A DNA stretch of 62,571 bases from Phycisphaerales bacterium (lineage in GTDB: Bacteria; Planctomycetota; Phycisphaerae; Phycisphaerales; UBA1924). Position 1 is the first letter of the stretch, and each line of letters opens with the position of its first letter. Below, piece after piece: positions 1 to 62,571 of the stretch. The translations under genes and the position numbers were made by a program. The stretch covers positions 1 through 62,571 of the forward strand of contig JAFIFZ010000019.1 in NCBI GenBank assembly GCA_020831775.1. The letters are read 5' to 3'. Under the pieces are notes generated by a model that saw nothing but the letters and a program-made list of their open reading frames with translations, was not told where the DNA came from and ran no database searches.

Positions 1-726
1 CCACATCATCTTGACATAGTCGCCGGCGTAACCCCAGTCGCGCTTGGAGTCGAGGTTGCCCAGGAAGACCTTGTTCTGAAGGCCGAGCTTGATGCGGCCC
101 ACGGCCCGCGTGATCTTGCGGGTGACGAAGGTCTCGCCGCGACGCGGGCTCTCGTGGTTGAACAGGATCCCGCACGAGGCGTGCATGTTGTAGCTCTCGC
201 GGTAGTTCACTGTCGCCCAGTGGGCCATCACCTTCGCGCAGGCGTAGGGCGAGCGGGGGTAGAAGGGCGTGGTCTCTGTCTGCGGGGTCTCGATCACCTT
301 GCCGTACTGCTCCGAGCTCGACGCCTGGTAGTAGCGGACGAGCTCGCCCGTCTCCTCCTGGTAGTCCTTGACGGCTTCGAGCAGGCGGAGGGCGCCCATC
401 GCGACGGTGTCGGCGGTGTACAAGGGCAGGTCGAACGAGACGCGGACATGGCTCTGCGCCCCGAGGTTGTACACCTCGTTCGGGCGGACATCGTGCATGA
501 GCTTGCCGATGCTGTTGGCGTCGCAGAGGTCGCCGTAGTGCAGCTTGAGGCTGCCCCCCTTGATGTGCGGGTCGAGGTAGAGGTGGTCGATGCGTTCGGT
601 GTTGAAGCTGCTGGCGCGCCGGATGATCCCGTGGACCTCGTAGCCCTTGTCGATGAGGAACTCGGCGAGGTAGCTGCCGTCTTGGCCCGTGATGCCGGTG
701 ATGAGGGCTCTTTTGGTCTCGCTCAC
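1..726 (-). CDS. gmd: GDP-mannose 4,6-dehydratase (C-terminus beyond window edge)
   Basis: Converts GDP-mannose to GDP-4-keto-6-deoxymannose, the first step to GDP-L-fucose, in the cytoplasm. The visible 242 codons begin with the Rossmann motif [17 protein letters not shown]. The SDR active-site segments QASSSEQYG and SPYACAK (YxxxK) follow, then the family signature [16 protein letters not shown] chose GTG at 726 because AGGAG lies about 7 nt upstream and the reading frame starts directly before the Rossmann strand. The gene runs off the left edge, so roughly the last third is missing. It is divergent from fcl, which does the next step. Known family with strong motif identity; only the truncation is unresolved. 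Confidence 0.96.
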
Positions 727-1002
727 GGGAGTCTCCTGCTGGCGGGCCCTTGCCCGTTTTCAGGGGGTGTCGATCTGGGCGAATGGGTCTCCGGGGCTAT
801 CGGTCATCCCCGGCCTTGCCTGCAGGGCGGCCCGGCCCGGACCTGGCGCCAGAACCGGAGGTACGCCCTCCCCATCGGCGGGTTCGCGCCGCGCGAACCT
901 GCAGGGCCCCCGGCACGCAAACCCTAGAATCGCATTCTCACGCCCGCCGAGGGGGCGGACGATACCACGCCCGAACGCGAAGCCCAGCGGAGCCGACCGA
1001 AC
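727..1002 (+). promoter_or_regulatory. Divergent intergenic region between gmd and fcl
   Basis: This 276-bp GC-rich gap separates the two divergent GDP-fucose genes and must hold both promoters. I could not identify a convincing -35/-10 pair on either strand. It contains short GC-rich inverted repeats but no clear terminator or coding sequence. The placement of a shared control region is inference from gene orientation. Confidence 0.4.
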
Positions 1003-1962
1003 ATGACCCAACAGACAGACCTCTCCTCCAAGCGCGTCGTCGTCACCGGCGGCTCGGGATTCCTCGGACGCGTCGTCTGCCGCCGCCTCGCCGAGCGGGG
1101 CTGCACCGACATCCTCGTCCCCCGGCGCAGCGACTACGACCTCACCACCGAAGACGGCGTCCGGCGCATGTACGACGACATGTCGCCCCAGGTCGTCCTC
1201 CACCTCGCGGCCGAGGTCGGGGGCATCGGCGCCAACCGCGACAACCCCGGACGCTACTTCTTCGCCAACATGGCCATGGCCCTCCACCTGATCGAGGAGG
1301 CCCGCAAGCGCGAGCTCGATAAGTTCGTCCAGGTCGGCACCATCTGCGCCTACCCCAAGTTCACCCCCGTCCCCTTCCAGGAAGAAGAGCTCTGGAACGG
1401 CTACCCCGAGGAGACCAACGCGCCCTACGGCATCGCCAAAAAGGCCGCCATGGTGATGCTCGACGGCTACCAGCGCCAGTACGCCCTCGCCTCCGCCTAT
1501 GTCCTGCCCGTGAACCTCTACGGCCCCGGCGACAACTTCGACCTGCACACCAGCCATGTCATCCCCGCGCTGATCCGCAAGTGCGTCGAGGCGGTCGACG
1601 AGGGGCGCGACCACATCGAGTGCTGGGGCACCGGCTCGGCCAGCCGCGAGTTCCTGTTCGTTGAAGACGCCGCAGAGGGCGTGATCCGCGCCGCAGAATC
1701 GCTCGACCAGCCCGTGCCGGTGAACCTCGGCGCTGGCTTTGAGATCACGATCAAACACCTCGTCGAACTCATCGCCCCCCCGACCGGCTTTGCAGGCGAG
1801 ATCCGCTGGGACTCGACCAAGCCCGACGGCCAGCCCAGGCGCTGCCTCGACACCCGCCGCGCCAAAGCCCTGCTCGACTGGCAGGCCGAAACCGGCTTCG
1901 AAGACGGCCTGAAGCAGACCATCGAGTGGTACCGAGCCCACGCCAAGGCGGCCACGGCGTGA
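1003..1962 (+). CDS. fcl: GDP-L-fucose synthase
   Basis: NADPH-dependent 3,5-epimerase/4-reductase that turns GDP-4-keto-6-deoxymannose into GDP-L-fucose. The 319-residue protein has the normal family length. It shows the nucleotide-binding [11 protein letters not shown] near residue 10, [13 protein letters not shown] near 65, the catalytic Tyr-Lys pair in NAPYGIAKK near 140, and the substrate-loop segment [19 protein letters not shown] near 170. It lies divergent from gmd, completing the pathway. Its stop codon overlaps a GTG start of the next gene (GTGA), so it heads the rightward operon. Annotation is firm. Confidence 0.97.
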
Positions 1963-3197
1963 ACGCCCTCGGGGCGCTGCCCGCCCGGGAAAGGGAGGCG
2001 GTCAGCGCAAAGCTCGATCCGGACGAACGCGTGCTGTGGGCGTCGGGGCCGTCGAAATCGGCCTCGCGCCGCCGGTTGCTGTATCTCTCGGGGCCTCGCG
2101 AACACGGCTGGCTCGTGTTGCTGCTGCTGATCGCGCCGCTCCTGATCGCGGGGAGCGCGGTCAGCGCAATGATGGGGCCCGATCGGTTCCCGCTGGTACT
2201 TGTCGAGTTCGGGCTCCTTTTTCTGATCGTTGTGCTGATTTTCTTCGCAATGGTTGCGATCGATCGGCGTCCGCGCCGGACCTCCTCCGTCGTGACCGAG
2301 AAACGACTTTTCGTCATCAACTCGAAACAAAAGGGCGAAACCGGCATCACCGCGTGCGATCTCGCGAATCTGAAGCACTACGCGATACACAAACACCACG
2401 ACGGCTCAGCCGACCTGATCTTTCGTGCCCCTCGTCCCCCAGCGCTCGGAAAGCTCGAAGGCCTGTTCGGCCTGCAAGACGCCGGCAAACTCCGGACAGC
2501 CCTCCAAACGGGCCGAGCCGGCTGCTACGCCCCGGATCCGTCATCACTACATGCGCAAGCCTCACAAGACAGCATCCCGAGCGAAGCCGCGGCGATCCTC
2601 CACGACAAAGTCACGGCCCCCGCCATTTGGACCGCACGCCCCGATCCCGAGGCGCTCAGGCTCGCTTCGCGCCGGACGATCCTCGAGGCTGTTGCGTGGA
2701 CGAGCCTGATCTTCCTCGTGCTCGCGCTGGTTTCGCTCGGCTTCAGCCCCGGGCTACTGATGGAGTACCGCGGCGAGATCCTCCCTTCGACGACGGAACT
2801 GGTGCTCTTCTGGCTCGTGTTCTTCGCGTGGATCCTCGCCGCGGCGATGTTCCTCCCGATGTGCGAACTCCGCGAGCTCCGCAGAGCGTCGTACGCCCTG
2901 GGCCCCGGCGGGCTCGCGTCGATCCAGCTCCGCAAGCGAGGCTGGATCCTCCGCACCCTCGACACCGGCGCGATCTCCCGCGTAGAGCGTCTCGATCGCC
3001 ACGGCGGCGTCGGCGATATCCTCGTCTGGGTCTCGCCATCAACAGACCAGCCCCGCCCGCAGACAAACCCGAGCTTCGTGATCCGCCTCGTCCCGAACGC
3101 CGAGCAAGCCGAAAAACACCTCGTTGAAGCGATAAGCCGATCCCTCGACACAAACCCGCCACAGCCGCAGACTCCCCCGGATCAAGCGACCCGATGA
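1959..3197 (+). CDS. Integral membrane protein with two PH-like domains
   Basis: Unnamed 412-residue membrane protein. The chosen GTG at 1959 overlaps the fcl stop as GTGA; an earlier GTG at 1926 would add 11 residues. The layout is an internal duplication. An N-terminal [13 protein letters not shown] strand precedes two hydrophobic segments (about 51-72 and 78-99) and a PH-like block around [14 protein letters not shown] second pair of hydrophobic segments (about 230-250 and 270-295) precedes a second PH-like block around [12 protein letters not shown] and ISRVERLD. Bacterial PH (bPH/YdbT-like) membrane proteins share this look. Its job in the polysaccharide operon is unknown; a membrane scaffold is one guess. 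ATGA overlap with the following glycosyltransferase suggests translational coupling. Confidence 0.75.
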
Positions 3198-4534
3198 GCA
3201 CGCCCCCAAGCCAGCCCGCACGCCCCATGCGCGTCCTCCTGCTCAACCAGGTCTTCTACCCCGATGTCGCCGCCACCGCACAGCACGCCCACGACCTCGC
3301 CCGACACCTCGTGCAGCACGGCCACAGCGTCACCGCGATCGCCAGCCGCTCGATCTACGGCCAGAAGGGCGCAGCCCTCCCCAAGCGCGAAACCGTCGAC
3401 GGCGTCGAGATCCGGCGCGTCGGCAAGAGCCTCTTCGGCAAGGCGGGCATCCTCGCCCGCGTCGCCGACTTTGGGCTGTTCTATCTCGCCGCCGGGCGGG
3501 CCGTGCTCTTCGGGCCAAAGCACGATGTCGTCGTCTGCTTCACGACGCCCCCATTCATCGCGCTGGTCGGCTGGCTCACCCGCGTCGTTCGACGCTCGAA
3601 GTTCGTCTACTGGGTGATGGACCTCTACCCCGACCTGCCCGTCGCCTGCGGCGTCATGAAGCCCCACTCGCCCCTCACCCGCTTCTTCGAGGGCGTCAAC
3701 CGCTTCTGCCTCCGGCGTGCCGACCGGGCCGTCGTCCTCGGCCGCTGCATGCAGGAGCGCGTGCTGGCCAAGAAGATCCCCGCCGAGAAGGTCGTGCACA
3801 TCGGCGTCTGGTCCGACCAGGACGAGGTCCGCCCCATCCCGCGCGACGAGAACCCCTACCGCAAAGAGTGGGGCCTCGGCGACCGCTTCGTCGTGATGTA
3901 CTCGGGCAACTTCGGCATCGGCCACGATGTCGACACGATGTGCCGCGCCGCGGAGATGCTCGCAGGCGACGACTCGATCCGCTTCGTCTTCGCCGGCGGC
4001 GGCAAGAAGAAGGAACTCGTCGAGGCGTTCGTCAAGGAACGAAACCTCCCCAACTGCGTGCTCGCCCCCTACCAGCCTCGCGAGAAGCTCGACGCCTCGC
4101 TGAGCTGCGCCGACCTCCACCTCGCCACGCTGCTCGAAGGTGTCGAGGGCATCATGGTGCCCTGCAAGCTCTTCGGCATCATGGCCGCGGGCCGCCCCTG
4201 CGTTTTCATCGGCAACCCCTCCAGCGAGCTCTCCCGCGTGCTGGCCGAGCACGACGCCGGCCTGACCGTCCGCCAGGGCGACGCCGACGGGCTGGTCGAA
4301 AACATCCGCGCCCTCGCCGCCGACCCCGAGCGGACGCGGGCGATGGGCGACAACGCGCGTGCCGCGTTGAGCAGCGCTTACAGCCGCCACGACGCCTGCG
4401 AACAGTGGCGTCTGCTGCTGGAAGAGGTCACCGGCCTCCGCTCGCCTAAGCCCGCGGGCGAGAACACCCCGAACAGGCAGGCGAACCCGACCCCCGTCGC
4501 GACCGATACTACTGCTCCGGCTCAGACTGAATAG
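3194..4534 (+). CDS. Glycosyltransferase family 4 (WbuB-like)
   Basis: Cytoplasmic or membrane-associated retaining glycosyltransferase with a GT-B fold. The 446-residue product opens with VLLLNQVFYPDVAATAQ, a typical GT4 N-terminal acceptor domain. The hydrophobic patch FVYWVMDLYPDLPV near 140 and the donor-domain start FVVMYSGNFGIGHDVDT near 235 resemble WbuB-type amino-sugar transferases. The nucleotide-sugar site is the region PCKLFGIMAAGRPCVFIG near 325. The last 30 residues are low-complexity and probably disordered. The start overlaps the preceding stop (ATGA). Sugar specificity cannot be read from sequence. Confidence 0.92.
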   Translation: MSTPPSQPARPMRVLLLNQVFYPDVAATAQHAHDLARHLVQHGHSVTAIASRSIYGQKGAALPKRETVDGVEIRRVGKSLFGKAGILARVADFGLFYLAAGRAVLFGPKHDVVVCFTTPPFIALVGWLTRVVRRSKFVYWVMDLYPDLPVACGVMKPHSPLTRFFEGVNRFCLRRADRAVVLGRCMQERVLAKKIPAEKVVHIGVWSDQDEVRPIPRDENPYRKEWGLGDRFVVMYSGNFGIGHDVDTMCRAAEMLAGDDSIRFVFAGGGKKKELVEAFVKERNLPNCVLAPYQPREKLDASLSCADLHLATLLEGVEGIMVPCKLFGIMAAGRPCVFIGNPSSELSRVLAEHDAGLTVRQGDADGLVENIRALAADPERTRAMGDNARAALSSAYSRHDACEQWRLLLEEVTGLRSPKPAGENTPNRQANPTPVATDTTAPAQTE

Positions 4535-4605
4535 CTTGGGCCGAATAGCTGTCGCCGCCGGGGCCCGCCCCGATCCCTCTCAGGCCCCTACCCACGGAGC
4601 CCCGC

Positions 4606-5583
4606 ATGCCCGACCCACGCAACGGACCAGATGTCGCCAACACGGGCATCCCCTTTGAAAACGGCCCCACCCTCGACGAGGCCGGCGCACGCCGAAGCGA
4701 GGAGGTCGAGAAGGTCCGGGCCAGGTACGCCGCGGACATCGCCCCGGGCAACGAGGAACGCCCGTGGGAGAAGCCGCTGCCGGGCCGCCCGCTGAAGAAG
4801 TATGTCTTCATCCAGAACGATCCGTTCTACCTGCCGAAGGTCCTCGACAAGTACCTGCGCGAGTTCGGCGACTCGACCGTCGGCGTCAACATCCAGTCCG
4901 TCGCACAGGGCAAGCGCACAGTCTTCCAGACCGCGATCGACCTCCTGAAGATGTACGGCCCCTGGTACTTCCAGTGGAAGCTGCGCAACTACATCATCAA
5001 AAAGCTTAAGGGCAAAGTCGTCAACGACATCATGGGCTCGACGAAGCGCTGCCACACCGTCGCCGCCGTCGCCCGCAAGTACAACATCCCCGTGCACACC
5101 TCCGAGGATGTAAACTCCGAGGAGTTCCGTAAAAAGCTCCAGGACCTCGGCGTCGAGTTCATCGTCTCGATCAGCGGGACACAGCTCTACAAGAAGGCCC
5201 TGCGCGAGCAAACGCCCTACGGCATCGTCAACTGCCACGGCGCCCTCCTCCCCCGGTACCGCGGCCTCATGCCCAGCTTCTGGACGCTCGCCAACAACGA
5301 ATCGCTCGGCGGCGTCAGCGTCCACTATGTCGACCGCAAGCTCGACAACGGCCCCATCATCGTGCAGAAGACCTACCGCGTGCACCCCCACGACACCCTC
5401 GAAGACATCATGGCCAGAGGCAAAGACCTCGCCGCCGAGGCCATCATCGACTGCGTCCGAAAAATCGAATCCGGCGACCTCGAAGACCTGATGCCCAACG
5501 CCGAAGAGCTGCAATCGCATTTTTCGATGCCGACGAAGGCTGATGTGGCGAGATTCAAGGCCGCGGGGCGGAGGTTTTTTTGA
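4606..5583 (+). CDS. Formyltransferase-family protein
   Basis: A 325-residue protein whose C-terminal half is a formyl-transferase domain. SISGTQLYKKAL is followed by VNCHGALLPRYRG and KLDNGPIIVQK, so the Asn-His-Asp catalytic set of the family is intact. The first ~60 residues are a charged extension, and residues 65-180 form a Rossmann-like N-terminal part. It lacks the length and C-terminal domain expected of methionyl-tRNA formyltransferase, and it sits among polysaccharide genes. It may therefore N-formylate an amino sugar; that substrate is inference. It lies 71 bp after the GT4 gene on the same strand. Confidence 0.8.
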   Translation: MPDPRNGPDVANTGIPFENGPTLDEAGARRSEEVEKVRARYAADIAPGNEERPWEKPLPGRPLKKYVFIQNDPFYLPKVLDKYLREFGDSTVGVNIQSVAQGKRTVFQTAIDLLKMYGPWYFQWKLRNYIIKKLKGKVVNDIMGSTKRCHTVAAVARKYNIPVHTSEDVNSEEFRKKLQDLGVEFIVSISGTQLYKKALREQTPYGIVNCHGALLPRYRGLMPSFWTLANNESLGGVSVHYVDRKLDNGPIIVQKTYRVHPHDTLEDIMARGKDLAAEAIIDCVRKIESGDLEDLMPNAEELQSHFSMPTKADVARFKAAGRRFF

Positions 5584-5586
5584 GGC

Positions 5587-5620
5587 GGGGGCTGGGAACT
5601 GGGCGCTGGGCGCAGGGGGG
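5587..5620 (+). repeat. GGGCGCT-type heptameric repeat
   Basis: A short run of imperfect seven-base units (consensus GGGCGCT with GGGAACT variants) immediately after the formyltransferase stop. Related runs occur at about ten places in the window, in both orientations. Confidence 0.7.
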
Positions 5621-5668
5621 CCGGATCTGTATGCTGAGTACGATGTCTCAACGGGAGGGGGACGGGGC

Positions 5669-6049
5669 ATGGGATTGGAGTCGTACCGTGAACTCCGCGT
5701 CTGGCAAAGGGGAATGGACCTGGCCGAAGCGTGCTACACGCTTACCTCGGCGTTCCCGCCGGAGGAACGGTTCGGCATGATGTCGCAGATCCGCAGAGCC
5801 GCCGCGGCGATCCCCGCCAACATCGCCGAAGGCTACGGCCGCGGTTCAAGGCCCGACTACATCCGCTTCGTCCGCATCGCCAACGGCAGCCTCAAGGAAC
5901 TGGAAACCCACCTCCTGCTCGCCCTCCGCATCAAGTTGGTTGACGAAGCACGCATCGCCCCGGTTCCCCCCCTGGCTGACGAGCTCGGCGCAATGCTCCA
6001 CCGGCTCATGGGCGCGCTCCGAGCCCGATCCGGAGCCGCAGCCCCATGA
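5669..6049 (+). CDS. Four-helix-bundle protein (23S rRNA IVP family)
   Basis: A 126-residue protein of the four-helix-bundle family first noted in 23S rRNA intervening sequences. Hallmarks are YRELRVWQRGMDLA, then QIRRAAAAIPANIAEGYGRGS and IANGSLKELETHLLLA. Members are common next to surface-polysaccharide genes; no enzymatic role is established. I chose ATG 5669 because GGGAGGGGG lies upstream and the family begins just before the YxxLxVW motif. The open frame continues further upstream into repeat sequence. The stop overlaps the next start as ATGA. Confidence 0.88.
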   Translation: MGLESYRELRVWQRGMDLAEACYTLTSAFPPEERFGMMSQIRRAAAAIPANIAEGYGRGSRPDYIRFVRIANGSLKELETHLLLALRIKLVDEARIAPVPPLADELGAMLHRLMGALRARSGAAAP

Positions 6050-6999
6050 CCCTCACCGATACCCACCAACCCGGCGCCCAGCGCCCAGCGCCCAGCGCCC
6101 CCGGGGGGGGCCGGCCCCACGCCCTCAGCTTCGATATAGAAGACTGGTTTCACATCGTCGAGGTCAAAGCCGTCGAGGATCCCGCGCTCTGGCCGACACT
6201 CAGCGCCGAGAGTTCGATCGTCGAACGCTACACCGACCTCATCCTCGAGATCTGCGCCGAGCACAACACCCGCGCAACCTTCTTCATTCTCGGCTGGATC
6301 GCCGAGCGTCACCCCGCCCTCGTCAAGCGCATCGCGGACGCCGGCCACGAGCTCGCCACGCACTCGTACTGGCACCGCAAGGTCTACGAGCTGACGCCCG
6401 AGCAGTTTCGTGAGGACCTCGAACACTCGATCCGCGTGATCAGGGACGCCGCGCCGGACGCAGAGATCCGCGGCTTCAGAGCGCCATCCTTCAGCATCAC
6501 GCCCGGCACGGAGTGGGCCTTCGACACCCTGCTCGACTGCGGCATCAGCTACGACGCCAGCCTCTTCCCGGGCGCCCGAGGCCACGGGGGCTACCACTGC
6601 AAGCCCGGCCCGCACACCCTCACCGCACCATCGGGACGCACCATCGCCGAGCTGCCGATGTCCCTCGCCCCCGTCGGCTTCGGACCTTTCAAGAAACACA
6701 TGTGCTACAGCGGCGGCGGCTACCTCCGCCTCCTCCCCTACAACCTCATCAAACAGGGCATCGAGCACGAGCTGGCCGAAGGCCGCCCCACCGTCGTCTA
6801 CCTCCACCCCCGCGACTTCGCCCCCGATTGCCCCAGAGCGAAGATGCAGCCGCACCGAAGGTTCAAGTGCTATGTCGGTCTGAACACCACCGCCGACAAA
6901 CTCCGCCGCCTGCTCAAAGAACACGAGTGGACGACCTGCGCAGAAGTGCTCGTAACATCCGCCGCCAAGCCAGAGCCATCAGAGGAACGACCGAAGTGA
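6046..6999 (+). CDS. XrtA-type polysaccharide deacetylase
   Basis: A 317-residue NodB-fold polysaccharide deacetylase with the DUF3473 C-terminus typical of the group associated with exosortase XrtA. Visible are the metal-binding ALSFDIEDWFH near residue 25, ATFFILGWIAERHP near 75, the HExATHSYWH-type segment HELATHSYWHR near 103, and RGFRAPSFSI near 143. YLHPRDF near 245 carries the late conserved His. Such enzymes remove N-acetyl groups from periplasmic or exported polysaccharide; I see no clear signal peptide. Residues 6-20 derive from a heptameric DNA repeat lying inside the coding region, so the true N-terminus may be shorter. Confidence 0.92.
   Translation: MTLTDTHQPGAQRPAPSAPGGGRPHALSFDIEDWFHIVEVKAVEDPALWPTLSAESSIVERYTDLILEICAEHNTRATFFILGWIAERHPALVKRIADAGHELATHSYWHRKVYELTPEQFREDLEHSIRVIRDAAPDAEIRGFRAPSFSITPGTEWAFDTLLDCGISYDASLFPGARGHGGYHCKPGPHTLTAPSGRTIAELPMSLAPVGFGPFKKHMCYSGGGYLRLLPYNLIKQGIEHELAEGRPTVVYLHPRDFAPDCPRAKMQPHRRFKCYVGLNTTADKLRRLLKEHEWTTCAEVLVTSAAKPEPSEERPK
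6073..6100 (+). repeat. Heptameric repeat inside the deacetylase coding region
   Basis: Four tandem AGCGCCC units (reverse complement of GGGCGCT) near the 5' end of the deacetylase gene. They encode the Gly-Ala-Gln-Arg-Pro-Ala-Pro-Ser-Ala-Pro stretch, which is absent from the conserved fold. Confidence 0.75.
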
Positions 7000-7874
7000 G
7001 CCGGAACGGAATCCTGATCCACCTCCACATCCCGAAGAACGCCGGCACGACGCTCAGCCGGATGATCAAGCTGCGCCTGATCACTCGCCCTCCCACGCGA
7101 TTGATCCACCACGATCTCGTGCTCGGTTACTACAATGTCGCCGGCCTCGACCAACGCCTCCAGGCGATCGCCGACCTCTCCCCGTCCAAGCAACGCAAGG
7201 TCAAGTTCTTCGAAGCGCATTGCGCCTATGGCGTTCACGAACGCCTGCCCGAGCCATCCCACTACATGACCTTCCTCCGCGAGCCCGTTGACCGAACCCT
7301 CAGCGCTTTTTCGCACTGCAAGAAGCAAGGCCACATCCCGCAGGACATGCCGCTAGAGCAGTTCGTTTCCGAGCTCCCGGCGAACCCCGTCTGGCAGACC
7401 GACAACGCGCAGGTCCGCTACCTCGCCGGCGAGAACGGATTGATCGACACCCGGCCCGTCGGCGAGGTCGACCGAGCGATGCTCGATCTGGCCAAGGAGC
7501 GGCTCGATGACATGTTCTTTGTGGGGCTTATGGAACGGTTCGACGAGTCGGTGATCCTGCTCGGCCGGAAGCTCGGCTGGTCCCGGCTCGCGTACGGACG
7601 CTCGAATGTCAACCCGGACAGGGCGAGAGCCGACGAGATCGACGCCGATACCCGAGAACTCATCGAACGGCACAACCTGCTCGATACCGAACTCTACCAG
7701 CACGCCGAAGAACTGTTCAACCGACGCCTCGCGTCGGAGGGCCCATCCCTACAGCGCGAGGTCGAACGCTTCACGAGGCGAAACCGCCGCGCCGCCGTCG
7801 TGCTCAACCCGCTCTACAACTCGCTCAAAGGCGCAAGAACGATGCTCGACAAGATCACCGGGAAGCGGGCCTGA
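6996..7874 (+). CDS. Sulfotransferase family 2 protein
   Basis: A 292-residue PAPS-dependent sulfotransferase that probably sulfates the polysaccharide. The 5'-phosphosulfate loop HIPKNAGTTLS lies near residue 12, and the 3'-phosphate-binding segment TFLREPVDRTLSAF near 90. GTG at 6996 overlaps the deacetylase stop (GTGA), which fixes the start. The C-terminal 60 residues are basic and may contact membrane or polyanion. The PAPS donor could come from the APS kinase encoded at 59191-59811. The acceptor sugar is unknown. It ends the rightward operon, facing a leftward operon 15 bp away. Confidence 0.87.
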   Translation: MSRNGILIHLHIPKNAGTTLSRMIKLRLITRPPTRLIHHDLVLGYYNVAGLDQRLQAIADLSPSKQRKVKFFEAHCAYGVHERLPEPSHYMTFLREPVDRTLSAFSHCKKQGHIPQDMPLEQFVSELPANPVWQTDNAQVRYLAGENGLIDTRPVGEVDRAMLDLAKERLDDMFFVGLMERFDESVILLGRKLGWSRLAYGRSNVNPDRARADEIDADTRELIERHNLLDTELYQHAEELFNRRLASEGPSLQREVERFTRRNRRAAVVLNPLYNSLKGARTMLDKITGKRA

Positions 7875-7889
7875 CCGCCATCGGAGCGA

Positions 7890-9554
7890 TCAACCCCGCG
7901 AAGGTCGTTCGCGCTCGGCGCCGCCCGCCTCGATCTTCCGCGACGCGAGGCGCTCGCGAGCCTTGATCACGATCATGTACTCGTAGAGGTACTGCATCCG
8001 CGCGTAGGTCACGCCGGGCATCCCGTCGAGCCACGCCCGCTTCCAGAACATGTAGTACATCCACTTGATGTGCGGCCTGAAAGGCAGACGGAAGAAAATG
8101 TCCTTCTGCACCGCACGCCGCGCGTTCGGGTCACGCGACAACAGGCCGCGCAGCGGACGCCTCGACCCGGCGACCACCTTCAGCATCTCCTCCGCTTCGA
8201 AGCCAGAGTAGCTGTTGTGCCGCTCGAACCACTGGTCCATCCCTTTGCTGAAGGGGAAGTGGATCAGGTGCCCGTCGAGCTCGTCGATCTCGCCGTCGAC
8301 GATCGCGACAGGGTTCACCAGCCGCTCGTAACGGATCTTCTCGGGACGGAACAGCCGCACCAGCCAGGTCGGGTACAGTGTCGCGTGCCGGATCCACCGG
8401 CCCATGAACATGTCCTTGCGCCGCATCCGGTACGCCGACATCGGGGAGGCGGGGTCCGCCGCGGCCATCACCTCCATCGCGAGATCGGGCTCGACCCATT
8501 CGTCCGCATCGACATACAGCACCCACGGATGCTTGAACTCGATGTTCCGAACGCCCCAGTTCTGATGCGAGGACCAGTTGTCGAACCGACGCTTCACCAC
8601 GCGCACATCGGGGAACTCCTCGGCGATCTCAACCGTCCGGTCCGTGCTGAAGCTGTCGTACACCACGATGTCGTCGGAGAACCCGAGGCAGCTCAGGCAG
8701 TCGGCGATGTTGATCTCCTCGTCCTTGGTCAGGATTACCACCGAGACCGGGTGCAGCCCGCGAGACCTGTCCAATTCCGGCGTACGCCTGATCCGTTCCT
8801 CGCGTTGCACTCGTGCTTGCTCGCGCCCGATGACAGTGTCGGGATCGTGCGCCTCGCCCGCGAACGAGCCGCTGCGCTCCCGCGTGAGCGACCGCTGGAT
8901 GTGCCGACGGGTCGACTCGAACATGGCGAGGTGGAACCCCGCTCGCCCATCGAGGAACCCGCCCCGCAACAAGAACCGCACGAAGAACTCCAGCACACCC
9001 GAGCGCCCGGGCGCCGAACCGCCCAGCGAACCCTCCGCGATGCAACGCTCGACGAACTCCCGCGCCGGCTCGGCCCGAACCCTGTAGACAACGCCGCCGA
9101 GCCGTCCGCTCGACCGACGCGGCCGCTCCCACGGGGTGAAATCGACGCCGCCACGACGCAGCCGCAGATACCGCCCCGCCGTCCCGCCGAAACGGAGGCG
9201 GCGCCCGAAAAACAGCGTGCGGCACATCGCCGAATACGACTCCGATCGATCAGCCCCGGACGCGACCTCCCGCACGCTCTGCACAAAGTCCGCGTCCGGT
9301 CGCTCGTCGGGCAGCAGAAGCAGCACCCAACCCTCCGCGTCCGAGGCGCCCTCCTCGATACCGCCCTCGACAACTGCGGCGCCCTCCGCGAGGGCGGCAT
9401 CGCGGGCGTCGCGCCCCGCTCCCCGCAGACACACCACAACATCCCCGATCTCGCGAGCAGCGAGGATCGCGCCGGTCAGCTCAGCGCGATCCGACCCCAG
9501 CGCCGGGATCACCACGCGGCAGCCTTCCCCGGATGAAACCGCGCCCGCCGTCAA
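7890..9554 (-). CDS. GT2 glycosyltransferase with degenerate N-terminal GT2-like half
   Basis: A 554-residue protein with two related parts. The C-terminal ~285 residues are an inverting GT2 of the WaaE/KdtX type: SVVILTKDEEINI, DIVVYDSFSTDRT, the DXD-bearing YVDADEWVEPDL, and FMGRWIRHATLYPTW. The first ~220 residues echo the later half of the same domain (PDERPDADFVQSVREV, then FFGRRLRFGG, YLRLRRGG) but lack an obvious nucleotide-sugar site, so they look like a decayed copy. The TTG start overlaps the upstream GT2 stop (TTGA). Sugar specificity is unknown. Confidence 0.87.
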   Translation of the reverse strand: MTAGAVSSGEGCRVVIPALGSDRAELTGAILAAREIGDVVVCLRGAGRDARDAALAEGAAVVEGGIEEGASDAEGWVLLLLPDERPDADFVQSVREVASGADRSESYSAMCRTLFFGRRLRFGGTAGRYLRLRRGGVDFTPWERPRRSSGRLGGVVYRVRAEPAREFVERCIAEGSLGGSAPGRSGVLEFFVRFLLRGGFLDGRAGFHLAMFESTRRHIQRSLTRERSGSFAGEAHDPDTVIGREQARVQREERIRRTPELDRSRGLHPVSVVILTKDEEINIADCLSCLGFSDDIVVYDSFSTDRTVEIAEEFPDVRVVKRRFDNWSSHQNWGVRNIEFKHPWVLYVDADEWVEPDLAMEVMAAADPASPMSAYRMRRKDMFMGRWIRHATLYPTWLVRLFRPEKIRYERLVNPVAIVDGEIDELDGHLIHFPFSKGMDQWFERHNSYSGFEAEEMLKVVAGSRRPLRGLLSRDPNARRAVQKDIFFRLPFRPHIKWMYYMFWKRAWLDGMPGVTYARMQYLYEYMIVIKARERLASRKIEAGGAERERPSRG

Positions 9555-10453
9555 CGCCCACCCCCCAGCAGCCGCTCGGCGAGCTCACGCGTACGCGCGT
9601 GAGGGTCGGAGCGACGCTCGATCGTCTTCATCTCGATCCAGTACTCATAGATCGAGACCATCTTGCAGTACTGCAGCCCCGCGGGTCCGTCGGCAAAGCC
9701 CCGGCCCAGCAGATAGCTGTACACAAACCTCAACGCGCCCCTGGCGGGCACGAAGAAACTCAGGTTCTTGAACGAACGCCGACGCAGCATCGGGTCGCGG
9801 CTCAGCAGCGAGCCGATCCCGTGGAAACCGCCCTCGATCTGCTTGACCGCCTCTTCCGCTTCCCGATCGGAATAGAAATTGTGCTTGCGGTACCATCGAT
9901 CCAGACCCGCATTGAAACTGTGGTGCAGGAAGTGCTGGGTGAGGCTGCCGATCGTTCCGTCCACGATCGGGTGCACATTCGTCGCCCGCTCCTCGTAGCG
10001 CACGCTGCCGGGGCGCACGAGCCGGATCACCCACACCGGGTAGTTGCTCGAACGCTTGATCCAGCGACCCATGAAGATGTTCTGGAAGCGAACCCGGAAC
10101 GCCGCATAGTCGTTGCCCGTATCGTTCACGGCCCGCAGGATCTCGTCGCGAAGCTCAGGAGGAACCCGTTCGTCCGCGTCGCAGATGTACACCCAGGGGT
10201 TCTTGTACTCGATGCTGTGAAGCCCGTAGTTCCGCTGCGTGTACTCCTGGTCGAAAGCCCGCGTGTACACGCGGACATTCTTGAACGACGACGCCAGCTC
10301 CCGCGTGCGGTCCGTCGACTCGCTGTCGAGCACAACGATGTCGTCCGACCACGACAACGCTCTCAGGCAACGCTCGATGTTCACCTCTTCGTTCCGGGTG
10401 AGAATCAGAACGCTGACCCGCTTGGAATCGACCCCGCCGGATTCCTCGCTCAT
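9551..10453 (-). CDS. GT2 glycosyltransferase (WaaE-like)
   Basis: A 300-residue inverting glycosyltransferase of GT-A fold. It carries SVLILTRNEEVNIERCL, DDIVVLDSESTDRT, CDADERVPPEL with the metal-binding DXD, and FMGRWIKRSSNYPVWV. It is a close paralogue of the C-terminal half of the next gene in the operon. ATG 10453 is preferred because it overlaps the preceding stop (ATGA); the frame stays open upstream to 10477. It probably adds one sugar of the repeat unit at the inner membrane face. Confidence 0.92.
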   Translation of the reverse strand: MSEESGGVDSKRVSVLILTRNEEVNIERCLRALSWSDDIVVLDSESTDRTRELASSFKNVRVYTRAFDQEYTQRNYGLHSIEYKNPWVYICDADERVPPELRDEILRAVNDTGNDYAAFRVRFQNIFMGRWIKRSSNYPVWVIRLVRPGSVRYEERATNVHPIVDGTIGSLTQHFLHHSFNAGLDRWYRKHNFYSDREAEEAVKQIEGGFHGIGSLLSRDPMLRRRSFKNLSFFVPARGALRFVYSYLLGRGFADGPAGLQYCKMVSIYEYWIEMKTIERRSDPHARTRELAERLLGGGR

Positions 10454-11424
10454 ACGCCCGCCTTCCCGCGCATCCATGCCATCGTCCGCTCCAGACCATC
10501 GGCCAGCGAGGCGCCCGCCCTGAACCCGATCAGCGACTCGGCCCGCTCCGCCGCCGCCTTCGAGTGACGCACATCGCCCGCACGCGCCGGCCCGAACTCC
10601 GGCTCAAGGTCCGAGCCCGCGATCCGCTTCATTTCGTCCAGAAGCTCCAGCAGGCTCACCGACCGCCCCGTCCCGATGTTGATCGCCTCGCCCTTCAGTT
10701 CACGCTCGCTCCACCCCGCCAGCAGGTTCGCCCTCGCCACATCCTCGACGAAAACGAAGTCACGCGTCTGACCGCCGTCGCCGTGGATCACCGGCGCCGT
10801 CCCCTTCGACAGCCGATCCGCGAACGCGCTGATCACCGCGGCGTACGCCGACTTCGCGTCCTGCCCCGGCCCGTACACATTGAAATACCGCAGGCTCGCG
10901 GTGCTCAGCCCGTAGCACATCGAATACGAACGGCACAACTGCTCCGAAGCCGCCTTGCTCATCGCGTAGGGCGACCAGCAATCGATCGCATCGCTCTCGA
11001 CGCTCGGCAGGCTCGGCTCGCCCCCGTACACCGCCGCAGACGACGCCAGCACCACCCGCCGAACCCCCGCCCCCCGCGCCGCCTCCAGCACGCGCAGCGT
11101 CCCCTGCACATTCACATCCATGCAGCGCTGCGGCTCCTCGACACTCTGCACCACCGACACCATCGCCGCCTTGTGGAAGACCACCGAGCACCCTTCGACC
11201 GCCCGCTTCAGCGCGTACGCGTCGAGCACAGACGCCTCGATGAACTCGACCCCGCCGGGCACACGCTCTCGACGCCCCGTCGAAAGATCATCGATCACGC
11301 AAACCGACGCCCCCGCCTCAAGCAGCGCACGGCAGATGTGCGAACCGATAAACCCCGCGCCCCCGGTCACAAGCGCGCGCTCGCCCGAAAGCTCCGGCAC
11401 GCCGAGGTCGTTCGGCTCACTCAC
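10450..11424 (-). CDS. NAD-dependent sugar epimerase (UDP-hexose 4-epimerase-like)
   Basis: A 324-residue extended SDR enzyme. ALVTGGAGFIGSHICRAL binds NAD, SSAAVYGGE and SPYAMSKAASE supply the Ser-Tyr-Lys active site, and RYFNVYGPGQD is the substrate loop. The closest recognisable group is UDP-glucose/UDP-GlcNAc 4-epimerases (WbpP/GalE type), but specificity is not decidable by eye. ATGA overlaps on both sides place it in the leftward polysaccharide operon 12047-7890. Confidence 0.9.
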   Translation of the reverse strand: MSEPNDLGVPELSGERALVTGGAGFIGSHICRALLEAGASVCVIDDLSTGRRERVPGGVEFIEASVLDAYALKRAVEGCSVVFHKAAMVSVVQSVEEPQRCMDVNVQGTLRVLEAARGAGVRRVVLASSAAVYGGEPSLPSVESDAIDCWSPYAMSKAASEQLCRSYSMCYGLSTASLRYFNVYGPGQDAKSAYAAVISAFADRLSKGTAPVIHGDGGQTRDFVFVEDVARANLLAGWSERELKGEAINIGTGRSVSLLELLDEMKRIAGSDLEPEFGPARAGDVRHSKAAAERAESLIGFRAGASLADGLERTMAWMRGKAGV

Positions 11425-12047
11425 GACGCACCTCCCGCCGCACGCACGGGCGCGGGCCGCACTTTGACAAACTTCGCCGGGTTGCCCGCCACGATCGCCC
11501 GGGGCTCAACCTTCCCGTTCACCACCGCCCGCGCCCCCACGATCGCGTTATCCCCGATCCTCGCACCCGGGCCCACAAACGCCTCGGCGCACACCCACAC
11601 GCCCGACCCGATCTCCATCGACGGACGCAAGAGCGGCAAACTCGGATCCGTGTAGTCGTGCGTCCCGTTGCACAGGTGCGCCCGCTGGGAGACCACCGTG
11701 TGCGCCCCGATCTTCACCGGCCCGAGGTTGTACACCTCGACCCCGTCGGCCAGGGTCGAGTACGCCCCCATCTCAAGCAGCCACGGATGCCGCACGCGCA
11801 CGCCCGGCCGGATGTTGCAGGTCGGGTCGATCCTCGCCCCGAACCTCTTGAGCCAGAACCGGCGCCACCCCGCGAACCGGCCCGGCGGCCAGCGCACCAA
11901 AAGCGCATCAACGATCACCCACAACAGCCGCCTCGCATACTCAGACTTCGCGTAAGGGAACGCGGCACAGGTGTCCAGGCGCTGGAAGACCCCACCCCCG
12001 TTCTCGGGGGCCGCTTCCTGCTCCGGATCGTGCTCGGTTTCTGGCAT
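11421..12047 (-). CDS. Left-handed beta-helix acyltransferase (WcaF-like)
   Basis: A 208-residue hexapeptide-repeat acetyltransferase, probably O-acetylating a sugar. The acceptor-side segment ARIDPTCNIRPGVRVRHPW leads into imperfect hexapeptide turns (VKIGAHTVVSQRAHLC, then IGSGVWVCAEAFVGPGARIG) and the closing AIVAGNPAKFVKVRP. NGTHDYTDP carries the conserved catalytic His. I chose ATG 12047; the frame is open to 12167 but those codons look non-conserved. It heads the leftward operon, 149 bp from the divergent GT4 gene. Confidence 0.9.
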   Translation of the reverse strand: MPETEHDPEQEAAPENGGGVFQRLDTCAAFPYAKSEYARRLLWVIVDALLVRWPPGRFAGWRRFWLKRFGARIDPTCNIRPGVRVRHPWLLEMGAYSTLADGVEVYNLGPVKIGAHTVVSQRAHLCNGTHDYTDPSLPLLRPSMEIGSGVWVCAEAFVGPGARIGDNAIVGARAVVNGKVEPRAIVAGNPAKFVKVRPAPVRAAGGAS

Positions 12048-12196
12048 CGGGCGTCCGTCGTGCGAAAAGTCCCTGGCTGCAAACTCCCGCGACCGGCCGG
12101 CCCCGCCAAGCCGATGATACCGGCCTCGGACCGCCCACTCGTGATCGACCAATCCGATGCGCTCCACCGGCGCACCGGCCAGAATTTCTCCCTCTC

Positions 12197-13381
12197 ATGC
12201 GCATCATCCACATCATCTCCTCCCTCGACGCCCGTTCCGGCGGCCCGCCCATCGTCGTCACACGCCTCGCCGCGGCCCAGGCAGGCCTCCCGGACACCCA
12301 GGTCCACATCCTCGCCTACCCCTCCGACCACGACCTCGACCTCTCGGACACCCCCCACGCGGACAAACTCCACATCCACCACGCCCCTCTCGGCGGCCCC
12401 CTCGAAAAGGTCACCGGCAAGGCCGCAGCAGACACACTCGACGCTCTCATCCGCGAGCACGGGATCCAGCTCGTCCAGCTCCACGGCATCTGGGAAGGCC
12501 TCATCCGCGCCTGCGCCGCCAGAGCACGCAAGCGCGCCCTGCCCACCGTCCTCACGCCCCACGGCATGCTCGACCCCTGGGCCCTCACCCAGTCCCGCCT
12601 CAAAAAGCGCGTCGCCCTCGCCCTGGGCTACCAGCGGATGATTCAAGCCGCCAGCGCCATGCACGCCATCAGCCGCTTCGAGGCCGACTGCATCAAGCGC
12701 TACGGCTACAAGGGCCGCGTCGAGGTCGTCCCCAACGGCGTCCAGCCCGAGGAAATCGAGCCCATCCCCGAGCCGGGCCGCTTCCGCGCCGCCCACCCGG
12801 AACTGGGCGATGACCCCTACATCCTCTTCCTCAGCCGCCTCCACCCCGTCAAAGGCCTGGACATCCTCGGCGAGGCGTTCGAGCGGGTCGCCAAAGAAGA
12901 CTCAAATGTCCGCCTTGTCGTCGCCGGGCCGGACTACGGCTCCGAGGCCGGCTTCCGCCAGCAGGTCCGCCAGGCCGGGCTGGACAGCCGCGTGCATGTG
13001 GTCGGCCCCCTCTGGGGCGCCGCGAAGTTCGAGGCCATGCGCGACGCGGCCTGCTTCTGCCTGCCCAGCGAGCACGAGTCGTTCGGGCTGGTGATCGCCG
13101 AGGCGATGGCCGTACAAACACCTGTCGTGGTCTCGATGGGCTGCAACTTCCCCGAAGTCGGCGAGTCGGGGGCCGGCACGATCACCAGGCGCGAGCCCCG
13201 CCCGATCGCCGAGGCGATCCTCGAAATCCTCCGCGACCCCGCGATCGCCGCCGAGATGGGCAAGCGGGGCAGGAAGCTGGTGCAGGAGCGGTTCACCTGG
13301 CCGCGATCAGCTGAACAGTCGGTCGGGCTTTATTGGGCCTTACTCGGCGCTGCGCAAACCCGTCCGTCCGGATCGGCGTAG
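12197..13381 (+). CDS. Glycosyltransferase family 4
   Basis: A 394-residue GT-B glycosyltransferase. The N-terminal RIIHIISSLDARSGGPPIVV carries the Gly-rich acceptor loop, TPHGMLDPWAL lies mid-N-domain, and VEVVPNGV marks the linker. LFLSRLHPVKGLDIL opens the donor domain. LPSEHESFGLVIAEAMA holds the E-x7-E nucleotide-sugar motif near residues 297-305. It is transcribed divergently from the acyltransferase operon. Specificity is unknown. Confidence 0.94.
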   Translation: MRIIHIISSLDARSGGPPIVVTRLAAAQAGLPDTQVHILAYPSDHDLDLSDTPHADKLHIHHAPLGGPLEKVTGKAAADTLDALIREHGIQLVQLHGIWEGLIRACAARARKRALPTVLTPHGMLDPWALTQSRLKKRVALALGYQRMIQAASAMHAISRFEADCIKRYGYKGRVEVVPNGVQPEEIEPIPEPGRFRAAHPELGDDPYILFLSRLHPVKGLDILGEAFERVAKEDSNVRLVVAGPDYGSEAGFRQQVRQAGLDSRVHVVGPLWGAAKFEAMRDAACFCLPSEHESFGLVIAEAMAVQTPVVVSMGCNFPEVGESGAGTITRREPRPIAEAILEILRDPAIAAEMGKRGRKLVQERFTWPRSAEQSVGLYWALLGAAQTRPSGSA

Positions 13382-13490
13382 ATCACCGCAGAAAGCCTGT
13401 CGGCTCCGACGCAGGTGGATCGGGGGATCGACCGGGCCGATAGTTCCTGCGTCCGTCGCCGCTCCCCGGATCATCGAGAGCCAGACCCGA

Positions 13491-14939
13491 ATGCCCGGCT
13501 TCCTACTCCTCAGCTCATGGCTCTGCATCTTTGTCGTACTGGCGGTGATCGCCCAGGCGTTCATCCGTCGTGACAAGGACCTGCTCTCGATCAGGAACTT
13601 CTTCCTGCTCGGGTTCCTCTACTTCTACCCGCTCGCCAGCATCCTGTATGTGCACGGCGGCGGCGGTGACCTGCCCAGGCCCGGCATCACGACTCTCGCG
13701 GCAGGACAACTGCTGTTTCTGGCTGCGTACTTCGTTGGTGAGTTCGTCGGCAGACCTTTCCACCGCTTGTCGAACTACATGCCTTCGGTGCCGATCAATC
13801 CGTCCTCACCGGCGCTCCTCACCGGGATCGGCGTCCTGGCCGTGCTGAGCGTCGGGTCGCTCGCCATGGCTGGCGACACCACAGGCGCTGCGGGCTATCT
13901 CAAGGTCGCTGTCATGGAGTTCCGGTCGGCTTTCGGCGCCGCGGCCGTCGGCCTGGCCACTTACTACCTCATCGGGCGCCGGTTCAGCCCCTTGGCATGG
14001 GCGGTCTTTCTCGGCGCCTTCGCCTTCGCGTCTCTCGCCACGCTCGCGGGCACAGGCGGGCGACGGGGCTGGCTCTCTGTCGCGTTGGCGGTGATCTGGA
14101 TCTGGTACTACTTCAGGCTGCGCCAGCAATCGACGGCGGCGATCGCTCTGAAGTCAGCCGTGCCCGTCACGATCGGCTTGCTCTTCCTGATCGCTTATTC
14201 CGCGGTGCGCCACAGCGAGGACGCGAGGCAGACCACCATCACGAGCCGCGCCCAGCAGGTCCGGGAGATGGTCACAAACCCACGCATCAATAGCGATGTG
14301 ATCATCTCCAATCTCCGCCAGGACAGCGCGTACAACACGGTGTTTATCGCCGAGCACTACCCCGACTATTACAACAAGGATGTCCTGGAAGGCGCGCTGT
14401 TTGTCATCGTCAATCCGTTCCCGCGCGCGCTCTGGCCAGGAAAGCCGATGGGGCTCGGGGTCGAGCTCCAGGAACAGATGCAGGCGCAGGCCAATCTCGC
14501 GCCCGGCATTATCGGGCACGGCTGGGCCGAGGCTCAGTGGATCGGCATTGTCTACTACGGCGTCTTCTTCGGGGCCTTCTGCGTCCTGCTCGACCGCGCT
14601 GTTCAGCGGCTTTTGTGGAGCCCGTTCGCCATCGCTGCGATCGGTTGTCAGTTGGGTAACATTTTCGCGCTGGCGAGAGGCGATACACCGCTCTTCTTTG
14701 TGCACATCCTCACCGGTATTGCCGGGGTCTTCATCCTGTTCTTTGTGATCAGGCTCGCGTTCGGGAAGGTTTTCGATGGGTTCATCCCTGTCATCCCGCC
14801 CGGCGCCGAAGCCATCGCGCAGACTTACGACGACGGCGCCGACGACACCTTCACGGACGAGTATGCAGGCTACGAGGAAGGGGTCGTGCGCACGCACGCG
14901 CCCGATCCGCCGCCCGCTCAGCGCCCGTCGATCTGGTAG
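13491..14939 (+). CDS. Wzy-like polysaccharide polymerase, polytopic membrane protein
   Basis: A 482-residue protein with about ten hydrophobic segments and a hydrophilic loop around residues 245-310. A GTGGRRGWLS motif occurs between helices near 185. This layout, with a late periplasmic loop and a position among glycosyltransferases, fits O-antigen/EPS repeat-unit polymerases, which join lipid-linked units at the periplasmic face. The last 45 residues are acidic and cytoplasmic or disordered. Sequence conservation in this family is poor, so the call relies on topology and context. Confidence 0.7.
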   Translation: MPGFLLLSSWLCIFVVLAVIAQAFIRRDKDLLSIRNFFLLGFLYFYPLASILYVHGGGGDLPRPGITTLAAGQLLFLAAYFVGEFVGRPFHRLSNYMPSVPINPSSPALLTGIGVLAVLSVGSLAMAGDTTGAAGYLKVAVMEFRSAFGAAAVGLATYYLIGRRFSPLAWAVFLGAFAFASLATLAGTGGRRGWLSVALAVIWIWYYFRLRQQSTAAIALKSAVPVTIGLLFLIAYSAVRHSEDARQTTITSRAQQVREMVTNPRINSDVIISNLRQDSAYNTVFIAEHYPDYYNKDVLEGALFVIVNPFPRALWPGKPMGLGVELQEQMQAQANLAPGIIGHGWAEAQWIGIVYYGVFFGAFCVLLDRAVQRLLWSPFAIAAIGCQLGNIFALARGDTPLFFVHILTGIAGVFILFFVIRLAFGKVFDGFIPVIPPGAEAIAQTYDDGADDTFTDEYAGYEEGVVRTHAPDPPPAQRPSIW

Positions 14940-15067
14940 GCGCGATAACCACCGAGCCATCGGCCAATAATCCGGCAGAGCGCAGGCCTTCCCGACTTTG
15001 CTGGCCGGCGCGGTCGCCAGTTTCTCTCTATCCCGCCCACCCCTTCAGGGCGGCCGAGGTTCGCCCG

Positions 15068-17158
15068 ATGAACATCACGATTCAGCAGCCGCAACGAACC
15101 CGAACCCGAGGACTCGCACTCATGGCCGCAACGCTCAAACGCCTCTCATGCGTCGCGATCGCTTTCTCGCTCGGATGCGTGAATGTCGAGATCGTCCGAG
15201 CCTCGTCCGGCGAGCAACCGGGCAAAGCACGCGTCAACATCCAGATGGTCGATAACCGCCCCGAGGTCCGGCTCGACCGCACCGACGAACTGCTCGTCGC
15301 CCCGAGAGGGCCGGCGCTCGCCCAGCAGCACGGCGTTCCCTCCGACGGCCTGAACGCTTCGGTGCAGATCGTGCCCAAGCCAGACGGGTTCGACATGATC
15401 GCTACCTACACAAACAACACCCTCCAAAGCCGCCCCCTCCGCCCGCTCGCCCTCGGCACCTTCACACTCGGCGAAGACCTCAACATCCCCGACATGCGCT
15501 GGGGCGGCAGAGACCGCGAAATGAACATCGACAGCCTGCCTCCGATCGTCGAGGACTATCCCGGCGACCTCTACGCCCCTGTCGCTGTGCTCGCGAACGA
15601 GCACATCGCCGCAGGCATCAGCGTGATCTATCCCATCTTGGAATACAAGCACGATGTCTCTTTCGCCTACAGGCAGCAACCGGGAGCTTCCGCGTCAGAC
15701 GAGGGCGGGAAGGGAATGACCGTCTACATCTACTTCTCCAAGCTCGGCGCGACCAGCCGTGTCGTCCAGCACTCGGCCATGATCGACCCGGGCCACTCCC
15801 GCTCGTACACGATCACCGTCCGTTTCACCGACACGCCAGAACACTGGGCCAGAGCGATCAGGCCCTACATCGAGCACTTCAGGCAGACATACGGACCCGT
15901 GAAGTACGAGCGCGACACCAGGCCGGTGCTCGGCTACTCCTTCGCCAACGGCTCGGCGCAGGCCTCGACAAACCCCGACGGCTGGGTCCGCGGACGCCCG
16001 GACCTCAACGGCTACCGCGCCTCGGTCGACCTCCTCCTCAACAACGACTCCTACCAGCGCTACATGGTCTGGGCGCCTTCGGGGCTCTACGCGACCGACC
16101 AGAACTACCCGTGGCAGTTCACGAGCAGAATGCTCGACACCAGCACGCTCCGCACCGCCTTCGATCCTCAGATCGGTCTGCCGCGGGTCGCGGCGCAGGG
16201 CAAGGAACTCGGCCTCTGGTGGGGACGGACGGGCGACTACATCCCCGTGTGGGATCCCACCCCGGCCAACATCGTCGACTTCGATGTAAACAACCCGAGC
16301 CATGTCAGCGAGGCATTCAGGCAGCTCGACCTCGCCGAACAGGCGGGAGCAGAATCCATCGGATTCGACGCCTTCACCATCCCACTCTGGGACGCCGTCG
16401 AGTGGCTCGAACTCCTGCAGAACCGATACCCCAGCATGCGCTTCGTCCTCGAACCCCGACGCTGCGACATCCTCAACAACATCGCGCCGATGTACTACCG
16501 GGCCTACGGCAGCCCGTCGAACGGCCCGCTTCCGCACGAGCGAACCAACATCCATGGCCCCCACTACCTCGCAGACCTCCTGAACCCGGGCCACGAGATC
16601 TGGGCCGCGATGCGTTGGGACGCCTACCGCAGGGAGCTCGGCCGGCCGGCTTCCAAGGCGATCCGCGTCGAGGACTCCCTCCACGCAGCTCAGAACGGCT
16701 TCATCGTGCTCATGCTCGGTGACCTCACGAACTCGAGCGACTTCGTCGCCGCAGAGACTTGGCTCGACACCGTCCCCCCCGACCTCCAGCCCGACGGCTC
16801 CTCCTGGGGTCCCGGCTCCGGTGGCGGCTCGGGAGGCAACTCCGGCGGCGGTTCCGGCGGTAGCTCCGGCGGCAACAACAGCGGAAGCACCGGCGGCTCC
16901 GGGTACTCCAGCGGAGGCGGGGGCTTCATCGGCGGCGGCGGCGGAACCTCAGGCGGACCCCTCCCCGGCACCCCCAACCTCCAGCGCCCCGAGCAGACCC
17001 GCAGCCTGCGCACCGCACGCTCCATGATCGCCGGCCCCTCCGACCAGGTCCTCTCCAGGCTCGGCGACGAGCCCGAGCGACGCGTCGTCACACGCCCCAG
17101 CAGGCCCCGCGTCGTCGTCACCCGCGACGGCCGCGTCTCCCCGCCCGACGACGAATAA
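15068..17158 (+). CDS. Large secreted protein, glycoside-hydrolase-like with Gly/Ser-rich tail
   Basis: A 696-residue exported protein. The N-terminus carries a basic-hydrophobic leader ending in a lipobox-like FSLGC at about residue 37, so it may be a lipoprotein; ATG 15122 is an alternative start. Residues ~80-270 look like a beta-sandwich, and 270-560 like a TIM-barrel region rich in Trp, Tyr and Asp (GLWWGRTGDYIPVWDP, ESIGFDAFTIPLWD, MRFVLEPRRCD). That resembles clan-D-like glycosidases, but I cannot assign a family. Residues ~580-640 are a Gly/Ser linker, followed by a basic Arg/Val tail. Location suggests it trims or processes the exported polysaccharide. Confidence 0.55.
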   Translation: MNITIQQPQRTRTRGLALMAATLKRLSCVAIAFSLGCVNVEIVRASSGEQPGKARVNIQMVDNRPEVRLDRTDELLVAPRGPALAQQHGVPSDGLNASVQIVPKPDGFDMIATYTNNTLQSRPLRPLALGTFTLGEDLNIPDMRWGGRDREMNIDSLPPIVEDYPGDLYAPVAVLANEHIAAGISVIYPILEYKHDVSFAYRQQPGASASDEGGKGMTVYIYFSKLGATSRVVQHSAMIDPGHSRSYTITVRFTDTPEHWARAIRPYIEHFRQTYGPVKYERDTRPVLGYSFANGSAQASTNPDGWVRGRPDLNGYRASVDLLLNNDSYQRYMVWAPSGLYATDQNYPWQFTSRMLDTSTLRTAFDPQIGLPRVAAQGKELGLWWGRTGDYIPVWDPTPANIVDFDVNNPSHVSEAFRQLDLAEQAGAESIGFDAFTIPLWDAVEWLELLQNRYPSMRFVLEPRRCDILNNIAPMYYRAYGSPSNGPLPHERTNIHGPHYLADLLNPGHEIWAAMRWDAYRRELGRPASKAIRVEDSLHAAQNGFIVLMLGDLTNSSDFVAAETWLDTVPPDLQPDGSSWGPGSGGGSGGNSGGGSGGSSGGNNSGSTGGSGYSSGGGGFIGGGGGTSGGPLPGTPNLQRPEQTRSLRTARSMIAGPSDQVLSRLGDEPERRVVTRPSRPRVVVTRDGRVSPPDDE

Positions 17159-17194
17159 ACCTCCACACGCTCCACAACCCCTTTGACAACAAAG

Positions 17195-17224
17195 CAACCG
17201 CCCGGGCCAAAGCCCGGGCGGTTG
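17195..17224. terminator. Hairpin between convergent genes
   Basis: A 13-bp perfect GC stem (CAACCGCCCGGGC with its complement) with a 4-nt loop. The minus-strand reading is followed by a T-rich stretch (TTTGTTG), so it best fits termination of the leftward epimerase transcript. It lies between two convergent stops and may act both ways. Confidence 0.75.
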
Positions 17225-17255
17225 TCGTTGATGGCTTCAAGTTCTGACGCGACCC

Positions 17256-18269
17256 TCAGGCGCACTCGCCCACGGACTGCATCCACGCGTGCTGACGCTC
17301 CAGACCGTCGCGCAACGCCGTGGTCGCGCGGTAGCCGAGCTCCTCGCCCGCCCTGGTCAAATCCGCCCAGGTCCGCGGCACATCCCCCGGCTGCATCGGC
17401 CTCCGATCGATCACCGGCTCGCGCCCCACCACGCTCCCGATCGTCTCGACCAGCTCGCGCAAGGTCACCGGCCGATCACTCCCCAGGTTCCACACCCGGT
17501 ACCCGTGCTCGCTCGCACGCTCCAAGGACGCGAGCACACCGGACACGATGTCGTCGATGAAGGTGTAATCGCGGCTGGTCGACCCGTCGCCGAAGAACGG
17601 GATCGGTTCGCCCGCCGCGATCTTCCGCATGAAGAGCCGGATCGCAAGGTCCGGTCGCTGGCGGGGCCCGTAGACCGTGAAAAACCGCAGGCAGGCCGTG
17701 GGCATCCCCGTCAGGTGAGCGTGCGTGCAGCAGACCGCCTCGGTCGCCAGCTTCGTCGCCGCATAGGGGCTGATGGGGCGCGTGATGTCGTCGGTCTCGG
17801 CGAAGGGCACCTTCTCCGAACTGCCGTAGACGGAGCTGGAAGAGGCGACCACGATCCGCCCGCACGCCGCCCGCTCTGCGGCACGCAGCACGACCGAGGT
17901 CCCCGTCACATTCGCGTGCGCGTAGCCGACGGGGTCCTCGATGCTCGGCCGCACGCCCGCCTTGGCCGCCAGGTGCACCACGCTCGACGGGCCGCTCTCG
18001 GCGAAGACATCCTCCATCGCCCGCGGGTCGGTGATGTCCGCCTCGTGGAAGTTGAACCTCGCCCCGCCCTCGCCCGCGATGATCTCGCGGAGGTTCGCCC
18101 GCTTGAGCTGTTCGTCGTAGTACGGGTCGAAGTTGTCGACCCCCGCCACCGAGCCGCCCCGGGCCAGGACCGCCTGGGCGACATGCGAGCCGATGAACCC
18201 GGCCACGCCGGTGATGAGCACCGGCCGCGACGGATCGAACAGGTCAGAGGCGTCCTTCGGGCTTGACAT
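17256..18269 (-). CDS. UDP-glucuronate 4-epimerase-like NAD-dependent epimerase
   Basis: A 337-residue extended SDR enzyme. VLITGVAGFIGSHVAQAVL binds NAD, and VDNFDPYYDEQLKRANL near 35 is characteristic of UDP-glucuronate 4-epimerases. SSSSVYGSSEKVPF and SPYAATKLATE give the Ser-Tyr-Lys set, and FFTVYGPRQRPDLAI is the uronate-type substrate loop. It would make UDP-galacturonate. I chose ATG 18269; GTG 18296 is possible. It is a single leftward gene closing the polysaccharide locus. Confidence 0.9.
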   Translation of the reverse strand: MSSPKDASDLFDPSRPVLITGVAGFIGSHVAQAVLARGGSVAGVDNFDPYYDEQLKRANLREIIAGEGGARFNFHEADITDPRAMEDVFAESGPSSVVHLAAKAGVRPSIEDPVGYAHANVTGTSVVLRAAERAACGRIVVASSSSVYGSSEKVPFAETDDITRPISPYAATKLATEAVCCTHAHLTGMPTACLRFFTVYGPRQRPDLAIRLFMRKIAAGEPIPFFGDGSTSRDYTFIDDIVSGVLASLERASEHGYRVWNLGSDRPVTLRELVETIGSVVGREPVIDRRPMQPGDVPRTWADLTRAGEELGYRATTALRDGLERQHAWMQSVGECA

Positions 18270-18375
18270 CGGGCGGATCGTACCGAGGCGGCTCACACGC
18301 GACCCGGAACGCGGGACCGGGCGCCTTCGGCTAGCCGATCATCGTGCATACGAACTATTTCGCATATCCCGTTGG

Positions 18376-18413
18376 TCAAAAACAAAGCAGGGCGCTATCG
18401 GTAGACAGCGCCC
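18376..18413 (-). terminator. Rho-independent terminator, leftward
   Basis: A 7-bp stem (GGGCGCT / AGCGCCC) with a 10-nt loop. On the minus strand it is followed by CTGCTTTGTTTTT. No annotated leftward gene ends directly upstream of it, which implies an unannotated transcript within 18414-18690. Confidence 0.65.
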
Positions 18414-18684
18414 CGCTGGAGGAGAGAGAGATCAGGAATGATTCTACAGGTCTTATCGGGCGGTTTGGGACTTGGAGTAAATTCTTGACAGGTTTTCTTG
18501 CCCAAAGCCCATGGTATTCACATTCAATGCCCCTGAACAGTTCACCCACAACAGGGTACGCAGGCGGAGTCGACAGGGTTCAAAACTTACCCAGTTTCCC
18601 ATTTGTTCCCGAATACTCCGCTCGCCAGCGATTGTCCACCCCGGAATACGCCCTACGGCGATTGTGAAGGCACCAAGCATCGGG

Positions 18685-18717
18685 ACACCAATAAAAATGC
18701 CGCCCCGAAAGGCGGCA
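18685..18717 (-). terminator. Rho-independent terminator of the helical secreted protein gene
   Basis: A stem TGCCGCC/GGCGGCA with a 6-nt loop, followed on the minus strand by an ATTTTTATT tail. It lies 41 bp beyond the stop of the 18759-19664 gene and closes that transcript. Confidence 0.88.
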
Positions 18718-18758
18718 CAAACGACAAAGGCTGTCGGAACATGGGGGCCGGTGACCGG

Positions 18759-19664
18759 TCAGTTCCCGCCGCGACGCCGGTTCTGCCGCTCGCCCGCCCC
18801 GGCGCCCTGTCGGCGCTGACGGCCCTCGCGGGTCTCTTCCTCCCGCATCTGACGCTCGCGGACCTCCTCGGCACGCTGGCGGGCGGCATCCACCCGCTCG
18901 GTCACCCACGCCCGCTGACCTTCATTGAGCTCCCGCATCGAGAGCCGGGCCGCCGCGACCGGGCTCGGCGCGCCCTGGCGCAGTTCCATTAGCCCGCGGA
19001 TCGCCTCGCGGCGCTCGGGGGTCATGTCGCGCATCGCCTGGGCCCGACGCTCCATCTGCTCGCGACGCTCCTCACGCCGTTCGCGGAGGCGTTCTCGATC
19101 ACCCTCGCGTGCCCCGTCCCGTACGCCCTCGCCTCGCTGCATCGGGCCCTGCGGCGACGGGAGCACCGTGCCGATCACCCGCTCGATCCCTTCCGGCCTC
19201 AGCCGTTCCTCATCGAGCAGTTCGACGGCACGATCGAACCCGCCTTTGACGAGCAGCTCGCGGACTTCGCCCTTGTGCTCCTGGTAGTACGCGACGACCT
19301 CGGCCCGGTGCTCGGCCTGGATCTTCCGGATCGCCTCTGACTGCTCCTCGCTCAGGGCGAGGCCCTCGGGAGCACGGTCTGAGGCGAGCACGCGGATCGC
19401 GCCCATCGCGGCCACGACCGCCAGCCGCTCCCGGGCCCGCTCGGCCATCTGAGCACGGCCCTCGACCCGCATTTCCTCGCCGCGCTGGGCCTGGCGTTCG
19501 CCCTGCTCGCCGACCTGCGGCCCGCGGAGCACGGGCGGCTCAGGCTCGGCCGAAGCCGCCATGGGGAGGGCAAGGCCCGAGAAGGCGACGACCGCCGCGG
19601 CCGCCGTCACACCGAAGCCTCGCCCGATCCCCCCGCCGAAAGTCTTGTTGCTGGTCCGCATCAT
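18759..19664 (-). CDS. Secreted charged helical protein (Spy/CpxP-like character)
   Basis: A 301-residue protein with a Sec signal peptide (VTAAAAVVAFSGLALPMAASA, cleavage near AEP). A long Arg/Glu-rich helical region follows, with repeated ERREERREQMERRAQ-type coiled-coil stretches. LSEEQSEAIRKIQAEHRAEV and MTPERREAIRGLMELRQ resemble the LTxxQ-like helices of Spy/CpxP periplasmic proteins; homology is not established. The tail is basic and Arg/Gly-rich. ATG 19664 follows GGAAGGA at good spacing. It is monocistronic, with its own terminator. Confidence 0.75.
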   Translation of the reverse strand: MMRTSNKTFGGGIGRGFGVTAAAAVVAFSGLALPMAASAEPEPPVLRGPQVGEQGERQAQRGEEMRVEGRAQMAERARERLAVVAAMGAIRVLASDRAPEGLALSEEQSEAIRKIQAEHRAEVVAYYQEHKGEVRELLVKGGFDRAVELLDEERLRPEGIERVIGTVLPSPQGPMQRGEGVRDGAREGDRERLRERREERREQMERRAQAMRDMTPERREAIRGLMELRQGAPSPVAAARLSMRELNEGQRAWVTERVDAARQRAEEVRERQMREEETREGRQRRQGAGAGERQNRRRGGN

Positions 19665-19856
19665 GTCGGTCCTTCCTGCATAAGCGCCCTGGGTTCGGGC
19701 GTGCGTCTGTGTGTTGGCCGGCCCCGCAATGGCCCGGGCCGGCCCGCTGACTGTTCTGCCAAGCCCAACGCACCCGGCCCGGGAGGGATTGCACCCACGC
19801 GCTAGCATCCCGCGAAGGCCCTGTCCCGATCCGCCCAACCCCCCGGAACCACACCA

Positions 19857-21074
19857 ATGACAGTCACCAAGCAGGACATCGCCGACACCCTCGCCCGCAT
19901 CCCCCTTCCCGACGCGCTGGCGACCGAGGGCAAGAACACCCTCGCCGATCGCCTGGAGTGGGTCGCCACCTGCGAGGCCTACACCAGCCTCAAGCTCCAC
20001 CTCCCCGGCCTGGAAGACAAGAACTCCATGCAGGCCATCGCCGCCGCGGCCCTCGACGCCATCGCGGCAAAGCTCAAGGACGCCGGCACGCCCCTGCAAT
20101 CCCTGACCGTCGAATTCGTCGACAAGCCCGGCGCGGTCATCCACACCGCCCGCTTCGGCGCTAGTTCCCCGCCGCAGTCAACCAACACCCAGCGCCCAGC
20201 GCCCGGCTCCCAGCGCCCCGCCCCCGGCCCCCGCCCCACCCCTCAATCCGAATCCTCCGGCCTGCCGGGGGTCAAGTTCGCCATCGCTGTCGGCGCCGGC
20301 AAGGGGGGCGTGGGCAAGAGCACCATCGCGGTCAACCTCGCCGTCGGCCTCGCGAGAAAGGGCCACGCCGTCGGGCTGATGGACGGCGACATCTACGGGC
20401 CATCGCTGCCCACCATGCTCGCCCTGCACAGCGAAGAGCAGCAGGTCCACCAGGGCAAGCTGCAGCCCTTCCTCGTCCACGGCATCAAGGCCGTCACCAT
20501 CGGCAAGCTCGTCGATCCCGAAAAGCCCTTGATCTGGCGCGGCCCGATGGCCCACGGCGCGTTTAAGCAACTCGCCGAGCAGACCGAGTGGGGCGAGCTG
20601 GACTACCTCATCATCGACCTCCCGCCCGGCACCGGCGATGTGCCGCTGACGATGGCGCAGACGCTGCGGCTGACGGGCGCGGTGGTCGTCTGCACGCCGC
20701 AGAAGGTGGCCCAGGACGACGCCGTGCGCGCCGCGCGGATGTTCCAGCAGCTCGGGATCGATGTGCTCGGCGTCGTCGAGAACATGAGCTACTTCATCGG
20801 CGACGACAAGAAGGAGTACGACATCTTCGGTCGCGGCGGCGCCGAGCAGATGGCCCAGCGCCTCGGCCTGCCCTACCTCGGCGCCGTGCCGATCAACATG
20901 GCCCTGCGCGCCAACTCCGACACGGGCGACGCCTCGGCGAACTTCGATCTTGACACCGCCGGCGGCGACGCCCTGCCTCGCTCGCTCGAACGCCTCGTCG
21001 CCAACCTGGAAAGCCAGGTCGCCCTCGCCTCGCTGAGCCAGGGCACGAAGCGACCGACGCTGAACATTTCGTGA
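19857..21074 (+). CDS. Mrp/ApbC-family P-loop ATPase
   Basis: A 405-residue member of the Mrp/NBP35 group, which carries iron-sulfur clusters to apoproteins. Residues 1-100 are a divergent MIP18-like N-domain. Residues ~104-138 are a Pro/Arg/Ser linker encoded by a heptameric DNA repeat. The ATPase has the deviant Walker A AGKGGVGKST near 148, DGDIYGPSLPTML near 175 and LIIDLPPGTGDVPLTM near 260. The segment ENMSYFIGDDKKEYDIFG lacks the CxxC that in many Mrp proteins binds the bridging cluster. Function as an Fe-S carrier is known for the family but uncertain here. Confidence 0.92.
   Translation: MTVTKQDIADTLARIPLPDALATEGKNTLADRLEWVATCEAYTSLKLHLPGLEDKNSMQAIAAAALDAIAAKLKDAGTPLQSLTVEFVDKPGAVIHTARFGASSPPQSTNTQRPAPGSQRPAPGPRPTPQSESSGLPGVKFAIAVGAGKGGVGKSTIAVNLAVGLARKGHAVGLMDGDIYGPSLPTMLALHSEEQQVHQGKLQPFLVHGIKAVTIGKLVDPEKPLIWRGPMAHGAFKQLAEQTEWGELDYLIIDLPPGTGDVPLTMAQTLRLTGAVVVCTPQKVAQDDAVRAARMFQQLGIDVLGVVENMSYFIGDDKKEYDIFGRGGAEQMAQRLGLPYLGAVPINMALRANSDTGDASANFDLDTAGGDALPRSLERLVANLESQVALASLSQGTKRPTLNIS
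20186..20226 (+). repeat. Heptameric repeat inside the mrp coding region
   Basis: Degenerate tandem AGCGCCC units forming the linker between the two Mrp domains. The reading frame is kept, yielding repeated Gln-Arg-Pro-Ala-Pro-Gly. Confidence 0.75.
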
Positions 21075-21077
21075 GGG

Positions 21078-21110
21078 CCGGGCGCTGGGTGTGGGGCGCA
21101 GGGCGCTTGG
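21078..21110 (+). repeat. GGGCGCT-type heptameric repeat
   Basis: A run of imperfect seven-base units directly after the mrp stop. A short palindrome (CGGGCG TCT CGCCCG, 21131-21145) follows, of the kind seen in other intergenic gaps here. Confidence 0.65.
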
Positions 21111-21202
21111 TGCGGCAAAGTACAGTGGCGCGGGCGTCTCGCCCGGGCGAACATCCCGCCGGCGATCGCCCGGCGCGCCCGCGCCAGATTACCCTCGATC
21201 TC

Positions 21203-21240
21203 AAACAATCCGCCCCCGGTCCGTTCTGAACCGGGGGCGG
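21203..21240 (-). terminator. Terminator of the GC-dockerin beta-helix gene
   Basis: An 11-bp perfect stem (CCGCCCCCGGT / ACCGGGGGCGG) with a 9-nt loop. On the minus strand it is followed by ATTGTTTG, 24 bp past the stop of the leftward gene. Confidence 0.82.
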
Positions 21241-21264
21241 CATCTCCTCCAGAACTCGCCGTGC

Positions 21265-23100
21265 TCAGCACCCCGCCGCAAACGCCCCGAGGAACGCGAA
21301 GAAATCGTCGGCGTCGATCACACCGTCACCGTTGAAATCGGCGCGGGTGTCGCCGGACGCAAAGAACTGCAGGAAGATAAAGAAGTCATCGGCGTCGACC
21401 ACGCCGTCGCCGTTCATGTCCGGCGCGCAGATGCTCGGGCACGGCGCAAGCGGGAAGACACCGACGATCGCCTTTGTCGAATCGTCGAAGAAGTCGAAGA
21501 TCATCGTCTGCACCGCCGCCAAGTCGTCGGTCCCCCAACAGACGAACGACGCGTTCAGATCGTTCGAGCCATTGGCGTTGAACGCGACATTGTAATAGAG
21601 AGCCGAAGCGGTGGTCGCCGAGTTCCCGCGGATGGTGTTGAAGGTCCCCGCCGTCTGGTCGCCCGCGAGCGATCCGCCAGTACCGTTCGGAGCAACGAAC
21701 ACGCCTCCGCCGTTGTTCGAGGCGGAGTTCCCGACGATCGAGGTCTCGACCGCCCGCCAGTTGGCGCGGTCGAAGTAGACGCCGCCGCCGCTGGCGCCCG
21801 CCTGGTTGTTCTCGATCACCGACGCGATGATCTGCGTTCCGGTCGCAAACGAGTACAGCCCGCCGCCGTTGGCCCCGCTCTGGTTATTGGTGATGGTGCA
21901 GCCCTCGACGGTCGTGTTGTTCCCGCGGATGTCCATGCCCCCCGCCCGCCCGCTGTTGGCGGCGTTGCCGGAGACGAGGCAGTTCGAGATCGACGCGCCG
22001 CTGCGGTCCGAGCGGATACCGCCGACATCCCTTCCCGCCGTGTTGCCCGTCACGATCAGGTCGCCGATCACATCGGCCGAGATCGTGCCGCCCCCGGCGT
22101 CGAATGTCGCCGTGTTGCCGACGATCGTCTCGCGGAGCACGGAACCCGCGAGCGAAACGCCAAGGCCCCCGTTATGGCTTGTCGCGGCGTTGTCGCTGTA
22201 GACATTGTCGCTCAGAGCGGCGCCCGCGCCGTTGAACGACAGCCCGCCCGAGTTGCTGGCGCTGTTCTCGGTGAAGAGATTGCCGCTGACGATCGCGTTG
22301 GCCGTGGTCTGGGTCCTCATGCCCCCGCCGGTCGATCCGGAATTGTTCTGAAACACATTGTCGATCACGCGGATGCCGGCGGCGTTCTGGATGTTCAGGC
22401 CCCCGCCGTTGGATCCCACGCACGCCGTGAAGGTGCACCTCTCGATCCTGTGGTTCGCGCCGCCGCTGATCGACACGCCGCCACCGGCCAGGTTCGATGC
22501 GCCGCACTGGGTGACGAGGCTGTCGATCAGCCGGAGGGCCTGACCGCTGCTCAGCGAAGCGACAATCCCCCGCCTCGCCGAATCTCGCACCGTCAGCGAG
22601 CGGAAGTACGGCGTCGAGTTCTGGATCTCGATCATCCCCCCGACGGTCCCGCCCCCGCCGAACTCGATGACCGCGTGCTCGATCTTCGACCCGCTCAGAT
22701 AGAGCTCCGGGTTGTTCGCGTCGAAGACCGCGTCGAACGCCGTGTCGCTGAACACGATCGAGTTCCAGTCGCCCTTGGCGGCCGGGTCGCTCGGGTTTGT
22801 TGCGAACGGCCGGTTCGAGGTGAACCGCACCGGGCTCGCAGCCGTTCCGTTGACCACGAGCCCGCCGGGCCCGAACGCCTGCGAGCCGACCGCGATCCCC
22901 GTCGACTGCTGCAGCCGCACCACCACCCCCGCCTCGATCGTCAGCGTCGAGTTCCCCCCGATCACGATGCTCGTCGCGACGATGTACGGACTCCCCGCCG
23001 GCGTCCATGTCGTGTTCGCCACGATCGGCCCGCCGACATTCGTCTGGCCCGCCGCTGCGCCGGCACACACAACCAGCGCGAGACATGATCGCTTCACCAT
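21265..23100 (-). CDS. Secreted right-handed beta-helix protein with GC-type dockerin
   Basis: A 611-residue exported protein. It starts with a short signal peptide (MVKRSCLALVVCAGAAAG). The body is a parallel beta-helix of ~25-residue turns (NNGGGVFV, SGGVYFDR, NTTVEGCTITNN), as in pectate-lyase-like or polymorphic outer membrane proteins. The last ~55 residues are a duplicated calcium-loop segment, DMNGDGVVDADDFFIFLQFF and FNGDGVIDADDFFAFLGAF, ending in Ala-Gly-Cys. This matches the GC-type dockerin of planctomycetes, thought to be a sorting or anchoring tail. No catalytic residues are apparent. A leader region of about 390 bp separates it from the divergent operon. Confidence 0.88.
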   Translation of the reverse strand: MVKRSCLALVVCAGAAAGQTNVGGPIVANTTWTPAGSPYIVATSIVIGGNSTLTIEAGVVVRLQQSTGIAVGSQAFGPGGLVVNGTAASPVRFTSNRPFATNPSDPAAKGDWNSIVFSDTAFDAVFDANNPELYLSGSKIEHAVIEFGGGGTVGGMIEIQNSTPYFRSLTVRDSARRGIVASLSSGQALRLIDSLVTQCGASNLAGGGVSISGGANHRIERCTFTACVGSNGGGLNIQNAAGIRVIDNVFQNNSGSTGGGMRTQTTANAIVSGNLFTENSASNSGGLSFNGAGAALSDNVYSDNAATSHNGGLGVSLAGSVLRETIVGNTATFDAGGGTISADVIGDLIVTGNTAGRDVGGIRSDRSGASISNCLVSGNAANSGRAGGMDIRGNNTTVEGCTITNNQSGANGGGLYSFATGTQIIASVIENNQAGASGGGVYFDRANWRAVETSIVGNSASNNGGGVFVAPNGTGGSLAGDQTAGTFNTIRGNSATTASALYYNVAFNANGSNDLNASFVCWGTDDLAAVQTMIFDFFDDSTKAIVGVFPLAPCPSICAPDMNGDGVVDADDFFIFLQFFASGDTRADFNGDGVIDADDFFAFLGAFAAGC

Positions 23101-23489
23101 GCTGAATCTCCCATTGCTCCACGAGGCGCCGCCCGCGGCACGCGGGCCCCGCCCAAATCAAGAGCGGAGATCATCAACCCGCAAGGTCCGAGAGCGCTCG
23201 ATCGCCGATTGTCCCAAGTTTTCATGTTGTTGCAATAGACGTGTCGCTTTTTAGCGTGTGAACAAAATATAAACCCCTCGGACGCCCTCCATTCGCCGCT
23301 GACCGACCCCGCACCACGAACTTGCAAACCACGACCCGTGCCGCCTGACACCGTCTTGTCAGCCGCAGGCACTCCGCACAGCGCACTGACCACGCCTGTG
23401 CGCCCGTTCCCGTTGATACCAAACAAATACCTTGCACTAGCCCCGCCCCCGGGGAACCATGCCCTCACGCACACGCCGAAAGGCGAGAG
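23101..23489. promoter_or_regulatory. Divergent intergenic region upstream of the terminase-containing operon
   Basis: A 389-bp gap between two divergent genes that must hold both promoters. The middle (about 23220-23275) is A/T-rich compared with its flanks, including an AAAATATAAA stretch and a small CGC-T5-AGCG palindrome. No convincing -35/-10 pair or coding frame was found. GAAAGGCGAGAG directly precedes ATG 23490 and serves as its ribosome-binding site. Confidence 0.45.
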
Positions 23490-23963
23490 ATGAGGGCCGA
23501 TCCGATGCAGCAGACAGACCAGCGGGCCTGGGACCCCGACGCCGCGGCAGACCTCCGGCGCAGACGCGAGGGCGCCATGGCCGAACGCGTCCGACACCGC
23601 GCCGCCGCACTCCCAAAGCGCGACCGCGCCCTGCTCGACGCCGTCTACCGCGACGGCCGACCCGTCGTCGAGCTCGCGGCGATCATGAACCTCCCCGCCC
23701 CCGTCGTCCGCAGACGCGTCCGCACGCTGGTCCGCCGCGTGCTCTCCCCCGAGTACGGCTTCGTGCTCGCCCACCGCGATGCGTGGACGCCCACACGACG
23801 CAAGGTCGCCGACGCCTGCGTCATCGAGGGGCTCTCGATCCGCACCGCCGCGGCAAAGCTCCGCCTCAGCCTGCACACCGTCCGCGCCCAACGCTCGATC
23901 ATCAAGGCGCTGGCCGACGCGGACCTCCAAGAGCCGACATCCGGCCCATGGGGGCGCAAGTGA
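23490..23963 (+). CDS. Double helix-turn-helix protein, first gene of a four-gene operon
   Basis: A 157-residue Arg-rich protein. Two HTH-like segments are visible: RPVVELAAIMNLPAPVVRRR (about 56-75) and LSIRTAAAKLRLSLHTVRAQ (about 115-134). Both resemble sigma-70 region 4 or small-terminase DNA-binding helices. It could regulate the operon or act as a terminase small-subunit analogue, given the large-subunit-like gene three positions downstream; neither is proven. The stop overlaps the next gene's GTG start. Confidence 0.7.
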   Translation: MRADPMQQTDQRAWDPDAAADLRRRREGAMAERVRHRAAALPKRDRALLDAVYRDGRPVVELAAIMNLPAPVVRRRVRTLVRRVLSPEYGFVLAHRDAWTPTRRKVADACVIEGLSIRTAAAKLRLSLHTVRAQRSIIKALADADLQEPTSGPWGRK

Positions 23964-24652
23964 ACACGCTCATCACCTCAAGGCGACCGACCGATCGCCT
24001 GCGCCTCGCCGCCGCGGCTTTCGGCCTGCGTCCTGTGCATCGCCCAAAGCCAACCGCACAATCACGGCCCGACACGCGCACGCTCGACGCCTGCCGACGC
24101 GCGGCCGACCGCATCCTCGACACGCTCGCCCCCGGGCAAACCCTCCTGCTCTCTGGCCCCAGCGGCAGCGGCAAGTCCACCGCCCTCGCCCTTCTCAACG
24201 CCCGTCTCGCTCGCCGAAAACGCCCGCGCTACCGCGTCGACCACCGACGCCCGGCGCTGCAAGACCGCTGCGTGATCGACCTCGTGCCGGGCGACCCGGC
24301 GCAGGCCTGCAGAGCCCTCGCCCGCGCCGGCCTCGGCGATGCGACGCTGCTGGGACGCACGCCGAACGAGCTGAGCGAGGGCCAGCGCATGCGCCTCCGA
24401 CTCGCAATCGCGATGACCCGCGCCGAGGCGACGCCCGGCACGTGGATCCTCATCGACGAGGCGTGGTCGACGCTCGACGAACCCACGGCGTTCACCACCG
24501 CCTCCGCACTCCGCCGCTGGGCGAAATCAGCGCGCGTCCGCGTCGTTTCCGCCGGTTCGCCCGAGCGTCTGGCGGACCTGCTCCAGCCCGACGCCCTGGT
24601 CTACCTCGGCGTTGACTCCAGTGTGCACACGATCGAACGGGGGAGAGCATGA
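23960..24652 (+). CDS. ABC-type ATPase (COG2401-like partner)
   Basis: A 230-residue soluble ABC-fold ATPase with no membrane segments. Walker A LLSGPSGSGKSTAL lies near 65-74, the signature NELSEGQRMRLRLAIAM near 137, and Walker B with the catalytic glutamate in WILIDEAWSTLDEP near 162. The compact size and the adjacent GNAT gene match COG2401, where an ABC ATPase is fused to a predicted acetyltransferase; here the two are split. GTG 23960 overlaps the preceding stop (GTGA); ATG 23948 is an alternative. The role is unknown; nucleic-acid-linked ATPase activity is inference. Confidence 0.82.
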   Translation: MNTLITSRRPTDRLRLAAAAFGLRPVHRPKPTAQSRPDTRTLDACRRAADRILDTLAPGQTLLLSGPSGSGKSTALALLNARLARRKRPRYRVDHRRPALQDRCVIDLVPGDPAQACRALARAGLGDATLLGRTPNELSEGQRMRLRLAIAMTRAEATPGTWILIDEAWSTLDEPTAFTTASALRRWAKSARVRVVSAGSPERLADLLQPDALVYLGVDSSVHTIERGRA

Positions 24653-25422
24653 ACCAGCCGAAGACGATCCCGCCCGAGCTCCGCAACGCCATGACCCGCG
24701 CGCGTCCTCCCCTCTCGCTGGCGATCGAGCCGGGCGCGATCGACGACTACCGATCCCTCGCGCACACGCACTACGCCAAGGCAGAGCCGGCGCTGCGGGC
24801 GCTGGTGCTGCGCACCGTCGACGCCCGACGAGGCTCGCTCGCGGGCGTGCTGGTCGTCTCGTTCCCCACGCTCAACGGGGCGTGGAGGAAACACGCCTGG
24901 CCCGAGCTCTTCGCTGCAACCGATCGAAAACTCGCGGCACGACGCGTCAACACGCTCGTGCGACGCATCTCGCGCGTGATCGTCGACCCACGCTACCGGG
25001 GCTGCGGCGTCGGCCGACGCCTCGTCCGCGCCTACCTCGACAACCCGCTGACAGACCTGACCGAGGCCGTCGCCTCGATGGGCGCCCTCTGCCCCGTCTT
25101 CGAACGCGCGCACATGCGCCGCGTCCACACGCCCACGCCCGCAAGAGACGCACAGCTGCGCCGAGCCCTCGACGAACGCGCCATCACGCCCGAGCGGCTG
25201 CTGCGCGCCTCGGCCCCGAGACTGCTCGGGCGCGACCCCTCGCTGGGCGAACACCTGCTGCGCTGGGCCAACGCCTCACGCGCCACACGCAAACTCACCG
25301 CCGGCTCCCCCGCCGAAATCGCGCCGATCGCCGCAGCCGCGCTGCTCGCGCCCAAAGCCATCTTCGTTTACGGCACAACACGAGGGGGACCCGATGACCG
25401 AAAGCACGCCCGACACTCTTGA
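24649..25422 (+). CDS. GNAT-fold acetyltransferase-like protein (COG2401-like)
   Basis: A 257-residue protein with a GNAT core. The acyl-CoA-binding motif A is VIVDPRYRGCGVGRRLVRAY near 111-130, followed by EAVASMGALCPVFERAHMRRV, which parallels the conserved MA-x-NPFFEKAGM-type segment of COG2401 proteins. The first ~60 residues include a SLAHTHYAKAEPA segment. Phage Mu Mom, a GNAT-like DNA-modifying enzyme, is a possible functional analogue but sequence identity is not claimed. The start overlaps the ATPase stop (ATGA); its end overlaps the terminase-like gene by 29 bp. Confidence 0.75.
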   Translation: MNQPKTIPPELRNAMTRARPPLSLAIEPGAIDDYRSLAHTHYAKAEPALRALVLRTVDARRGSLAGVLVVSFPTLNGAWRKHAWPELFAATDRKLAARRVNTLVRRISRVIVDPRYRGCGVGRRLVRAYLDNPLTDLTEAVASMGALCPVFERAHMRRVHTPTPARDAQLRRALDERAITPERLLRASAPRLLGRDPSLGEHLLRWANASRATRKLTAGSPAEIAPIAAAALLAPKAIFVYGTTRGGPDDRKHARHS

Positions 25423-26899
25423 TCAGCACTCGAACTCGCCCTGGCCAAGACCAAGATCCCGCGAAGCCCTGCACCGCTGGCTCCGCGAGGTGCTGGGGCT
25501 CACCGTCCCGCGCTCGGCGCTGATCGAGGGCCACGCCTCGCCCTTCGACTACCTCTGTTTCGCCTTCTTCGAGGAGCCGCCCGAGGACGACGGGCCCGAA
25601 GCGAGCACCGACGACCGCGACTGCGTCGTCTGGGCCAACCGCGGCGGGGGCAAGACCTTCCTCGGCGCTGTCGCCACGCTCCTCGACCTCGTCTTCAAGC
25701 CCGGGATCGCCGTCCGCATCCTCGGCGGCTCGCTCGAACAGTCGGCGCGCATGCACGCCCACCTCGCGGCGCTGCTGGACAACCCGGCGCTCTCGCCGCT
25801 CGTCGAGGGACGCATCACCCGCAAGGGCGTGAAGCTCGTCAACGGGTCGGAATGCCAGATCCTCGCCCAGTCGCACACCTCCGTCCGCGGCACGCGCGTG
25901 CAGAAACTCCGGTGCGACGAGGTCGAGCTCTTCGACCCGGAGATCTGGGAAGCCGCACAGCTCGTGACCACGAGCAAACGCTGCGGCGACCAGCTCGTCC
26001 GGGGCAGCGTCGAAGCGCTCAGCACCATGCACAAGCCGCACGGGCTGATGTTCCGCATCGTCAAGGAAGCGCCCGAGTCCGGACGTAGCGTCTTCCGCTG
26101 GGGCGTCGTCGATGTGCTGCAGCGCTGCGACGACACGCACCATTGTGAGTCATGCTCGCTCAAGGGCGAGTGCAAGGGCGGGGCGAAACGACGAGCCGAA
26201 GACGAAGCGGGGCACATCCGCATCGACGATGCGCTGACGCTCAAGTCCCGTGTGTCGAAGCAGACCTGGGAGGCGGAGATGCTCTCGCTGAGGCCCAGCC
26301 GCAGCGATTGTGTGTATCCAGAGTTCGATCCGCGGACGCATGTGGTTCAGGCCGTGCCGCCCGATCGCGATGGCTGGGCGTGGATCGGCGGGATGGACTT
26401 CGGCTACAGGTCCGACACGGTCTTCCTGCACGCGGGGCTCGACCGCCGCGGCGTGCTCTACATCGTCCGCGAGCATGTGCGAAGCTGCATGGTGCTCGAC
26501 GAACACATCGACGCAATCAGGGCCGGGAGCTGGCCCAGTGTTGAATGGATCGGCGTCGACCCGGCCGGACGCAACCGCCACGAGCAGACGGGCGCGAGCA
26601 ATGTCGGCCTGATGCGCCGCGCGGGGCTGGAGATCAAAGCGAGAAAGATCCCGCTGCTGGCGGGGATCGAGCTGGTCAGAACCCGCCTCCGCCCCGCCGA
26701 CGGACGCGGCCCGGGGCTCTACATCTCCGAAGCCTGCCCGAAGCTGATCGAATCGCTGCAGCGGTATCGCTTTCCATCGGACGACCCGACCTCGCTCAAA
26801 CCGGTCAAAGACGGCGCCGACCACGCCGCCGACGCCCTGCGCTACATGGTCCAAAACCTCGACAAGCCGACAAAGGTGGCGTTCAAGTCATGGACATAG
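25394..26899 (+). CDS. Terminase large subunit-like protein (ATPase plus RNase H-fold nuclease)
   Basis: A 501-residue protein with the full layout of phage terminase large subunits, which pump DNA into capsids and cut it. ATPase: WANRGGGKTFLG (Walker A, ~79-88) and RCDEVELFD (Walker B, ~175). Nuclease: GGMDFGYRSDT (~334), WIGVDPAGRNRHE (~387) and DHAADALRY (~475) supply acidic metal ligands. A Cys cluster, C-x5-C-x2-C-x5-C, lies at ~253-268 between the domains. No portal, capsid or tail genes follow. GC content matches the host, so it seems long resident. The fourth gene of an overlapping operon. Confidence 0.87.
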   Translation: MTESTPDTLDQHSNSPWPRPRSREALHRWLREVLGLTVPRSALIEGHASPFDYLCFAFFEEPPEDDGPEASTDDRDCVVWANRGGGKTFLGAVATLLDLVFKPGIAVRILGGSLEQSARMHAHLAALLDNPALSPLVEGRITRKGVKLVNGSECQILAQSHTSVRGTRVQKLRCDEVELFDPEIWEAAQLVTTSKRCGDQLVRGSVEALSTMHKPHGLMFRIVKEAPESGRSVFRWGVVDVLQRCDDTHHCESCSLKGECKGGAKRRAEDEAGHIRIDDALTLKSRVSKQTWEAEMLSLRPSRSDCVYPEFDPRTHVVQAVPPDRDGWAWIGGMDFGYRSDTVFLHAGLDRRGVLYIVREHVRSCMVLDEHIDAIRAGSWPSVEWIGVDPAGRNRHEQTGASNVGLMRRAGLEIKARKIPLLAGIELVRTRLRPADGRGPGLYISEACPKLIESLQRYRFPSDDPTSLKPVKDGADHAADALRYMVQNLDKPTKVAFKSWT

Positions 26900-27091
26900 C
26901 GCCCGCCGAAGGCGGGCGATCAAAGCAGGCTCAAGGGAGGACGCCGACCTCTGAGCAAAGCGAAGAGTCGGGTCGAACATCGCAGACGCCCCAACTCATC
27001 GAACCATGACACCCCCCAACCCCCTCTCGCCTGCTCGCCTCTCTACCCCTCGACTTTCTCGCTCGCGAAGCGAGCGCTCCAATACTTCCCC
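26900..27091. repeat. Repeat-rich gap after the terminase operon
   Basis: Holds a GCCCGCC/GGCGGGC palindrome at 26902-26918. A copy of a 34-bp dispersed repeat lies at 26940-26973 (related copies at 28907-28940 and, inverted, 49280-49313). A pyrimidine-rich segment near 27022-27080 recurs near 49350-49410. No gene is visible before the next start. Confidence 0.7.
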
Positions 27092-27295
27092 ATGCCCGAC
27101 CCCGATCAGTTCCTCCCCGACCCCCTCCGCTGCCCGCTCACCGGGCGTCGGCTCTTGCTCACCGAGCGCGACGGCAAGCCCTACGCCCAAGCCGAAGGAC
27201 AAGAGGAAGACAACGGCCCGATCTACCCCATCGTCGACGGGGTGCCCCAGCTCCTGCCCTCCGCCGCGATCCAGAGCCCGCCCCCCGAAGCCTGA
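27092..27295 (+). CDS. Trm112-family small protein
   Basis: A 67-residue protein of the Trm112p-like/UPF0434 family. LRCPLTGRRLLL near 12 and GPIYPIVDGVPQLLPSAAI near 42 are the family's two conserved blocks. Only one cysteine is present in the first block, so a full zinc knuckle is not formed. Family members partner with methyltransferases in eukaryotes; the bacterial role is unclear. It sits 41 bp upstream of the flavoprotein gene. Confidence 0.85.
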   Translation: MPDPDQFLPDPLRCPLTGRRLLLTERDGKPYAQAEGQEEDNGPIYPIVDGVPQLLPSAAIQSPPPEA

Positions 27296-27336
27296 CCCGC
27301 CGACACCCGCTACCTTCCACGGGGATTCTGCACGCC

Positions 27337-28794
27337 ATGACCAACCACCCCAAAAAGGCCGCGGCTTTCTGGATCGGGCTCTATCTCTTCTTCGTCCTGC
27401 TGCCGCTGGTCTTGTCGCAGCTCGGGCCGGTCCCCGCCCCCCGCGGCTTTGTCGTCGAGCTCGGCGTCGCGCTCGGCTTTGTCGGCCTGAGCATGATGGG
27501 CGCGCAGTTCGCCCTGACCGCACGCTTCCCCAAGATCGCCGGCTCGCTGGGGCAGGACACGATGCTCCAGTTCCACGCGCAGGCGGGCGTGGTCGCCTTT
27601 CTCTTCGTGCTCGCCCACCCGATCCTGCTGATCGCCGCGAACCCGGGCTATCTCTCGTTCTTCGACCCGCGTGTCAACGCGCCGCGTGCGTTCGCGCTGA
27701 GCGCCGGGATCGGCTCGCTCCTGCTGGTGGTGATCCTGCCGCTGTTCCGCAGGCGTCTCGGCATGGCGTACGAGTGGTGGCGGTTCACGCACGGGCTGCT
27801 GGCCGCGTTCGTCGTCCTTGTCGGCACCGCCCATGTCATTTTGGTGGGGCGCGAGGGCGGGTACACCTCCGTCCTCTGGAAGCAGGCGATCTGGGTCGGC
27901 TTCGGCGTCCTGGCGATCGCGCTGTTGCTGCGTATGCGCATCCTCACGCCGTGGCTGACCACGAAGCGGCCTTACACCGTCATCGAAAACCGGGCCGAAA
28001 CCGAGGACACACGCACGCTCGTGCTCGAGGCCGACGGGCACAAGGGCGAGGCCTTCAAGCCCGGCCAGTTCGCCTGGCTGACGATCGGCAAGTCGCCCTG
28101 GACGCTGGAGCAGCACCCGTTCTCGTACAGCTCCAGCGCTCACGATCCCAAGCATCCCGCCTTTACCATCAAGGCGCTCGGCGACTTCACCGAAGGGATC
28201 GACAAGATCGAGCCGGGCACGACCGCCCTGCTGGAAGGGCCGCACGGCGCCTTCCACCCCGAGAACGACCCGACGCCCAACCTCGCGTTCATCGTCGGCG
28301 GGATCGGGGTCACGCCGGCGATGAGCATGCTGCGGACATTCCTTTCTGAGTCGCCGGCCTTCGCCGGCGAGTTTGAGCCGCCAGCCTCCGCCGGCGAGGC
28401 TGAGTCGCGAGCCACTGCCGGCGAGTCTGAGCCGCGGGCGAAAGCCCGCGAGAGCCGCCCCGCCCAGGAGCGCGGACTCGTCATGCTCTACGCCAACAAG
28501 ACGCCGGACCACATCGTCTTCAAGGACGAGCTCGAACAGATGCGCGAGGAGCTCGACCTCCACCTCGTCCATGTGCTCGAAGACCCCGGCGAACTGGCCG
28601 ACACCACCGCCATCACCGAACAGGGCCTCATCACCCCAGAGCTCATCGAAAGGCACGCCCCGCCCGCCGACGACAAGAGCTGGACCTACTACATCTGCGG
28701 CCCAGAACCCATGATGAACGCCGCCGAACGAGCACTCCTCGACCGAGGCGTCGACCCCAAACGCATCCGCTCCGAACGGTTAAATATTGCGTAG
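27337..28794 (+). CDS. Ferric-reductase-like membrane flavoprotein with repeat insertion
   Basis: A 485-residue protein with six or so membrane helices in the first ~210 residues. Histidines in FHAQAGVVAFLFVLAHP and WRFTHGLL may bind heme. An FNR-like module follows. FKPGQFAWLTI and EQHPFSYSS (FAD binding) lie near 230-260, GGIGVTPAMSML near 325 and YYICGPEPMMNAA near 450 (NAD(P)H binding). It probably moves electrons across the inner membrane. Residues ~337-372 are four 9-residue units encoded by a palindromic DNA repeat, inserted between two strands of the NAD domain without breaking the frame. Confidence 0.88.
   Translation: MTNHPKKAAAFWIGLYLFFVLLPLVLSQLGPVPAPRGFVVELGVALGFVGLSMMGAQFALTARFPKIAGSLGQDTMLQFHAQAGVVAFLFVLAHPILLIAANPGYLSFFDPRVNAPRAFALSAGIGSLLLVVILPLFRRRLGMAYEWWRFTHGLLAAFVVLVGTAHVILVGREGGYTSVLWKQAIWVGFGVLAIALLLRMRILTPWLTTKRPYTVIENRAETEDTRTLVLEADGHKGEAFKPGQFAWLTIGKSPWTLEQHPFSYSSSAHDPKHPAFTIKALGDFTEGIDKIEPGTTALLEGPHGAFHPENDPTPNLAFIVGGIGVTPAMSMLRTFLSESPAFAGEFEPPASAGEAESRATAGESEPRAKARESRPAQERGLVMLYANKTPDHIVFKDELEQMREELDLHLVHVLEDPGELADTTAITEQGLITPELIERHAPPADDKSWTYYICGPEPMMNAAERALLDRGVDPKRIRSERLNIA
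28347..28454 (+). repeat. Four 27-bp palindromic units inside a coding region
   Basis: Units start at 28347, 28374, 28401 and 28428, each beginning TGAG(T/C)CGC and containing an internal GC-rich inverted repeat (for example GCCGGCCTTCGCCGGC). Each unit adds nine residues (Glu-Ser/Pro-...-Glu), so frame is preserved. The outermost unit resembles planctomycete intergenic palindromes of the type GCGGGC-AA-GCCCGC. Confidence 0.92.
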
Positions 28795-28800
28795 GAAGGA

Positions 28801-28988
28801 CGTGGGGCGTGGGGCGTAGGGCGTGGGGGGGCGCCCGCCTGGGGCGGGCGAGTAGGTCGAGCAGGCGAGAGTCGAAAGGCGAACGATCGCCGACAGCGCA
28901 GGGGCGGACGCCGACCTCTGAGCGCAGCGAAGAGTCGGGTGCAAGTGCCGGGGAGCGCCCGCCGCCAGAGCCGATGGAAAGGAACCCC
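28801..28988. repeat. Repeat-rich gap with heptamers and a 34-bp repeat
   Basis: Starts with GTGGGGC-type heptamers (28801-28833), then a GCCCGCC/GGCGGGC palindrome. A 34-bp unit at 28907-28940 is exactly the reverse complement of 49280-49313. Composite structure resembles 26902-26975. Confidence 0.8.
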
Positions 28989-29087
28989 ATGCCCGCGATG
29001 CACCACATCCGAATCCGCCGCCTGGTGATCGCGATCGGGCTGGTGATCCTGGCCGCGGCCGTCGTCTTCGCCCTCACCCGGAGCTGA
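28989..29087 (+). CDS. Small single-pass membrane peptide
   Basis: A 32-residue peptide: a short basic start (HIRIRR) and one hydrophobic segment (LVIAIGLVILAAAVVFAL) ending in TRS. GGAAAGGAA lies 5 nt before ATG 28989; ATG 28974 is also in frame. Such tiny inner-membrane peptides are hard to prove. No function can be assigned. Confidence 0.5.
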   Translation: MPAMHHIRIRRLVIAIGLVILAAAVVFALTRS

Positions 29088-29215
29088 CCCTCCCCCGGCC
29101 CAGTCTCCGGCCCGTCTCTGGCCCGTTTCAGGCCGGAGGCCCGGGTCCCTCCGCCGCTGGCCGACCGCCCACCGCCCCCGCTACACTGGAGCGCCCGGAC
29201 CGAGAGGTCCGCCGT

Positions 29216-29289
29216 GCCCTCGTAGCTCAGTTGGATAGAGCATCGGTTTCCTAAACCGAAGGTCGCAGGTTCGAGCCCTGCCGGGGGTG
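29216..29289 (+). tRNA. tRNA-Arg (CCT)
   Basis: A complete 74-nt cloverleaf. The acceptor stem GCCCTCG pairs with CGGGGGT through two G-U pairs. The D arm is GCTCAGTTGGATAGAGC, the anticodon loop TTCCTAA (anticodon CCT) and the T arm GCAGG-TTCGAGC-CCTGC. CCA is not encoded. The leftward OLD-type gene ends only 4 bp past its 3' end, a common insertion site for accessory DNA. Confidence 0.96.
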
Positions 29290-29293
29290 TTTT

Positions 29294-31339
29294 TCACTGA
29301 CCACGGGTATCCGACCGGCGACCAACACGAGTCGGCACTTTCGGCGTGGTCTCTTTCTGGTCTGCACCATGGAGTATCGTGTTCAGATCGGCAAAAAGTT
29401 TTTCGAATCGCTCGAGGGCAGCATCGAGCTCAGGAAGCTTGATATCCAAGCCCTGTCTGACCATGAAGTCGGCGGGATCAGTGTGGTTCAGCTCCGGGAT
29501 CTCGGGTGGCATCACCCTGAAATGCTCTTCAACATACTTCATGATTCGACCGGGCGTTGCCCCATCTGCAACCTTCGGCGGCATGATAATGTTCCCACCC
29601 TCAAGCGAGTAGCACTGATTCACCAGATCAACATAGGCGTTATCACCAAGTAGATCTTCAATATCCGCTTCTGGGCGATTGGCGTACGCGTCAATGGTAA
29701 GGACACGACCCGCCTTGAGAAGTTCGGACTCCTGCAACTCTCGCACCTTGCCTTTGCTGCCGTCAGCAAAATCGCAGACGACAGCGCACTCGAGATCGTT
29801 GCCGCCGAAAAGGTTCATGAATGCGGCGATCTTCGTCACACTGCCGCATGGCGTCACCGTCCATCGCGGGTCGAGGGTTGCACGACCAAGTGCCGCAAGC
29901 TTGCGCCGGAACCAGTCAATGTAGAGCAAATCGGATGGCCCCTCGACCAACACATTATACTTGCTGATGAACAAGGTCTGTGTAATCTCGTACCCAAGGC
30001 ACGCACGGAGCGGAAAGAGCGTAGCGTGGTCCGCACGGAGAATCTGGTCAGACACTTTTGTGCCACGATGAGGATCCGTGTCTGGATCATCTTCTGGCGA
30101 CACTTCTTGATACACATCTTCGACAGTTCGAGTTCGCATGATGTCGGACGCGTCGATCATAAACGGCGAGTGGGTCGTATAGGCAACTTGGTATGTCGGC
30201 GACAGCCGCTCCTCAATGTAGCGGAGCAGATCTGCCTGCGCTGACGCGTGCAGCGCTAGCCCGGGCTCGTCGAGTAGGACAATAAGATTGCCACCGATGT
30301 TTCGGCGTAGTTGGTTGAACCAGACGAGAAACGAAAAGAACCAGATGAACCCGCTGCTTCGCTGGTCGAAACCGGTCGTCGCTCCGTGTCGAGTGTTCTC
30401 GATCCGCGTCCGTAGGATCCAACCCTCGTTGAACGGGGCTTCGTCCCCGGGCCGAGAGTGCTCGAAACGAAACCGCATCTTGAGGTATTCGCTCTGGCTC
30501 CAGTACCTCACCAACTCGCGCGTCAATTTGTTTTCAGCAGCTTCCAGCTTGGCGGATAGCTCCTCATAATTGTCGATCTCAGCGAACTTCTCGACCGTCA
30601 TACCGATCATTGCCAGGAGAGATTCGAAGACACGATCCTCTTCAGTCAGACTCTTCTGTGCGACTCGCGTGTTGAATGCGTTGACCGCCAGTTGGCCGGG
30701 CATCCGCAGATACTGGGAAAAAAATGCGAAACTCGGGGTGCGCTGCCAGATCACATCGCGAGCAGCATCTCTCGGACTCTTTTCGCCAAATCGCGACTGA
30801 ATTAACCCTGCCAGCGCTTGCTGCTGCTGCTGTTGCTCGGATGGTTCGCCGAGCTGCTTCACAAGCTGCGATACCGTCGAGACACCCTTGAACTCGGTGC
30901 GGTCCTTCGCCTGGAAATCGACCTCCTCTAAAAGCCCCTTGATGACCTCTTCTTCGTCGAGGTCGTATTCCAGGTAGACTGCATTGTTGTAGTTCTTCGT
31001 GATTCGGATCGCGCCAATTGTGCGTGCCGCTGGCCCTACGACATCCTCGAGCGCGGAGTAGTCGCCTTCTTCGAGTTCCCAGGTGGTGCAAACAACCACA
31101 GCGGGATTGCGCTCGTGCGACGCCTCATAGTCTGACAACTCGTGCCTCGGGTAGTCACGGGTAACATCAAAGTTGCCGTCAAAACCCGCTGTCGGCTTGA
31201 GCTTCGCCAAGGCCTCAAGAATGGCGGTTTTCCCCGCCTCGTTTTTTCCGACGAGACAGGTTATCTTCTCGTCCAGCGAGAACTCCGTCGAATCCTTGAT
31301 ACACTTATAGTTCGTTATGCGTGCAGCCTTTAGTTTCAT
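29294..31339 (-). CDS. OLD-family ATP-dependent endonuclease (AAA plus TOPRIM)
   Basis: A 681-residue protein with an N-terminal ABC/SMC-like ATPase: CLVGKNEAGKTAILEAL (Walker A) and IVLLDEPGLALHASAQADLL (Walker B). The C-terminal TOPRIM nuclease has NVLVEGPSDLLYIDWF with its catalytic Glu, then CAVVCDFADGSKGK and ADIEDLLGD. This is the OLD/GajA layout, but no UvrD-like GajB partner lies beside it, so it is a solitary OLD nuclease. Lower GC, a poly-Gln run near 172 and the tRNA-Arg junction suggest acquisition. An antiviral role is inference. Confidence 0.87.
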   Translation of the reverse strand: MKLKAARITNYKCIKDSTEFSLDEKITCLVGKNEAGKTAILEALAKLKPTAGFDGNFDVTRDYPRHELSDYEASHERNPAVVVCTTWELEEGDYSALEDVVGPAARTIGAIRITKNYNNAVYLEYDLDEEEVIKGLLEEVDFQAKDRTEFKGVSTVSQLVKQLGEPSEQQQQQQALAGLIQSRFGEKSPRDAARDVIWQRTPSFAFFSQYLRMPGQLAVNAFNTRVAQKSLTEEDRVFESLLAMIGMTVEKFAEIDNYEELSAKLEAAENKLTRELVRYWSQSEYLKMRFRFEHSRPGDEAPFNEGWILRTRIENTRHGATTGFDQRSSGFIWFFSFLVWFNQLRRNIGGNLIVLLDEPGLALHASAQADLLRYIEERLSPTYQVAYTTHSPFMIDASDIMRTRTVEDVYQEVSPEDDPDTDPHRGTKVSDQILRADHATLFPLRACLGYEITQTLFISKYNVLVEGPSDLLYIDWFRRKLAALGRATLDPRWTVTPCGSVTKIAAFMNLFGGNDLECAVVCDFADGSKGKVRELQESELLKAGRVLTIDAYANRPEADIEDLLGDNAYVDLVNQCYSLEGGNIIMPPKVADGATPGRIMKYVEEHFRVMPPEIPELNHTDPADFMVRQGLDIKLPELDAALERFEKLFADLNTILHGADQKETTPKVPTRVGRRSDTRGQ

Positions 31340-31408
31340 GCCCCCGCTGACCTGCAGTCCGCGTGCCAGAAAATAGAGGCGATTAGCAGCTTACGGGCCA
31401 AAATGCCG

Positions 31409-31454
31409 TGCCAGAATGGCAGAGCCAGGTGTTTCGCGTGCCGAAATGGCACGC
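31409..31454. promoter_or_regulatory. Two short palindromes upstream of the OLD-type gene
   Basis: TGCC-AGAAT-GGCA at 31409-31421 and GCGTGCC-GAAAT-GGCACGC at 31436-31454 (7-bp perfect arms), with a half-site GTGCCAGAAA near 31360. They share the core TGCC(A/G)-AAT-GGCA. Position 70-115 bp before the leftward start suggests operators, but they could also be mobile-repeat hairpins. Confidence 0.5.
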
Positions 31455-31525
31455 AAGAGGCGTGGCTCGGCTTGTCCCCCAGAGGCGGGTCTGGGGCCTA
31501 CCGTTTTAATGGAGGACGCTCTGGA

Positions 31526-31834
31526 GTGCTCTCGATTGCTCTGAAAAACCACTTCCTCAGATCCTCGATCGACGGCGCCAACCTCGCCGCGACTGTCCTG
31601 CGCGCCCTCGACGATGGCGAGACCGTCTGCATCGAGTTCTCAGGAGTCGAGATCATGACCCCCTCGTTCGCCAACGCCTTCGTCATGCTCCTCCTCGAGC
31701 GTTACGAGGTCCCCCAGCTCCGCGAGCGGTGCGAGTTCCTCAACAGGTCCGACCATGTCGTCTGCGCCATGAACCGGTCCGTCGAGCGGTACCAGCAGGG
31801 CATCCGCCTGACCACCCAGCGCCGCCCGGCCTGA
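31526..31834 (+). CDS. STAS-like DUF4325 domain protein
   Basis: A 102-residue protein made only of a STAS-like domain of the DUF4325 type. It shows CIEFSGVEIMTPSFANAFVM with the conserved PSFANAF turn, and LNRSDHVVCAMNRSVERY after it. Such domains are regulatory and often pair with histidine-kinase-like ATPases or sit near defence genes. GGAGG lies 10 nt before GTG 31526; the frame is open upstream to 31403 through repeat sequence, which I exclude. Confidence 0.8.
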   Translation: MLSIALKNHFLRSSIDGANLAATVLRALDDGETVCIEFSGVEIMTPSFANAFVMLLLERYEVPQLRERCEFLNRSDHVVCAMNRSVERYQQGIRLTTQRRPA

Positions 31835-31873
31835 CCTCCCCCAACCCGCCCATTTCGCGTACACTCCGCCTGC

Positions 31874-32464
31874 ATGGGCCAGCGACGGCACCATTACGAG
31901 CGGGCCTTTGAGGCGTATCTCCGTGGGCGGCGGGTCCCGTTTGTCTCCGTCAACGAGGCCCGCAAGACGCTCCTGCCCGAGGGGTCGGATCTGCCGCCGG
32001 GGCTGAAATCCTTTGACTACGTGATCTACGGCCAGCCCCCGTCGCTCCTCGTCGAGGTCAAGGGGCGGAAGCTGCCCGAGCCTCGCTCGGGCGACCCCCT
32101 CCGGCCCGCCCCGCGATCCGCCATGCAGTCCTGGGTGACCGAGGACGACATCACCTCGCTGCGGGTCTGGGAGTCGTTGTTCGGCGAGGGGTTTTGCGCG
32201 GCGTTCGTGTTCATGTACGAATGCCGCAGCCAGCCGCCCGACGGCCTCTTCCAGGAGATCGCCTCGTTCGAGGGGCGTTGGTACGCCCTGCGTTCGATCC
32301 TGCTGGAGGACTATGTGGGCGCCATGCGTCCCCGCAGCCCCCGCTGGCGGACGGTCGACCTGCCGGCGTCGAGCTTCGAGAGCCTCAGCCGCCCGTTCTG
32401 CCCGGGCCGCTCGGGGGCGGGGCTCTTCCCCGACCCGCCCCTGCACCAGCCGCTGACGGTCTAG
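31874..32464 (+). CDS. HYExAFE-family protein (putative PD-(D/E)XK nuclease fold)
   Basis: A 196-residue protein with the diagnostic N-terminal HYERAFEAYL that names the HYExAFE family, known mainly from planctomycetes. KSFDYVIYG followed by LLVEVKGRK gives the D...ExK arrangement of the PD-(D/E)XK nuclease fold, so nuclease activity is plausible though unproven. The last ~30 residues are variable. It lies 39 bp after the STAS-like gene and may be co-transcribed. Confidence 0.85.
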   Translation: MGQRRHHYERAFEAYLRGRRVPFVSVNEARKTLLPEGSDLPPGLKSFDYVIYGQPPSLLVEVKGRKLPEPRSGDPLRPAPRSAMQSWVTEDDITSLRVWESLFGEGFCAAFVFMYECRSQPPDGLFQEIASFEGRWYALRSILLEDYVGAMRPRSPRWRTVDLPASSFESLSRPFCPGRSGAGLFPDPPLHQPLTV

Positions 32465-32535
32465 CGGGCGGGCCCCAATGACGGACCGGTAAAAGCCAGC
32501 TTGAGCGGGGCGGGCGTCGGCTGTACCATCTGAAC

Positions 32536-32769
32536 ATGAAGCGGACCAACATGCCGTGCGTTCCGGCCGCCCTGAAGGCGATCGCCCTCTTGGCCCCTGT
32601 GCTGATGGCTGGCGTCGCCAGCGCCCAGCAGCGGGACCTGCCGATCAGCCCGGCGATCCGCGACTTTGCCAACCCGCCGATCGTGCTGAGCTTCTTCCTC
32701 CTGATCCTGGTCGTCGCGGCCGCGGTCGGGGCGAACCTCCTGCCCAGCAAGCGCGGGCACCAGGACTGA
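32536..32769 (+). CDS. Small exported membrane protein
   Basis: A 77-residue protein with a signal peptide (ALKAIALLAPVLMAGVASAQ, cleavage after Ala) and one C-terminal membrane segment (IVLSFFLLILVVAAAVGANL), ending in a short basic tail. Topology therefore places ~20 residues in the periplasm. No family recognised. It starts a run of three small envelope proteins. Confidence 0.65.
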   Translation: MKRTNMPCVPAALKAIALLAPVLMAGVASAQQRDLPISPAIRDFANPPIVLSFFLLILVVAAAVGANLLPSKRGHQD

Positions 32770-32836
32770 CGCCGCCGGCCCCCGAGCCCACGGCGACCCA
32801 AGCCCCACGGCCCCCCACCCCGCGAGGGACACCATC

Positions 32837-33133
32837 ATGAAGAAATCGCAGACACGCAGCCTCCTGGCGCTCAACGGCGTCCTGTTGCTCGTGCTCGGGT
32901 TTGTCGCCGTCATGCCAGAGGCCTCGGCGAGCTCGAACCAGCCCGCCCGCGCCCGCGGCGACTACACCATGGTCGCCGGCGGCCTGAACTTCGGCAACTC
33001 CAGCGCCGTCTGGATCGTCGACGCCAACAACGAAGAGCTCGTCGTTCTCCGCTGGAACAGCGGCCGGCGAAACTTCGAGGGCATCGGCTACCGCAACATC
33101 CCCCAAGACGCCCGCGCCCAGCCGGGCCGGTGA
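32837..33133 (+). CDS. Small exported protein related to its downstream neighbour
   Basis: A 98-residue protein with a signal peptide (SLLALNGVLLLVLGFVAVMP). A single small domain follows: GDYTMVAGGLNFGNSSAVWI then NEELVVLRWN. The same YT(M/V)-x-GG...D-x-L...EE-x-(V/F)-V pattern occurs in the next gene, so the two are paralogous. Function unknown. Confidence 0.72.
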   Translation: MKKSQTRSLLALNGVLLLVLGFVAVMPEASASSNQPARARGDYTMVAGGLNFGNSSAVWIVDANNEELVVLRWNSGRRNFEGIGYRNIPQDARAQPGR

Positions 33134-33144
33134 GAGGACGAACC

Positions 33145-33477
33145 ATGGCAGACAGCACCGTCCACAACGCGCCGGCCCGCCTCCGCCTTTCGGGCGACGC
33201 CGCCCTCTGGGCCAGCGCCATCGTCGTCTTCGCGCTCATCCTCAGCCAGGCCGGGCGCCTGATCGGCTCGGCCGCACAGGCCGAGATGGTCTCCACCGCC
33301 GGGCAGTACACCGTCCTGACCGCCGACGGCGGCACCGACGATGTCCTCATCCTGCTCGACCAGCGCTCCGAAGAGGTCTTCGTCTACCGCGTCGGCGGCA
33401 ACCGACGCCTCGAACTCGCCGAACGCCAAAGCCTCTCCCGCCTCTTCGCCGACGCCCGCAGAGCGGCAGGGAATTAG
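33145..33477 (+). CDS. Small membrane-anchored paralogue of the preceding protein
   Basis: A 110-residue protein with an N-terminal anchor (AALWASAIVVFALILSQAG) and a periplasmic strand-rich domain, GQYTVLTADGGTDDVLILLD then SEEVFVYRVG. The pattern mirrors the secreted neighbour upstream. ATG 33145 follows GAGAGGACG. Function unknown; a heteromer with its neighbour is speculation. Confidence 0.72.
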   Translation: MADSTVHNAPARLRLSGDAALWASAIVVFALILSQAGRLIGSAAQAEMVSTAGQYTVLTADGGTDDVLILLDQRSEEVFVYRVGGNRRLELAERQSLSRLFADARRAAGN

Positions 33478-33871
33478 GGGCTGACGCCCGGGCGCTGGGA
33501 ACGGGGCGCTGGGGCGCTGGGAGCTTGGCGCAGGGTTGAGTGAATCGATCCATGCGTGTGTCAGCAGACACACGCATCTTCTTTGCGGTCCCGCCAAAAC
33601 CACCCTGCGGCGCACGGCCGCGCTCCGCCCCCGCGCCCCGTTCCCAGCGCCCTGCGCCCATCCCCCCCGTCTCACTTGCAATCCGAACCCTCAGCGGCGA
33701 CAATCCCCCGTCGGCGCTCCCGCCGCAGCATGATCAGCCTCGGCGCGTCGGGCCGCCGGGGTGGAACCCAACTCGCTCGACGCCAACAGACCACGGGCCC
33801 TTCGCCCGCAGCACCCGGCACGCCCCGGGCGTTGTGCGCATGAGCCCCAACCGCGATTCCCGGGAGCACCG
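33478..33871. repeat. Repeat and terminator region before ricT-like gene
   Basis: A 394-bp gap. Heptameric runs at 33490-33535 and 33607-33661 are in opposite orientation and share a perfect 20-bp inverted match (33490-33509 and 33633-33652). A terminator hairpin lies between them. The rest (33662-33871) shows no gene; it is the 5' region of the next gene. Confidence 0.75.
33552..33583 (+). terminator. Rho-independent terminator
   Basis: A perfect 11-bp stem (ATGCGTGTGTC / GACACACGCAT) with an AGCA loop, followed by CTTCTTT. It closes the rightward small-protein transcript. Confidence 0.85.
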
Positions 33872-35278
33872 ATGCCCATCCATCCACTGCCTCAGTTCGA
33901 GGCCGATCTCGAAGAGCACGAAAAAGAGCAGGACCGCCTCGCCTACGAGCGACTCCAGGCCCCCAAGACCATGGTGGTCCGCTACGGGTTCATGAAGATG
34001 GTCGGCGAGTTCCCCTACGAGGGGGACGCCAAGCCCGGCTGCGGCTCCAAGGTCGTCGTCCAGACCTTCCGCGGCACCGAGATCGGCGAGATGCTCACCA
34101 GCACCTGCCCCAACGCGGGCTGCTCCAAGAGCGTCACCCGCAAGGAGATGCTCGAGTACATCGAGAACTCGGGCGGGCGCGACTACCCCTTCACCCAGAC
34201 CGGCAAGGCCCTCCGCGTCGCCACCACCGAGGACATGAACAAGCAGGCCCGCCTGGAGCAGTCCAAGCACGAGCTGAAGATGGACGCCCGCGCCCGCGCC
34301 GAACGACTCGGCCAGCCCCTCAAGATCGTCGAGGCCGAGCCGATCCTCGGCGAGGAACGCCTCACCTTCTTCTACACCAGCGAGGACCGCGTCGACCTGC
34401 GGGGCCTGATCGACGATCTCTCGGCGGCCCACCAGTGCCGCATCGAGATGCGCCAGGTCGGCGCCCGTGACGAGGCCCGCCTGACGGCCGACTACGAACG
34501 CTGCGGGCAGTACTGCTGCTGCAAAAACTTCCTCAAGGTCCTCAAGCCGATCAGCATGCGCTCGGCCAAGACCCAGAAGGCCACGCTCGACCCGCTCAAG
34601 ATCTCCGGCCGCTGCGGCAGACTCATGTGCTGCCTCCGCTACGAGGACGAGACCTACGAAACCCTCCGCAAACGCCTACCCAAGCGCAAGAAGAAGGTCG
34701 GCACGCCCGACGGCGACGGCATCGTCATCGACGCGCAGATCCTCACCCAGCTCGTCCTCGTCGAGCTCGACGGCGTTCGCCGACGCGTCGCCTTCCCCGT
34801 CGAAGACATCACCGCCCCCACCGGCAAAATGGCCGAGCCCGACCGCCCCGCCTTCGGACGCTCGCGCGACCGCGGACCGGAAAAGCCGGAGCGAAAGAGC
34901 GACCGAGGTTCGGAACGAACCAGCGACCGCCGGGGCAAACGGCGCGACGAACGCCCCGCCGAGGACCCGCAGCAACAGCAGCCCGGCGCGCCGGCAGAGG
35001 CCCGCCCCGAAACCGGCGACGCCCCGCCCAAGAAGAAGAAGCGCCGGCGCAAACGCAAGACCGGCCAGGGCCAAAGCCAAGGCCAGCCGCAGTCGCCGTC
35101 TCAACCACAAGGCGAGACGCCGAGCGGCGAGGGTTCCGGCGGCCGAAGCGAAGGCGGAAGCGCAGCACCCTCCGAAGGCCGCCCACAGAACACCGAAGGC
35201 GGCGCCAAGAAGAAGCGCCGTCGGCGCCGACGCAAGAAGGGCGGCGGCGAAGGCGGCGGTGGTTCAGCAGGAGGCTGA
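33872..35278 (+). CDS. PSP1-domain protein (RicT-like) with long basic tail
   Basis: A 468-residue protein. Residues ~30-295 are a PSP1/RicT-type domain: VVRYGFMKMVGEF, then VDLRGLIDDLSAAHQCRIEM, YCCCKNFLKVL, and KISGRCGRLMCCLRYE. The clustered cysteines are those that bind an iron-sulfur cluster in the RicAFT regulator of RNA processing in Bacillus. Residues ~330-468 are disordered, Arg/Lys/Gly/Gln-rich, ending in KKKRRRRRRKKGG-type runs likely to contact RNA. GGGAG precedes ATG 33872. The partners RicA and RicF are not in the window. Confidence 0.88.
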   Translation: MPIHPLPQFEADLEEHEKEQDRLAYERLQAPKTMVVRYGFMKMVGEFPYEGDAKPGCGSKVVVQTFRGTEIGEMLTSTCPNAGCSKSVTRKEMLEYIENSGGRDYPFTQTGKALRVATTEDMNKQARLEQSKHELKMDARARAERLGQPLKIVEAEPILGEERLTFFYTSEDRVDLRGLIDDLSAAHQCRIEMRQVGARDEARLTADYERCGQYCCCKNFLKVLKPISMRSAKTQKATLDPLKISGRCGRLMCCLRYEDETYETLRKRLPKRKKKVGTPDGDGIVIDAQILTQLVLVELDGVRRRVAFPVEDITAPTGKMAEPDRPAFGRSRDRGPEKPERKSDRGSERTSDRRGKRRDERPAEDPQQQQPGAPAEARPETGDAPPKKKKRRRKRKTGQGQSQGQPQSPSQPQGETPSGEGSGGRSEGGSAAPSEGRPQNTEGGAKKKRRRRRRKKGGGEGGGGSAGG

Positions 35279-35335
35279 AGCCCAGCCGCAAAGCACCCTC
35301 GCCACGGCAGGTCAATCTCAACTCGCAACCCGTGC

Positions 35336-35366
35336 CACCGACCTCCACCGGAGGTCGGTGCTTTTT
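35336..35366 (+). terminator. Rho-independent terminator after ricT-like gene
   Basis: An 11-bp perfect stem (CACCGACCTCC / GGAGGTCGGTG) with a 3-nt loop and a CTTTTT tail. A near-identical palindrome recurs at 35827-35849. Confidence 0.92.
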
Positions 35367-35886
35367 CATCCCCATCCCTCGTGACCGACTTCGATAAAAC
35401 TCTCCACGCGCTGCACGCATCTCAATCCCCCAGCGCCATCAAGGACACGCACAACACATCGGCTTCTTGCAGAGGTCATCGGCTCGCTCGGTTCACGCCA
35501 GAAGCTCCGAAGGAGCGCCGGATCTTTGCCACGGGTGGAGCGCACGCACGATGCGCAGCATCGAGCGAAGCGCAACCCGTGGAGAGCTCGCCTGTAAAGC
35601 CGAGCCCTGAATGGGCGAAGGAACGAGGGTCACCCGCAACCAGACATCAAAGCGCAGAGTGACAACCACCATCCTCCACCCTTTCAGGGCGGCGTGCTTA
35701 GAACCAGCGATCCACGAGTTTGCTCGGCTGCGCCTCGCTGCACTCGTGGCAAAGCTCGTCCGCTCCTTCGGAGCGGGATCAATCACTGCGTTCACTGAAG
35801 ACACAGCACGATCAGCATCCCACACTACCGACCTCCTTCGGAGGTCGGTGGCACGCAAAGACACCATCTATATCGACACAATCGCC
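35367..35886. repeat. Non-coding region built of palindromic repeats
   Basis: About 520 bp without a supportable gene. It contains several inverted repeats: GAAGCTCCGAAGGAGCG, CCACGGGT...ACCCGTGG (35529-35536 with 35575-35582), CCCTTTCAGGGCGG near 35689, CGCTCCTTCGGAGCG near 35760, and ACCGACCTCC/GGAGGTCGGT (35827-35849). Open frames here have repeat-derived, non-protein-like composition. The segments resemble dispersed planctomycete intergenic palindromes. Confidence 0.7.
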
Positions 35887-36909
35887 CTACGCCGCGGCCT
35901 GCACCCCCGCACGCTCGGCCGCCTCAACCAACCCCCGCCTCCAACACCACCGCTTCAGCAGCAGATGCTGCTGGTAGATCGTTTCGATCAACGCGCCCGC
36001 GTGCGGGCCGTCGATCGCCGACGCTGGAATCTCGGCCAACCCGCAGAAGTTCTTCTCCAGCCGCTCTGCGGCCGATCGTTCGCGCTCGACAAACGCACGC
36101 GCGTACCCGATCTCTCCCGCATCGCGCAGGTCACGACCGAAGATCGCGCGGGCGCACAGCGGCGCCGCCCCGGCCAGCAGCCACGCCTGCTCGCCGAGTT
36201 TCCGCTCGCGCGCGAGGTACCCCTCCGGCTCGTACCGATGGTCGTGCACGACGACCGCGCCCGGCCTGTAGAGCACCGGCATCGAGAACTTCTCGCGCAG
36301 CCGCCACGCCCACTCCAGGTCTTCAAAGCAGGCCTCGGGCAGGGACTCGTCGAAGCCCCCGATCTCGCGGACCGCAGCCGCGGGGACCGAGAGGTTCAGC
36401 GTCCACGCGTGCCGGAAGCCCCAGTCGTGCAGCGGATCGGCGCAGGCGATCGGGTTCCGGCGCGCCGTCATCTGGTCGTAGAAAAAGACCATCGAGGTCT
36501 CGCGCACCAGGCGGTCAAACAGCCGGTCGGGCTCGTGGATCTTCCAGGGCGCCGCGCCCAGCACCATCGCCGGGCGGCAGAGCGCGTCCATCGAGATCTG
36601 CGCTTCGAGGTGCTGGCGCACGCAGTCGGGCTCGGGTGCGACATCGTCGTTCAGCCAGAGCAGCCACCGCCCCGAGGCGTGCTCGATCAGCCTGTTGCGC
36701 GTCGCGGCGGGGCCGCCCTTTGCAAACTCGAAGACTCTCGCCGAGGGCATCGAGGCCGCAGCGACCTCGGCCTCCCCGTTTCCGGGCCCGTCGACGCCGA
36801 CGACCACCTCGAACAGGTCGTCGTCGAGTGTTTGGCGCGCCAGGGCGCGCAGGCAGGCGTCGAGTTTCTCGGGTCGCCCGCAGGTCGGGATGAGCACGCT
36901 GAGATGCAT
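35887..36909 (-). CDS. GT2 glycosyltransferase
   Basis: A 340-residue GT-A glycosyltransferase. SVLIPTCGRPEKLDACL and VVVGVDGPG form the nucleotide fold, LWLNDDVAPEPDCV holds the DXD, and GGFDESLPEACFEDLEWAWR carries the ED catalytic region typical of GT2/GT27-like enzymes. ATG 36909 has GGAGG 7 nt upstream; the frame extends to 36957. It stands apart from the EPS locus, so its target is unclear. Confidence 0.92.
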   Translation of the reverse strand: MHLSVLIPTCGRPEKLDACLRALARQTLDDDLFEVVVGVDGPGNGEAEVAAASMPSARVFEFAKGGPAATRNRLIEHASGRWLLWLNDDVAPEPDCVRQHLEAQISMDALCRPAMVLGAAPWKIHEPDRLFDRLVRETSMVFFYDQMTARRNPIACADPLHDWGFRHAWTLNLSVPAAAVREIGGFDESLPEACFEDLEWAWRLREKFSMPVLYRPGAVVVHDHRYEPEGYLARERKLGEQAWLLAGAAPLCARAIFGRDLRDAGEIGYARAFVERERSAAERLEKNFCGLAEIPASAIDGPHAGALIETIYQQHLLLKRWCWRRGLVEAAERAGVQAAA

Positions 36910-36998
36910 CGGGCCTCCGGCCGCTTCAAGTGCGGGCCCGGACCCGCCGATGCGCATGCAAGGCGAGCCCTCGCAAGCAGCATCGGATACCTCACGCC

Positions 36999-37355
36999 AT
37001 GGACACGCAGAAAACCACCGAGCAAGCCCGCCGCGGCGTCGATCGACGCGCGTCCGATCGCATCGAGGTCGTCCGCGGCGCGAGGGTGAGGCGACCGGGC
37101 TCGGCCCGCTCGATCCCCGCGCGCACCCGCAACACCTCCAAGTGCGGGCTGCTGCTGGAGATCGCCGGAGGGGGGCGCGAGGGCCTGACGCCGGGCTGCC
37201 GCGTCGAGGTGATTGTCGCCCGCTTCGGCGAGCCCTTGGTCCGGTCCGAGTCGTTTGTCCCGGCGCGGGTCGTCCGCGTCGGCGAGGGCGACAGCGGGCG
37301 GGCGCTGGTGGCGCTGGAGTTCGAGCAAACCAGCGCCGACGCCATGGCGGCGTGA
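36999..37355 (+). CDS. PilZ-like domain protein
   Basis: A 118-residue single-domain protein. DRRASDRIEVVRGARVR near 15 supplies an Arg-rich RxxxR-like start, and NTSKCGLLLEI near 45 matches the (D/N)xSxxG motif of PilZ domains that bind cyclic di-GMP. The rest is strand-rich, ending LVALEFEQTS. It probably acts as a c-di-GMP sensor, possibly for motility or polysaccharide; the target is unknown. Divergent from the GT2 gene. Confidence 0.72.
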   Translation: MDTQKTTEQARRGVDRRASDRIEVVRGARVRRPGSARSIPARTRNTSKCGLLLEIAGGGREGLTPGCRVEVIVARFGEPLVRSESFVPARVVRVGEGDSGRALVALEFEQTSADAMAA

Positions 37356-37391
37356 GGCGCCGCCATGCTGATGTAATAAATTGCGTGAGTT

Positions 37392-37796
37392 TCAGCGACC
37401 GCCGGGCTTGGAGTTCTGGCCGCCGGCCTTGATCTCCGCGCCCGCGTTCGGGCGGGTCTTGATCTGCGGGGTCGGGTCGCGGTCCATGATCTCGCGGAGC
37501 TGGCGCCCGAGCTTGAAGCGGACGGACCGCTTGGGAGGCACTTGCACAGGCTGGAGCGTTCTGGGGTTCTGGGCGATGCGGGCGGCGCGGTGGCGGACCT
37601 CGAAGATCCCGAAATCGCGGAACTCGATGCGGTTGCCGTCGCCGAGCTCGGCCGCGACCTCGTCCAGCACGGCCTGGAGGACCTGCTTCACATCCGCCCG
37701 CCGGTGGCCGGTCTGGCTGGCGACCCGATCGATCAGGTCTTTCTTGGTGATCGTGGTGACTTCACGCCGCAATCCGCCGCTCTCCCGTTGTGGCAT
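37392..37796 (-). CDS. HU/IHF-family DNA-binding protein
   Basis: A 134-residue nucleoid protein. TITKKDLIDRVASQTGHRRAD, then VAAELGDGNRIEFRDFGIFEV and RTAR-like ARIAQNPRTLQPVQV form the whole HU fold with the DNA-binding arm. A 15-residue N-terminal extension and a 25-residue disordered C-terminal tail exceed the usual ~90-residue length. It bends or compacts DNA. Confidence 0.93.
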   Translation of the reverse strand: MPQRESGGLRREVTTITKKDLIDRVASQTGHRRADVKQVLQAVLDEVAAELGDGNRIEFRDFGIFEVRHRAARIAQNPRTLQPVQVPPKRSVRFKLGRQLREIMDRDPTPQIKTRPNAGAEIKAGGQNSKPGGR

Positions 37797-38056
37797 GTCG
37801 TCACGCCCCCCGCAATCGCACCCAAGACACAGCCAAGATCAACCGGACCGGATCACGGCCCGGCGGCGTGCGCCGCAGGCGAAACAGAGTGGTATTCGAA
37901 CCGCGACACTTGAACCCGTTCCAAAACGCCGCAGTCCGGACGATGAGTATCGCAGATCCGGCCGCTCAGGTCAACGCAGAAATATACAGCGATGACAGGG
38001 GGCCGTCAGCGGCAAAAAACCGCCCGTGCGACGCTCTGGGGAGCCCACAAGATGGT

Positions 38057-39010
38057 TCAGAATCTGACTTTGACGCCTGCGTACAAACCCGCGATCGCCC
38101 CGTCGTAGCGGAAACGGTCGTCGCCCTTGCCGTCGTTGTGGCGGATCAGGAGCTGGCGATAGCCGAACTGCGCGCCCAGATTGGGGTGGGGATCCCACGC
38201 CAGGCCCTGGATGATGTCGATCGAGAACGCGGTATCGTCGTCGCCGGTGGTCATCCCGCCGATCGTCAGCTCGGTGTCGATGGTGATCTGCTCGATGAAG
38301 CCGAGCGTCCAGCGGAAGCCACCGATCGCCTCGGGGAAGAGGCGCGACTCACGGATCGAGTCGCGGGAAACACCCGGATCTTCTGCCGCAAGACGCCAGT
38401 TGATGTGCGTGAAGCGTGCGCCCGCGATGATGTCGACATCGGAAGTGAAGTTGTACCCGCCGTCAGCCGTCGGGCCGCCCTGGAACGAGTGGATCCGATA
38501 CCCGCCCAGCAGACGCCCGGAGGCGAAGCGCAGGCGGCCCTCGAACCGGTCGCCCGCGTCGTATGCCGTGCCGTTGATCGAGATGGTCTGGTTCAGCGCC
38601 GTGTCGTTCTCTTCTTCGAGGTAGATCCCGCCGACCAGCCCCATCCAGCGTCCGCGCCGGAAGATGAACTCGCCGGAAGGCCGCAGGCCCGTGTTGTCCA
38701 CCCCGAGGTCGATCAGGTCGATCTCACCCCGGGCGGTCTCGAGGCCGGGCATGTCCACCTTGCCCCCGGGCACGGCGTACCAGAGCGAGGGCTCGAACTG
38801 GACGGTCCAGTCGCCGCCCGAGCCGGGCGCTTCGAAGTAATGTCTGCTGAGCGAGTCGCCGCGTGCTTCGGGCGCATCGCCGGACGCGTCGGGCGAGAAC
38901 GCCGCCGCCCCCGACACCAGCAGGCCGACAGCCAGCGAAGCGGCGCCGAAGCGGCGCGATCCCGGCCCTGCGAGAGGGCCAGCCTTCAGGTTGCCCGTGG
39001 GGCGAACCAT
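38057..39010 (-). CDS. Outer-membrane beta-barrel protein, putative
   Basis: A 317-residue protein with a signal peptide (FGAASLAVGLLVSGAAAF). Amphipathic strands follow: WTVQFEPSLWYAVPG, GRWMGLVGGIYLEEE, RFASGRLLGGYRIHSF, VDIIAGARFTHINW. It ends in GLYAGVKVRF with the terminal Phe used for outer-membrane insertion by BamA. GGAGGTGAGG directly precedes ATG 39010. No specific family recognised. Confidence 0.82.
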   Translation of the reverse strand: MVRPTGNLKAGPLAGPGSRRFGAASLAVGLLVSGAAAFSPDASGDAPEARGDSLSRHYFEAPGSGGDWTVQFEPSLWYAVPGGKVDMPGLETARGEIDLIDLGVDNTGLRPSGEFIFRRGRWMGLVGGIYLEEENDTALNQTISINGTAYDAGDRFEGRLRFASGRLLGGYRIHSFQGGPTADGGYNFTSDVDIIAGARFTHINWRLAAEDPGVSRDSIRESRLFPEAIGGFRWTLGFIEQITIDTELTIGGMTTGDDDTAFSIDIIQGLAWDPHPNLGAQFGYRQLLIRHNDGKGDDRFRYDGAIAGLYAGVKVRF

Positions 39011-39081
39011 CCTCACCTCCGTGCCCCGCCGATCGCGGGAGCACAAGCGTAGCGTTGCGGGGCCCCGACCGGCGAGGCCCC

Positions 39082-39546
39082 ATGCAGAAGAGATCGGCTA
39101 TGCAACCGGGTGAAGCACCAGAACATTCCGGACGGATCGAGCTCGCGCCCGGGGTCTTTGTCGATGAATCGGTCCTGGACTTCTCCTTCGCCTCCAGCTC
39201 CGGGCCCGGGGGGCAGAATGTCAACCGGCGGGCGACCAAGGCGATCCTCCGCATCGACCCGGGCGAAATCCCTATGGGTGAGTCCGCCCGCAGACGCCTG
39301 ATCGAGAAGGGCGCCCGCTGGCTGACCTCTAGCGGCGAGATGATCATCGCCTGCGACTCTGGACGCTCCCAGACCCAGAATCGCCGCGAATGCCTCCAGC
39401 GCCTCCGCCTGCTGATCATTGAGGCCAAGAAAGTCCCAAAGCCTCGCCGGGCCACCAAGACCCCGAGGTGGGCCAAGGCCCAGAGGGTCGAGGACAAACG
39501 CCACCGGGGCAAGGTCAAACAGAAACGCAAGGACCCCGAGCCCTGA
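39082..39546 (+). CDS. arfB: ArfB-like peptide chain release factor
   Basis: A 154-residue GGQ-domain protein. FSFASSSGPGGQNVNR near 37 is the peptidyl-tRNA hydrolysis motif, and the C-terminal tail (KTPRWAKAQRVEDKRHRGKV) is basic. It lacks the codon-recognition domain of RF1/RF2, which matches ArfB/YaeJ, a rescuer of stalled ribosomes. ATG 39082 or 39100 could be the start. It abuts the tsaB-like frame with overlapping ends. Confidence 0.88.
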   Translation: MQKRSAMQPGEAPEHSGRIELAPGVFVDESVLDFSFASSSGPGGQNVNRRATKAILRIDPGEIPMGESARRRLIEKGARWLTSSGEMIIACDSGRSQTQNRRECLQRLRLLIIEAKKVPKPRRATKTPRWAKAQRVEDKRHRGKVKQKRKDPEP

Positions 39547-40376
39547 GCCCCACCCCCCTTCATCAGCGGTTCGCCTTAGCGATCGAGACCAGCAACCCTT
39601 CGGCGGCGTCGCCCGGGGCGGCAGGCCCGTGGCCGCTCGGGCCCGGCGTTGCACTCGGAGAGATCCTGTTGGCTCAGGGCGGAGCAGAGGAGATCCGCCC
39701 GATCCGCAGCGAGCTCCTGAAAACCGGCGCCCGCCACGACGACGACCTGATGCCCGCGATCCAGCGGCTGTGCGAACAGGATCGGGTCTCGCCCCGTGAT
39801 CTGGGGATGGTCGGCGTCTCGGCCGGGCCCGGCGGCTACACCGGCCTCCGCGTCGCCCTCACCGTCGCCAAGTGCATCGCCGACGCGGCGGGGGCGAGGC
39901 TACGGCTGGTCCCCAGCGCTCTCTCGGCCGCGGCCGGGCTGGAGCCCGCGGGCCCGACACTCGTCTGCCTGGCCTCCAAGCGAGAGACCGTCCACGCCAC
40001 GATGGTCGGCGTCACAGATGATTGGCTCGCCGATTCCGCTGAAGCGCTCGCGTCGTTGGTCGGTGATGCCGTCGCCGCCGGGGATCCGGGTTCGGCGTGG
40101 CCGGGGCGGTGGATGGAGATTGGGCTGATCAAGGCCGATGTTGTCGCGACACTCGGGCCGACGAGGATTGTGGGCGACACGCATCTGCCGGCACCGTTCC
40201 GAGAGGCCGCGGCGGTTGTCGGGGCGGATGTTGTTCTGCCGTTGCTCGGTCCGGAGGGTGTCTTGCGGCTGATGGGGTGTTTTCCTGATGCCGACCCTGC
40301 CGCGGCGGCCCCGATCTATCCCCGCGAGCCGGAGGCGGTGACTCGCTGGCGGGAGCTTGGGCGCGGGAAGGGTTGA
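39543..40376 (+). CDS. tsaB: TsaB-like t6A biosynthesis protein
   Basis: A ~277-residue partner of TsaD in making tRNA t6A37. FALAIETSNPSA, GVSAGPGGYTGLRVALTVAK and GARLRLVPSALSAAA are conserved TsaB blocks. No ATG, GTG or TTG stands before the first conserved strand; CTG 39543 overlaps the preceding stop (CTGA) and is my best guess, so the true start is uncertain. An insertion of about 12 residues (GAAGPWPLGPG) follows the first strand. Confidence 0.87.
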   Translation: MSPTPLHQRFALAIETSNPSAASPGAAGPWPLGPGVALGEILLAQGGAEEIRPIRSELLKTGARHDDDLMPAIQRLCEQDRVSPRDLGMVGVSAGPGGYTGLRVALTVAKCIADAAGARLRLVPSALSAAAGLEPAGPTLVCLASKRETVHATMVGVTDDWLADSAEALASLVGDAVAAGDPGSAWPGRWMEIGLIKADVVATLGPTRIVGDTHLPAPFREAAAVVGADVVLPLLGPEGVLRLMGCFPDADPAAAAPIYPREPEAVTRWRELGRGKG

Positions 40377-40529
40377 AATCGGAGCGGTTGCGGGCCTTCT
40401 CGGACACTGCTGTGAAGTTGGGCAAGGTTTGCGTCGATCACCGGCATCGGCGCGAGGGCACTGACGCCCCGGATCGGCCATCGGACGGCCGACGCGCTAC
40501 TTTGCCTTGCTCAGGGGATCGGCGCCGAC

Positions 40530-41159
40530 ATGTCCCGCGAGAGCTCAACAAGCAGCCCCGGCGATCAGGATTGGCGCGAGAAGAAGGTCTTCACGACCGG
40601 TGAAGCCGCCCAACTCTGCAAGGTCAGCCAGCAGACGATCATCCGCTGCTTCGACTCTGGGCGCTTGCAGGGCTTCCGCGTGCCCGGGAGCAAGTTCCGT
40701 CGGATCCCGCGTGAGGAGCTGCTCCGCTTCATGCGGGCCAACGACATCCCGACGGGTGTGCTCGATTCCTCGGGCGGGCCGCGTGTCTTGGTCGTTGACG
40801 ACGACGAGCAGATCCTCGATCTGTTCCGCGAGATCCTTGCCGACGACAAGGGGTACGAGGTGCGCACCGCCAGCACCGGCTACGACGCCGGCCTGCTGAC
40901 CGAACGCTTCAAGCCCGACCTGGTCGTGCTGGACTACATGCTGCCTGACATCAACGGCAATGTGGTCTGCGCCCGGATCAGAGAGAACGAGTCGCTGGCG
41001 TCGACGAAGATCCTGCTCGTCAGCGGGGTCGTCGACCGGAGCGAGGTCGAGGGCCTGCTGCAGGCGGGCGCAGACGGGTTCATCAAGAAACCGTTTGAGC
41101 TCGACACACTCCTGCACCGCATCGACGAGCTGCTCGGGGTCGGGGGGAACGGCAAGTGA
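40530..41159 (+). CDS. HTH-response regulator hybrid
   Basis: A 209-residue protein. Residues ~20-70 are a MerR/excisionase-like helix-turn-helix (FTTGEAAQLCKVSQQTIIRC, then FRRIPREELLRFM). Residues ~86-205 are a REC domain: VLVVDDDEQILDLF, the phosphoacceptor Asp in LVVLDYMLPD, and FIKKPFELDTLL with the conserved Lys. The DNA-binding part precedes REC, opposite to the usual order. The stop overlaps the kinase start (GTGA), making it the likely partner. Confidence 0.92.
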   Translation: MSRESSTSSPGDQDWREKKVFTTGEAAQLCKVSQQTIIRCFDSGRLQGFRVPGSKFRRIPREELLRFMRANDIPTGVLDSSGGPRVLVVDDDEQILDLFREILADDKGYEVRTASTGYDAGLLTERFKPDLVVLDYMLPDINGNVVCARIRENESLASTKILLVSGVVDRSEVEGLLQAGADGFIKKPFELDTLLHRIDELLGVGGNGK

Positions 41160-43477
41160 CCCCCGGCGGTCCTGAGCAGAGCCCGCCCGGAGGACCGCAC
41201 GACCGACAGATCGAGCTGATCCTTCAGCGGGTCGACGCGCTGCCGACGCTCTCGCCGATCGCCACGCGCCTGCTCGGCGCGGGCAGCAGCGACGACTTCG
41301 ACATCGACGAGGTTTCGCAACTGATCGAGTCGGACCCCGCGCTGACGGCGCGGATCCTGGCGATGTGCCGCACGGCCGACAAAGGCCTGGGCGACCGGAT
41401 CACGACGGTGCGGCGCGCGATGGTGATGCTGGGCATCCGCGCGGTGCGCAGCGCGGTCCTGAGCGTCGCGGTCTACGACATGATGGAGAGCGTGGCGCAG
41501 CAAGCGCACGACGACGCGGCCATGCGCGGCATCGAGAGCGACGCCGCATTCGACCGCGTCGGCTTCTGGACGCACTCGATCGGCGTCGCGTGCGCGGCTC
41601 GGCTGCTGGCCGAGAAGGGCGGCAAGAAGGTCGATGTCTCCCCAGACGACGCCTTCGTCGCCGGGCTGCTGCACGACATCGGCAAGCTCGTGCTCGATGT
41701 CGCGCTGCCGACCGCGTTTGTGAAGGTGCTGATGGTCGCGGCGCAAAAGCGTTCGGCCGCGGCGCCGATCGAGCGAATGATCATCGGCATCGACCACCAT
41801 GTCGCGGGCAAGCGTGCCGCGGAACGCTGGGGCCTGCCGCGCGTTCTGCAGGATGTGATGTGGCTGCACGGGCAGCCCTTCGAGGCGTTGCCGGATGTGC
41901 CCCACCGGCGTCTTGTGGCGCTGGTGAGCGTCGCGAAAGCGGTCTGCCGCGGGCTGCACCTTGGCTGGTCGGGCGAGTTCGACGACGCGCGGAGCGCAGA
42001 CAGAGAGGCTGAGAAGGCGGGGATCGACCGCCGCGTGATCGCCGAGGTGGTGCGACTGCTGCCCGACGCGGTGGCCGAACGGCGCCGGATCATGGGCCTG
42101 GGCGAGGAGGCGAGCCCGCAGCTCTTGCTGCGCTCAATCTTCAACGCCAACCGCGAGCTGGGGCGGATGAACGAGGCGATCTCGCGCGAGTCGGCGGCGG
42201 CGGCGAAGTCGCGCGCGGCGCTCGACGCAGTGGGCGCGTTCCTCGAACGCGTCGGCTCGTCGACGCCCCTGGTCGCGGTCTTTGGGCTCGCGGCGGCGTC
42301 GGCCTCGACGGCGCTGGGCGGTCGTGCGTTCGCCGTCGTCTCCCAGATCGATGAACGCTCGGGCTGGTCTCTGCACCGCGTCTCGATGGACGGGCGCGTG
42401 CTTTCGAGCGAGACGATCGACCCGCCGGCGGTGCTTAGTGGCGAGCCCCTTGCCGATGTGCTTCGGGGCGAGGGGGGCGCAGAGCGCGCGATGTCGCTGC
42501 TGCCATGGATGGCCGACCAGATCGCCGAGGGCGCAGACTACCGGCGCGTGCGCGCCATCCCCGCCAGCCCGACGCGCGAGGGCGCCGACGGCCCCGGCGT
42601 GCTGATCCTCCACGAGTCGGCACAGGGCGCCAAGGCCCCGCCCCGCGAAGTGGTGCGTGCCCTGCGCTCCGCGTGGGCGCAGGCGATCGCCACCGTCTGG
42701 GCGCGCGAGCGCAGCGACCGCCTGGGAGAAGAGCTCGTCGAGGCCAACCGGCGACTCAGCGAGGCGCAGGCCAAGCTCACCGAGACCGAATCCATGGCGC
42801 GCCTCGGCGAGATGACCGCCGGCGCCGCCCACGAGATGAACAACCCGCTGACGATCATCAGCGGCAGGGCGCAGATGTTGCGCCGCAAGCTCCGCGACGC
42901 CGAGCACACCGAAGCCGCCGACGCGATCGTGCACGCCTCCCAGGATCTCTCAGACCTCATCTCCTGCCTGAACCTCCTGGCCAATCCGCCCGAGCCGGCG
43001 AGCGTCTGGACCTCGGTGCAGGACCTCCTGACCGACGCGGCCAAGGCGGCGGGGAGCAAGGCGAGCGCTTCCGGACGCGTGCGCGTGCAGCCCCCCGACT
43101 CCCGGACACAGGTCGATGTCGACGGCCGCATGCTGACCGACGCCCTGACAGAACTGATCGTCAACGCCCTTGAGGCGCCCGAGTCAGAGATTGTCTCGAT
43201 CCGGGCTGAAACCTCGGCCCTGGATGGCCGACTTGTGTTCCGTGTTGAAGACCGGGGAGCGGGGCTCTCGCCAAGAGCGATGCGTCACGCGTTCGATCCG
43301 TTCTTCAGCGAGAAGCCGGCGGGCAGGAAGCGCGGCCTCGGGCTGGCGCGGGCCAGACGATTGGCCGATCTGCACGCCGGAGGCGTCGCGCTCGCTCCCA
43401 GGGAAGGGGGCGGGACGGTCGCCAGCCTCTGGCTGCCCGCCGAGCGGGTGCGCGGGGGCTTGATCGAGGCGGCGTGA
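41156..43477 (+). CDS. HDOD-domain histidine kinase
   Basis: A 773-residue soluble sensor. Residues ~20-220 are an HDOD domain (LPTLSPIATRLLGAG, LLHDIGKLVLDVALP with HD retained). A GAF-like middle (~350-500) and a coiled coil lead to HisKA with His559 in AGAAHEMNNPLTIISG. The HATPase follows: LTELIVNALEAPE (N box), VEDRGAGLS (G1) and GLGLARARRLADLHAG (G2). No membrane helices. The HD pair could reflect retained hydrolase ancestry. It overlaps the regulator gene. Confidence 0.93.
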   Translation: MTPGGPEQSPPGGPHDRQIELILQRVDALPTLSPIATRLLGAGSSDDFDIDEVSQLIESDPALTARILAMCRTADKGLGDRITTVRRAMVMLGIRAVRSAVLSVAVYDMMESVAQQAHDDAAMRGIESDAAFDRVGFWTHSIGVACAARLLAEKGGKKVDVSPDDAFVAGLLHDIGKLVLDVALPTAFVKVLMVAAQKRSAAAPIERMIIGIDHHVAGKRAAERWGLPRVLQDVMWLHGQPFEALPDVPHRRLVALVSVAKAVCRGLHLGWSGEFDDARSADREAEKAGIDRRVIAEVVRLLPDAVAERRRIMGLGEEASPQLLLRSIFNANRELGRMNEAISRESAAAAKSRAALDAVGAFLERVGSSTPLVAVFGLAAASASTALGGRAFAVVSQIDERSGWSLHRVSMDGRVLSSETIDPPAVLSGEPLADVLRGEGGAERAMSLLPWMADQIAEGADYRRVRAIPASPTREGADGPGVLILHESAQGAKAPPREVVRALRSAWAQAIATVWARERSDRLGEELVEANRRLSEAQAKLTETESMARLGEMTAGAAHEMNNPLTIISGRAQMLRRKLRDAEHTEAADAIVHASQDLSDLISCLNLLANPPEPASVWTSVQDLLTDAAKAAGSKASASGRVRVQPPDSRTQVDVDGRMLTDALTELIVNALEAPESEIVSIRAETSALDGRLVFRVEDRGAGLSPRAMRHAFDPFFSEKPAGRKRGLGLARARRLADLHAGGVALAPREGGGTVASLWLPAERVRGGLIEAA

Positions 43478-43565
43478 AGCCGCAGGGAAAAGCCCGGGCA
43501 CGACGCCCGGCACGAAGGCAGGACTTGCGGCGCGACAGCGCCTCTAGCACCGGAGCAGGGCAGGG

Positions 43566-44699
43566 ATGACACGACGCCGGACAACAGCAGCAGAGCGTGC
43601 CCGGCGCCAAAGCCCGGAGGACGGAGCGGGCGTGCTCGTCGTCGGCGGGCCATCCCGGCCGCTGGAAGACCAGCTCCGCGAGATCCGTGCCGCGTGCGTC
43701 TTTGTCGACTCAGGCACAGCGGCACGCGAGAAGCTCGACGAACGCTACTTCGATTGCGTGATCGTCTCGACCTCGATCGGGGCGCGCCAGTGGACGGGTC
43801 TGGTCGCCGAGGTCTGCGGGCGCGACCCCGCGCCGGCGGTGCTGGTCGTCGGCGATCGGCCGAGCGTTGACGACGCCGTGGAAGCGATGCGCTCGGGCGC
43901 CAAGGACTACATCGACACTGAAATCCCCGCGCCCGAACTCGCCGACCGCCTGGGCGACGCCGTGGCCAGAGCCGCCGACGACCGGCACAAGACCGAAAGA
44001 ATCAACCAGCTCCGCAGCGCCTGCCAGGAGCTCGAAGACGCACGCAGCGAGCTCGCCTGCCAGGTGACCGACCTCTGCGGCGAGCTCGTCGGCGCGTACA
44101 ACGAAATGTCCGAACAGCTCTCGATGGCGACGACCACCTGTGAGTTTGTCAGCCTGATCCGGCGTGAGCTGGACATCGAAGAGCTGCTGCGTTCGGTGCT
44201 GGAATACCTGCTCGCCAAGCTCGGCCCGACCAACGCGGCCGTCTTCCTGCCCGGCCAGTCGGGCGATTTCACGCTCGGGGCGTATGTGAACTACGACGGC
44301 CCGCGCGAGTCGGCCGAGATCGTGTTCGAGCAGCTCGCCGATGTGATCCCCTCGCGGTTCGAGGACGCTTCGGAAGTCTGCGTGCTCGACAGTCTTGAGG
44401 CGATGGAAGCGGCGCTGGGTGACGAGGCGCACTGGCTGGAGCAGCAGTCTGCGGTTGTGCTGCCCTGCCGCGGCGGCGAGAAGAACGATGAGGAATGCCT
44501 GGCCGTCTGCCTGCTGTTCCGCAGCGAGCGGACGCCGATCGAGGCGGAGCAGACGCCGCTGCTTCGGATGGTGGCCGAGCAGTTCGGGCGCCAGCTCGCC
44601 CGCGTGGTGAAGGTCCACCACCGCCAACTCCCCGACGACCACTGGGGCCGCTCCGGCGAACCCGATAACGGGGCGGACGGGTTTGGGATGGCGGCGTAG
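43566..44699 (+). CDS. REC-GAF signalling protein
   Basis: A 377-residue protein. An N-terminal REC-like fold (GVLVVGGPSRPLEDQL, then DCVIVSTSIGARQ and GAKDYIDTEIP) lacks the phosphoacceptor Asp, replaced by Ser. A coiled coil (~140-195) and a GAF domain (~200-360) follow. The final 67 codons are nearly duplicated at 46024-46220. It probably integrates signals with the upstream kinase; ligand unknown. Confidence 0.82.
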   Translation: MTRRRTTAAERARRQSPEDGAGVLVVGGPSRPLEDQLREIRAACVFVDSGTAAREKLDERYFDCVIVSTSIGARQWTGLVAEVCGRDPAPAVLVVGDRPSVDDAVEAMRSGAKDYIDTEIPAPELADRLGDAVARAADDRHKTERINQLRSACQELEDARSELACQVTDLCGELVGAYNEMSEQLSMATTTCEFVSLIRRELDIEELLRSVLEYLLAKLGPTNAAVFLPGQSGDFTLGAYVNYDGPRESAEIVFEQLADVIPSRFEDASEVCVLDSLEAMEAALGDEAHWLEQQSAVVLPCRGGEKNDEECLAVCLLFRSERTPIEAEQTPLLRMVAEQFGRQLARVVKVHHRQLPDDHWGRSGEPDNGADGFGMAA

Positions 44700-44704
44700 G
44701 GCGG
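44503..44704 (+). repeat. Direct repeat copy A (3' end of REC-GAF gene)
   Basis: A 202-bp segment matching 46024-46225 with seven mismatches inside the reading frame, all at third codon positions and all synonymous. Confidence 0.97.
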
Positions 44705-44975
44705 GGATTCTCTTGACGACTCGGTGAGACGACCCGGGCCGGCGCCCGCGTTGTTTGCTGCGCACAACACCATCGGGCTGATCCAATCAACCGACACCGC
44801 CTCGCAGCGCTGGGCAGCGTCCGTTAGCCTGACTCGGACGAGTGTCGCTCCGGCGGTCGGGCCGTGACCGGCCAAAGACGGATGAACCATCGGGCGAGGA
44901 TCCGGATTGTGAAGCAGAGTGCCGCATCGCCGTTCAACCACACGCCAGCGGGCGATCGCTGCGCAGATCCATCAC

Positions 44976-44985
44976 AAGGAGGTGA
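44976..44985 (+). promoter_or_regulatory. Full-length Shine-Dalgarno sequence
   Basis: AAGGAGGTGA is fully complementary to the 16S rRNA 3' end. Spacing to ATG 44989 is 3 nt and to ATG 44992 is 6 nt, so the second ATG may be the real start. Confidence 0.82.
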
Positions 44986-44988
44986 CGG

Positions 44989-46008
44989 ATGATGAGAAGA
45001 GCCCTCAAAGCAGCGACGATGTCGCTCTCGCTCGCGACTGCCGCGAGCGCTCAGCCTCTGCCCGACTACGGTTTCGACTGGGTCACCGTCGGCAATACCG
45101 GCAACGCCGATGCCACATGGAACCAGTTTCCTGGTTTGCAACGGGAAGGCGGCGGGGTCGATCACATGTATCGCATCACGAGCCTTCCGGTATCGATTGC
45201 CCAATGGATTGATTTCGCGCATGCACTCGACTCCGTGGCGACATCGCAGGAGCGAAGCTGGCTCAGCACCGCGAGCAACTCGGTCTGGAGGGATCTGCAT
45301 ACCGGCGATCTTGTCATCCAAACCGGACGCGATGGATACGGCGCCACTTCAAACTTCATGCTTGCGGCGATGTACTGCAACTGGATGCACAACGGCCAGA
45401 GCGGCGGCCGCGAATCTTTCGATGACAGCGCATACGACATGTCCAGTTTCTACATCAATGAGTTCAACCACTGGTCGGTTGAAAACGCCCGCAGGTCCGA
45501 CGCACAGTTCTGGATCCCGACTTTCGATGAACACGCCAAGGCGGCGTACTACGATCCCAATCGCTACGGAACCGGAGAGGGAGGGTACTGGTTGTACCCG
45601 CATGGCAGCAACGCCGTGCCGATCTACGGCCCGCCGAGCGAACCGGGCGCAGAAAGCAGCGCCGGTGTCGAACTGCCCGCTGGGCCTTGGACCCACTCGA
45701 TTCCACCGGGGCTTTATCCAGAAACCATGTCCCCTTACGGCTTGTTCGACGTCTCGGGTGGTGTAGAAGAGTGGACAGACTCGACAACGCACTTTGAAGA
45801 TCCGAGCCGTCGCTTGATACAGGGGTCGGCCGCCGGGCAAGCATTTCTGGCGCCCGCATATGATGATCTCGGCGGCGGGTACATCACATCCAGATTGACC
45901 GCCACTCGTGGTTTTCGGCTGGCAACAGTCGTGCCCTCACCCGGCGCATTGCTCTTGATCTCGCTCGCATCGGCGGCAGTTTGTTGCACAAGAAGAAGAT
46001 CTGAATGA
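44989..46008 (+). CDS. Secreted SUMF1-like protein with PEP-CTERM-like tail
   Basis: A 339-residue exported protein. The signal peptide is LKAATMSLSLATAASAQ. The SUMF1/formylglycine-enzyme fold is shown by SPYGLFDVSGGVEEWTDS and ATRGFRLATV. I see no matching Cys pair for enzyme activity, so it is probably a binding or structural member. The C-terminus VPSPGALLLISLAS plus CCTRRR fits a PEP-CTERM sorting signal read by an exosortase. A perfect AAGGAGGTGA at 44976-44985 precedes the start. It sits between two 202-bp direct repeats, as if inserted. Confidence 0.82.
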   Translation: MMRRALKAATMSLSLATAASAQPLPDYGFDWVTVGNTGNADATWNQFPGLQREGGGVDHMYRITSLPVSIAQWIDFAHALDSVATSQERSWLSTASNSVWRDLHTGDLVIQTGRDGYGATSNFMLAAMYCNWMHNGQSGGRESFDDSAYDMSSFYINEFNHWSVENARRSDAQFWIPTFDEHAKAAYYDPNRYGTGEGGYWLYPHGSNAVPIYGPPSEPGAESSAGVELPAGPWTHSIPPGLYPETMSPYGLFDVSGGVEEWTDSTTHFEDPSRRLIQGSAAGQAFLAPAYDDLGGGYITSRLTATRGFRLATVVPSPGALLLISLASAAVCCTRRRSE

Positions 46009-46220
46009 CCAGAGTAGCTTTGTCCGTCTGCCTGCTGTTCCGCAGCGAGCGGACACCGATCGAGGCGGAGCAGACGCCGCTGCTTCGGATGGTGGCCGAG
46101 CAGTTCGGACGCCAGCTCGCGCGCGTGGTGAAGGTCCACCACCGCCAACTCCCCGACGACCACTGGGGCCGCTCCGGCGAACCCGATAACGGTGCAGATG
46201 GGTTCGGGATGGCGGCGTAG
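46005..46220 (+). pseudogene. Duplicated C-terminal fragment of the REC-GAF gene
   Basis: Seventy-one codons in frame from an ATG that overlaps the SUMF1-like stop (ATGA). Residues from SVCLLFRSERTPIEAE onward are identical to the end of the 43566-44699 protein, covering only the last GAF helix and tail. It cannot fold as a domain by itself. Seven nucleotide differences are all synonymous, so the divergence arose while the source copy was still a working gene. Confidence 0.87.
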
Positions 46221-46225
46221 GGCGG
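46024..46225 (+). repeat. Direct repeat copy B
   Basis: Second copy of the 202-bp segment at 44503-44704, offset by 1521 bp, in the same orientation. Confidence 0.97.
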
Positions 46226-46504
46226 AGAGCCTTCCGCAGACGCCTGCCCTCAAGCGATCTTCACAGCACAGGTCCGGCCCCCGAACGCCATCTGCCGCTG
46301 GCGGGGGCGATTTCCTGTTGCGGCGGGCGGCAGTTCACGCTAGATTGCCGCTGACCCGCTTGGGACTTTGGCAGGGGAAGCGTGTGAACCCCTGAGAACA
46401 TATCGATTGACAGCACTCCGACGAGGAGGAGCGACTCAGCTGGGCACACTGGCTGGGTTTCGCCTCGGCGACTCGATCGGGAACAGGCGCAAAGGGACTC
46501 TGCG

Positions 46505-49183
46505 ATGCAAAGCATTCAAACTGGGGCGATCCGGCTTGCGGCCGGGCTTGCTGTCTGTCTGTCGGCCTCGTTGACGAGCGCCGATCCGATCGAGTGGATC
46601 AATCCGAACGGTGGCTCGTGGACAGACGCGTCGAACTGGAACCTGTTGCGGGCACCTGGGCTTGACGACGACGCGTTGATTGCGGTGCCCGGCGAATTCA
46701 CGGTGAGCTTCGATGTGCAGCAAAGCACAGTGTCGAGCTTGGCCATCACGAACCCGGCGACCACGCTCACGATACATCCCGGCAGGACTCTACGGATCGC
46801 TCACGAGCTGCACAACGACGGGCTCATCCTGATCGACCCCACAAGCGCCGGCCCGGCGAGCCGGCTGACAATGCTTCCCGGCTCAACCATTCAGGGCACA
46901 GGAACGATCCGCCTCAATCGCAGAAACTCGCACACCACGACCAGCGCTTGGCTGGGTGCCGGCACCTCTACGCTTTCCGATCCGGTGCTGCATACTTCGG
47001 GGCACACAATCGATGGCTTTGGTCGCATCGAGGGGTCGCTCATCAACTATGGCTTGATCGACGCCAATGTCACTGACGAACCCCTGATAATCGACAGTGT
47101 TGTCGAAAACCATAGCGTAGTGCGTTCAAGCGACGGGGACATGATCCTGTACGGCACAGTGTGGCAGTACGGTGACGGCGTCATTCTTGCTGAACAAGGC
47201 GGCGCAGGCTCCCTCCGCGTAACGGTCGTACGCGGCGGGACGATGCGTGCAGACGCCGGTCGCACCATCACACTTTCGTCGCAAAGTTACTTAGTGGGCG
47301 TCACCATGTTCGGCGATTTCGAGTACTTTTCAATCGGCACATGGAGCACAACGCCGAGAATCGCATCTCCCGGTATCACAAACCACGGCGTGATCAAAAC
47401 CGCGGCAGATCCGAACGAGCGTACTGTCGATATACGCATTGTAAATCATGTCGCAATCGATGGCGACGGCATCCTATGGCTGAACAATGGCTCGCGGCTT
47501 TCGACGGAAACCGGCAGCGTCTTAGAACACGGCGCCGAACACACCATCAAGGGATATGGCAGGATAAGCGGCCACTTCATCAATCATGGCACGGTGATTT
47601 CCGACACCCCTGGACGAGACTTGACCATCAGCAATAGCACCACGACCAACCACGGTGTGATTGCGTCGGAAGGCGGGGGCTTGAATCTGCATACCGCAAC
47701 ACTCTCTCAGGGACCAAGCGGCGTATTCATGAGCGGGCACGGCGACTGTCGCATCAGCTACGGCAGCACCATCGAGGGCGGCACGATCCGATCGCTACCC
47801 GGCACACACTTCAACCGTGATATCGGCGGCAGCACGATCGCTTCAGTAAACATCGACGGGACCCTTGTCCTCCAGCAGAATACGACTACGAACTTCCGAG
47901 GCGACATCGAGAACGACGGATTGGTAATCGTCAATCCGGAAAACTCCGGAAACCAGGCGGCGATTCGAATCGTCGATACATGCTCGATCGACGGCTTCGG
48001 TGAAATCCGGCTCGGCGGCGAGGGCGTCCGAAGCGCATTTATTGTCGAACCGGGCGTCGACTTCACCAACGGCGCTGGCCATAGCATCGTTGGTTTCGGC
48101 CGGATTACGGGGTCATTCGTCAACGAGGGGATCATCGACGCGGATGTACCGGGGCAGGTTCTCCAAGTTACCGGCTCCACGATCAGCAACGACGGGTTTC
48201 TTGCGGCCACCGCAGGCACGCTGGAGCTATCAAGCGGAATCTACGAAGGCGGGCCGAACGGGGTCATCCTTGCTGCGGGTGGCGAGGTCGGCATCGGGGG
48301 CGGATCGGAGTTGCGCTCCCTCACATTCAACACATCGCATGGAGGTCGTATCGCCTTGTGGCCCGGCACCACGAGGCTAGCCAATGCTTCGATCCTCGGT
48401 CATGTTGAGTCTAGTCCTGGCAGCACGGTTCTCCTCGAAGGCTCGTACTTGACGAACGACGGTCTCCTGGTCGTCGGTCTCGGCTCCGGGTCTTCGAGCG
48501 CTGTTTTCGAAGCTCAAGAGGATCTGGTCATCCAGGGCGGCGGCGAAATCCTCCTGAACCGGCCGGGAGGATCGTCTCAGCTCGCGACATTGACCGATGT
48601 CACCGTGACCGTTGGAGAGAACCAGACGATCAGCGGCGTCGGACGCCTGAGGGGAGATTTCAACCTTCGAGGCATTACGGCGCCGGGATTGGGCAACTCG
48701 AGTGTCCTCCAACTCTTGGGCAATGTTCGTTTCGAACCGACACATCGCCTGAGGATCAGGGTTTCCGGGCCGACAACATTGCCCGCAAGCCATGGAAGGA
48801 TTTCAGTCAGCCCGGCATTCGAGTTCGGCGGTGAGCTCGATGTTGAGTTTGTCGATGGTTACACTCCCGCGCTCGGAGACTCGTTCCAGATCTCGACAGG
48901 CGCGTACACCGGTGAGTTCGAGAGCCTGTCGATCTCGGGCTCGATCCCGTCGGGGTTGACAGGAAGCATCCGCTACGAGCCCACCCAGGTGCTCCTCGAT
49001 ATCGTCGACGCTCCCGCCTGCATCCCCGACATCAACGGCGACGGCGTCGTCGACGCCGACGACTTCTTCGAGTTTCTCTCCCTCTTCGCCGCGGGCGATC
49101 TCCGCGCCGACATCAACAACGACGGCATCATCGACGCGGATGATTTCTTCGAGTTCTTGACGCTTTTCGCCGCGGGCTGCTGA
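46505..49183 (+). CDS. Secreted beta-solenoid protein with GC-type dockerin
   Basis: An 892-residue exported protein. Signal peptide: IRLAAGLAVCLSASLTSA. The body is built of repeated strand turns (HTIDGFGRIEGSLINYGLID, then HTIKGYGRISGHFINHGTV), each spaced ~170 residues and typical of autotransporter-like solenoids. The C-terminus has two calcium-loop segments, DINGDGVVDADDFFEFLSLF and INNDGIIDADDFFEFLTLF, ending in Ala-Ala-Gly-Cys, the GC-type dockerin. It is the second such protein here. A strong terminator follows. Confidence 0.88.
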   Translation: MQSIQTGAIRLAAGLAVCLSASLTSADPIEWINPNGGSWTDASNWNLLRAPGLDDDALIAVPGEFTVSFDVQQSTVSSLAITNPATTLTIHPGRTLRIAHELHNDGLILIDPTSAGPASRLTMLPGSTIQGTGTIRLNRRNSHTTTSAWLGAGTSTLSDPVLHTSGHTIDGFGRIEGSLINYGLIDANVTDEPLIIDSVVENHSVVRSSDGDMILYGTVWQYGDGVILAEQGGAGSLRVTVVRGGTMRADAGRTITLSSQSYLVGVTMFGDFEYFSIGTWSTTPRIASPGITNHGVIKTAADPNERTVDIRIVNHVAIDGDGILWLNNGSRLSTETGSVLEHGAEHTIKGYGRISGHFINHGTVISDTPGRDLTISNSTTTNHGVIASEGGGLNLHTATLSQGPSGVFMSGHGDCRISYGSTIEGGTIRSLPGTHFNRDIGGSTIASVNIDGTLVLQQNTTTNFRGDIENDGLVIVNPENSGNQAAIRIVDTCSIDGFGEIRLGGEGVRSAFIVEPGVDFTNGAGHSIVGFGRITGSFVNEGIIDADVPGQVLQVTGSTISNDGFLAATAGTLELSSGIYEGGPNGVILAAGGEVGIGGGSELRSLTFNTSHGGRIALWPGTTRLANASILGHVESSPGSTVLLEGSYLTNDGLLVVGLGSGSSSAVFEAQEDLVIQGGGEILLNRPGGSSQLATLTDVTVTVGENQTISGVGRLRGDFNLRGITAPGLGNSSVLQLLGNVRFEPTHRLRIRVSGPTTLPASHGRISVSPAFEFGGELDVEFVDGYTPALGDSFQISTGAYTGEFESLSISGSIPSGLTGSIRYEPTQVLLDIVDAPACIPDINGDGVVDADDFFEFLSLFAAGDLRADINNDGIIDADDFFEFLTLFAAGC

Positions 49184-49210
49184 CGCCGAGGCTTGGACCC
49201 AGCTTCTCCG

Positions 49211-49236
49211 AGGCCCCCACGCGGGGGCCTTTTTTC
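49211..49236 (+). terminator. Rho-independent terminator
   Basis: An 8-bp stem (AGGCCCCC / GGGGGCCT) with a 4-nt loop and a T run. It lies 28 bp past the stop of the GC-dockerin gene. Confidence 0.93.
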
Positions 49237-49237
49237 T

Positions 49238-49408
49238 GCGCGCCCCGTTCCCATTGCCCGGCACCCAGCGCCCCGACCCACCCGACTCTTCGCTGCGCTC
49301 AGAGGTCGGCGTCCACCCCGGCGTCTTTGGGCATCGACCCACGCTCGCTCGCCTCTCGACTTTCTCCCCTCGCCCCTCTCGCCCGCCGGCGGCGGGCGAC
49401 CCTCCCCC
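49238..49408. repeat. Composite repeat region
   Basis: A heptameric run at 49238-49275 is followed by an inverted copy of the 34-bp repeat (49280-49313), exact reverse complement of 28907-28940. A pyrimidine-rich tract recalling 27022-27080 and a GCCCGCC/GGCGGGC palindrome complete it. No gene visible. Confidence 0.8.
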
Positions 49409-52400
49409 TCAATTCCCCTCCCGCCTGGGCCTCAGGAACTCGTCGAAGATGTTGCGGATCACATTCTCGGGGTTCAGCAGTTCTCGCGCGCCTTCTTCGA
49501 TCAGCAGTTGCAGGTCGGGCCTGGGGTTGGGCGGGGCGTCGAGGGGGCCGTCGATGCGGAAGGGGATCGCGGTGAGGGTCTCGGCCGCCACGCCGAGCGG
49601 GCCCGCCTCGCGACGGATCCTCTGGACCATGCTCTGGCTCAGGGCCTCCAGCGGCAGCACGATCACGATGTCGCGCGTGCGCCGGGCCAGGTCGATCCGT
49701 CCACGCGCCCTGACGGGGCCGCCGGCGATCTGCGTCTGAAAGTCGGCGAACTCGAGCACGCCGTCGTCGATCGTGAGCTGCAGCGGGGCGATCCGCTGAG
49801 CGCCCGCGGGGCGCACATCCCACCTCGCGGCACGCAGCAGGCCCTCGAACGCGGGCGTCGCGGCGAAGGTCGCCGAGCCCAGGTCGACCGTGAACGACGC
49901 GTCGAGCCCCGAGAGGTTCCCGTCGAGCGGGAGCGACATCGACGAGACCCGCACACGCGCCGGCTGGTCGTCGGCCCGCTTTTCGATCGTGCCGATCAGC
50001 GGCATCATCGACGAGCTCCGGGCCATCAGCTCGGGGCCGAAGCGGGTGATCGCCAACTCCGCCGGCTCGGTCAGGCCGAACGCACCGTCGCGCACGCGCC
50101 CGCTCAGGCCGACCGACGCGCGGTCGGAAGCGAGACGCCCGCCGAGCGTTCCTCCGGCGCGCGAGAGCGCGGCGGTCCGGATCTCGCCGCTGAGCTCGGG
50201 GCCGATGATCTCCGCGAGCAGGCCCCCGCCGACGGTCAGGTCGTCGATGAGCGCCATCGGGATGCGGGTGAGCTGGGCGTTCAGGTCTATGCTGGCGTTG
50301 TCCAGACTGAAGACGCCCCCGGGCGCGTAGCCCGCCAGCGAGCCGGAAACCTCCGCCCGCCCGGGGCCGGTGGCCCGCTGGGTGAGCGAGGCGGTGAAGT
50401 CGAGCCTGCCCGGGCGCTGGGGCCCGGCCCGCAGGCCGAACTCCGACCCGCCGAGGCGCTGCACGCCCGCGCCCGAATCAACCGCCAAGTTCAGCGCGCG
50501 CACGCGGACATCGACGCCGAATCGGTCGGGGTCGAAGAGCGGCGCGCCGCGCGGGATGGTCAGGCGCTGCACATCGGCGTCGAAACGGAGGCGGTCGACG
50601 AACAGCGCTCGCTCGACCCCCAGCGCGTTCAAGAGCGCGTTGGAGCTCGGGGCCATGCCGTCCCAGAGCAGCTTGCCCGGCGCGGCCAGCGCGAACGACT
50701 CGGGCGAGTAGTGCACCCGGACCGGCCCTTCGGGCGTCGAGGCGAGGGGCGATTCGAGTGTGATGGAGAGCTCGCCCCGCTCAGCAGCCTCGGCGAAGGA
50801 GCGGACGCTGGTGCTGACGCCGACGCGCCCGGGCCCGCCGAGTGAACTCGCGATGAGCCCGTCGAGGCCCGCGAGCGAATCGAGCCACGCGGGGTCGAGG
50901 CGGGAGGCGTCGATCGAGACCGCCGTGCGCTGGCCGTCGGCGTGGGCGCTGGCCTGGGCGTTGGCGTCGATGACGCCGAGCACGCGCCCGCCGGGGCGCT
51001 GGAGCGTGGCGCCGAGCTGGGCTCGCTCGAGCGCTTCGGTGAGCCTCAGGCCGCCTTCGCCCTCGCCTCCAGCCTCGCCTTGTGGCTGGTTCCATCCGGC
51101 CGCGAAGCGTGCGCCGAGGGCGATGTTGCGGAGCTCGATCGGCCCGGTATCGATCGGCGGGCCCGCCTCGCGGGCGATCACCAGCGGACGCAGACCCAAC
51201 CCACCGCTCGCGCTCAGCCCCAGCGGCCCGGAGCCGAGCGGGAAGGTCGTGGGCTCGATCTGGAACGAAAGCCGCGTCGCGGCGGAGAGCTCCGGACGCA
51301 ACGCCATCTCCGGCGCAAAGCGCTCCATCAACTCCCGGGCGACCTCGGGGCGGACGGTCAGCGCGAGCGTGCCCCCGGTGGGCATGCCCTCGCGGTCGAG
51401 CCCGGAAGTCAGGTTGATCTCTGTATCGCGCGAAAGTGCGACCAGCGTCGCGCTGCGTCCCTGCGGCGTGCGCGCGACCTCCGCCCTCGCGGTCAGGGTC
51501 GGTCCTGCGATCCGCTCGGCGAGGGCGGCGAGATCGACCGGCTCGCCCTTCGCGTCGGTCAGGATGTTCTTCAGTTCCGCCGGCGCCATCGCCATGAGCG
51601 CGAGCGGGGCCTCACGCAGCTCGACAAAGCCAGAGCGGAGGACCGGCAAAAACGGGCCCTCTTCGGTCAGTGCGGCCAGCATCGAGTCGCGCCCGAGCCC
51701 GAGCTCGGCAATCAGCCCAAAGTCCCGACCCCCGCCTTTGAGCTTCGAGTCCAGCGTGAGCGCGACGGGCCCCACCCCCCCATCGCCGGAACGCGAAGCG
51801 TCGAGGACGAGGGCGATCGAGTCTGCGCCCAGCTCGCGTCCGTCGGCGTCCTGAAGCGTCCAGCCATCCAGCGCGACCCGCCCGGCGATCAGCGTGCCGG
51901 TCATCGCTTCGCGCTCGAGCGGGAGATCGAGGGAGGTGATCGCGAGCGAGACGCCGCCGCCGGTCGGCACGAGCTCGAAGCCCGCGTCGCGGATCCTGTC
52001 GCCGACGAGCGCGCTCGCGAGGTTGGCCCCGCCCGAGGCGGTGAGGGTGATCGGCTCGTCGACGCCGACCAGGCGGTCTTCCAGCAGGCGCACGGCTCCC
52101 GAAGCATTCAGGCGTTCGGCGCTGGCGACCAGCTTCAGCCTGCGCCCGGCGCCCTCGGCGAGCTCGTCTGCGCCCGCTTCGAGGTTCAGGTCCAGCTCCG
52201 GCCCGATCGCCCCGGCAAGGGCGGTGCCGAGCTCGCCGAGGAAGACTTCGAGGAGGTCGGTGCGCAGGCCGCTGACCGCGGCGGTCCCGCTGACGCCCTG
52301 GGGATCGAAGCCGAAGCCCTCGGGGGAGACGACCCGGCCGAGGCGGATGTCGGCGACGAGCGAGCCGGCGTCGCGGTCGGCGAGGACCGCGCCGGCGCGG

Positions 52401-53725
52401 GCGCGGGTGTCCAGCTCGCCCTGCTCGTTCAGCACCGCGTCGGCGCTCAGGCCGGTGAAGGCGAAGGGATGCCGCTCCGATGCCGGCGGCATGATGGTGC
52501 CCCGCAGCGGGCCGGTCCGCACGCTGACCTGCGCACGCGGGGCCGACGACGGATTGGCCAGGTCGAGGCGCAACGCGTCGACGGTGATCTCCAGTGAGGG
52601 GTACTCGTCGAGGGTGATGGTTTCGGCCCTTTCGGCGAGGACCTCAGCGAACTCGGGGAGGGCGGCCATCACGCGCTCGCCGCGGATGCGTGCGCCGGTG
52701 GGGCCGGTGATCTCGGCGACGCCATCGACGAGGGCGAGGGCCGCCCCGATCTCTGCGCCCTCGGCGAGGAGGCGGGCCTCGGCCGCCAGTCGGCGCGGCG
52801 AGAACTCGATGGACGCGGCGAGGTCGAAGACGGGGTCGAACGCGGCCAGAGCCCTGCCCCCCGACGCGACCGCCTGCTCGCCCCCGAGCGGGAGCAGCAC
52901 CCTGAGGAACGCGGTTTCGAGGCGCTGGGCCCGGGCGCTGGCGGTGAGCGAGAGTGTGTCGGGCGTGATGCGTCCGTCGCTGGCGGACCAGCCGCTCGCC
53001 TCGGCGGCGAGCTCGATCGAGCCGACGCCGGGGACCAGGGCGTCGATGGAGGGGCCGCGGGTGGGGCGGGCGTTGAGCGTGAGGCTGATCGGTTCGCCGG
53101 CGCGGATCGAGGTCGAGCCGGTGATCCCGCGGAGGCCGACGATGCGCCCGGGCGACTCGGACGGGTCGGCGTAGGTGACCTCGACCCCGTCGAGGCGGAG
53201 GCGGGCGCGCAGCGCGGGGGGGATCGAGGCGTCTGGCTTGTCTTCCCCGTCGTCTTCGAGGAGGGGGTGCAGGGCGCGGGTGAGGTTCAGGCGTCCGTCG
53301 TCGAGGCGGACGAGGTCGGCCCGCCCTCCGATGACGATCTCGCCGAGGTCGCGCCCCCCGAACACGAGCTTGAGCAGGCCGACGCCGACCTCGGCCTCAA
53401 TGCGGGCGATGCGGCCGCCATCGGTGTCGAGGAGTTCGATGGGTCCTAAGCGTTGCACGCCCGTCCAGGCGAGGGAGAGGCGTTCGATGGAGACGCTGCC
53501 GTCGATCTCGGCGTTGGCTCGTCGTTCGACGATGGGGCGTGCGATCGAGCCGATCAGCGGGGGCCCGAAGAACCAGACGCCGATGAGCAGGAAGAGGACG
53601 GCCGCGACGCCGAAGGCGAGCGCTCGGCGGAGCGGGCGACGCCTGGCCCGCTTGCCCGAGGGCTTTGCGCCGGACTTCTTGGCGGGCTTGCCGGCTGGCT
53701 TGTTGGGGGGCTTGCTGTCGGGCAT
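49409..53725 (-). CDS. Giant AsmA/TamB-like envelope protein
   Basis: A 1438-residue protein with a Lys/Pro-rich cytoplasmic N-terminus, one membrane anchor (LAFGVAAVLFLLIGVWFF) and a very long periplasmic strand-rich body. SLAWTGVQRLGPIELLD near 85 and DLGEIVIGGRADLVRL near 125 are typical of AsmA-like N-domains. Late segments such as GPVRARGRIDLARRTRDIVI resemble the AsmA C-terminal repeat. Such proteins may bridge membranes and carry phospholipid. The ATG 53725 start is preferred over 53764. Confidence 0.82.
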   Translation of the reverse strand: MPDSKPPNKPAGKPAKKSGAKPSGKRARRRPLRRALAFGVAAVLFLLIGVWFFGPPLIGSIARPIVERRANAEIDGSVSIERLSLAWTGVQRLGPIELLDTDGGRIARIEAEVGVGLLKLVFGGRDLGEIVIGGRADLVRLDDGRLNLTRALHPLLEDDGEDKPDASIPPALRARLRLDGVEVTYADPSESPGRIVGLRGITGSTSIRAGEPISLTLNARPTRGPSIDALVPGVGSIELAAEASGWSASDGRITPDTLSLTASARAQRLETAFLRVLLPLGGEQAVASGGRALAAFDPVFDLAASIEFSPRRLAAEARLLAEGAEIGAALALVDGVAEITGPTGARIRGERVMAALPEFAEVLAERAETITLDEYPSLEITVDALRLDLANPSSAPRAQVSVRTGPLRGTIMPPASERHPFAFTGLSADAVLNEQGELDTRARAGAVLADRDAGSLVADIRLGRVVSPEGFGFDPQGVSGTAAVSGLRTDLLEVFLGELGTALAGAIGPELDLNLEAGADELAEGAGRRLKLVASAERLNASGAVRLLEDRLVGVDEPITLTASGGANLASALVGDRIRDAGFELVPTGGGVSLAITSLDLPLEREAMTGTLIAGRVALDGWTLQDADGRELGADSIALVLDASRSGDGGVGPVALTLDSKLKGGGRDFGLIAELGLGRDSMLAALTEEGPFLPVLRSGFVELREAPLALMAMAPAELKNILTDAKGEPVDLAALAERIAGPTLTARAEVARTPQGRSATLVALSRDTEINLTSGLDREGMPTGGTLALTVRPEVARELMERFAPEMALRPELSAATRLSFQIEPTTFPLGSGPLGLSASGGLGLRPLVIAREAGPPIDTGPIELRNIALGARFAAGWNQPQGEAGGEGEGGLRLTEALERAQLGATLQRPGGRVLGVIDANAQASAHADGQRTAVSIDASRLDPAWLDSLAGLDGLIASSLGGPGRVGVSTSVRSFAEAAERGELSITLESPLASTPEGPVRVHYSPESFALAAPGKLLWDGMAPSSNALLNALGVERALFVDRLRFDADVQRLTIPRGAPLFDPDRFGVDVRVRALNLAVDSGAGVQRLGGSEFGLRAGPQRPGRLDFTASLTQRATGPGRAEVSGSLAGYAPGGVFSLDNASIDLNAQLTRIPMALIDDLTVGGGLLAEIIGPELSGEIRTAALSRAGGTLGGRLASDRASVGLSGRVRDGAFGLTEPAELAITRFGPELMARSSSMMPLIGTIEKRADDQPARVRVSSMSLPLDGNLSGLDASFTVDLGSATFAATPAFEGLLRAARWDVRPAGAQRIAPLQLTIDDGVLEFADFQTQIAGGPVRARGRIDLARRTRDIVIVLPLEALSQSMVQRIRREAGPLGVAAETLTAIPFRIDGPLDAPPNPRPDLQLLIEEGARELLNPENVIRNIFDEFLRPRREGN

Positions 53726-53761
53726 GGGGCGTCGCGCCTCTCTTTCCGGCTCTGGTCGGAA

Positions 53762-53792
53762 CAAAACAATGCCCGGGCCGAGGGCCCGGGCA
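53762..53792 (-). terminator. Terminator after nusG
   Basis: An 8-bp stem (TGCCCGGG / CCCGGGCA) followed on the minus strand by TTGTTTTGT, ending the leftward nusG transcript. Confidence 0.82.
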
Positions 53793-53824
53793 AGTGTTTG
53801 CGCGAAAGTCGTTCGGGGCGGGGT

Positions 53825-54472
53825 TTACTCGCCCTCTGTCTTGCCGATCTGCCACTCTTCGAGGTCGATCGGGGCCTGACGCCCGAAGATGGTGACCAGG
53901 ACGCGGACCTGGCCCTTGTCGGGCATGACCTCGTCGACGGTGCCCTCGTAGCCCTCGAAGGGGCCTTCCTTGATCGTGACGGCCTCGCCCTTCTCAAAGC
54001 TGAGCTTGACGATGGGCTCGTCCTCGGGCTTGCGGCTGTCGCGGAGCATCTTCTCGATCTCGTGCTCCTTCATCGGGGTCGGACGCCCGGCGGTGCCGAC
54101 GAAGTCGCCGACGCCGGAGGTCTCCTTGATGAGGAAGAACACATCCTGGGGGATGCGTCCGTCTGGCTCGAGGCGCATCTCGACGAAGACATAGCCCGGG
54201 TAGAGCTTGGATTCGGTGATGCGCTGCTTGCCGCCCTTGATGGTCTTGGTCTTCTCGGTCGGGACGAGGATGCGACCGACCGAGTCGGTCATGCCCTCGA
54301 TCTGGACCTTGCGCAGGAGCGTCTCGCGGACCGAGTTCTCCTTGTTGGACTGCACGCGGAGGACGAACCAGTCCATCCCGTCGCGGCGCATCGGCTCGTC
54401 TTCGGGGATGACATCGGTCTGCTCATTGGGGCGTCCGTCGAGTGCTTCTGCGGCGTGCTGTTCGTCGGTCAT
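53825..54472 (-). CDS. nusG: Transcription termination/antitermination factor NusG
   Basis: A 215-residue NusG. Residues ~34-150 are the NGN domain (WFVLRVQSNKENSVRETLL, LYPGYVFVEM) and the rest a KOW domain (KGEAVTIKEGPFEGYEGTV). It binds RNA polymerase and couples to Rho or ribosome. A ~33-residue acidic N-terminal extension precedes the fold. It follows secE as in most bacteria, but a terminator separates them. Confidence 0.97.
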   Translation of the reverse strand: MTDEQHAAEALDGRPNEQTDVIPEDEPMRRDGMDWFVLRVQSNKENSVRETLLRKVQIEGMTDSVGRILVPTEKTKTIKGGKQRITESKLYPGYVFVEMRLEPDGRIPQDVFFLIKETSGVGDFVGTAGRPTPMKEHEIEKMLRDSRKPEDEPIVKLSFEKGEAVTIKEGPFEGYEGTVDEVMPDKGQVRVLVTIFGRQAPIDLEEWQIGKTEGE

Positions 54473-54583
54473 CGGTGAAACTCCCGGTCTGGGTCGGGCG
54501 GAGACGGGCGGGCCAGCCGCCGTTCCGGGGGGGTCGCGCCGGTCCGGAGGGGCCGGCGACGCTCACGAGCAATGGTACGGACC

Positions 54584-54610
54584 AAAAAAACGCCCCGCGT
54601 TCTGCGGGGT
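54584..54610 (-). terminator. Terminator between secE and nusG
   Basis: CCCCGC-AGAAC-GCGGGG read on the minus strand followed by a seven-T tract: a canonical intrinsic terminator inside the secE-nusG gap of 182 bp. Confidence 0.88.
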
Positions 54611-54654
54611 CGGTCGGAACGATCATAGGCCCCGGAAGCGTCCCCGAGGGGGGC

Positions 54655-55329
54655 TCAACCTTCCAAGACGCCGACGAACTTGAAGAACTGGGAAAAGCCC
54701 AGGTCGATCACGAAGAGGAAGGCCGAGATCAGGAAGGAAGCGGCGACGACGACCCATGTCGAGCCGATGACCTCCTTGCGGGTGGACCAGTTGACCTTCT
54801 TCATCTCGCCGTCGGTGGCGATGAGGAACTCGCTGGTCCGCTTCTTGACGCCGACGAAGTAGTAGACGATCAGGGCGCCGATGAGCAGGATGACGCCCAG
54901 GGCGATGGTCTGGAGGGTGACGGTGTTGACGATCGGCTCGCCGCGGATGGTGCCCGCGACCTCGCCGACGAACGCGTCGCCTGTGGTTCTGACCTCGGTG
55001 ATGCGTCTGAGCTCTGCGCCGGGCACGAGCTGCATGTTTCGGATGCGTCCGCGTTCGCCGGTGGCGCTGACGGTGTCCGCCGCGACGCCCGAGCCGGCCT
55101 CGATCGGGCGTCCGGCGTCGTCGAGCGACATCAGCGTGACGGTGTCGCCTGGCTGGAGCTCGCCCTGGACGGCGAAGAAGGGGACATCGTAGAAGGCGAC
55201 GGGGAGTCGGACGGCGCCGATCTGCTGCCAGGCCCAGCCGCCGGCGGCCAGCACGATCATGCCCGCGCCGATGGCGGTGAGGACGCGGACCCAGTATCCC
55301 TGCCCGGCTTTGTAGATCCCGAATGCCAT
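54655..55329 (-). CDS. secE: SecE preprotein translocase subunit with large N-terminal extension
   Basis: A 224-residue protein. The last ~65 residues are the SecE core (FLIATDGEMKKVNWSTRKEV, then a membrane helix VVVAASFLISAFLFVIDLG). Before it lie a first helix (~13-35), a ~100-residue strand-rich region (FFAVQGELQPGDTVTLMSLD), and a second helix (ALGVILLIGALIVYYFVG). Typical SecE is 60-130 residues with one or three helices. Location between rpmG/tRNA-Trp and nusG confirms identity. Confidence 0.92.
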   Translation of the reverse strand: MAFGIYKAGQGYWVRVLTAIGAGMIVLAAGGWAWQQIGAVRLPVAFYDVPFFAVQGELQPGDTVTLMSLDDAGRPIEAGSGVAADTVSATGERGRIRNMQLVPGAELRRITEVRTTGDAFVGEVAGTIRGEPIVNTVTLQTIALGVILLIGALIVYYFVGVKKRTSEFLIATDGEMKKVNWSTRKEVIGSTWVVVAASFLISAFLFVIDLGFSQFFKFVGVLEG

Positions 55330-55380
55330 GATGCGTTGGGCCTCGCTTGGTTGGGCGGCTCTCCGCCCTTGGGGTTCAAG

Positions 55381-55453
55381 CACGCCAGGAGGGACTCGAA
55401 CCCCCGACCGGTGGATTTGGAATCCACTGCTCTACCAACTGAGCTACTGGCGT
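55381..55453 (-). tRNA. tRNA-Trp (CCA)
   Basis: A 73-nt cloverleaf: acceptor ACGCCAG with CTGGCGT, anticodon loop TTCCAAA (anticodon CCA), T arm GGGGG-TTCGAGT-CCCTC, discriminator G. CCA end not encoded. Located between rpmG and secE, as often seen. Confidence 0.96.
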
Positions 55454-55502
55454 CCGGTCGCAGTGCGGTCGGGGCTCTGTGGCCGCCCCGGGAGCGCCTA
55501 GA

Positions 55503-55685
55503 TCACTTGCGCTTGACTCTGTGGAGCGTGTGCTTGCGGAGTCTGGGCGAGAACTTCATGAACCCGCTCTTGATCTTCTCGTCGATGCCGCCCTTGACAT
55601 TGATGCTGGTGCGGTAGTTCAGGTCTCCGCTCTCGGAGCACTGCAGCCAGACATACTCACGGGCAGCACCTTTTTTCTTCGCCAT
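55503..55685 (-). CDS. rpmG: 50S ribosomal protein L33
   Basis: A 60-residue ribosomal protein. VWLQCSESGDLNYRTSINVK and FSPRLRKHTLHRVKRK are the family's two blocks. Only one Cys remains, so it is the zinc-free form. Lies between tuf and tRNA-Trp in the conserved tuf-secE-nusG block. Confidence 0.95.
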   Translation of the reverse strand: MAKKKGAAREYVWLQCSESGDLNYRTSINVKGGIDEKIKSGFMKFSPRLRKHTLHRVKRK

Positions 55686-55848
55686 GGCGTACGCCTCGCT
55701 GGATGGCCCGGTTCGCGGCCGGGGCTTTCCCGGCCCCGGCGTTGTCGCGCGGGGCCGGTACGGGAACTTCTTTCGGAAATCGGCCCGCGGACCTTTCGGG
55801 GCGCCGCGGGCCGGTGCTTGGGTCTCCGGCCTCGGAGGGCCGGGCTGA

Positions 55849-57048
<1,200 letters not shown>

Positions 57049-57362
57049 CGGAGCCTTTCCTCCACCTTGGTGCCGGGACCATCGCCCGGGCGTCCCATTG
57101 TGCTTCGTGGGCCACCGATGCTTCTGGTCGGCCCGATCGTCAAAAACGCTTGCTGCTGCCGGCGGAACGCCCGCCGACCCCCCGCGATCCGTGCGGGTGC
57201 TTTGCCGCCTGTCTCCGGTCGAACCCAAAGGCTCGGGACCGGAACCGGCGGCAGAGGGGATTGTTGCCGCGCCCGGCGTCGAGTCGAGCCCCAGACGCCC
57301 CGACCGAACGATTGACCCGGCCGGACGCCCCTCACGGAGGCCCGCCGGGGGCGCTTCTCAAG
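57049..57362. promoter_or_regulatory. tuf leader region
   Basis: A 314-bp gap between tRNA-Thr and tuf. Apart from the tuf ribosome-binding site I saw no convincing promoter, terminator or gene. Co-transcription with tRNA-Thr is possible. Confidence 0.4.
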
Positions 57363-57434
57363 AGCCGCTAAAGGGATTTGAACCCTTGACCTCACCCTTA
57401 CCAAGGGTGCGCTCTACCACTGAGCTATAGCGGC
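57363..57434 (-). tRNA. tRNA-Thr (GGT)
   Basis: A 72-nt cloverleaf: acceptor GCCGCTA with TAGCGGC, anticodon loop TTGGTAA (anticodon GGT), T arm AAGGG-TTCAAAT-CCCTT, discriminator T. CCA not encoded. Upstream of tuf in the conserved block. Confidence 0.95.
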
Positions 57435-57488
57435 CGCGCACGGCAGGCCCCGCCGCGGGTCGGCATGATATCCGACAGGCACCCACGG

Positions 57489-59165
57489 TCAACGCGAGCG
57501 ACCCGGCCCCGGGGCGGCGCCCGTTGACCGATCAGACGGGTTTTCAGGGCGATCGGCCCCCTCGAAAGCGGCCCGGTCGACGACAAACCCCTCCACAGCG
57601 TTCACCAGCACCACCAACTCCCCTTCGGCGCCGCTCGTTCGGAGGATCTCCGAGGCGTCGGCCGGCAGGCCCGCCCAGGGCCCTTCACCCGCCCTGAAGT
57701 CCTCCAGGCGGACCACGACCGCCGCAAACTCGTCCGAGGCGAGCAATTCGACCGCCCGCTCGGCCCCGATCCGCGGACGCATCACGCCGAGGCGGTACTG
57801 CAGGGCGACGGTGCCCGCGGCGAAGTGGAGCCGGTCGGGGTCTAGGCCGGACGCGACAATCGCGTCGGCCGCCGCGAAGTCCGCAGCCATCGCCTCGCGG
57901 TACCCCCGCGAGTCCGCGGCGGCCCCGAAGGACAGAAACGCGTGGACACCGATCGATCCCGCAACGACCGCGATCCCGACACCCCACCGGACCTTCACGG
58001 GCCAGGTCGCGGCGAGTGCGACCGCCTCGCGGGCGGCGAGGATCGCGCCCGGGGCGAGCAGCGGGATGAGCATCCTCCCCCGGATGTAGGGGGTAATTGT
58101 GAAGAACACAAGCCCGAGCAGCAGCCACGCGACCAGAAAACGCTCGAACCGGCGGACTCCGGGATCGGCCGAGGGATGCTTCCAGACCTTCCAGACCGCG
58201 ATCAGCGAGAGCACGCTCCACGGGGCGAAGCGCACTGCGTAGTAGAACCAGACTTTGTAGAAATTCTGGAAGGGCAGCGCGCCCTCGTGGTTCGTCACCG
58301 CGTGGCCGACGAGTTCATCGCCGATCACCTTGTCGATGAACGGCTGGCCCGCGGCCGCCCACGCCGCGAAAAACCAGCCCCCCGCGGTCGCCAGCACGAT
58401 GCCGAGTCCCGCGGCGTGCGCCCACCACGGAACGAAGATCGGCCGGCGGCTCTCGCCCTGGTCGGACACGGTTTCGGTCTTCGGGGCGGGATCCGTGCGT
58501 GCCGACCGGTGCTCCCAAAGAATTGCCGCGAGCCCGAGCGACGCCAGCAGCAGGCCGAGCGGGCCCTTTGTCAGCACGGCGAGGGCGACACAGCCCCAGA
58601 AGGCGAGCCAGGCGACAGCGATCCGCGTCGTGCGATCACGCCGCGCGGCGCGGTCCCAGGCGAGAAAGGCCATGAAGGCGGCCATCGTGACGCCGGCGCC
58701 GAACAGCCCGTCGGTGCGCGCCTGGTGGATGTGCTGCATGGCGAAGGTCGAGAGCAGCAGGACCGCCCCCGCGGTCGCGCCGACCCAGACGCCCATCCTG
58801 CGTGCCGTCAGCCAAAAGGCCGGCAGGGCGATCCCGAGCCACGCGATCAGGCCGGGGTAGTTGACGGCCATGCGGGTCGGCCCGCCGGCGAGCGTCGCGT
58901 AAACGCCGACCATCCATGTGTACAGCGGCGGCTTGGAGGCGACGCCCCCGTCGATGTCCGTCTGGACCGCCCAGCTCCCGTTGTGGACCAGATCGAGGAT
59001 GTAGCCCATCGAGAGCGGCTGGTCGAAGCCGAGCATTAGCCACGGCGCCGTGAAGCGCACCGCGTACATGATCATCGCCAGCGCGAGCAGAAAGAGCAGC
59101 GCGAGCGTGAACCCCCGAGGGCGGGGCCCGGCCGAAAGTGCGGTCTGCGACTGGTCGTGCCGCAT
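57489..59165 (-). CDS. Glycosyltransferase family 39-type membrane protein
   Basis: A 558-residue polytopic protein. GGVASKPPLYTWMVGVYATL near 75 and the short loops with LLSTFAMQHIHQARTDGLFG near 140 match ArnT/PMT-type lipid-linked sugar transferases. About ten hydrophobic segments come first, followed by a soluble C-terminal ~150 residues. It would transfer a sugar from a polyprenyl carrier in the periplasm; acceptor unknown. ATG 59165 is preferred over an earlier start. Confidence 0.85.
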   Translation of the reverse strand: MRHDQSQTALSAGPRPRGFTLALLFLLALAMIMYAVRFTAPWLMLGFDQPLSMGYILDLVHNGSWAVQTDIDGGVASKPPLYTWMVGVYATLAGGPTRMAVNYPGLIAWLGIALPAFWLTARRMGVWVGATAGAVLLLSTFAMQHIHQARTDGLFGAGVTMAAFMAFLAWDRAARRDRTTRIAVAWLAFWGCVALAVLTKGPLGLLLASLGLAAILWEHRSARTDPAPKTETVSDQGESRRPIFVPWWAHAAGLGIVLATAGGWFFAAWAAAGQPFIDKVIGDELVGHAVTNHEGALPFQNFYKVWFYYAVRFAPWSVLSLIAVWKVWKHPSADPGVRRFERFLVAWLLLGLVFFTITPYIRGRMLIPLLAPGAILAAREAVALAATWPVKVRWGVGIAVVAGSIGVHAFLSFGAAADSRGYREAMAADFAAADAIVASGLDPDRLHFAAGTVALQYRLGVMRPRIGAERAVELLASDEFAAVVVRLEDFRAGEGPWAGLPADASEILRTSGAEGELVVLVNAVEGFVVDRAAFEGADRPENPSDRSTGAAPGPGRSR

Positions 59166-59190
59166 ACGGGGGTCCGGCGATTGATCCGGC

Positions 59191-59811
59191 TCAGCCCTTG
59201 GCGAGCACGCGCCGATCGACGAGCAGCTTGAGGCACTCGGCGACGCACTCATCGACGGAACGGCCCTCGGTGTTGATCGTCAGCTCGGCCTTCTCGGGGG
59301 CCTCGTAGGGGTCGTCGATGCCGGTGAAGCCCTTGATCTCGCCGGCGCGGGCCTTCTTGTACAGGCCCTTGGGGTCGCGCTGCTCGCAGACCTCCAGCGG
59401 CGTGTCGATGAAGATCTCGATGAAGCCGATGCCCGCGTCGTCGTGCAGCTTGCGGCACAGATCCCGGTCGGCCCGGTAGGGGCTGATGAAGCTGGTGAGG
59501 GCAATAGCGCCCGAGTCGGCGAAGAGCTTGGCGACCTCGCCGATCCGCCGGATGTTCTCGGCACGGTCCTCGGCGCTGAAGCCGAGGTTTTTGTTCAGGC
59601 CGTGGCGGACATTGTCGCCATCGAGGCGATAGGCGTTGACGCCCTGGTTGACGAGGGTCTGCTCGAGGGCGGAGGCGATGGTGCTCTTGCCCGAGGCGGA
59701 GAGGCCGGTGAACCAGAGGGTGGCGCCTCGGGCGCCCAGGGCCTTCCATCGCTCGTCGCGGGAAAGGTCGCCTTCGTGCCAGTGGATGTTGGTGGCTCTG
59801 GTCTCGGTCAT
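59191..59811 (-). CDS. cysC: Adenylylsulfate kinase
   Basis: A 206-residue APS kinase making [21 protein letters not shown] (Walker A), [28 protein letters not shown] and [20 protein letters not shown] are all conserved. It lies 25 bp upstream of the GT39 gene in a leftward pair. PAPS could feed the sulfotransferase at 6996-7874, or sulfate assimilation. Confidence 0.97.
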
Positions 59812-59928
59812 CGGTTCCGCTCCTCTTGCTTTTGGACCTGTGGGGAGCCGATCTTAGGCGCTCCTGCTTTCCGGTCCGGCCTTCGGCCCGTTTCCAGGGG
59901 GCCGGAGGCGTCCGGTTATACTCGCCAG

Positions 59929-60309
59929 ATGCACGAAATCACCGTCCGCCACGAGTTCTGCGCCGCCCACTCGATCCGGATCGCAGGGATCGAAGAGCCC
60001 GTCCACGGGCACAACTGGCGGGTCTGCGCGGCGGTCTGCGCCGACAAGCTCGACAGCGACGGCCTCGTCTGCGACTTTCACTCCGTCCACGCCATGCTGC
60101 TCGAGATCGTCGCCCCGTTCGAGAACCGCAGCCTGAACGAGGTCGAGCCGTTCAACAAGCGAAACCCCACCGCCGAGCTCCTGGCCGAGCACATCGCCAC
60201 CCGCCTGCACGAAGAGCTCGGCGGCGCTCTGGGCCCGCACGCCCGCGTCGCCTGGGTCGGCGTGACCGAAGCGCCCGGGTGCGAGGCGAGGTACCACCTC
60301 CCGAGCTGA
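59929..60309 (+). CDS. 6-pyruvoyl-tetrahydropterin synthase family protein, PTPS-III type
   Basis: A 126-residue PTPS-fold protein. Zinc-binding His residues lie in FCAAHSIRI and PVHGHNW. The catalytic-site motif reads E-P-V-H-G-H, so the Cys before HGH used by QueD is replaced by Glu. That ExxHGH form defines PTPS-III, which can supply 6-hydroxymethyl-dihydropterin for folate when FolB is missing. A QueD label would be the default guess but fits less well. No queuosine or folate genes are adjacent. Confidence 0.82.
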   Translation: MHEITVRHEFCAAHSIRIAGIEEPVHGHNWRVCAAVCADKLDSDGLVCDFHSVHAMLLEIVAPFENRSLNEVEPFNKRNPTAELLAEHIATRLHEELGGALGPHARVAWVGVTEAPGCEARYHLPS

Positions 60310-60374
60310 GGAGGCCGTCGCGCCGCAAAGGGGCGTTTCGGGCGTGCCGCGAAGGCGCACTACCATCGACGGCC

Positions 60375-62504
60375 ATGCAGACACTGGAAGAACGACCGCT
60401 CGGCGAACTGTTCAACAACCGCGATCTTTCGTGGCTGGAGTTCAACCGGCGTGTGCTGATGCAAGCGGCCGATGACCGCGTCCCCCTGCTGGAGCGGGTG
60501 CGCTTCCTGGCGATCTTTGCGAACAATCTGGACGAGTTTGTGATGAAGCGGATCGGCCTGCTCCGCCAGCTCGTCAGGAGCGGGCGCCAGGGGCGCTCGT
60601 ACGACGGGATGTCGCCCGCCGAGGCGCTGTCGGCGGTCCGCTCGCTCGTGAACGAACTGCTCGACGAACAGGCCCGCATCTGGCTCGAACTGCTCGCGCC
60701 CGCGCTGGCCGTCGAGGGGATCCGGGTCGTCGCTTATTCCGAGCTCGACGCGCAAGCGCTGGCCAGGCTCGACGCGTGGTACCGGGCCAATGTCTTCCCC
60801 GTGCTGACGCCGCTGAGCGTCGACCCCGGACAGCGGTTCCCGTTCATCAGCAACCTGTCGACGAGCCTGGGCATCATGCTCAGCGCGCCGGGCGAGACGG
60901 AGCGTCACTTTGCGCGGGTGAAGGCGCCGGGGGTGCTGCCGCAGCTTGTCGCGGTGGAAGACCCGCACGAGCCCTCGCGGGGCAGGACCTTCATCACGCT
61001 GCAGGAGATCATCGCCAACAACCTCGACGACCTCTTCCCGGGGATGGAGATCCACTCGGTGATGCCGTTCCGCGTCACGCGTTCGGCGGCGATCGAGAGC
61101 GAGGACGAGGAGGTCGACGACCTGCTCGAGCATGTCGAGGAAGAGCTGCGCATGCGGCGGTTCGCCGATGTCGTCCGCCTCGAAGTGCCCGACGGGTTGT
61201 CGGGGCCGATCCTCGATCTCATCAAGGAAGAGCTCGAAGTCACCGACACCGATGTCTACGGGCAGACCGGTCCGCTCGACTACACCGACCTCTTCACCCT
61301 CACCGGGATCGACCGGCCGGACCTGAAAGACAAGCCGTGGACGCCGGTCGTCCCGCCCGTGCTCGCCAACCCCGAGGACAACATCTTCAAGGTGATCCGC
61401 GAGCGCGACATCCTGGTGCACCACCCCTACGAGAGCTTCGGCCAGTCGGTCGAACGCTTCGTCGACGCCGCCAGCAGAGACCCCGATGTGCTGGCCATGA
61501 AGCTGACGATCTACCGCACCAGCCCCGACTCGCCCTTCGTCGCCTCGCTGATCAGAGCGGCAGAGAGCGGCAAGGCCGTCGCCTGCCTCGTCGAGCTCCG
61601 CGCACGCTTCGACGAACAACGCAATGTCCGCTTCGCACGCCTGCTCGAGAACGCGGGCGTGCATGTCGCCTACGGCGTCGTCGGCCTCAAAACCCACTGC
61701 AAGACCCTGCTCGTCGTCCGCAAAGAGCCTGACGGCCTGCGCTGCTACGCCCACCTCGGCACCGGCAACTACCACCCCCACACCGCCCAGCTCTACACCG
61801 ATCTGGGCCTCTTCACCGCCGACCCGGAGATCACGGCCGATGTCGTGGCGCTCTTCAACGCGCTGACGGGTCGCGCCCAGCTCCAGGACTACAAGCGTCT
61901 CGTCGTCGCGCCCTACCGCATGCGCCCGCGGACGATCGAACTCATCGACCGCGAGATCGACCACGCGACGGCCGGCCGCCCGGCTCGCATCGTCGCGAAG
62001 ATGAACGCGATGGAGGACCCGGAGGTCACGCGGAAGCTGTACGAGGCGTCGCAGGCGGGGGTGAAGATCCTGCTATTCGTCCGCGGGTTCTGCTGCCTGC
62101 GCCCGGGCGTCGAGGGCCTCAGCGACAACATCGAAGTCCGCAGCATCGTCGGACGCTTCCTCGAACATGCGCGCATCTTCCACTTCGCCAACGCCCAGGA
62201 AGACCCCGCCGAAGGGGAGTGGTACATCGGCTCGGCGGACTGGATGTACCGCAACCTCTCCAACCGCGTCGAGGCGATGACCCCGGTGCTCGACAAGAGC
62301 GCCCGCCAACGCCTCGCGCGACTCATCGAAGTGCACGAACAAGACCGACGCAACGCCTGGCGCATCCTCCCCGACGGCCGCTCAGAACGCCTCGAACCCG
62401 AGCACGAAACCGAACCGGGCACCCCCGCCCACGACGGCACATTCGCCACACTCATGGCCGATGCGCTGCAGGACAGAGAACGGTCGAGGAACGAGCGGAG
62501 GTAG
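60375..62504 (+). CDS. ppk1: Polyphosphate kinase 1
   Basis: A 709-residue enzyme polymerising ATP gamma-phosphate into polyphosphate. RDLSWLEFNRRVL starts the N-domain, and PEDNIFKVIRERDILVHHPY lies mid-protein. VVGLKTHCKTLLVV carries the autophosphorylated His, and YAHLGTGNYHP and FLEHARIFHF follow. Length is normal and the gene is complete. Confidence 0.98.
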   Translation: MQTLEERPLGELFNNRDLSWLEFNRRVLMQAADDRVPLLERVRFLAIFANNLDEFVMKRIGLLRQLVRSGRQGRSYDGMSPAEALSAVRSLVNELLDEQARIWLELLAPALAVEGIRVVAYSELDAQALARLDAWYRANVFPVLTPLSVDPGQRFPFISNLSTSLGIMLSAPGETERHFARVKAPGVLPQLVAVEDPHEPSRGRTFITLQEIIANNLDDLFPGMEIHSVMPFRVTRSAAIESEDEEVDDLLEHVEEELRMRRFADVVRLEVPDGLSGPILDLIKEELEVTDTDVYGQTGPLDYTDLFTLTGIDRPDLKDKPWTPVVPPVLANPEDNIFKVIRERDILVHHPYESFGQSVERFVDAASRDPDVLAMKLTIYRTSPDSPFVASLIRAAESGKAVACLVELRARFDEQRNVRFARLLENAGVHVAYGVVGLKTHCKTLLVVRKEPDGLRCYAHLGTGNYHPHTAQLYTDLGLFTADPEITADVVALFNALTGRAQLQDYKRLVVAPYRMRPRTIELIDREIDHATAGRPARIVAKMNAMEDPEVTRKLYEASQAGVKILLFVRGFCCLRPGVEGLSDNIEVRSIVGRFLEHARIFHFANAQEDPAEGEWYIGSADWMYRNLSNRVEAMTPVLDKSARQRLARLIEVHEQDRRNAWRILPDGRSERLEPEHETEPGTPAHDGTFATLMADALQDRERSRNERR

Positions 62505-62515
62505 CGCTCGGCGAA

Positions 62516-62571
62516 GGCGAGCGGGGCGCGGGGCGCGGGGCGCGCGGCGCGGGGCGCGGGGCGCGGGGCGC
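62516..62571 (+). repeat. GGGGCGC tandem heptamers at the window edge
   Basis: At least seven units of GCGGGGC, one with a GCGCGGC variant, after ppk1. The array continues beyond the window. Confidence 0.9.

What the first reader, a model, noticed from the sequence alone, without database searches (positions are those of the whole stretch)
23490..26899. Orphan terminase in an operon with a split COG2401-like ABC ATPase and GNAT protein
Four overlapping genes encode a double-HTH protein, a soluble ABC ATPase, a GNAT-fold protein with the COG2401-type motif A and FxxAxM segments, and a terminase large subunit with intact ATPase and nuclease residues. No portal, capsid, protease or tail gene is within the window, and GC content matches the host, so this is not an ordinary prophage. 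COG2401 proteins fuse ABC ATPase and acetyltransferase and have no settled role. GNAT-fold Mom of phage Mu modifies DNA adenine. A domesticated phage packaging or DNA-modification module, perhaps for defence or DNA transfer, is an inference worth testing.
Basis: partly seen in the sequence, partly recalled or inferred. Interest (0 to 1): 0.87.

Follow-up and report, generated by a model that had tools for sequence, protein, structure and literature searches.

The report
Headless phage DNA-packaging operon
Many bacteria of the class Phycisphaerae carry in their own chromosomes a phage DNA-packaging motor next to a likely DNA-tagging enzyme pair, often with a phage-style repressor, but without the phage head, which suggests a viral machine taken over for a still unknown job on DNA.

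Summary
Window 23490-26899 encodes four overlapping genes: double-HTH protein (A), ABC ATPase (B), GNAT (C) and a large terminase with intact ATPase and nuclease residues (D). It is not a stray prophage gene: in 80 named TerL loci C lies upstream of D in 74, and the other six have under 760 nt of upstream DNA. Relatives often add a ParB-like gene (E) and a small HTH/long-helix gene (F) between C and D. A divergent CI/LexA-type S24 repressor (R) abuts A in 69 of 86 loci, with a palindromic operator in 33 of 70 intergenic regions versus 0 of 70 controls. Two phages hold ParB, ABC, GNAT, a DNA-binding gene and TerL directly before portal and head genes; the bacterial version stops at TerL. Of 20 module-bearing genomes, HK97 portal is over cut-off in 2 and capsid in 1. 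The four window genes are under purifying selection. Best reading: a domesticated, repressor-controlled, headless packaging/DNA-marking module. The DNA-damage trigger is inferred; defence, repair or DNA transfer is unresolved. The window's own locus lacks E, F and R. My literature searches, in an open-licence library only, found no description.

The parts
23417..23436 (+). conserved element TACCAAACA-N4-CCTTGCA upstream of A (two similar 7-mers 11 bp apart; the second may overlap a -35 box)
   Evidence: Pattern in 32 of 87 upstream regions, 0 of 87 within-module controls, 200 shuffles mean 0.035, max 1 (pattern written after looking at the sequences). Only site in the 3.55 Mb own genome at up to 2 mismatches; exact match at the module in 6 of 9 family genomes searched.
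23490..23963 (+). gene A: double-HTH (sigma-70 region 4-like) DNA-binding protein, likely regulator
   Evidence: Pfam PF08281 1.4e-7 and a second HTH; upstream of B in 68 of 80 loci; dN/dS 0.026 to sister L051.
23960..24652 (+). gene B: soluble ABC ATPase
   Evidence: PF00005 4.7e-10; phrog_293 4.5e-14; catalytic motifs conserved; dN/dS 0.21.
24649..25422 (+). gene C: GNAT-fold protein related to phage family phrog_886
   Evidence: phrog_886 1.8e-10; AlphaFold2 mean pLDDT 85.3; GNAT fold, best Z 13.3, Mom 8bv8 Z 12.2, tied with many; dN/dS 0.16.
25394..26899 (+). gene D: terminase large subunit, ATPase and nuclease residues intact, invariant cysteines C245, C251, C254, C260
   Evidence: phrog_2 1.9e-15; invariant columns; profile match to solved terminases 5oe8 1.2e-11 and 5oea 1.9e-11; dN/dS 0.12.

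Best explanation
The four genes are the core of a phage DNA-packaging front end taken over by planctomycetes and kept in their chromosomes without a capsid. Shown: the set ABC-GNAT(-ParB-small HTH protein)-TerL is kept in order with intact catalytic residues, in most close relatives next to its own CI/LexA-type repressor, often with a palindromic operator. Inferred: DNA damage or invader DNA activates RecA, the repressor cuts itself at its Ala-Gly bond, and A and the operon are switched on. The ABC-GNAT pair then marks DNA (acyl modification of a base, as proposed earlier for an ABC-coupled GNAT), ParB and the small HTH protein pick the loading site, and TerL pumps along and cuts DNA, sparing or selecting marked DNA. 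With no head to fill, the outcome is DNA cleavage or clearance rather than packaging. The window's locus lacks repressor, ParB and small-protein genes but keeps A-D under selection, so A-D can presumably act without them.
For: Operon order: C upstream of D in 74 of 80 loci and A-B-C-D complete and in order in 68; the six without C have under 760 nt upstream. Class-wide, of 123 genomes with a listed TerL match of 288 bits or more, 71 have C directly upstream on the same strand, 22 elsewhere on the contig, 12 on another contig; of the other 18, 7 have a weaker C match. R divergent and adjacent to A in 69 of 86 loci; Ala-Gly, Ser and Lys invariant in 10 of 10; Peptidase_S24 over cut-off in 3 of 3 tested. 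Operator GTTC-N10-GAAC in 33 of 70 versus 0 of 70 controls; 500 Markov shuffles mean 0.44, max 4. dN/dS 0.026-0.21. Distances of C and D correlate, Spearman 0.78 over 96 loci, maximum 0.054 in 20 label shuffles. Phage counterpart with portal and head genes. Of 20 module-bearing genomes, PF04860 is over cut-off in 2 (4 with any match at 0.001) and PF05065 in 1. Ordinary genes next door in the loci tested.
Against: No experiment. The damage trigger rests on the repressor's family; the own genome has no full-length R (best 2.4e-14) and the whole window has no GTTC-N10-GAAC. 37 of 70 R-A regions lack the exact dyad and 17 of 86 loci lack adjacent R. Of 123 class genomes with strong TerL, 11 have no C match and 34 have C farther off or on another contig. 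14 of the 15 genomes of same-order family f87 listed lack TerL. The TerL tree is not cleanly vertical: two chromosomal rows, L254 and L258, fall outside both the other 36 and the viral clade, and L254's family f96 also has a row inside. B correlates less with the other genes (B-D 0.39, shuffled maximum 0.19). No DNA modification measured; Mom relation inconclusive. F not confirmed as small terminase (best E 0.5). Divergent head genes could escape PF04860 and PF05065.
Confidence: 0.48

Rival explanations
1. A gene transfer agent or other particle system whose head and tail genes lie elsewhere in the genome; TerL packages host DNA into it, and A is its activator.
For: Intact TerL, phage-style repressor, an HTH regulator gene; other GTAs spread their genes over several loci (recalled, no call).
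Against: HK97 portal over cut-off in 2 of 20 and capsid in 1 of 20 module-bearing genomes; neither matches in single-contig genomes G095, G422 and G127. The element before A is unique in the own genome. The T5-type portal search rang nowhere, also not in the controls, so it shows nothing.
Confidence: 0.14
2. An anti-phage or restriction-like defence: the GNAT-ABC pair tags self DNA and TerL, with ParB and F, attacks untagged invading DNA.
For: Modifier-like and nuclease-motor genes in one operon; SOS-type repressor; a published prediction of base acylation by an ABC-coupled GNAT (PMC7824862, passages seen); deleting an SSU5-like plasmid raised phage and plasmid acquisition in Klebsiella (PMC8969562, passages seen; the passages name no responsible gene).
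Against: Class-wide retention with ordinary neighbours is unlike patchy defence genes; PADLOC has no match for A, C, D, E or F at 1e-3, only two ATPase models for B and two regulator models for R.
Confidence: 0.25
3. Decaying remnants of prophages acquired again and again.
For: Phage counterpart exists; the own locus lacks E, F and R; TerL of G185 has one in-frame TAA; L254, L258 and viral contig L212 suggest some transfer.
Against: Same gene order in 68 of 80 loci, purifying selection in the window lineage, 36 of 38 chromosomal TerL rows grouping together, largely by host family, conserved operator.
Confidence: 0.08

Closest known systems
ParB-ABC-GNAT-TerL module of an SSU5-type phage (PhiR41_1) and a Nickievirus (phiK7B1): phrog_723/930, 293, 886, 867, 2
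   Same: Same protein families, ABC before GNAT, a DNA-binding gene before TerL.
   Different: The phages have portal and head genes right after TerL; ParB precedes ABC there but follows GNAT in Phycisphaerae; small unmatched genes lie in between. A was not found in phiK7B1; R was not searched in phages. That PhiR41_1 is SSU5-type is my reading neighbours.
COG2401 (MK0520-type ABC ATPase fused to acetyltransferase)
   Same: Same two domains in the same order; fused in planctomycete families f27, f90, f99. The name MK0520 is attached to a phage relative.
   Different: Two separate genes in the window and most class relatives read. The COG profile itself was not available here.
Phage Mu Mom (GNAT that modifies adenine)
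   Same: GNAT fold; Mom crystal structure Z 12.2 over 140 residues.
   Different: Tied with many other GNATs; no profile similarity.
Gene transfer agents
   Same: Chromosomal phage-derived TerL kept by the host.
   Different: No head genes recognised with the module. I did not compare sequences with GTA terminases; the passages seen of PMC7947584 name only a Zavarzinella prophage among planctomycetes.

Membership tests
Terminase large subunit | Walker A/B ATPase plus RNase H-fold nuclease acidic residues | tested here: met
   Invariant G84-G86, K87, T88, D175, E176, D335, D389, D473, D476, H477, D480 in 15 of 15 aligned sequences; phrog_2 1.9e-15.
COG2401 ABC-acetyltransferase | ABC ATPase and GNAT fused in one protein | tested here: not met
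   Separate overlapping genes in the window; fused in other families. May work like it, not filed as it.
Mom DNA-modification enzymes | specific similarity to Mom beyond the GNAT fold | tested here: inconclusive
   Foldseek rank 5, E 7.6e-4; Z 12.2, within about one unit of the best; hhalign probability 0.3%.
Mom DNA-modification enzymes | modified adenine in genomic DNA | not testable with these tools
   Needs mass spectrometry or long-read signal.
Gene transfer agent / prophage | portal and capsid genes with the terminase | tested here: not met
   Own genome has no PF04860 or PF05065 match; of ten first downstream neighbours in class relatives 7 match non-head families and 3 nothing. Divergent heads not excluded; upstream flanks not scanned by family.
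CI/LexA-type autocleaving repressor (gene R of relatives) | HTH plus S24 domain with Ala-Gly site and Ser-Lys dyad | tested here: met
   PF00717 over cut-off in 3 of 3; A186-G187, S225, K264 invariant in 10 of 10. Which residues these are in LexA/CI is recalled. Absent next to the window operon.
Small terminase subunit (gene F of relatives) | N-terminal HTH and oligomerising helices, before TerL | tested here: inconclusive
   Three N-terminal helices then a 37-residue helix, mean pLDDT 75.4; position before TerL; no family or confident fold match.

The most novel reading that the evidence does not exclude
Planctomycetes hold a standing, lysogen-like genetic switch in their own chromosome that on DNA damage releases a headless viral packaging motor plus a DNA-base acylating ABC-GNAT pair: a new kind of cellular DNA-processing system in which a terminase sorts, moves and cuts marked or unmarked DNA inside the cell.
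Probability: 0.33. Interest if true: 0.92.

Novelty: new variant of a known kind. Interest (0 to 1): 0.75.

Why it matters
Terminases are known to me only as motors that fill virus or GTA heads. A terminase kept by selection in a bacterial class without a recognised head, in an operon with a probable DNA modifier, would mean the motor does useful work on naked DNA. It also offers a way to learn what the ABC-GNAT-ParB genes of phages do: 745 plasmid records, mostly enterobacterial, match the fused ABC-GNAT query, though I read the TerL context in two phages only, and I know of no settled role. Here evolution has removed the head and kept the rest.

Tried and rejected
GTA with HK97 head: searched, negative in most of 20 genomes. 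T5-type portal phrog_145: useless, because no control rang. R regulon: TGTTCNC-N6-GTGAACA with up to one mismatch was found in 9 of 10 genomes, with reversed-pattern controls up to 4+3 in G477. G480 has 11 places, one at the module; the eight stretches I read show no damage-response gene by eye, four lying beside a family of secreted-looking proteins, so I do not read it as an SOS box. Whether A binds the direct-repeat element is a guess; in 3 of 9 family genomes (G414, G418, G442) no site within two mismatches was found at the module, and reversed-pattern controls gave hits in 6 of 9. Mom kinship by profile failed. Fold search for F found only weak hits, to a phage protein 2ao9 (E 0.5). Phage records: C none, B 28, D 14, all under 60% identity. 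IMG/VR relatives of D (L131-L152, 39-44% over about residues 9-326) appear to have ATPase and nuclease in separate ORFs (HMM ranges for seven of them; L131 read) and show no C in the DNA held. Other IMG/VR contigs do hold C: L211-L214, L212 with D.

Literature, listings only unless said: COG2401 no paper; Phycisphaera plus terminase one ecology paper; Mom/ABC ATPase/ParB/terminase (PMC7824862 passages); domesticated terminase in planctomycetes; fused ABC-acetyltransferase; momylation; MK0520/SSU5 (PMC8969562 passages); Mom structure; GTA in planctomycetes (PMC7947584 passages); orphan terminase. None seen describes this operon. The library holds only open-licence papers; the 2013 paper I recall as the source of the ABC-GNAT prediction was not held.

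Rows dropped and biases: G382 was left out of the 123 because its TerL match is split and weaker. L040 TerL was left out of alignments for its in-frame stop. L060, L103 and L117 were left out of the R count because A lies near the contig end, and 20 further loci because no A was found at 1e-10. The GTTC dyad was the best of a scan over word lengths 4-6 and spacers 0-15, the second element was spotted by eye, so their controls are after the fact; one search did not include the window, which was checked. The 80 loci are the best of 373 relatives, hence biased to close kin; one search is the wider, weaker sample, from capped place lists. In one search the group labelled virus holds L022, which is a planctomycete genome contig, by my mistake in labelling. 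ORFs of neighbours were chosen by a rough GC-based picker, not a gene caller. On checking I lowered three odds slightly (best explanation 0.50 to 0.48, novel case 0.35 to 0.33, interest 0.76 to 0.75), because the TerL tree is less clean than I had written; two rivals rose by 0.01.
Full report
What is there. Window 23490-26899 (contig C51 of a 3.55 Mb genome, 95% complete) encodes four overlapping + strand genes: A, a 157-residue protein with two HTH segments, the first like sigma-70 region 4; B, a 230-residue ABC ATPase; C, a 257-residue GNAT protein; D, a 501-residue terminase large subunit. PHROG profiles tie B to phrog_293 and C to phrog_886, both phage families. A near relative, MAG PLM2.Bin57 (Phycisphaerales; L051, 96% identical TerL), has the same four genes; dN/dS between the two is 0.026 (A), 0.21 (B), 0.16 (C) and 0.12 (D), so all four proteins look kept by selection.

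Conservation. In a phylum-wide draw of 246 genomes, TerL of this kind was found in 15 of the 16 other genomes of the class and the GNAT in 39 of 246. In 248 class genomes a TerL profile hits 150, weak partial hits included, and a GNAT profile 160. Of 123 genomes with a listed TerL match of 288 bits or more, 71 have C directly upstream on the same strand (gap up to 2.5 kb), 22 elsewhere on the same contig, 12 on another contig; of 18 without a listed C place, 7 have a weaker GNAT row and 11 none (from hand-copied lists). In 80 named loci, the best of 373, local profiles find C upstream of D in 74; the six without it have under 760 nt before D; 68 have A, B, C and D in order. Two of these 80 records bear cyanobacterial titles and are probably mislabelled.

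Extra parts in relatives. Between C and D, nine of the 80 loci have a ParB-like gene E matched at 1e-50 or better and 15 a gene F; 25 more have only a weak, mostly short match to E. E resembles ParB_N (one of three over cut-off) and phrog_723. F has no family match; its model is three N-terminal helices and a long helix, as small terminases are built (recalled), but the fold search was not decisive. In family f27, outside the class, B and C are one fused protein directly before a more distant TerL in 8 loci, while a ninth, L222, has TerL without them; in the two f27 loci whose neighbours I tested these include ketopantoate hydroxymethyltransferase, RpoN and RecR. In f90 and f99 the fused protein occurs without TerL in the five stretches read. 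Family f6 keeps TerL and C apart in several genomes.

The repressor. Divergent from A lies a conserved HTH plus Peptidase_S24 protein R in 69 of 86 loci with at least 900 nt before A. Its Ala-Gly bond, Ser and Lys are invariant in ten aligned sequences, the layout of CI/LexA repressors that cut themselves when RecA is active (recalled). In ten genomes without adjacent R, a long R match lies elsewhere (one has an in-frame stop, one is in two pieces). The R-A region carries GTTC-N10-GAAC in 33 of 70 loci, against 0 of 70 in equal-length stretches inside the module; 500 Markov shuffles give mean 0.44 and at most 4; none of 16 loci without adjacent R has it, nor has the window. A second element, TACCAWACA-N4-CCTTGCA, matches upstream of A in 32 of 87 loci including the window, 0 of 87 in controls, and is unique in the window's genome at up to two mismatches. 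The window's genome has no full-length R (best 2.4e-14), and L051 has none beside A, so this lineage lost R or holds it in DNA not assembled; E and F are also missing from the locus.

Origin. In Nickievirus phiK7B1 (L049) and Escherichia phage PhiR41_1 (L273), which groups with SSU5-type phages, the order is ParB, ParB, ABC, GNAT, a DNA-binding gene, TerL, portal, with small unmatched genes in between; in PhiR41_1 scaffold and major head genes follow. The planctomycete operon looks like this front part cut off before the portal. HK97 portal is over cut-off in 2 (any match in 4) and capsid in 1 of 20 module-bearing genomes. The first downstream neighbours in ten class relatives are menaquinone synthesis, flavodoxin, chemotaxis receptor, alcohol dehydrogenase, DUF6677 (two), a sub-threshold transposase match, and three unmatched. 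A TerL tree places 36 of 38 chromosomal rows together (93/90), largely by host family, beside a fully supported clade of 22 IMG/VR contigs. Two chromosomal rows, L254 and L258, fall outside both, and viral contig L212 sits with family f93, so some transfer or old duplication is likely; the root is a midpoint only. Distances of C and D correlate at 0.78 over 96 loci, those of B and D at 0.39; no neutral marker was compared.

How it may work. Shown: intact motor, nuclease and ABC motifs, a GNAT fold, an operon, and in relatives a repressor with an operator. Inferred: damage or invader DNA releases R; the ABC-GNAT pair acylates DNA, as the authors of PMC7824862 say they had predicted for an ABC-coupled GNAT (passages seen); TerL translocates along and cuts DNA chosen by mark or by ParB/F. 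Structure gives only a GNAT fold: phage Mu Mom scores Z 12.2 where the best row scores 13.3. Whether it serves defence, repair or transfer is open; class-wide retention speaks against ordinary defence, missing heads against a GTA.

Verdict. A real and conserved headless packaging module, undescribed as far as my searches reach (open-licence library only). The parts are known phage families, so I file it as a new variant of a known kind and keep the bolder reading in the section on the most novel reading.

Noticed in passing
window 29215-32464: A tRNA-Arg gene (29215-29290) lies within four bases of an OLD/AriA-like AAA plus TOPRIM gene (29294-31339, PADLOC AriA 1.4e-25), with a 196-residue gene without Pfam or PADLOC match beyond at 31874-32464: possibly a small defence island at a tRNA.
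   Followed up: partly
L131 1127-1636, 5628-6134, 7911-8858; also L133, L138, L140, L144, L146, L151: IMG/VR contigs whose TerL ATPase and RNase H nuclease parts appear as separate ORFs, sometimes with two nuclease-like ORFs.
   Followed up: partly
window 25394-26899, residues 245-260 of D: Four cysteines between ATPase and nuclease domains, invariant in 15 of 15 aligned sequences, a possible metal site in a terminase.
   Followed up: no
L296, L297, L299, L300 (G480): The palindrome TGTTCAC-N6-GTGAACA or a near copy recurs beside a family of secreted-looking proteins in one genome.
   Followed up: partly
L231-L235: Fused ABC-GNAT proteins without TerL nearby in class families f90 and f99: a stand-alone form of the same pair.
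   Followed up: no
L240, L243: Family f29 genomes have a ParB-like match, ABC and GNAT in a row with no recognised TerL in the 20 kb read.
   Followed up: no
L059, L130: Records titled Cyanobacteria and Leptolyngbya carry the module with TerL 54% and 50% identical to the window's; probably mislabelled bins.
   Followed up: no
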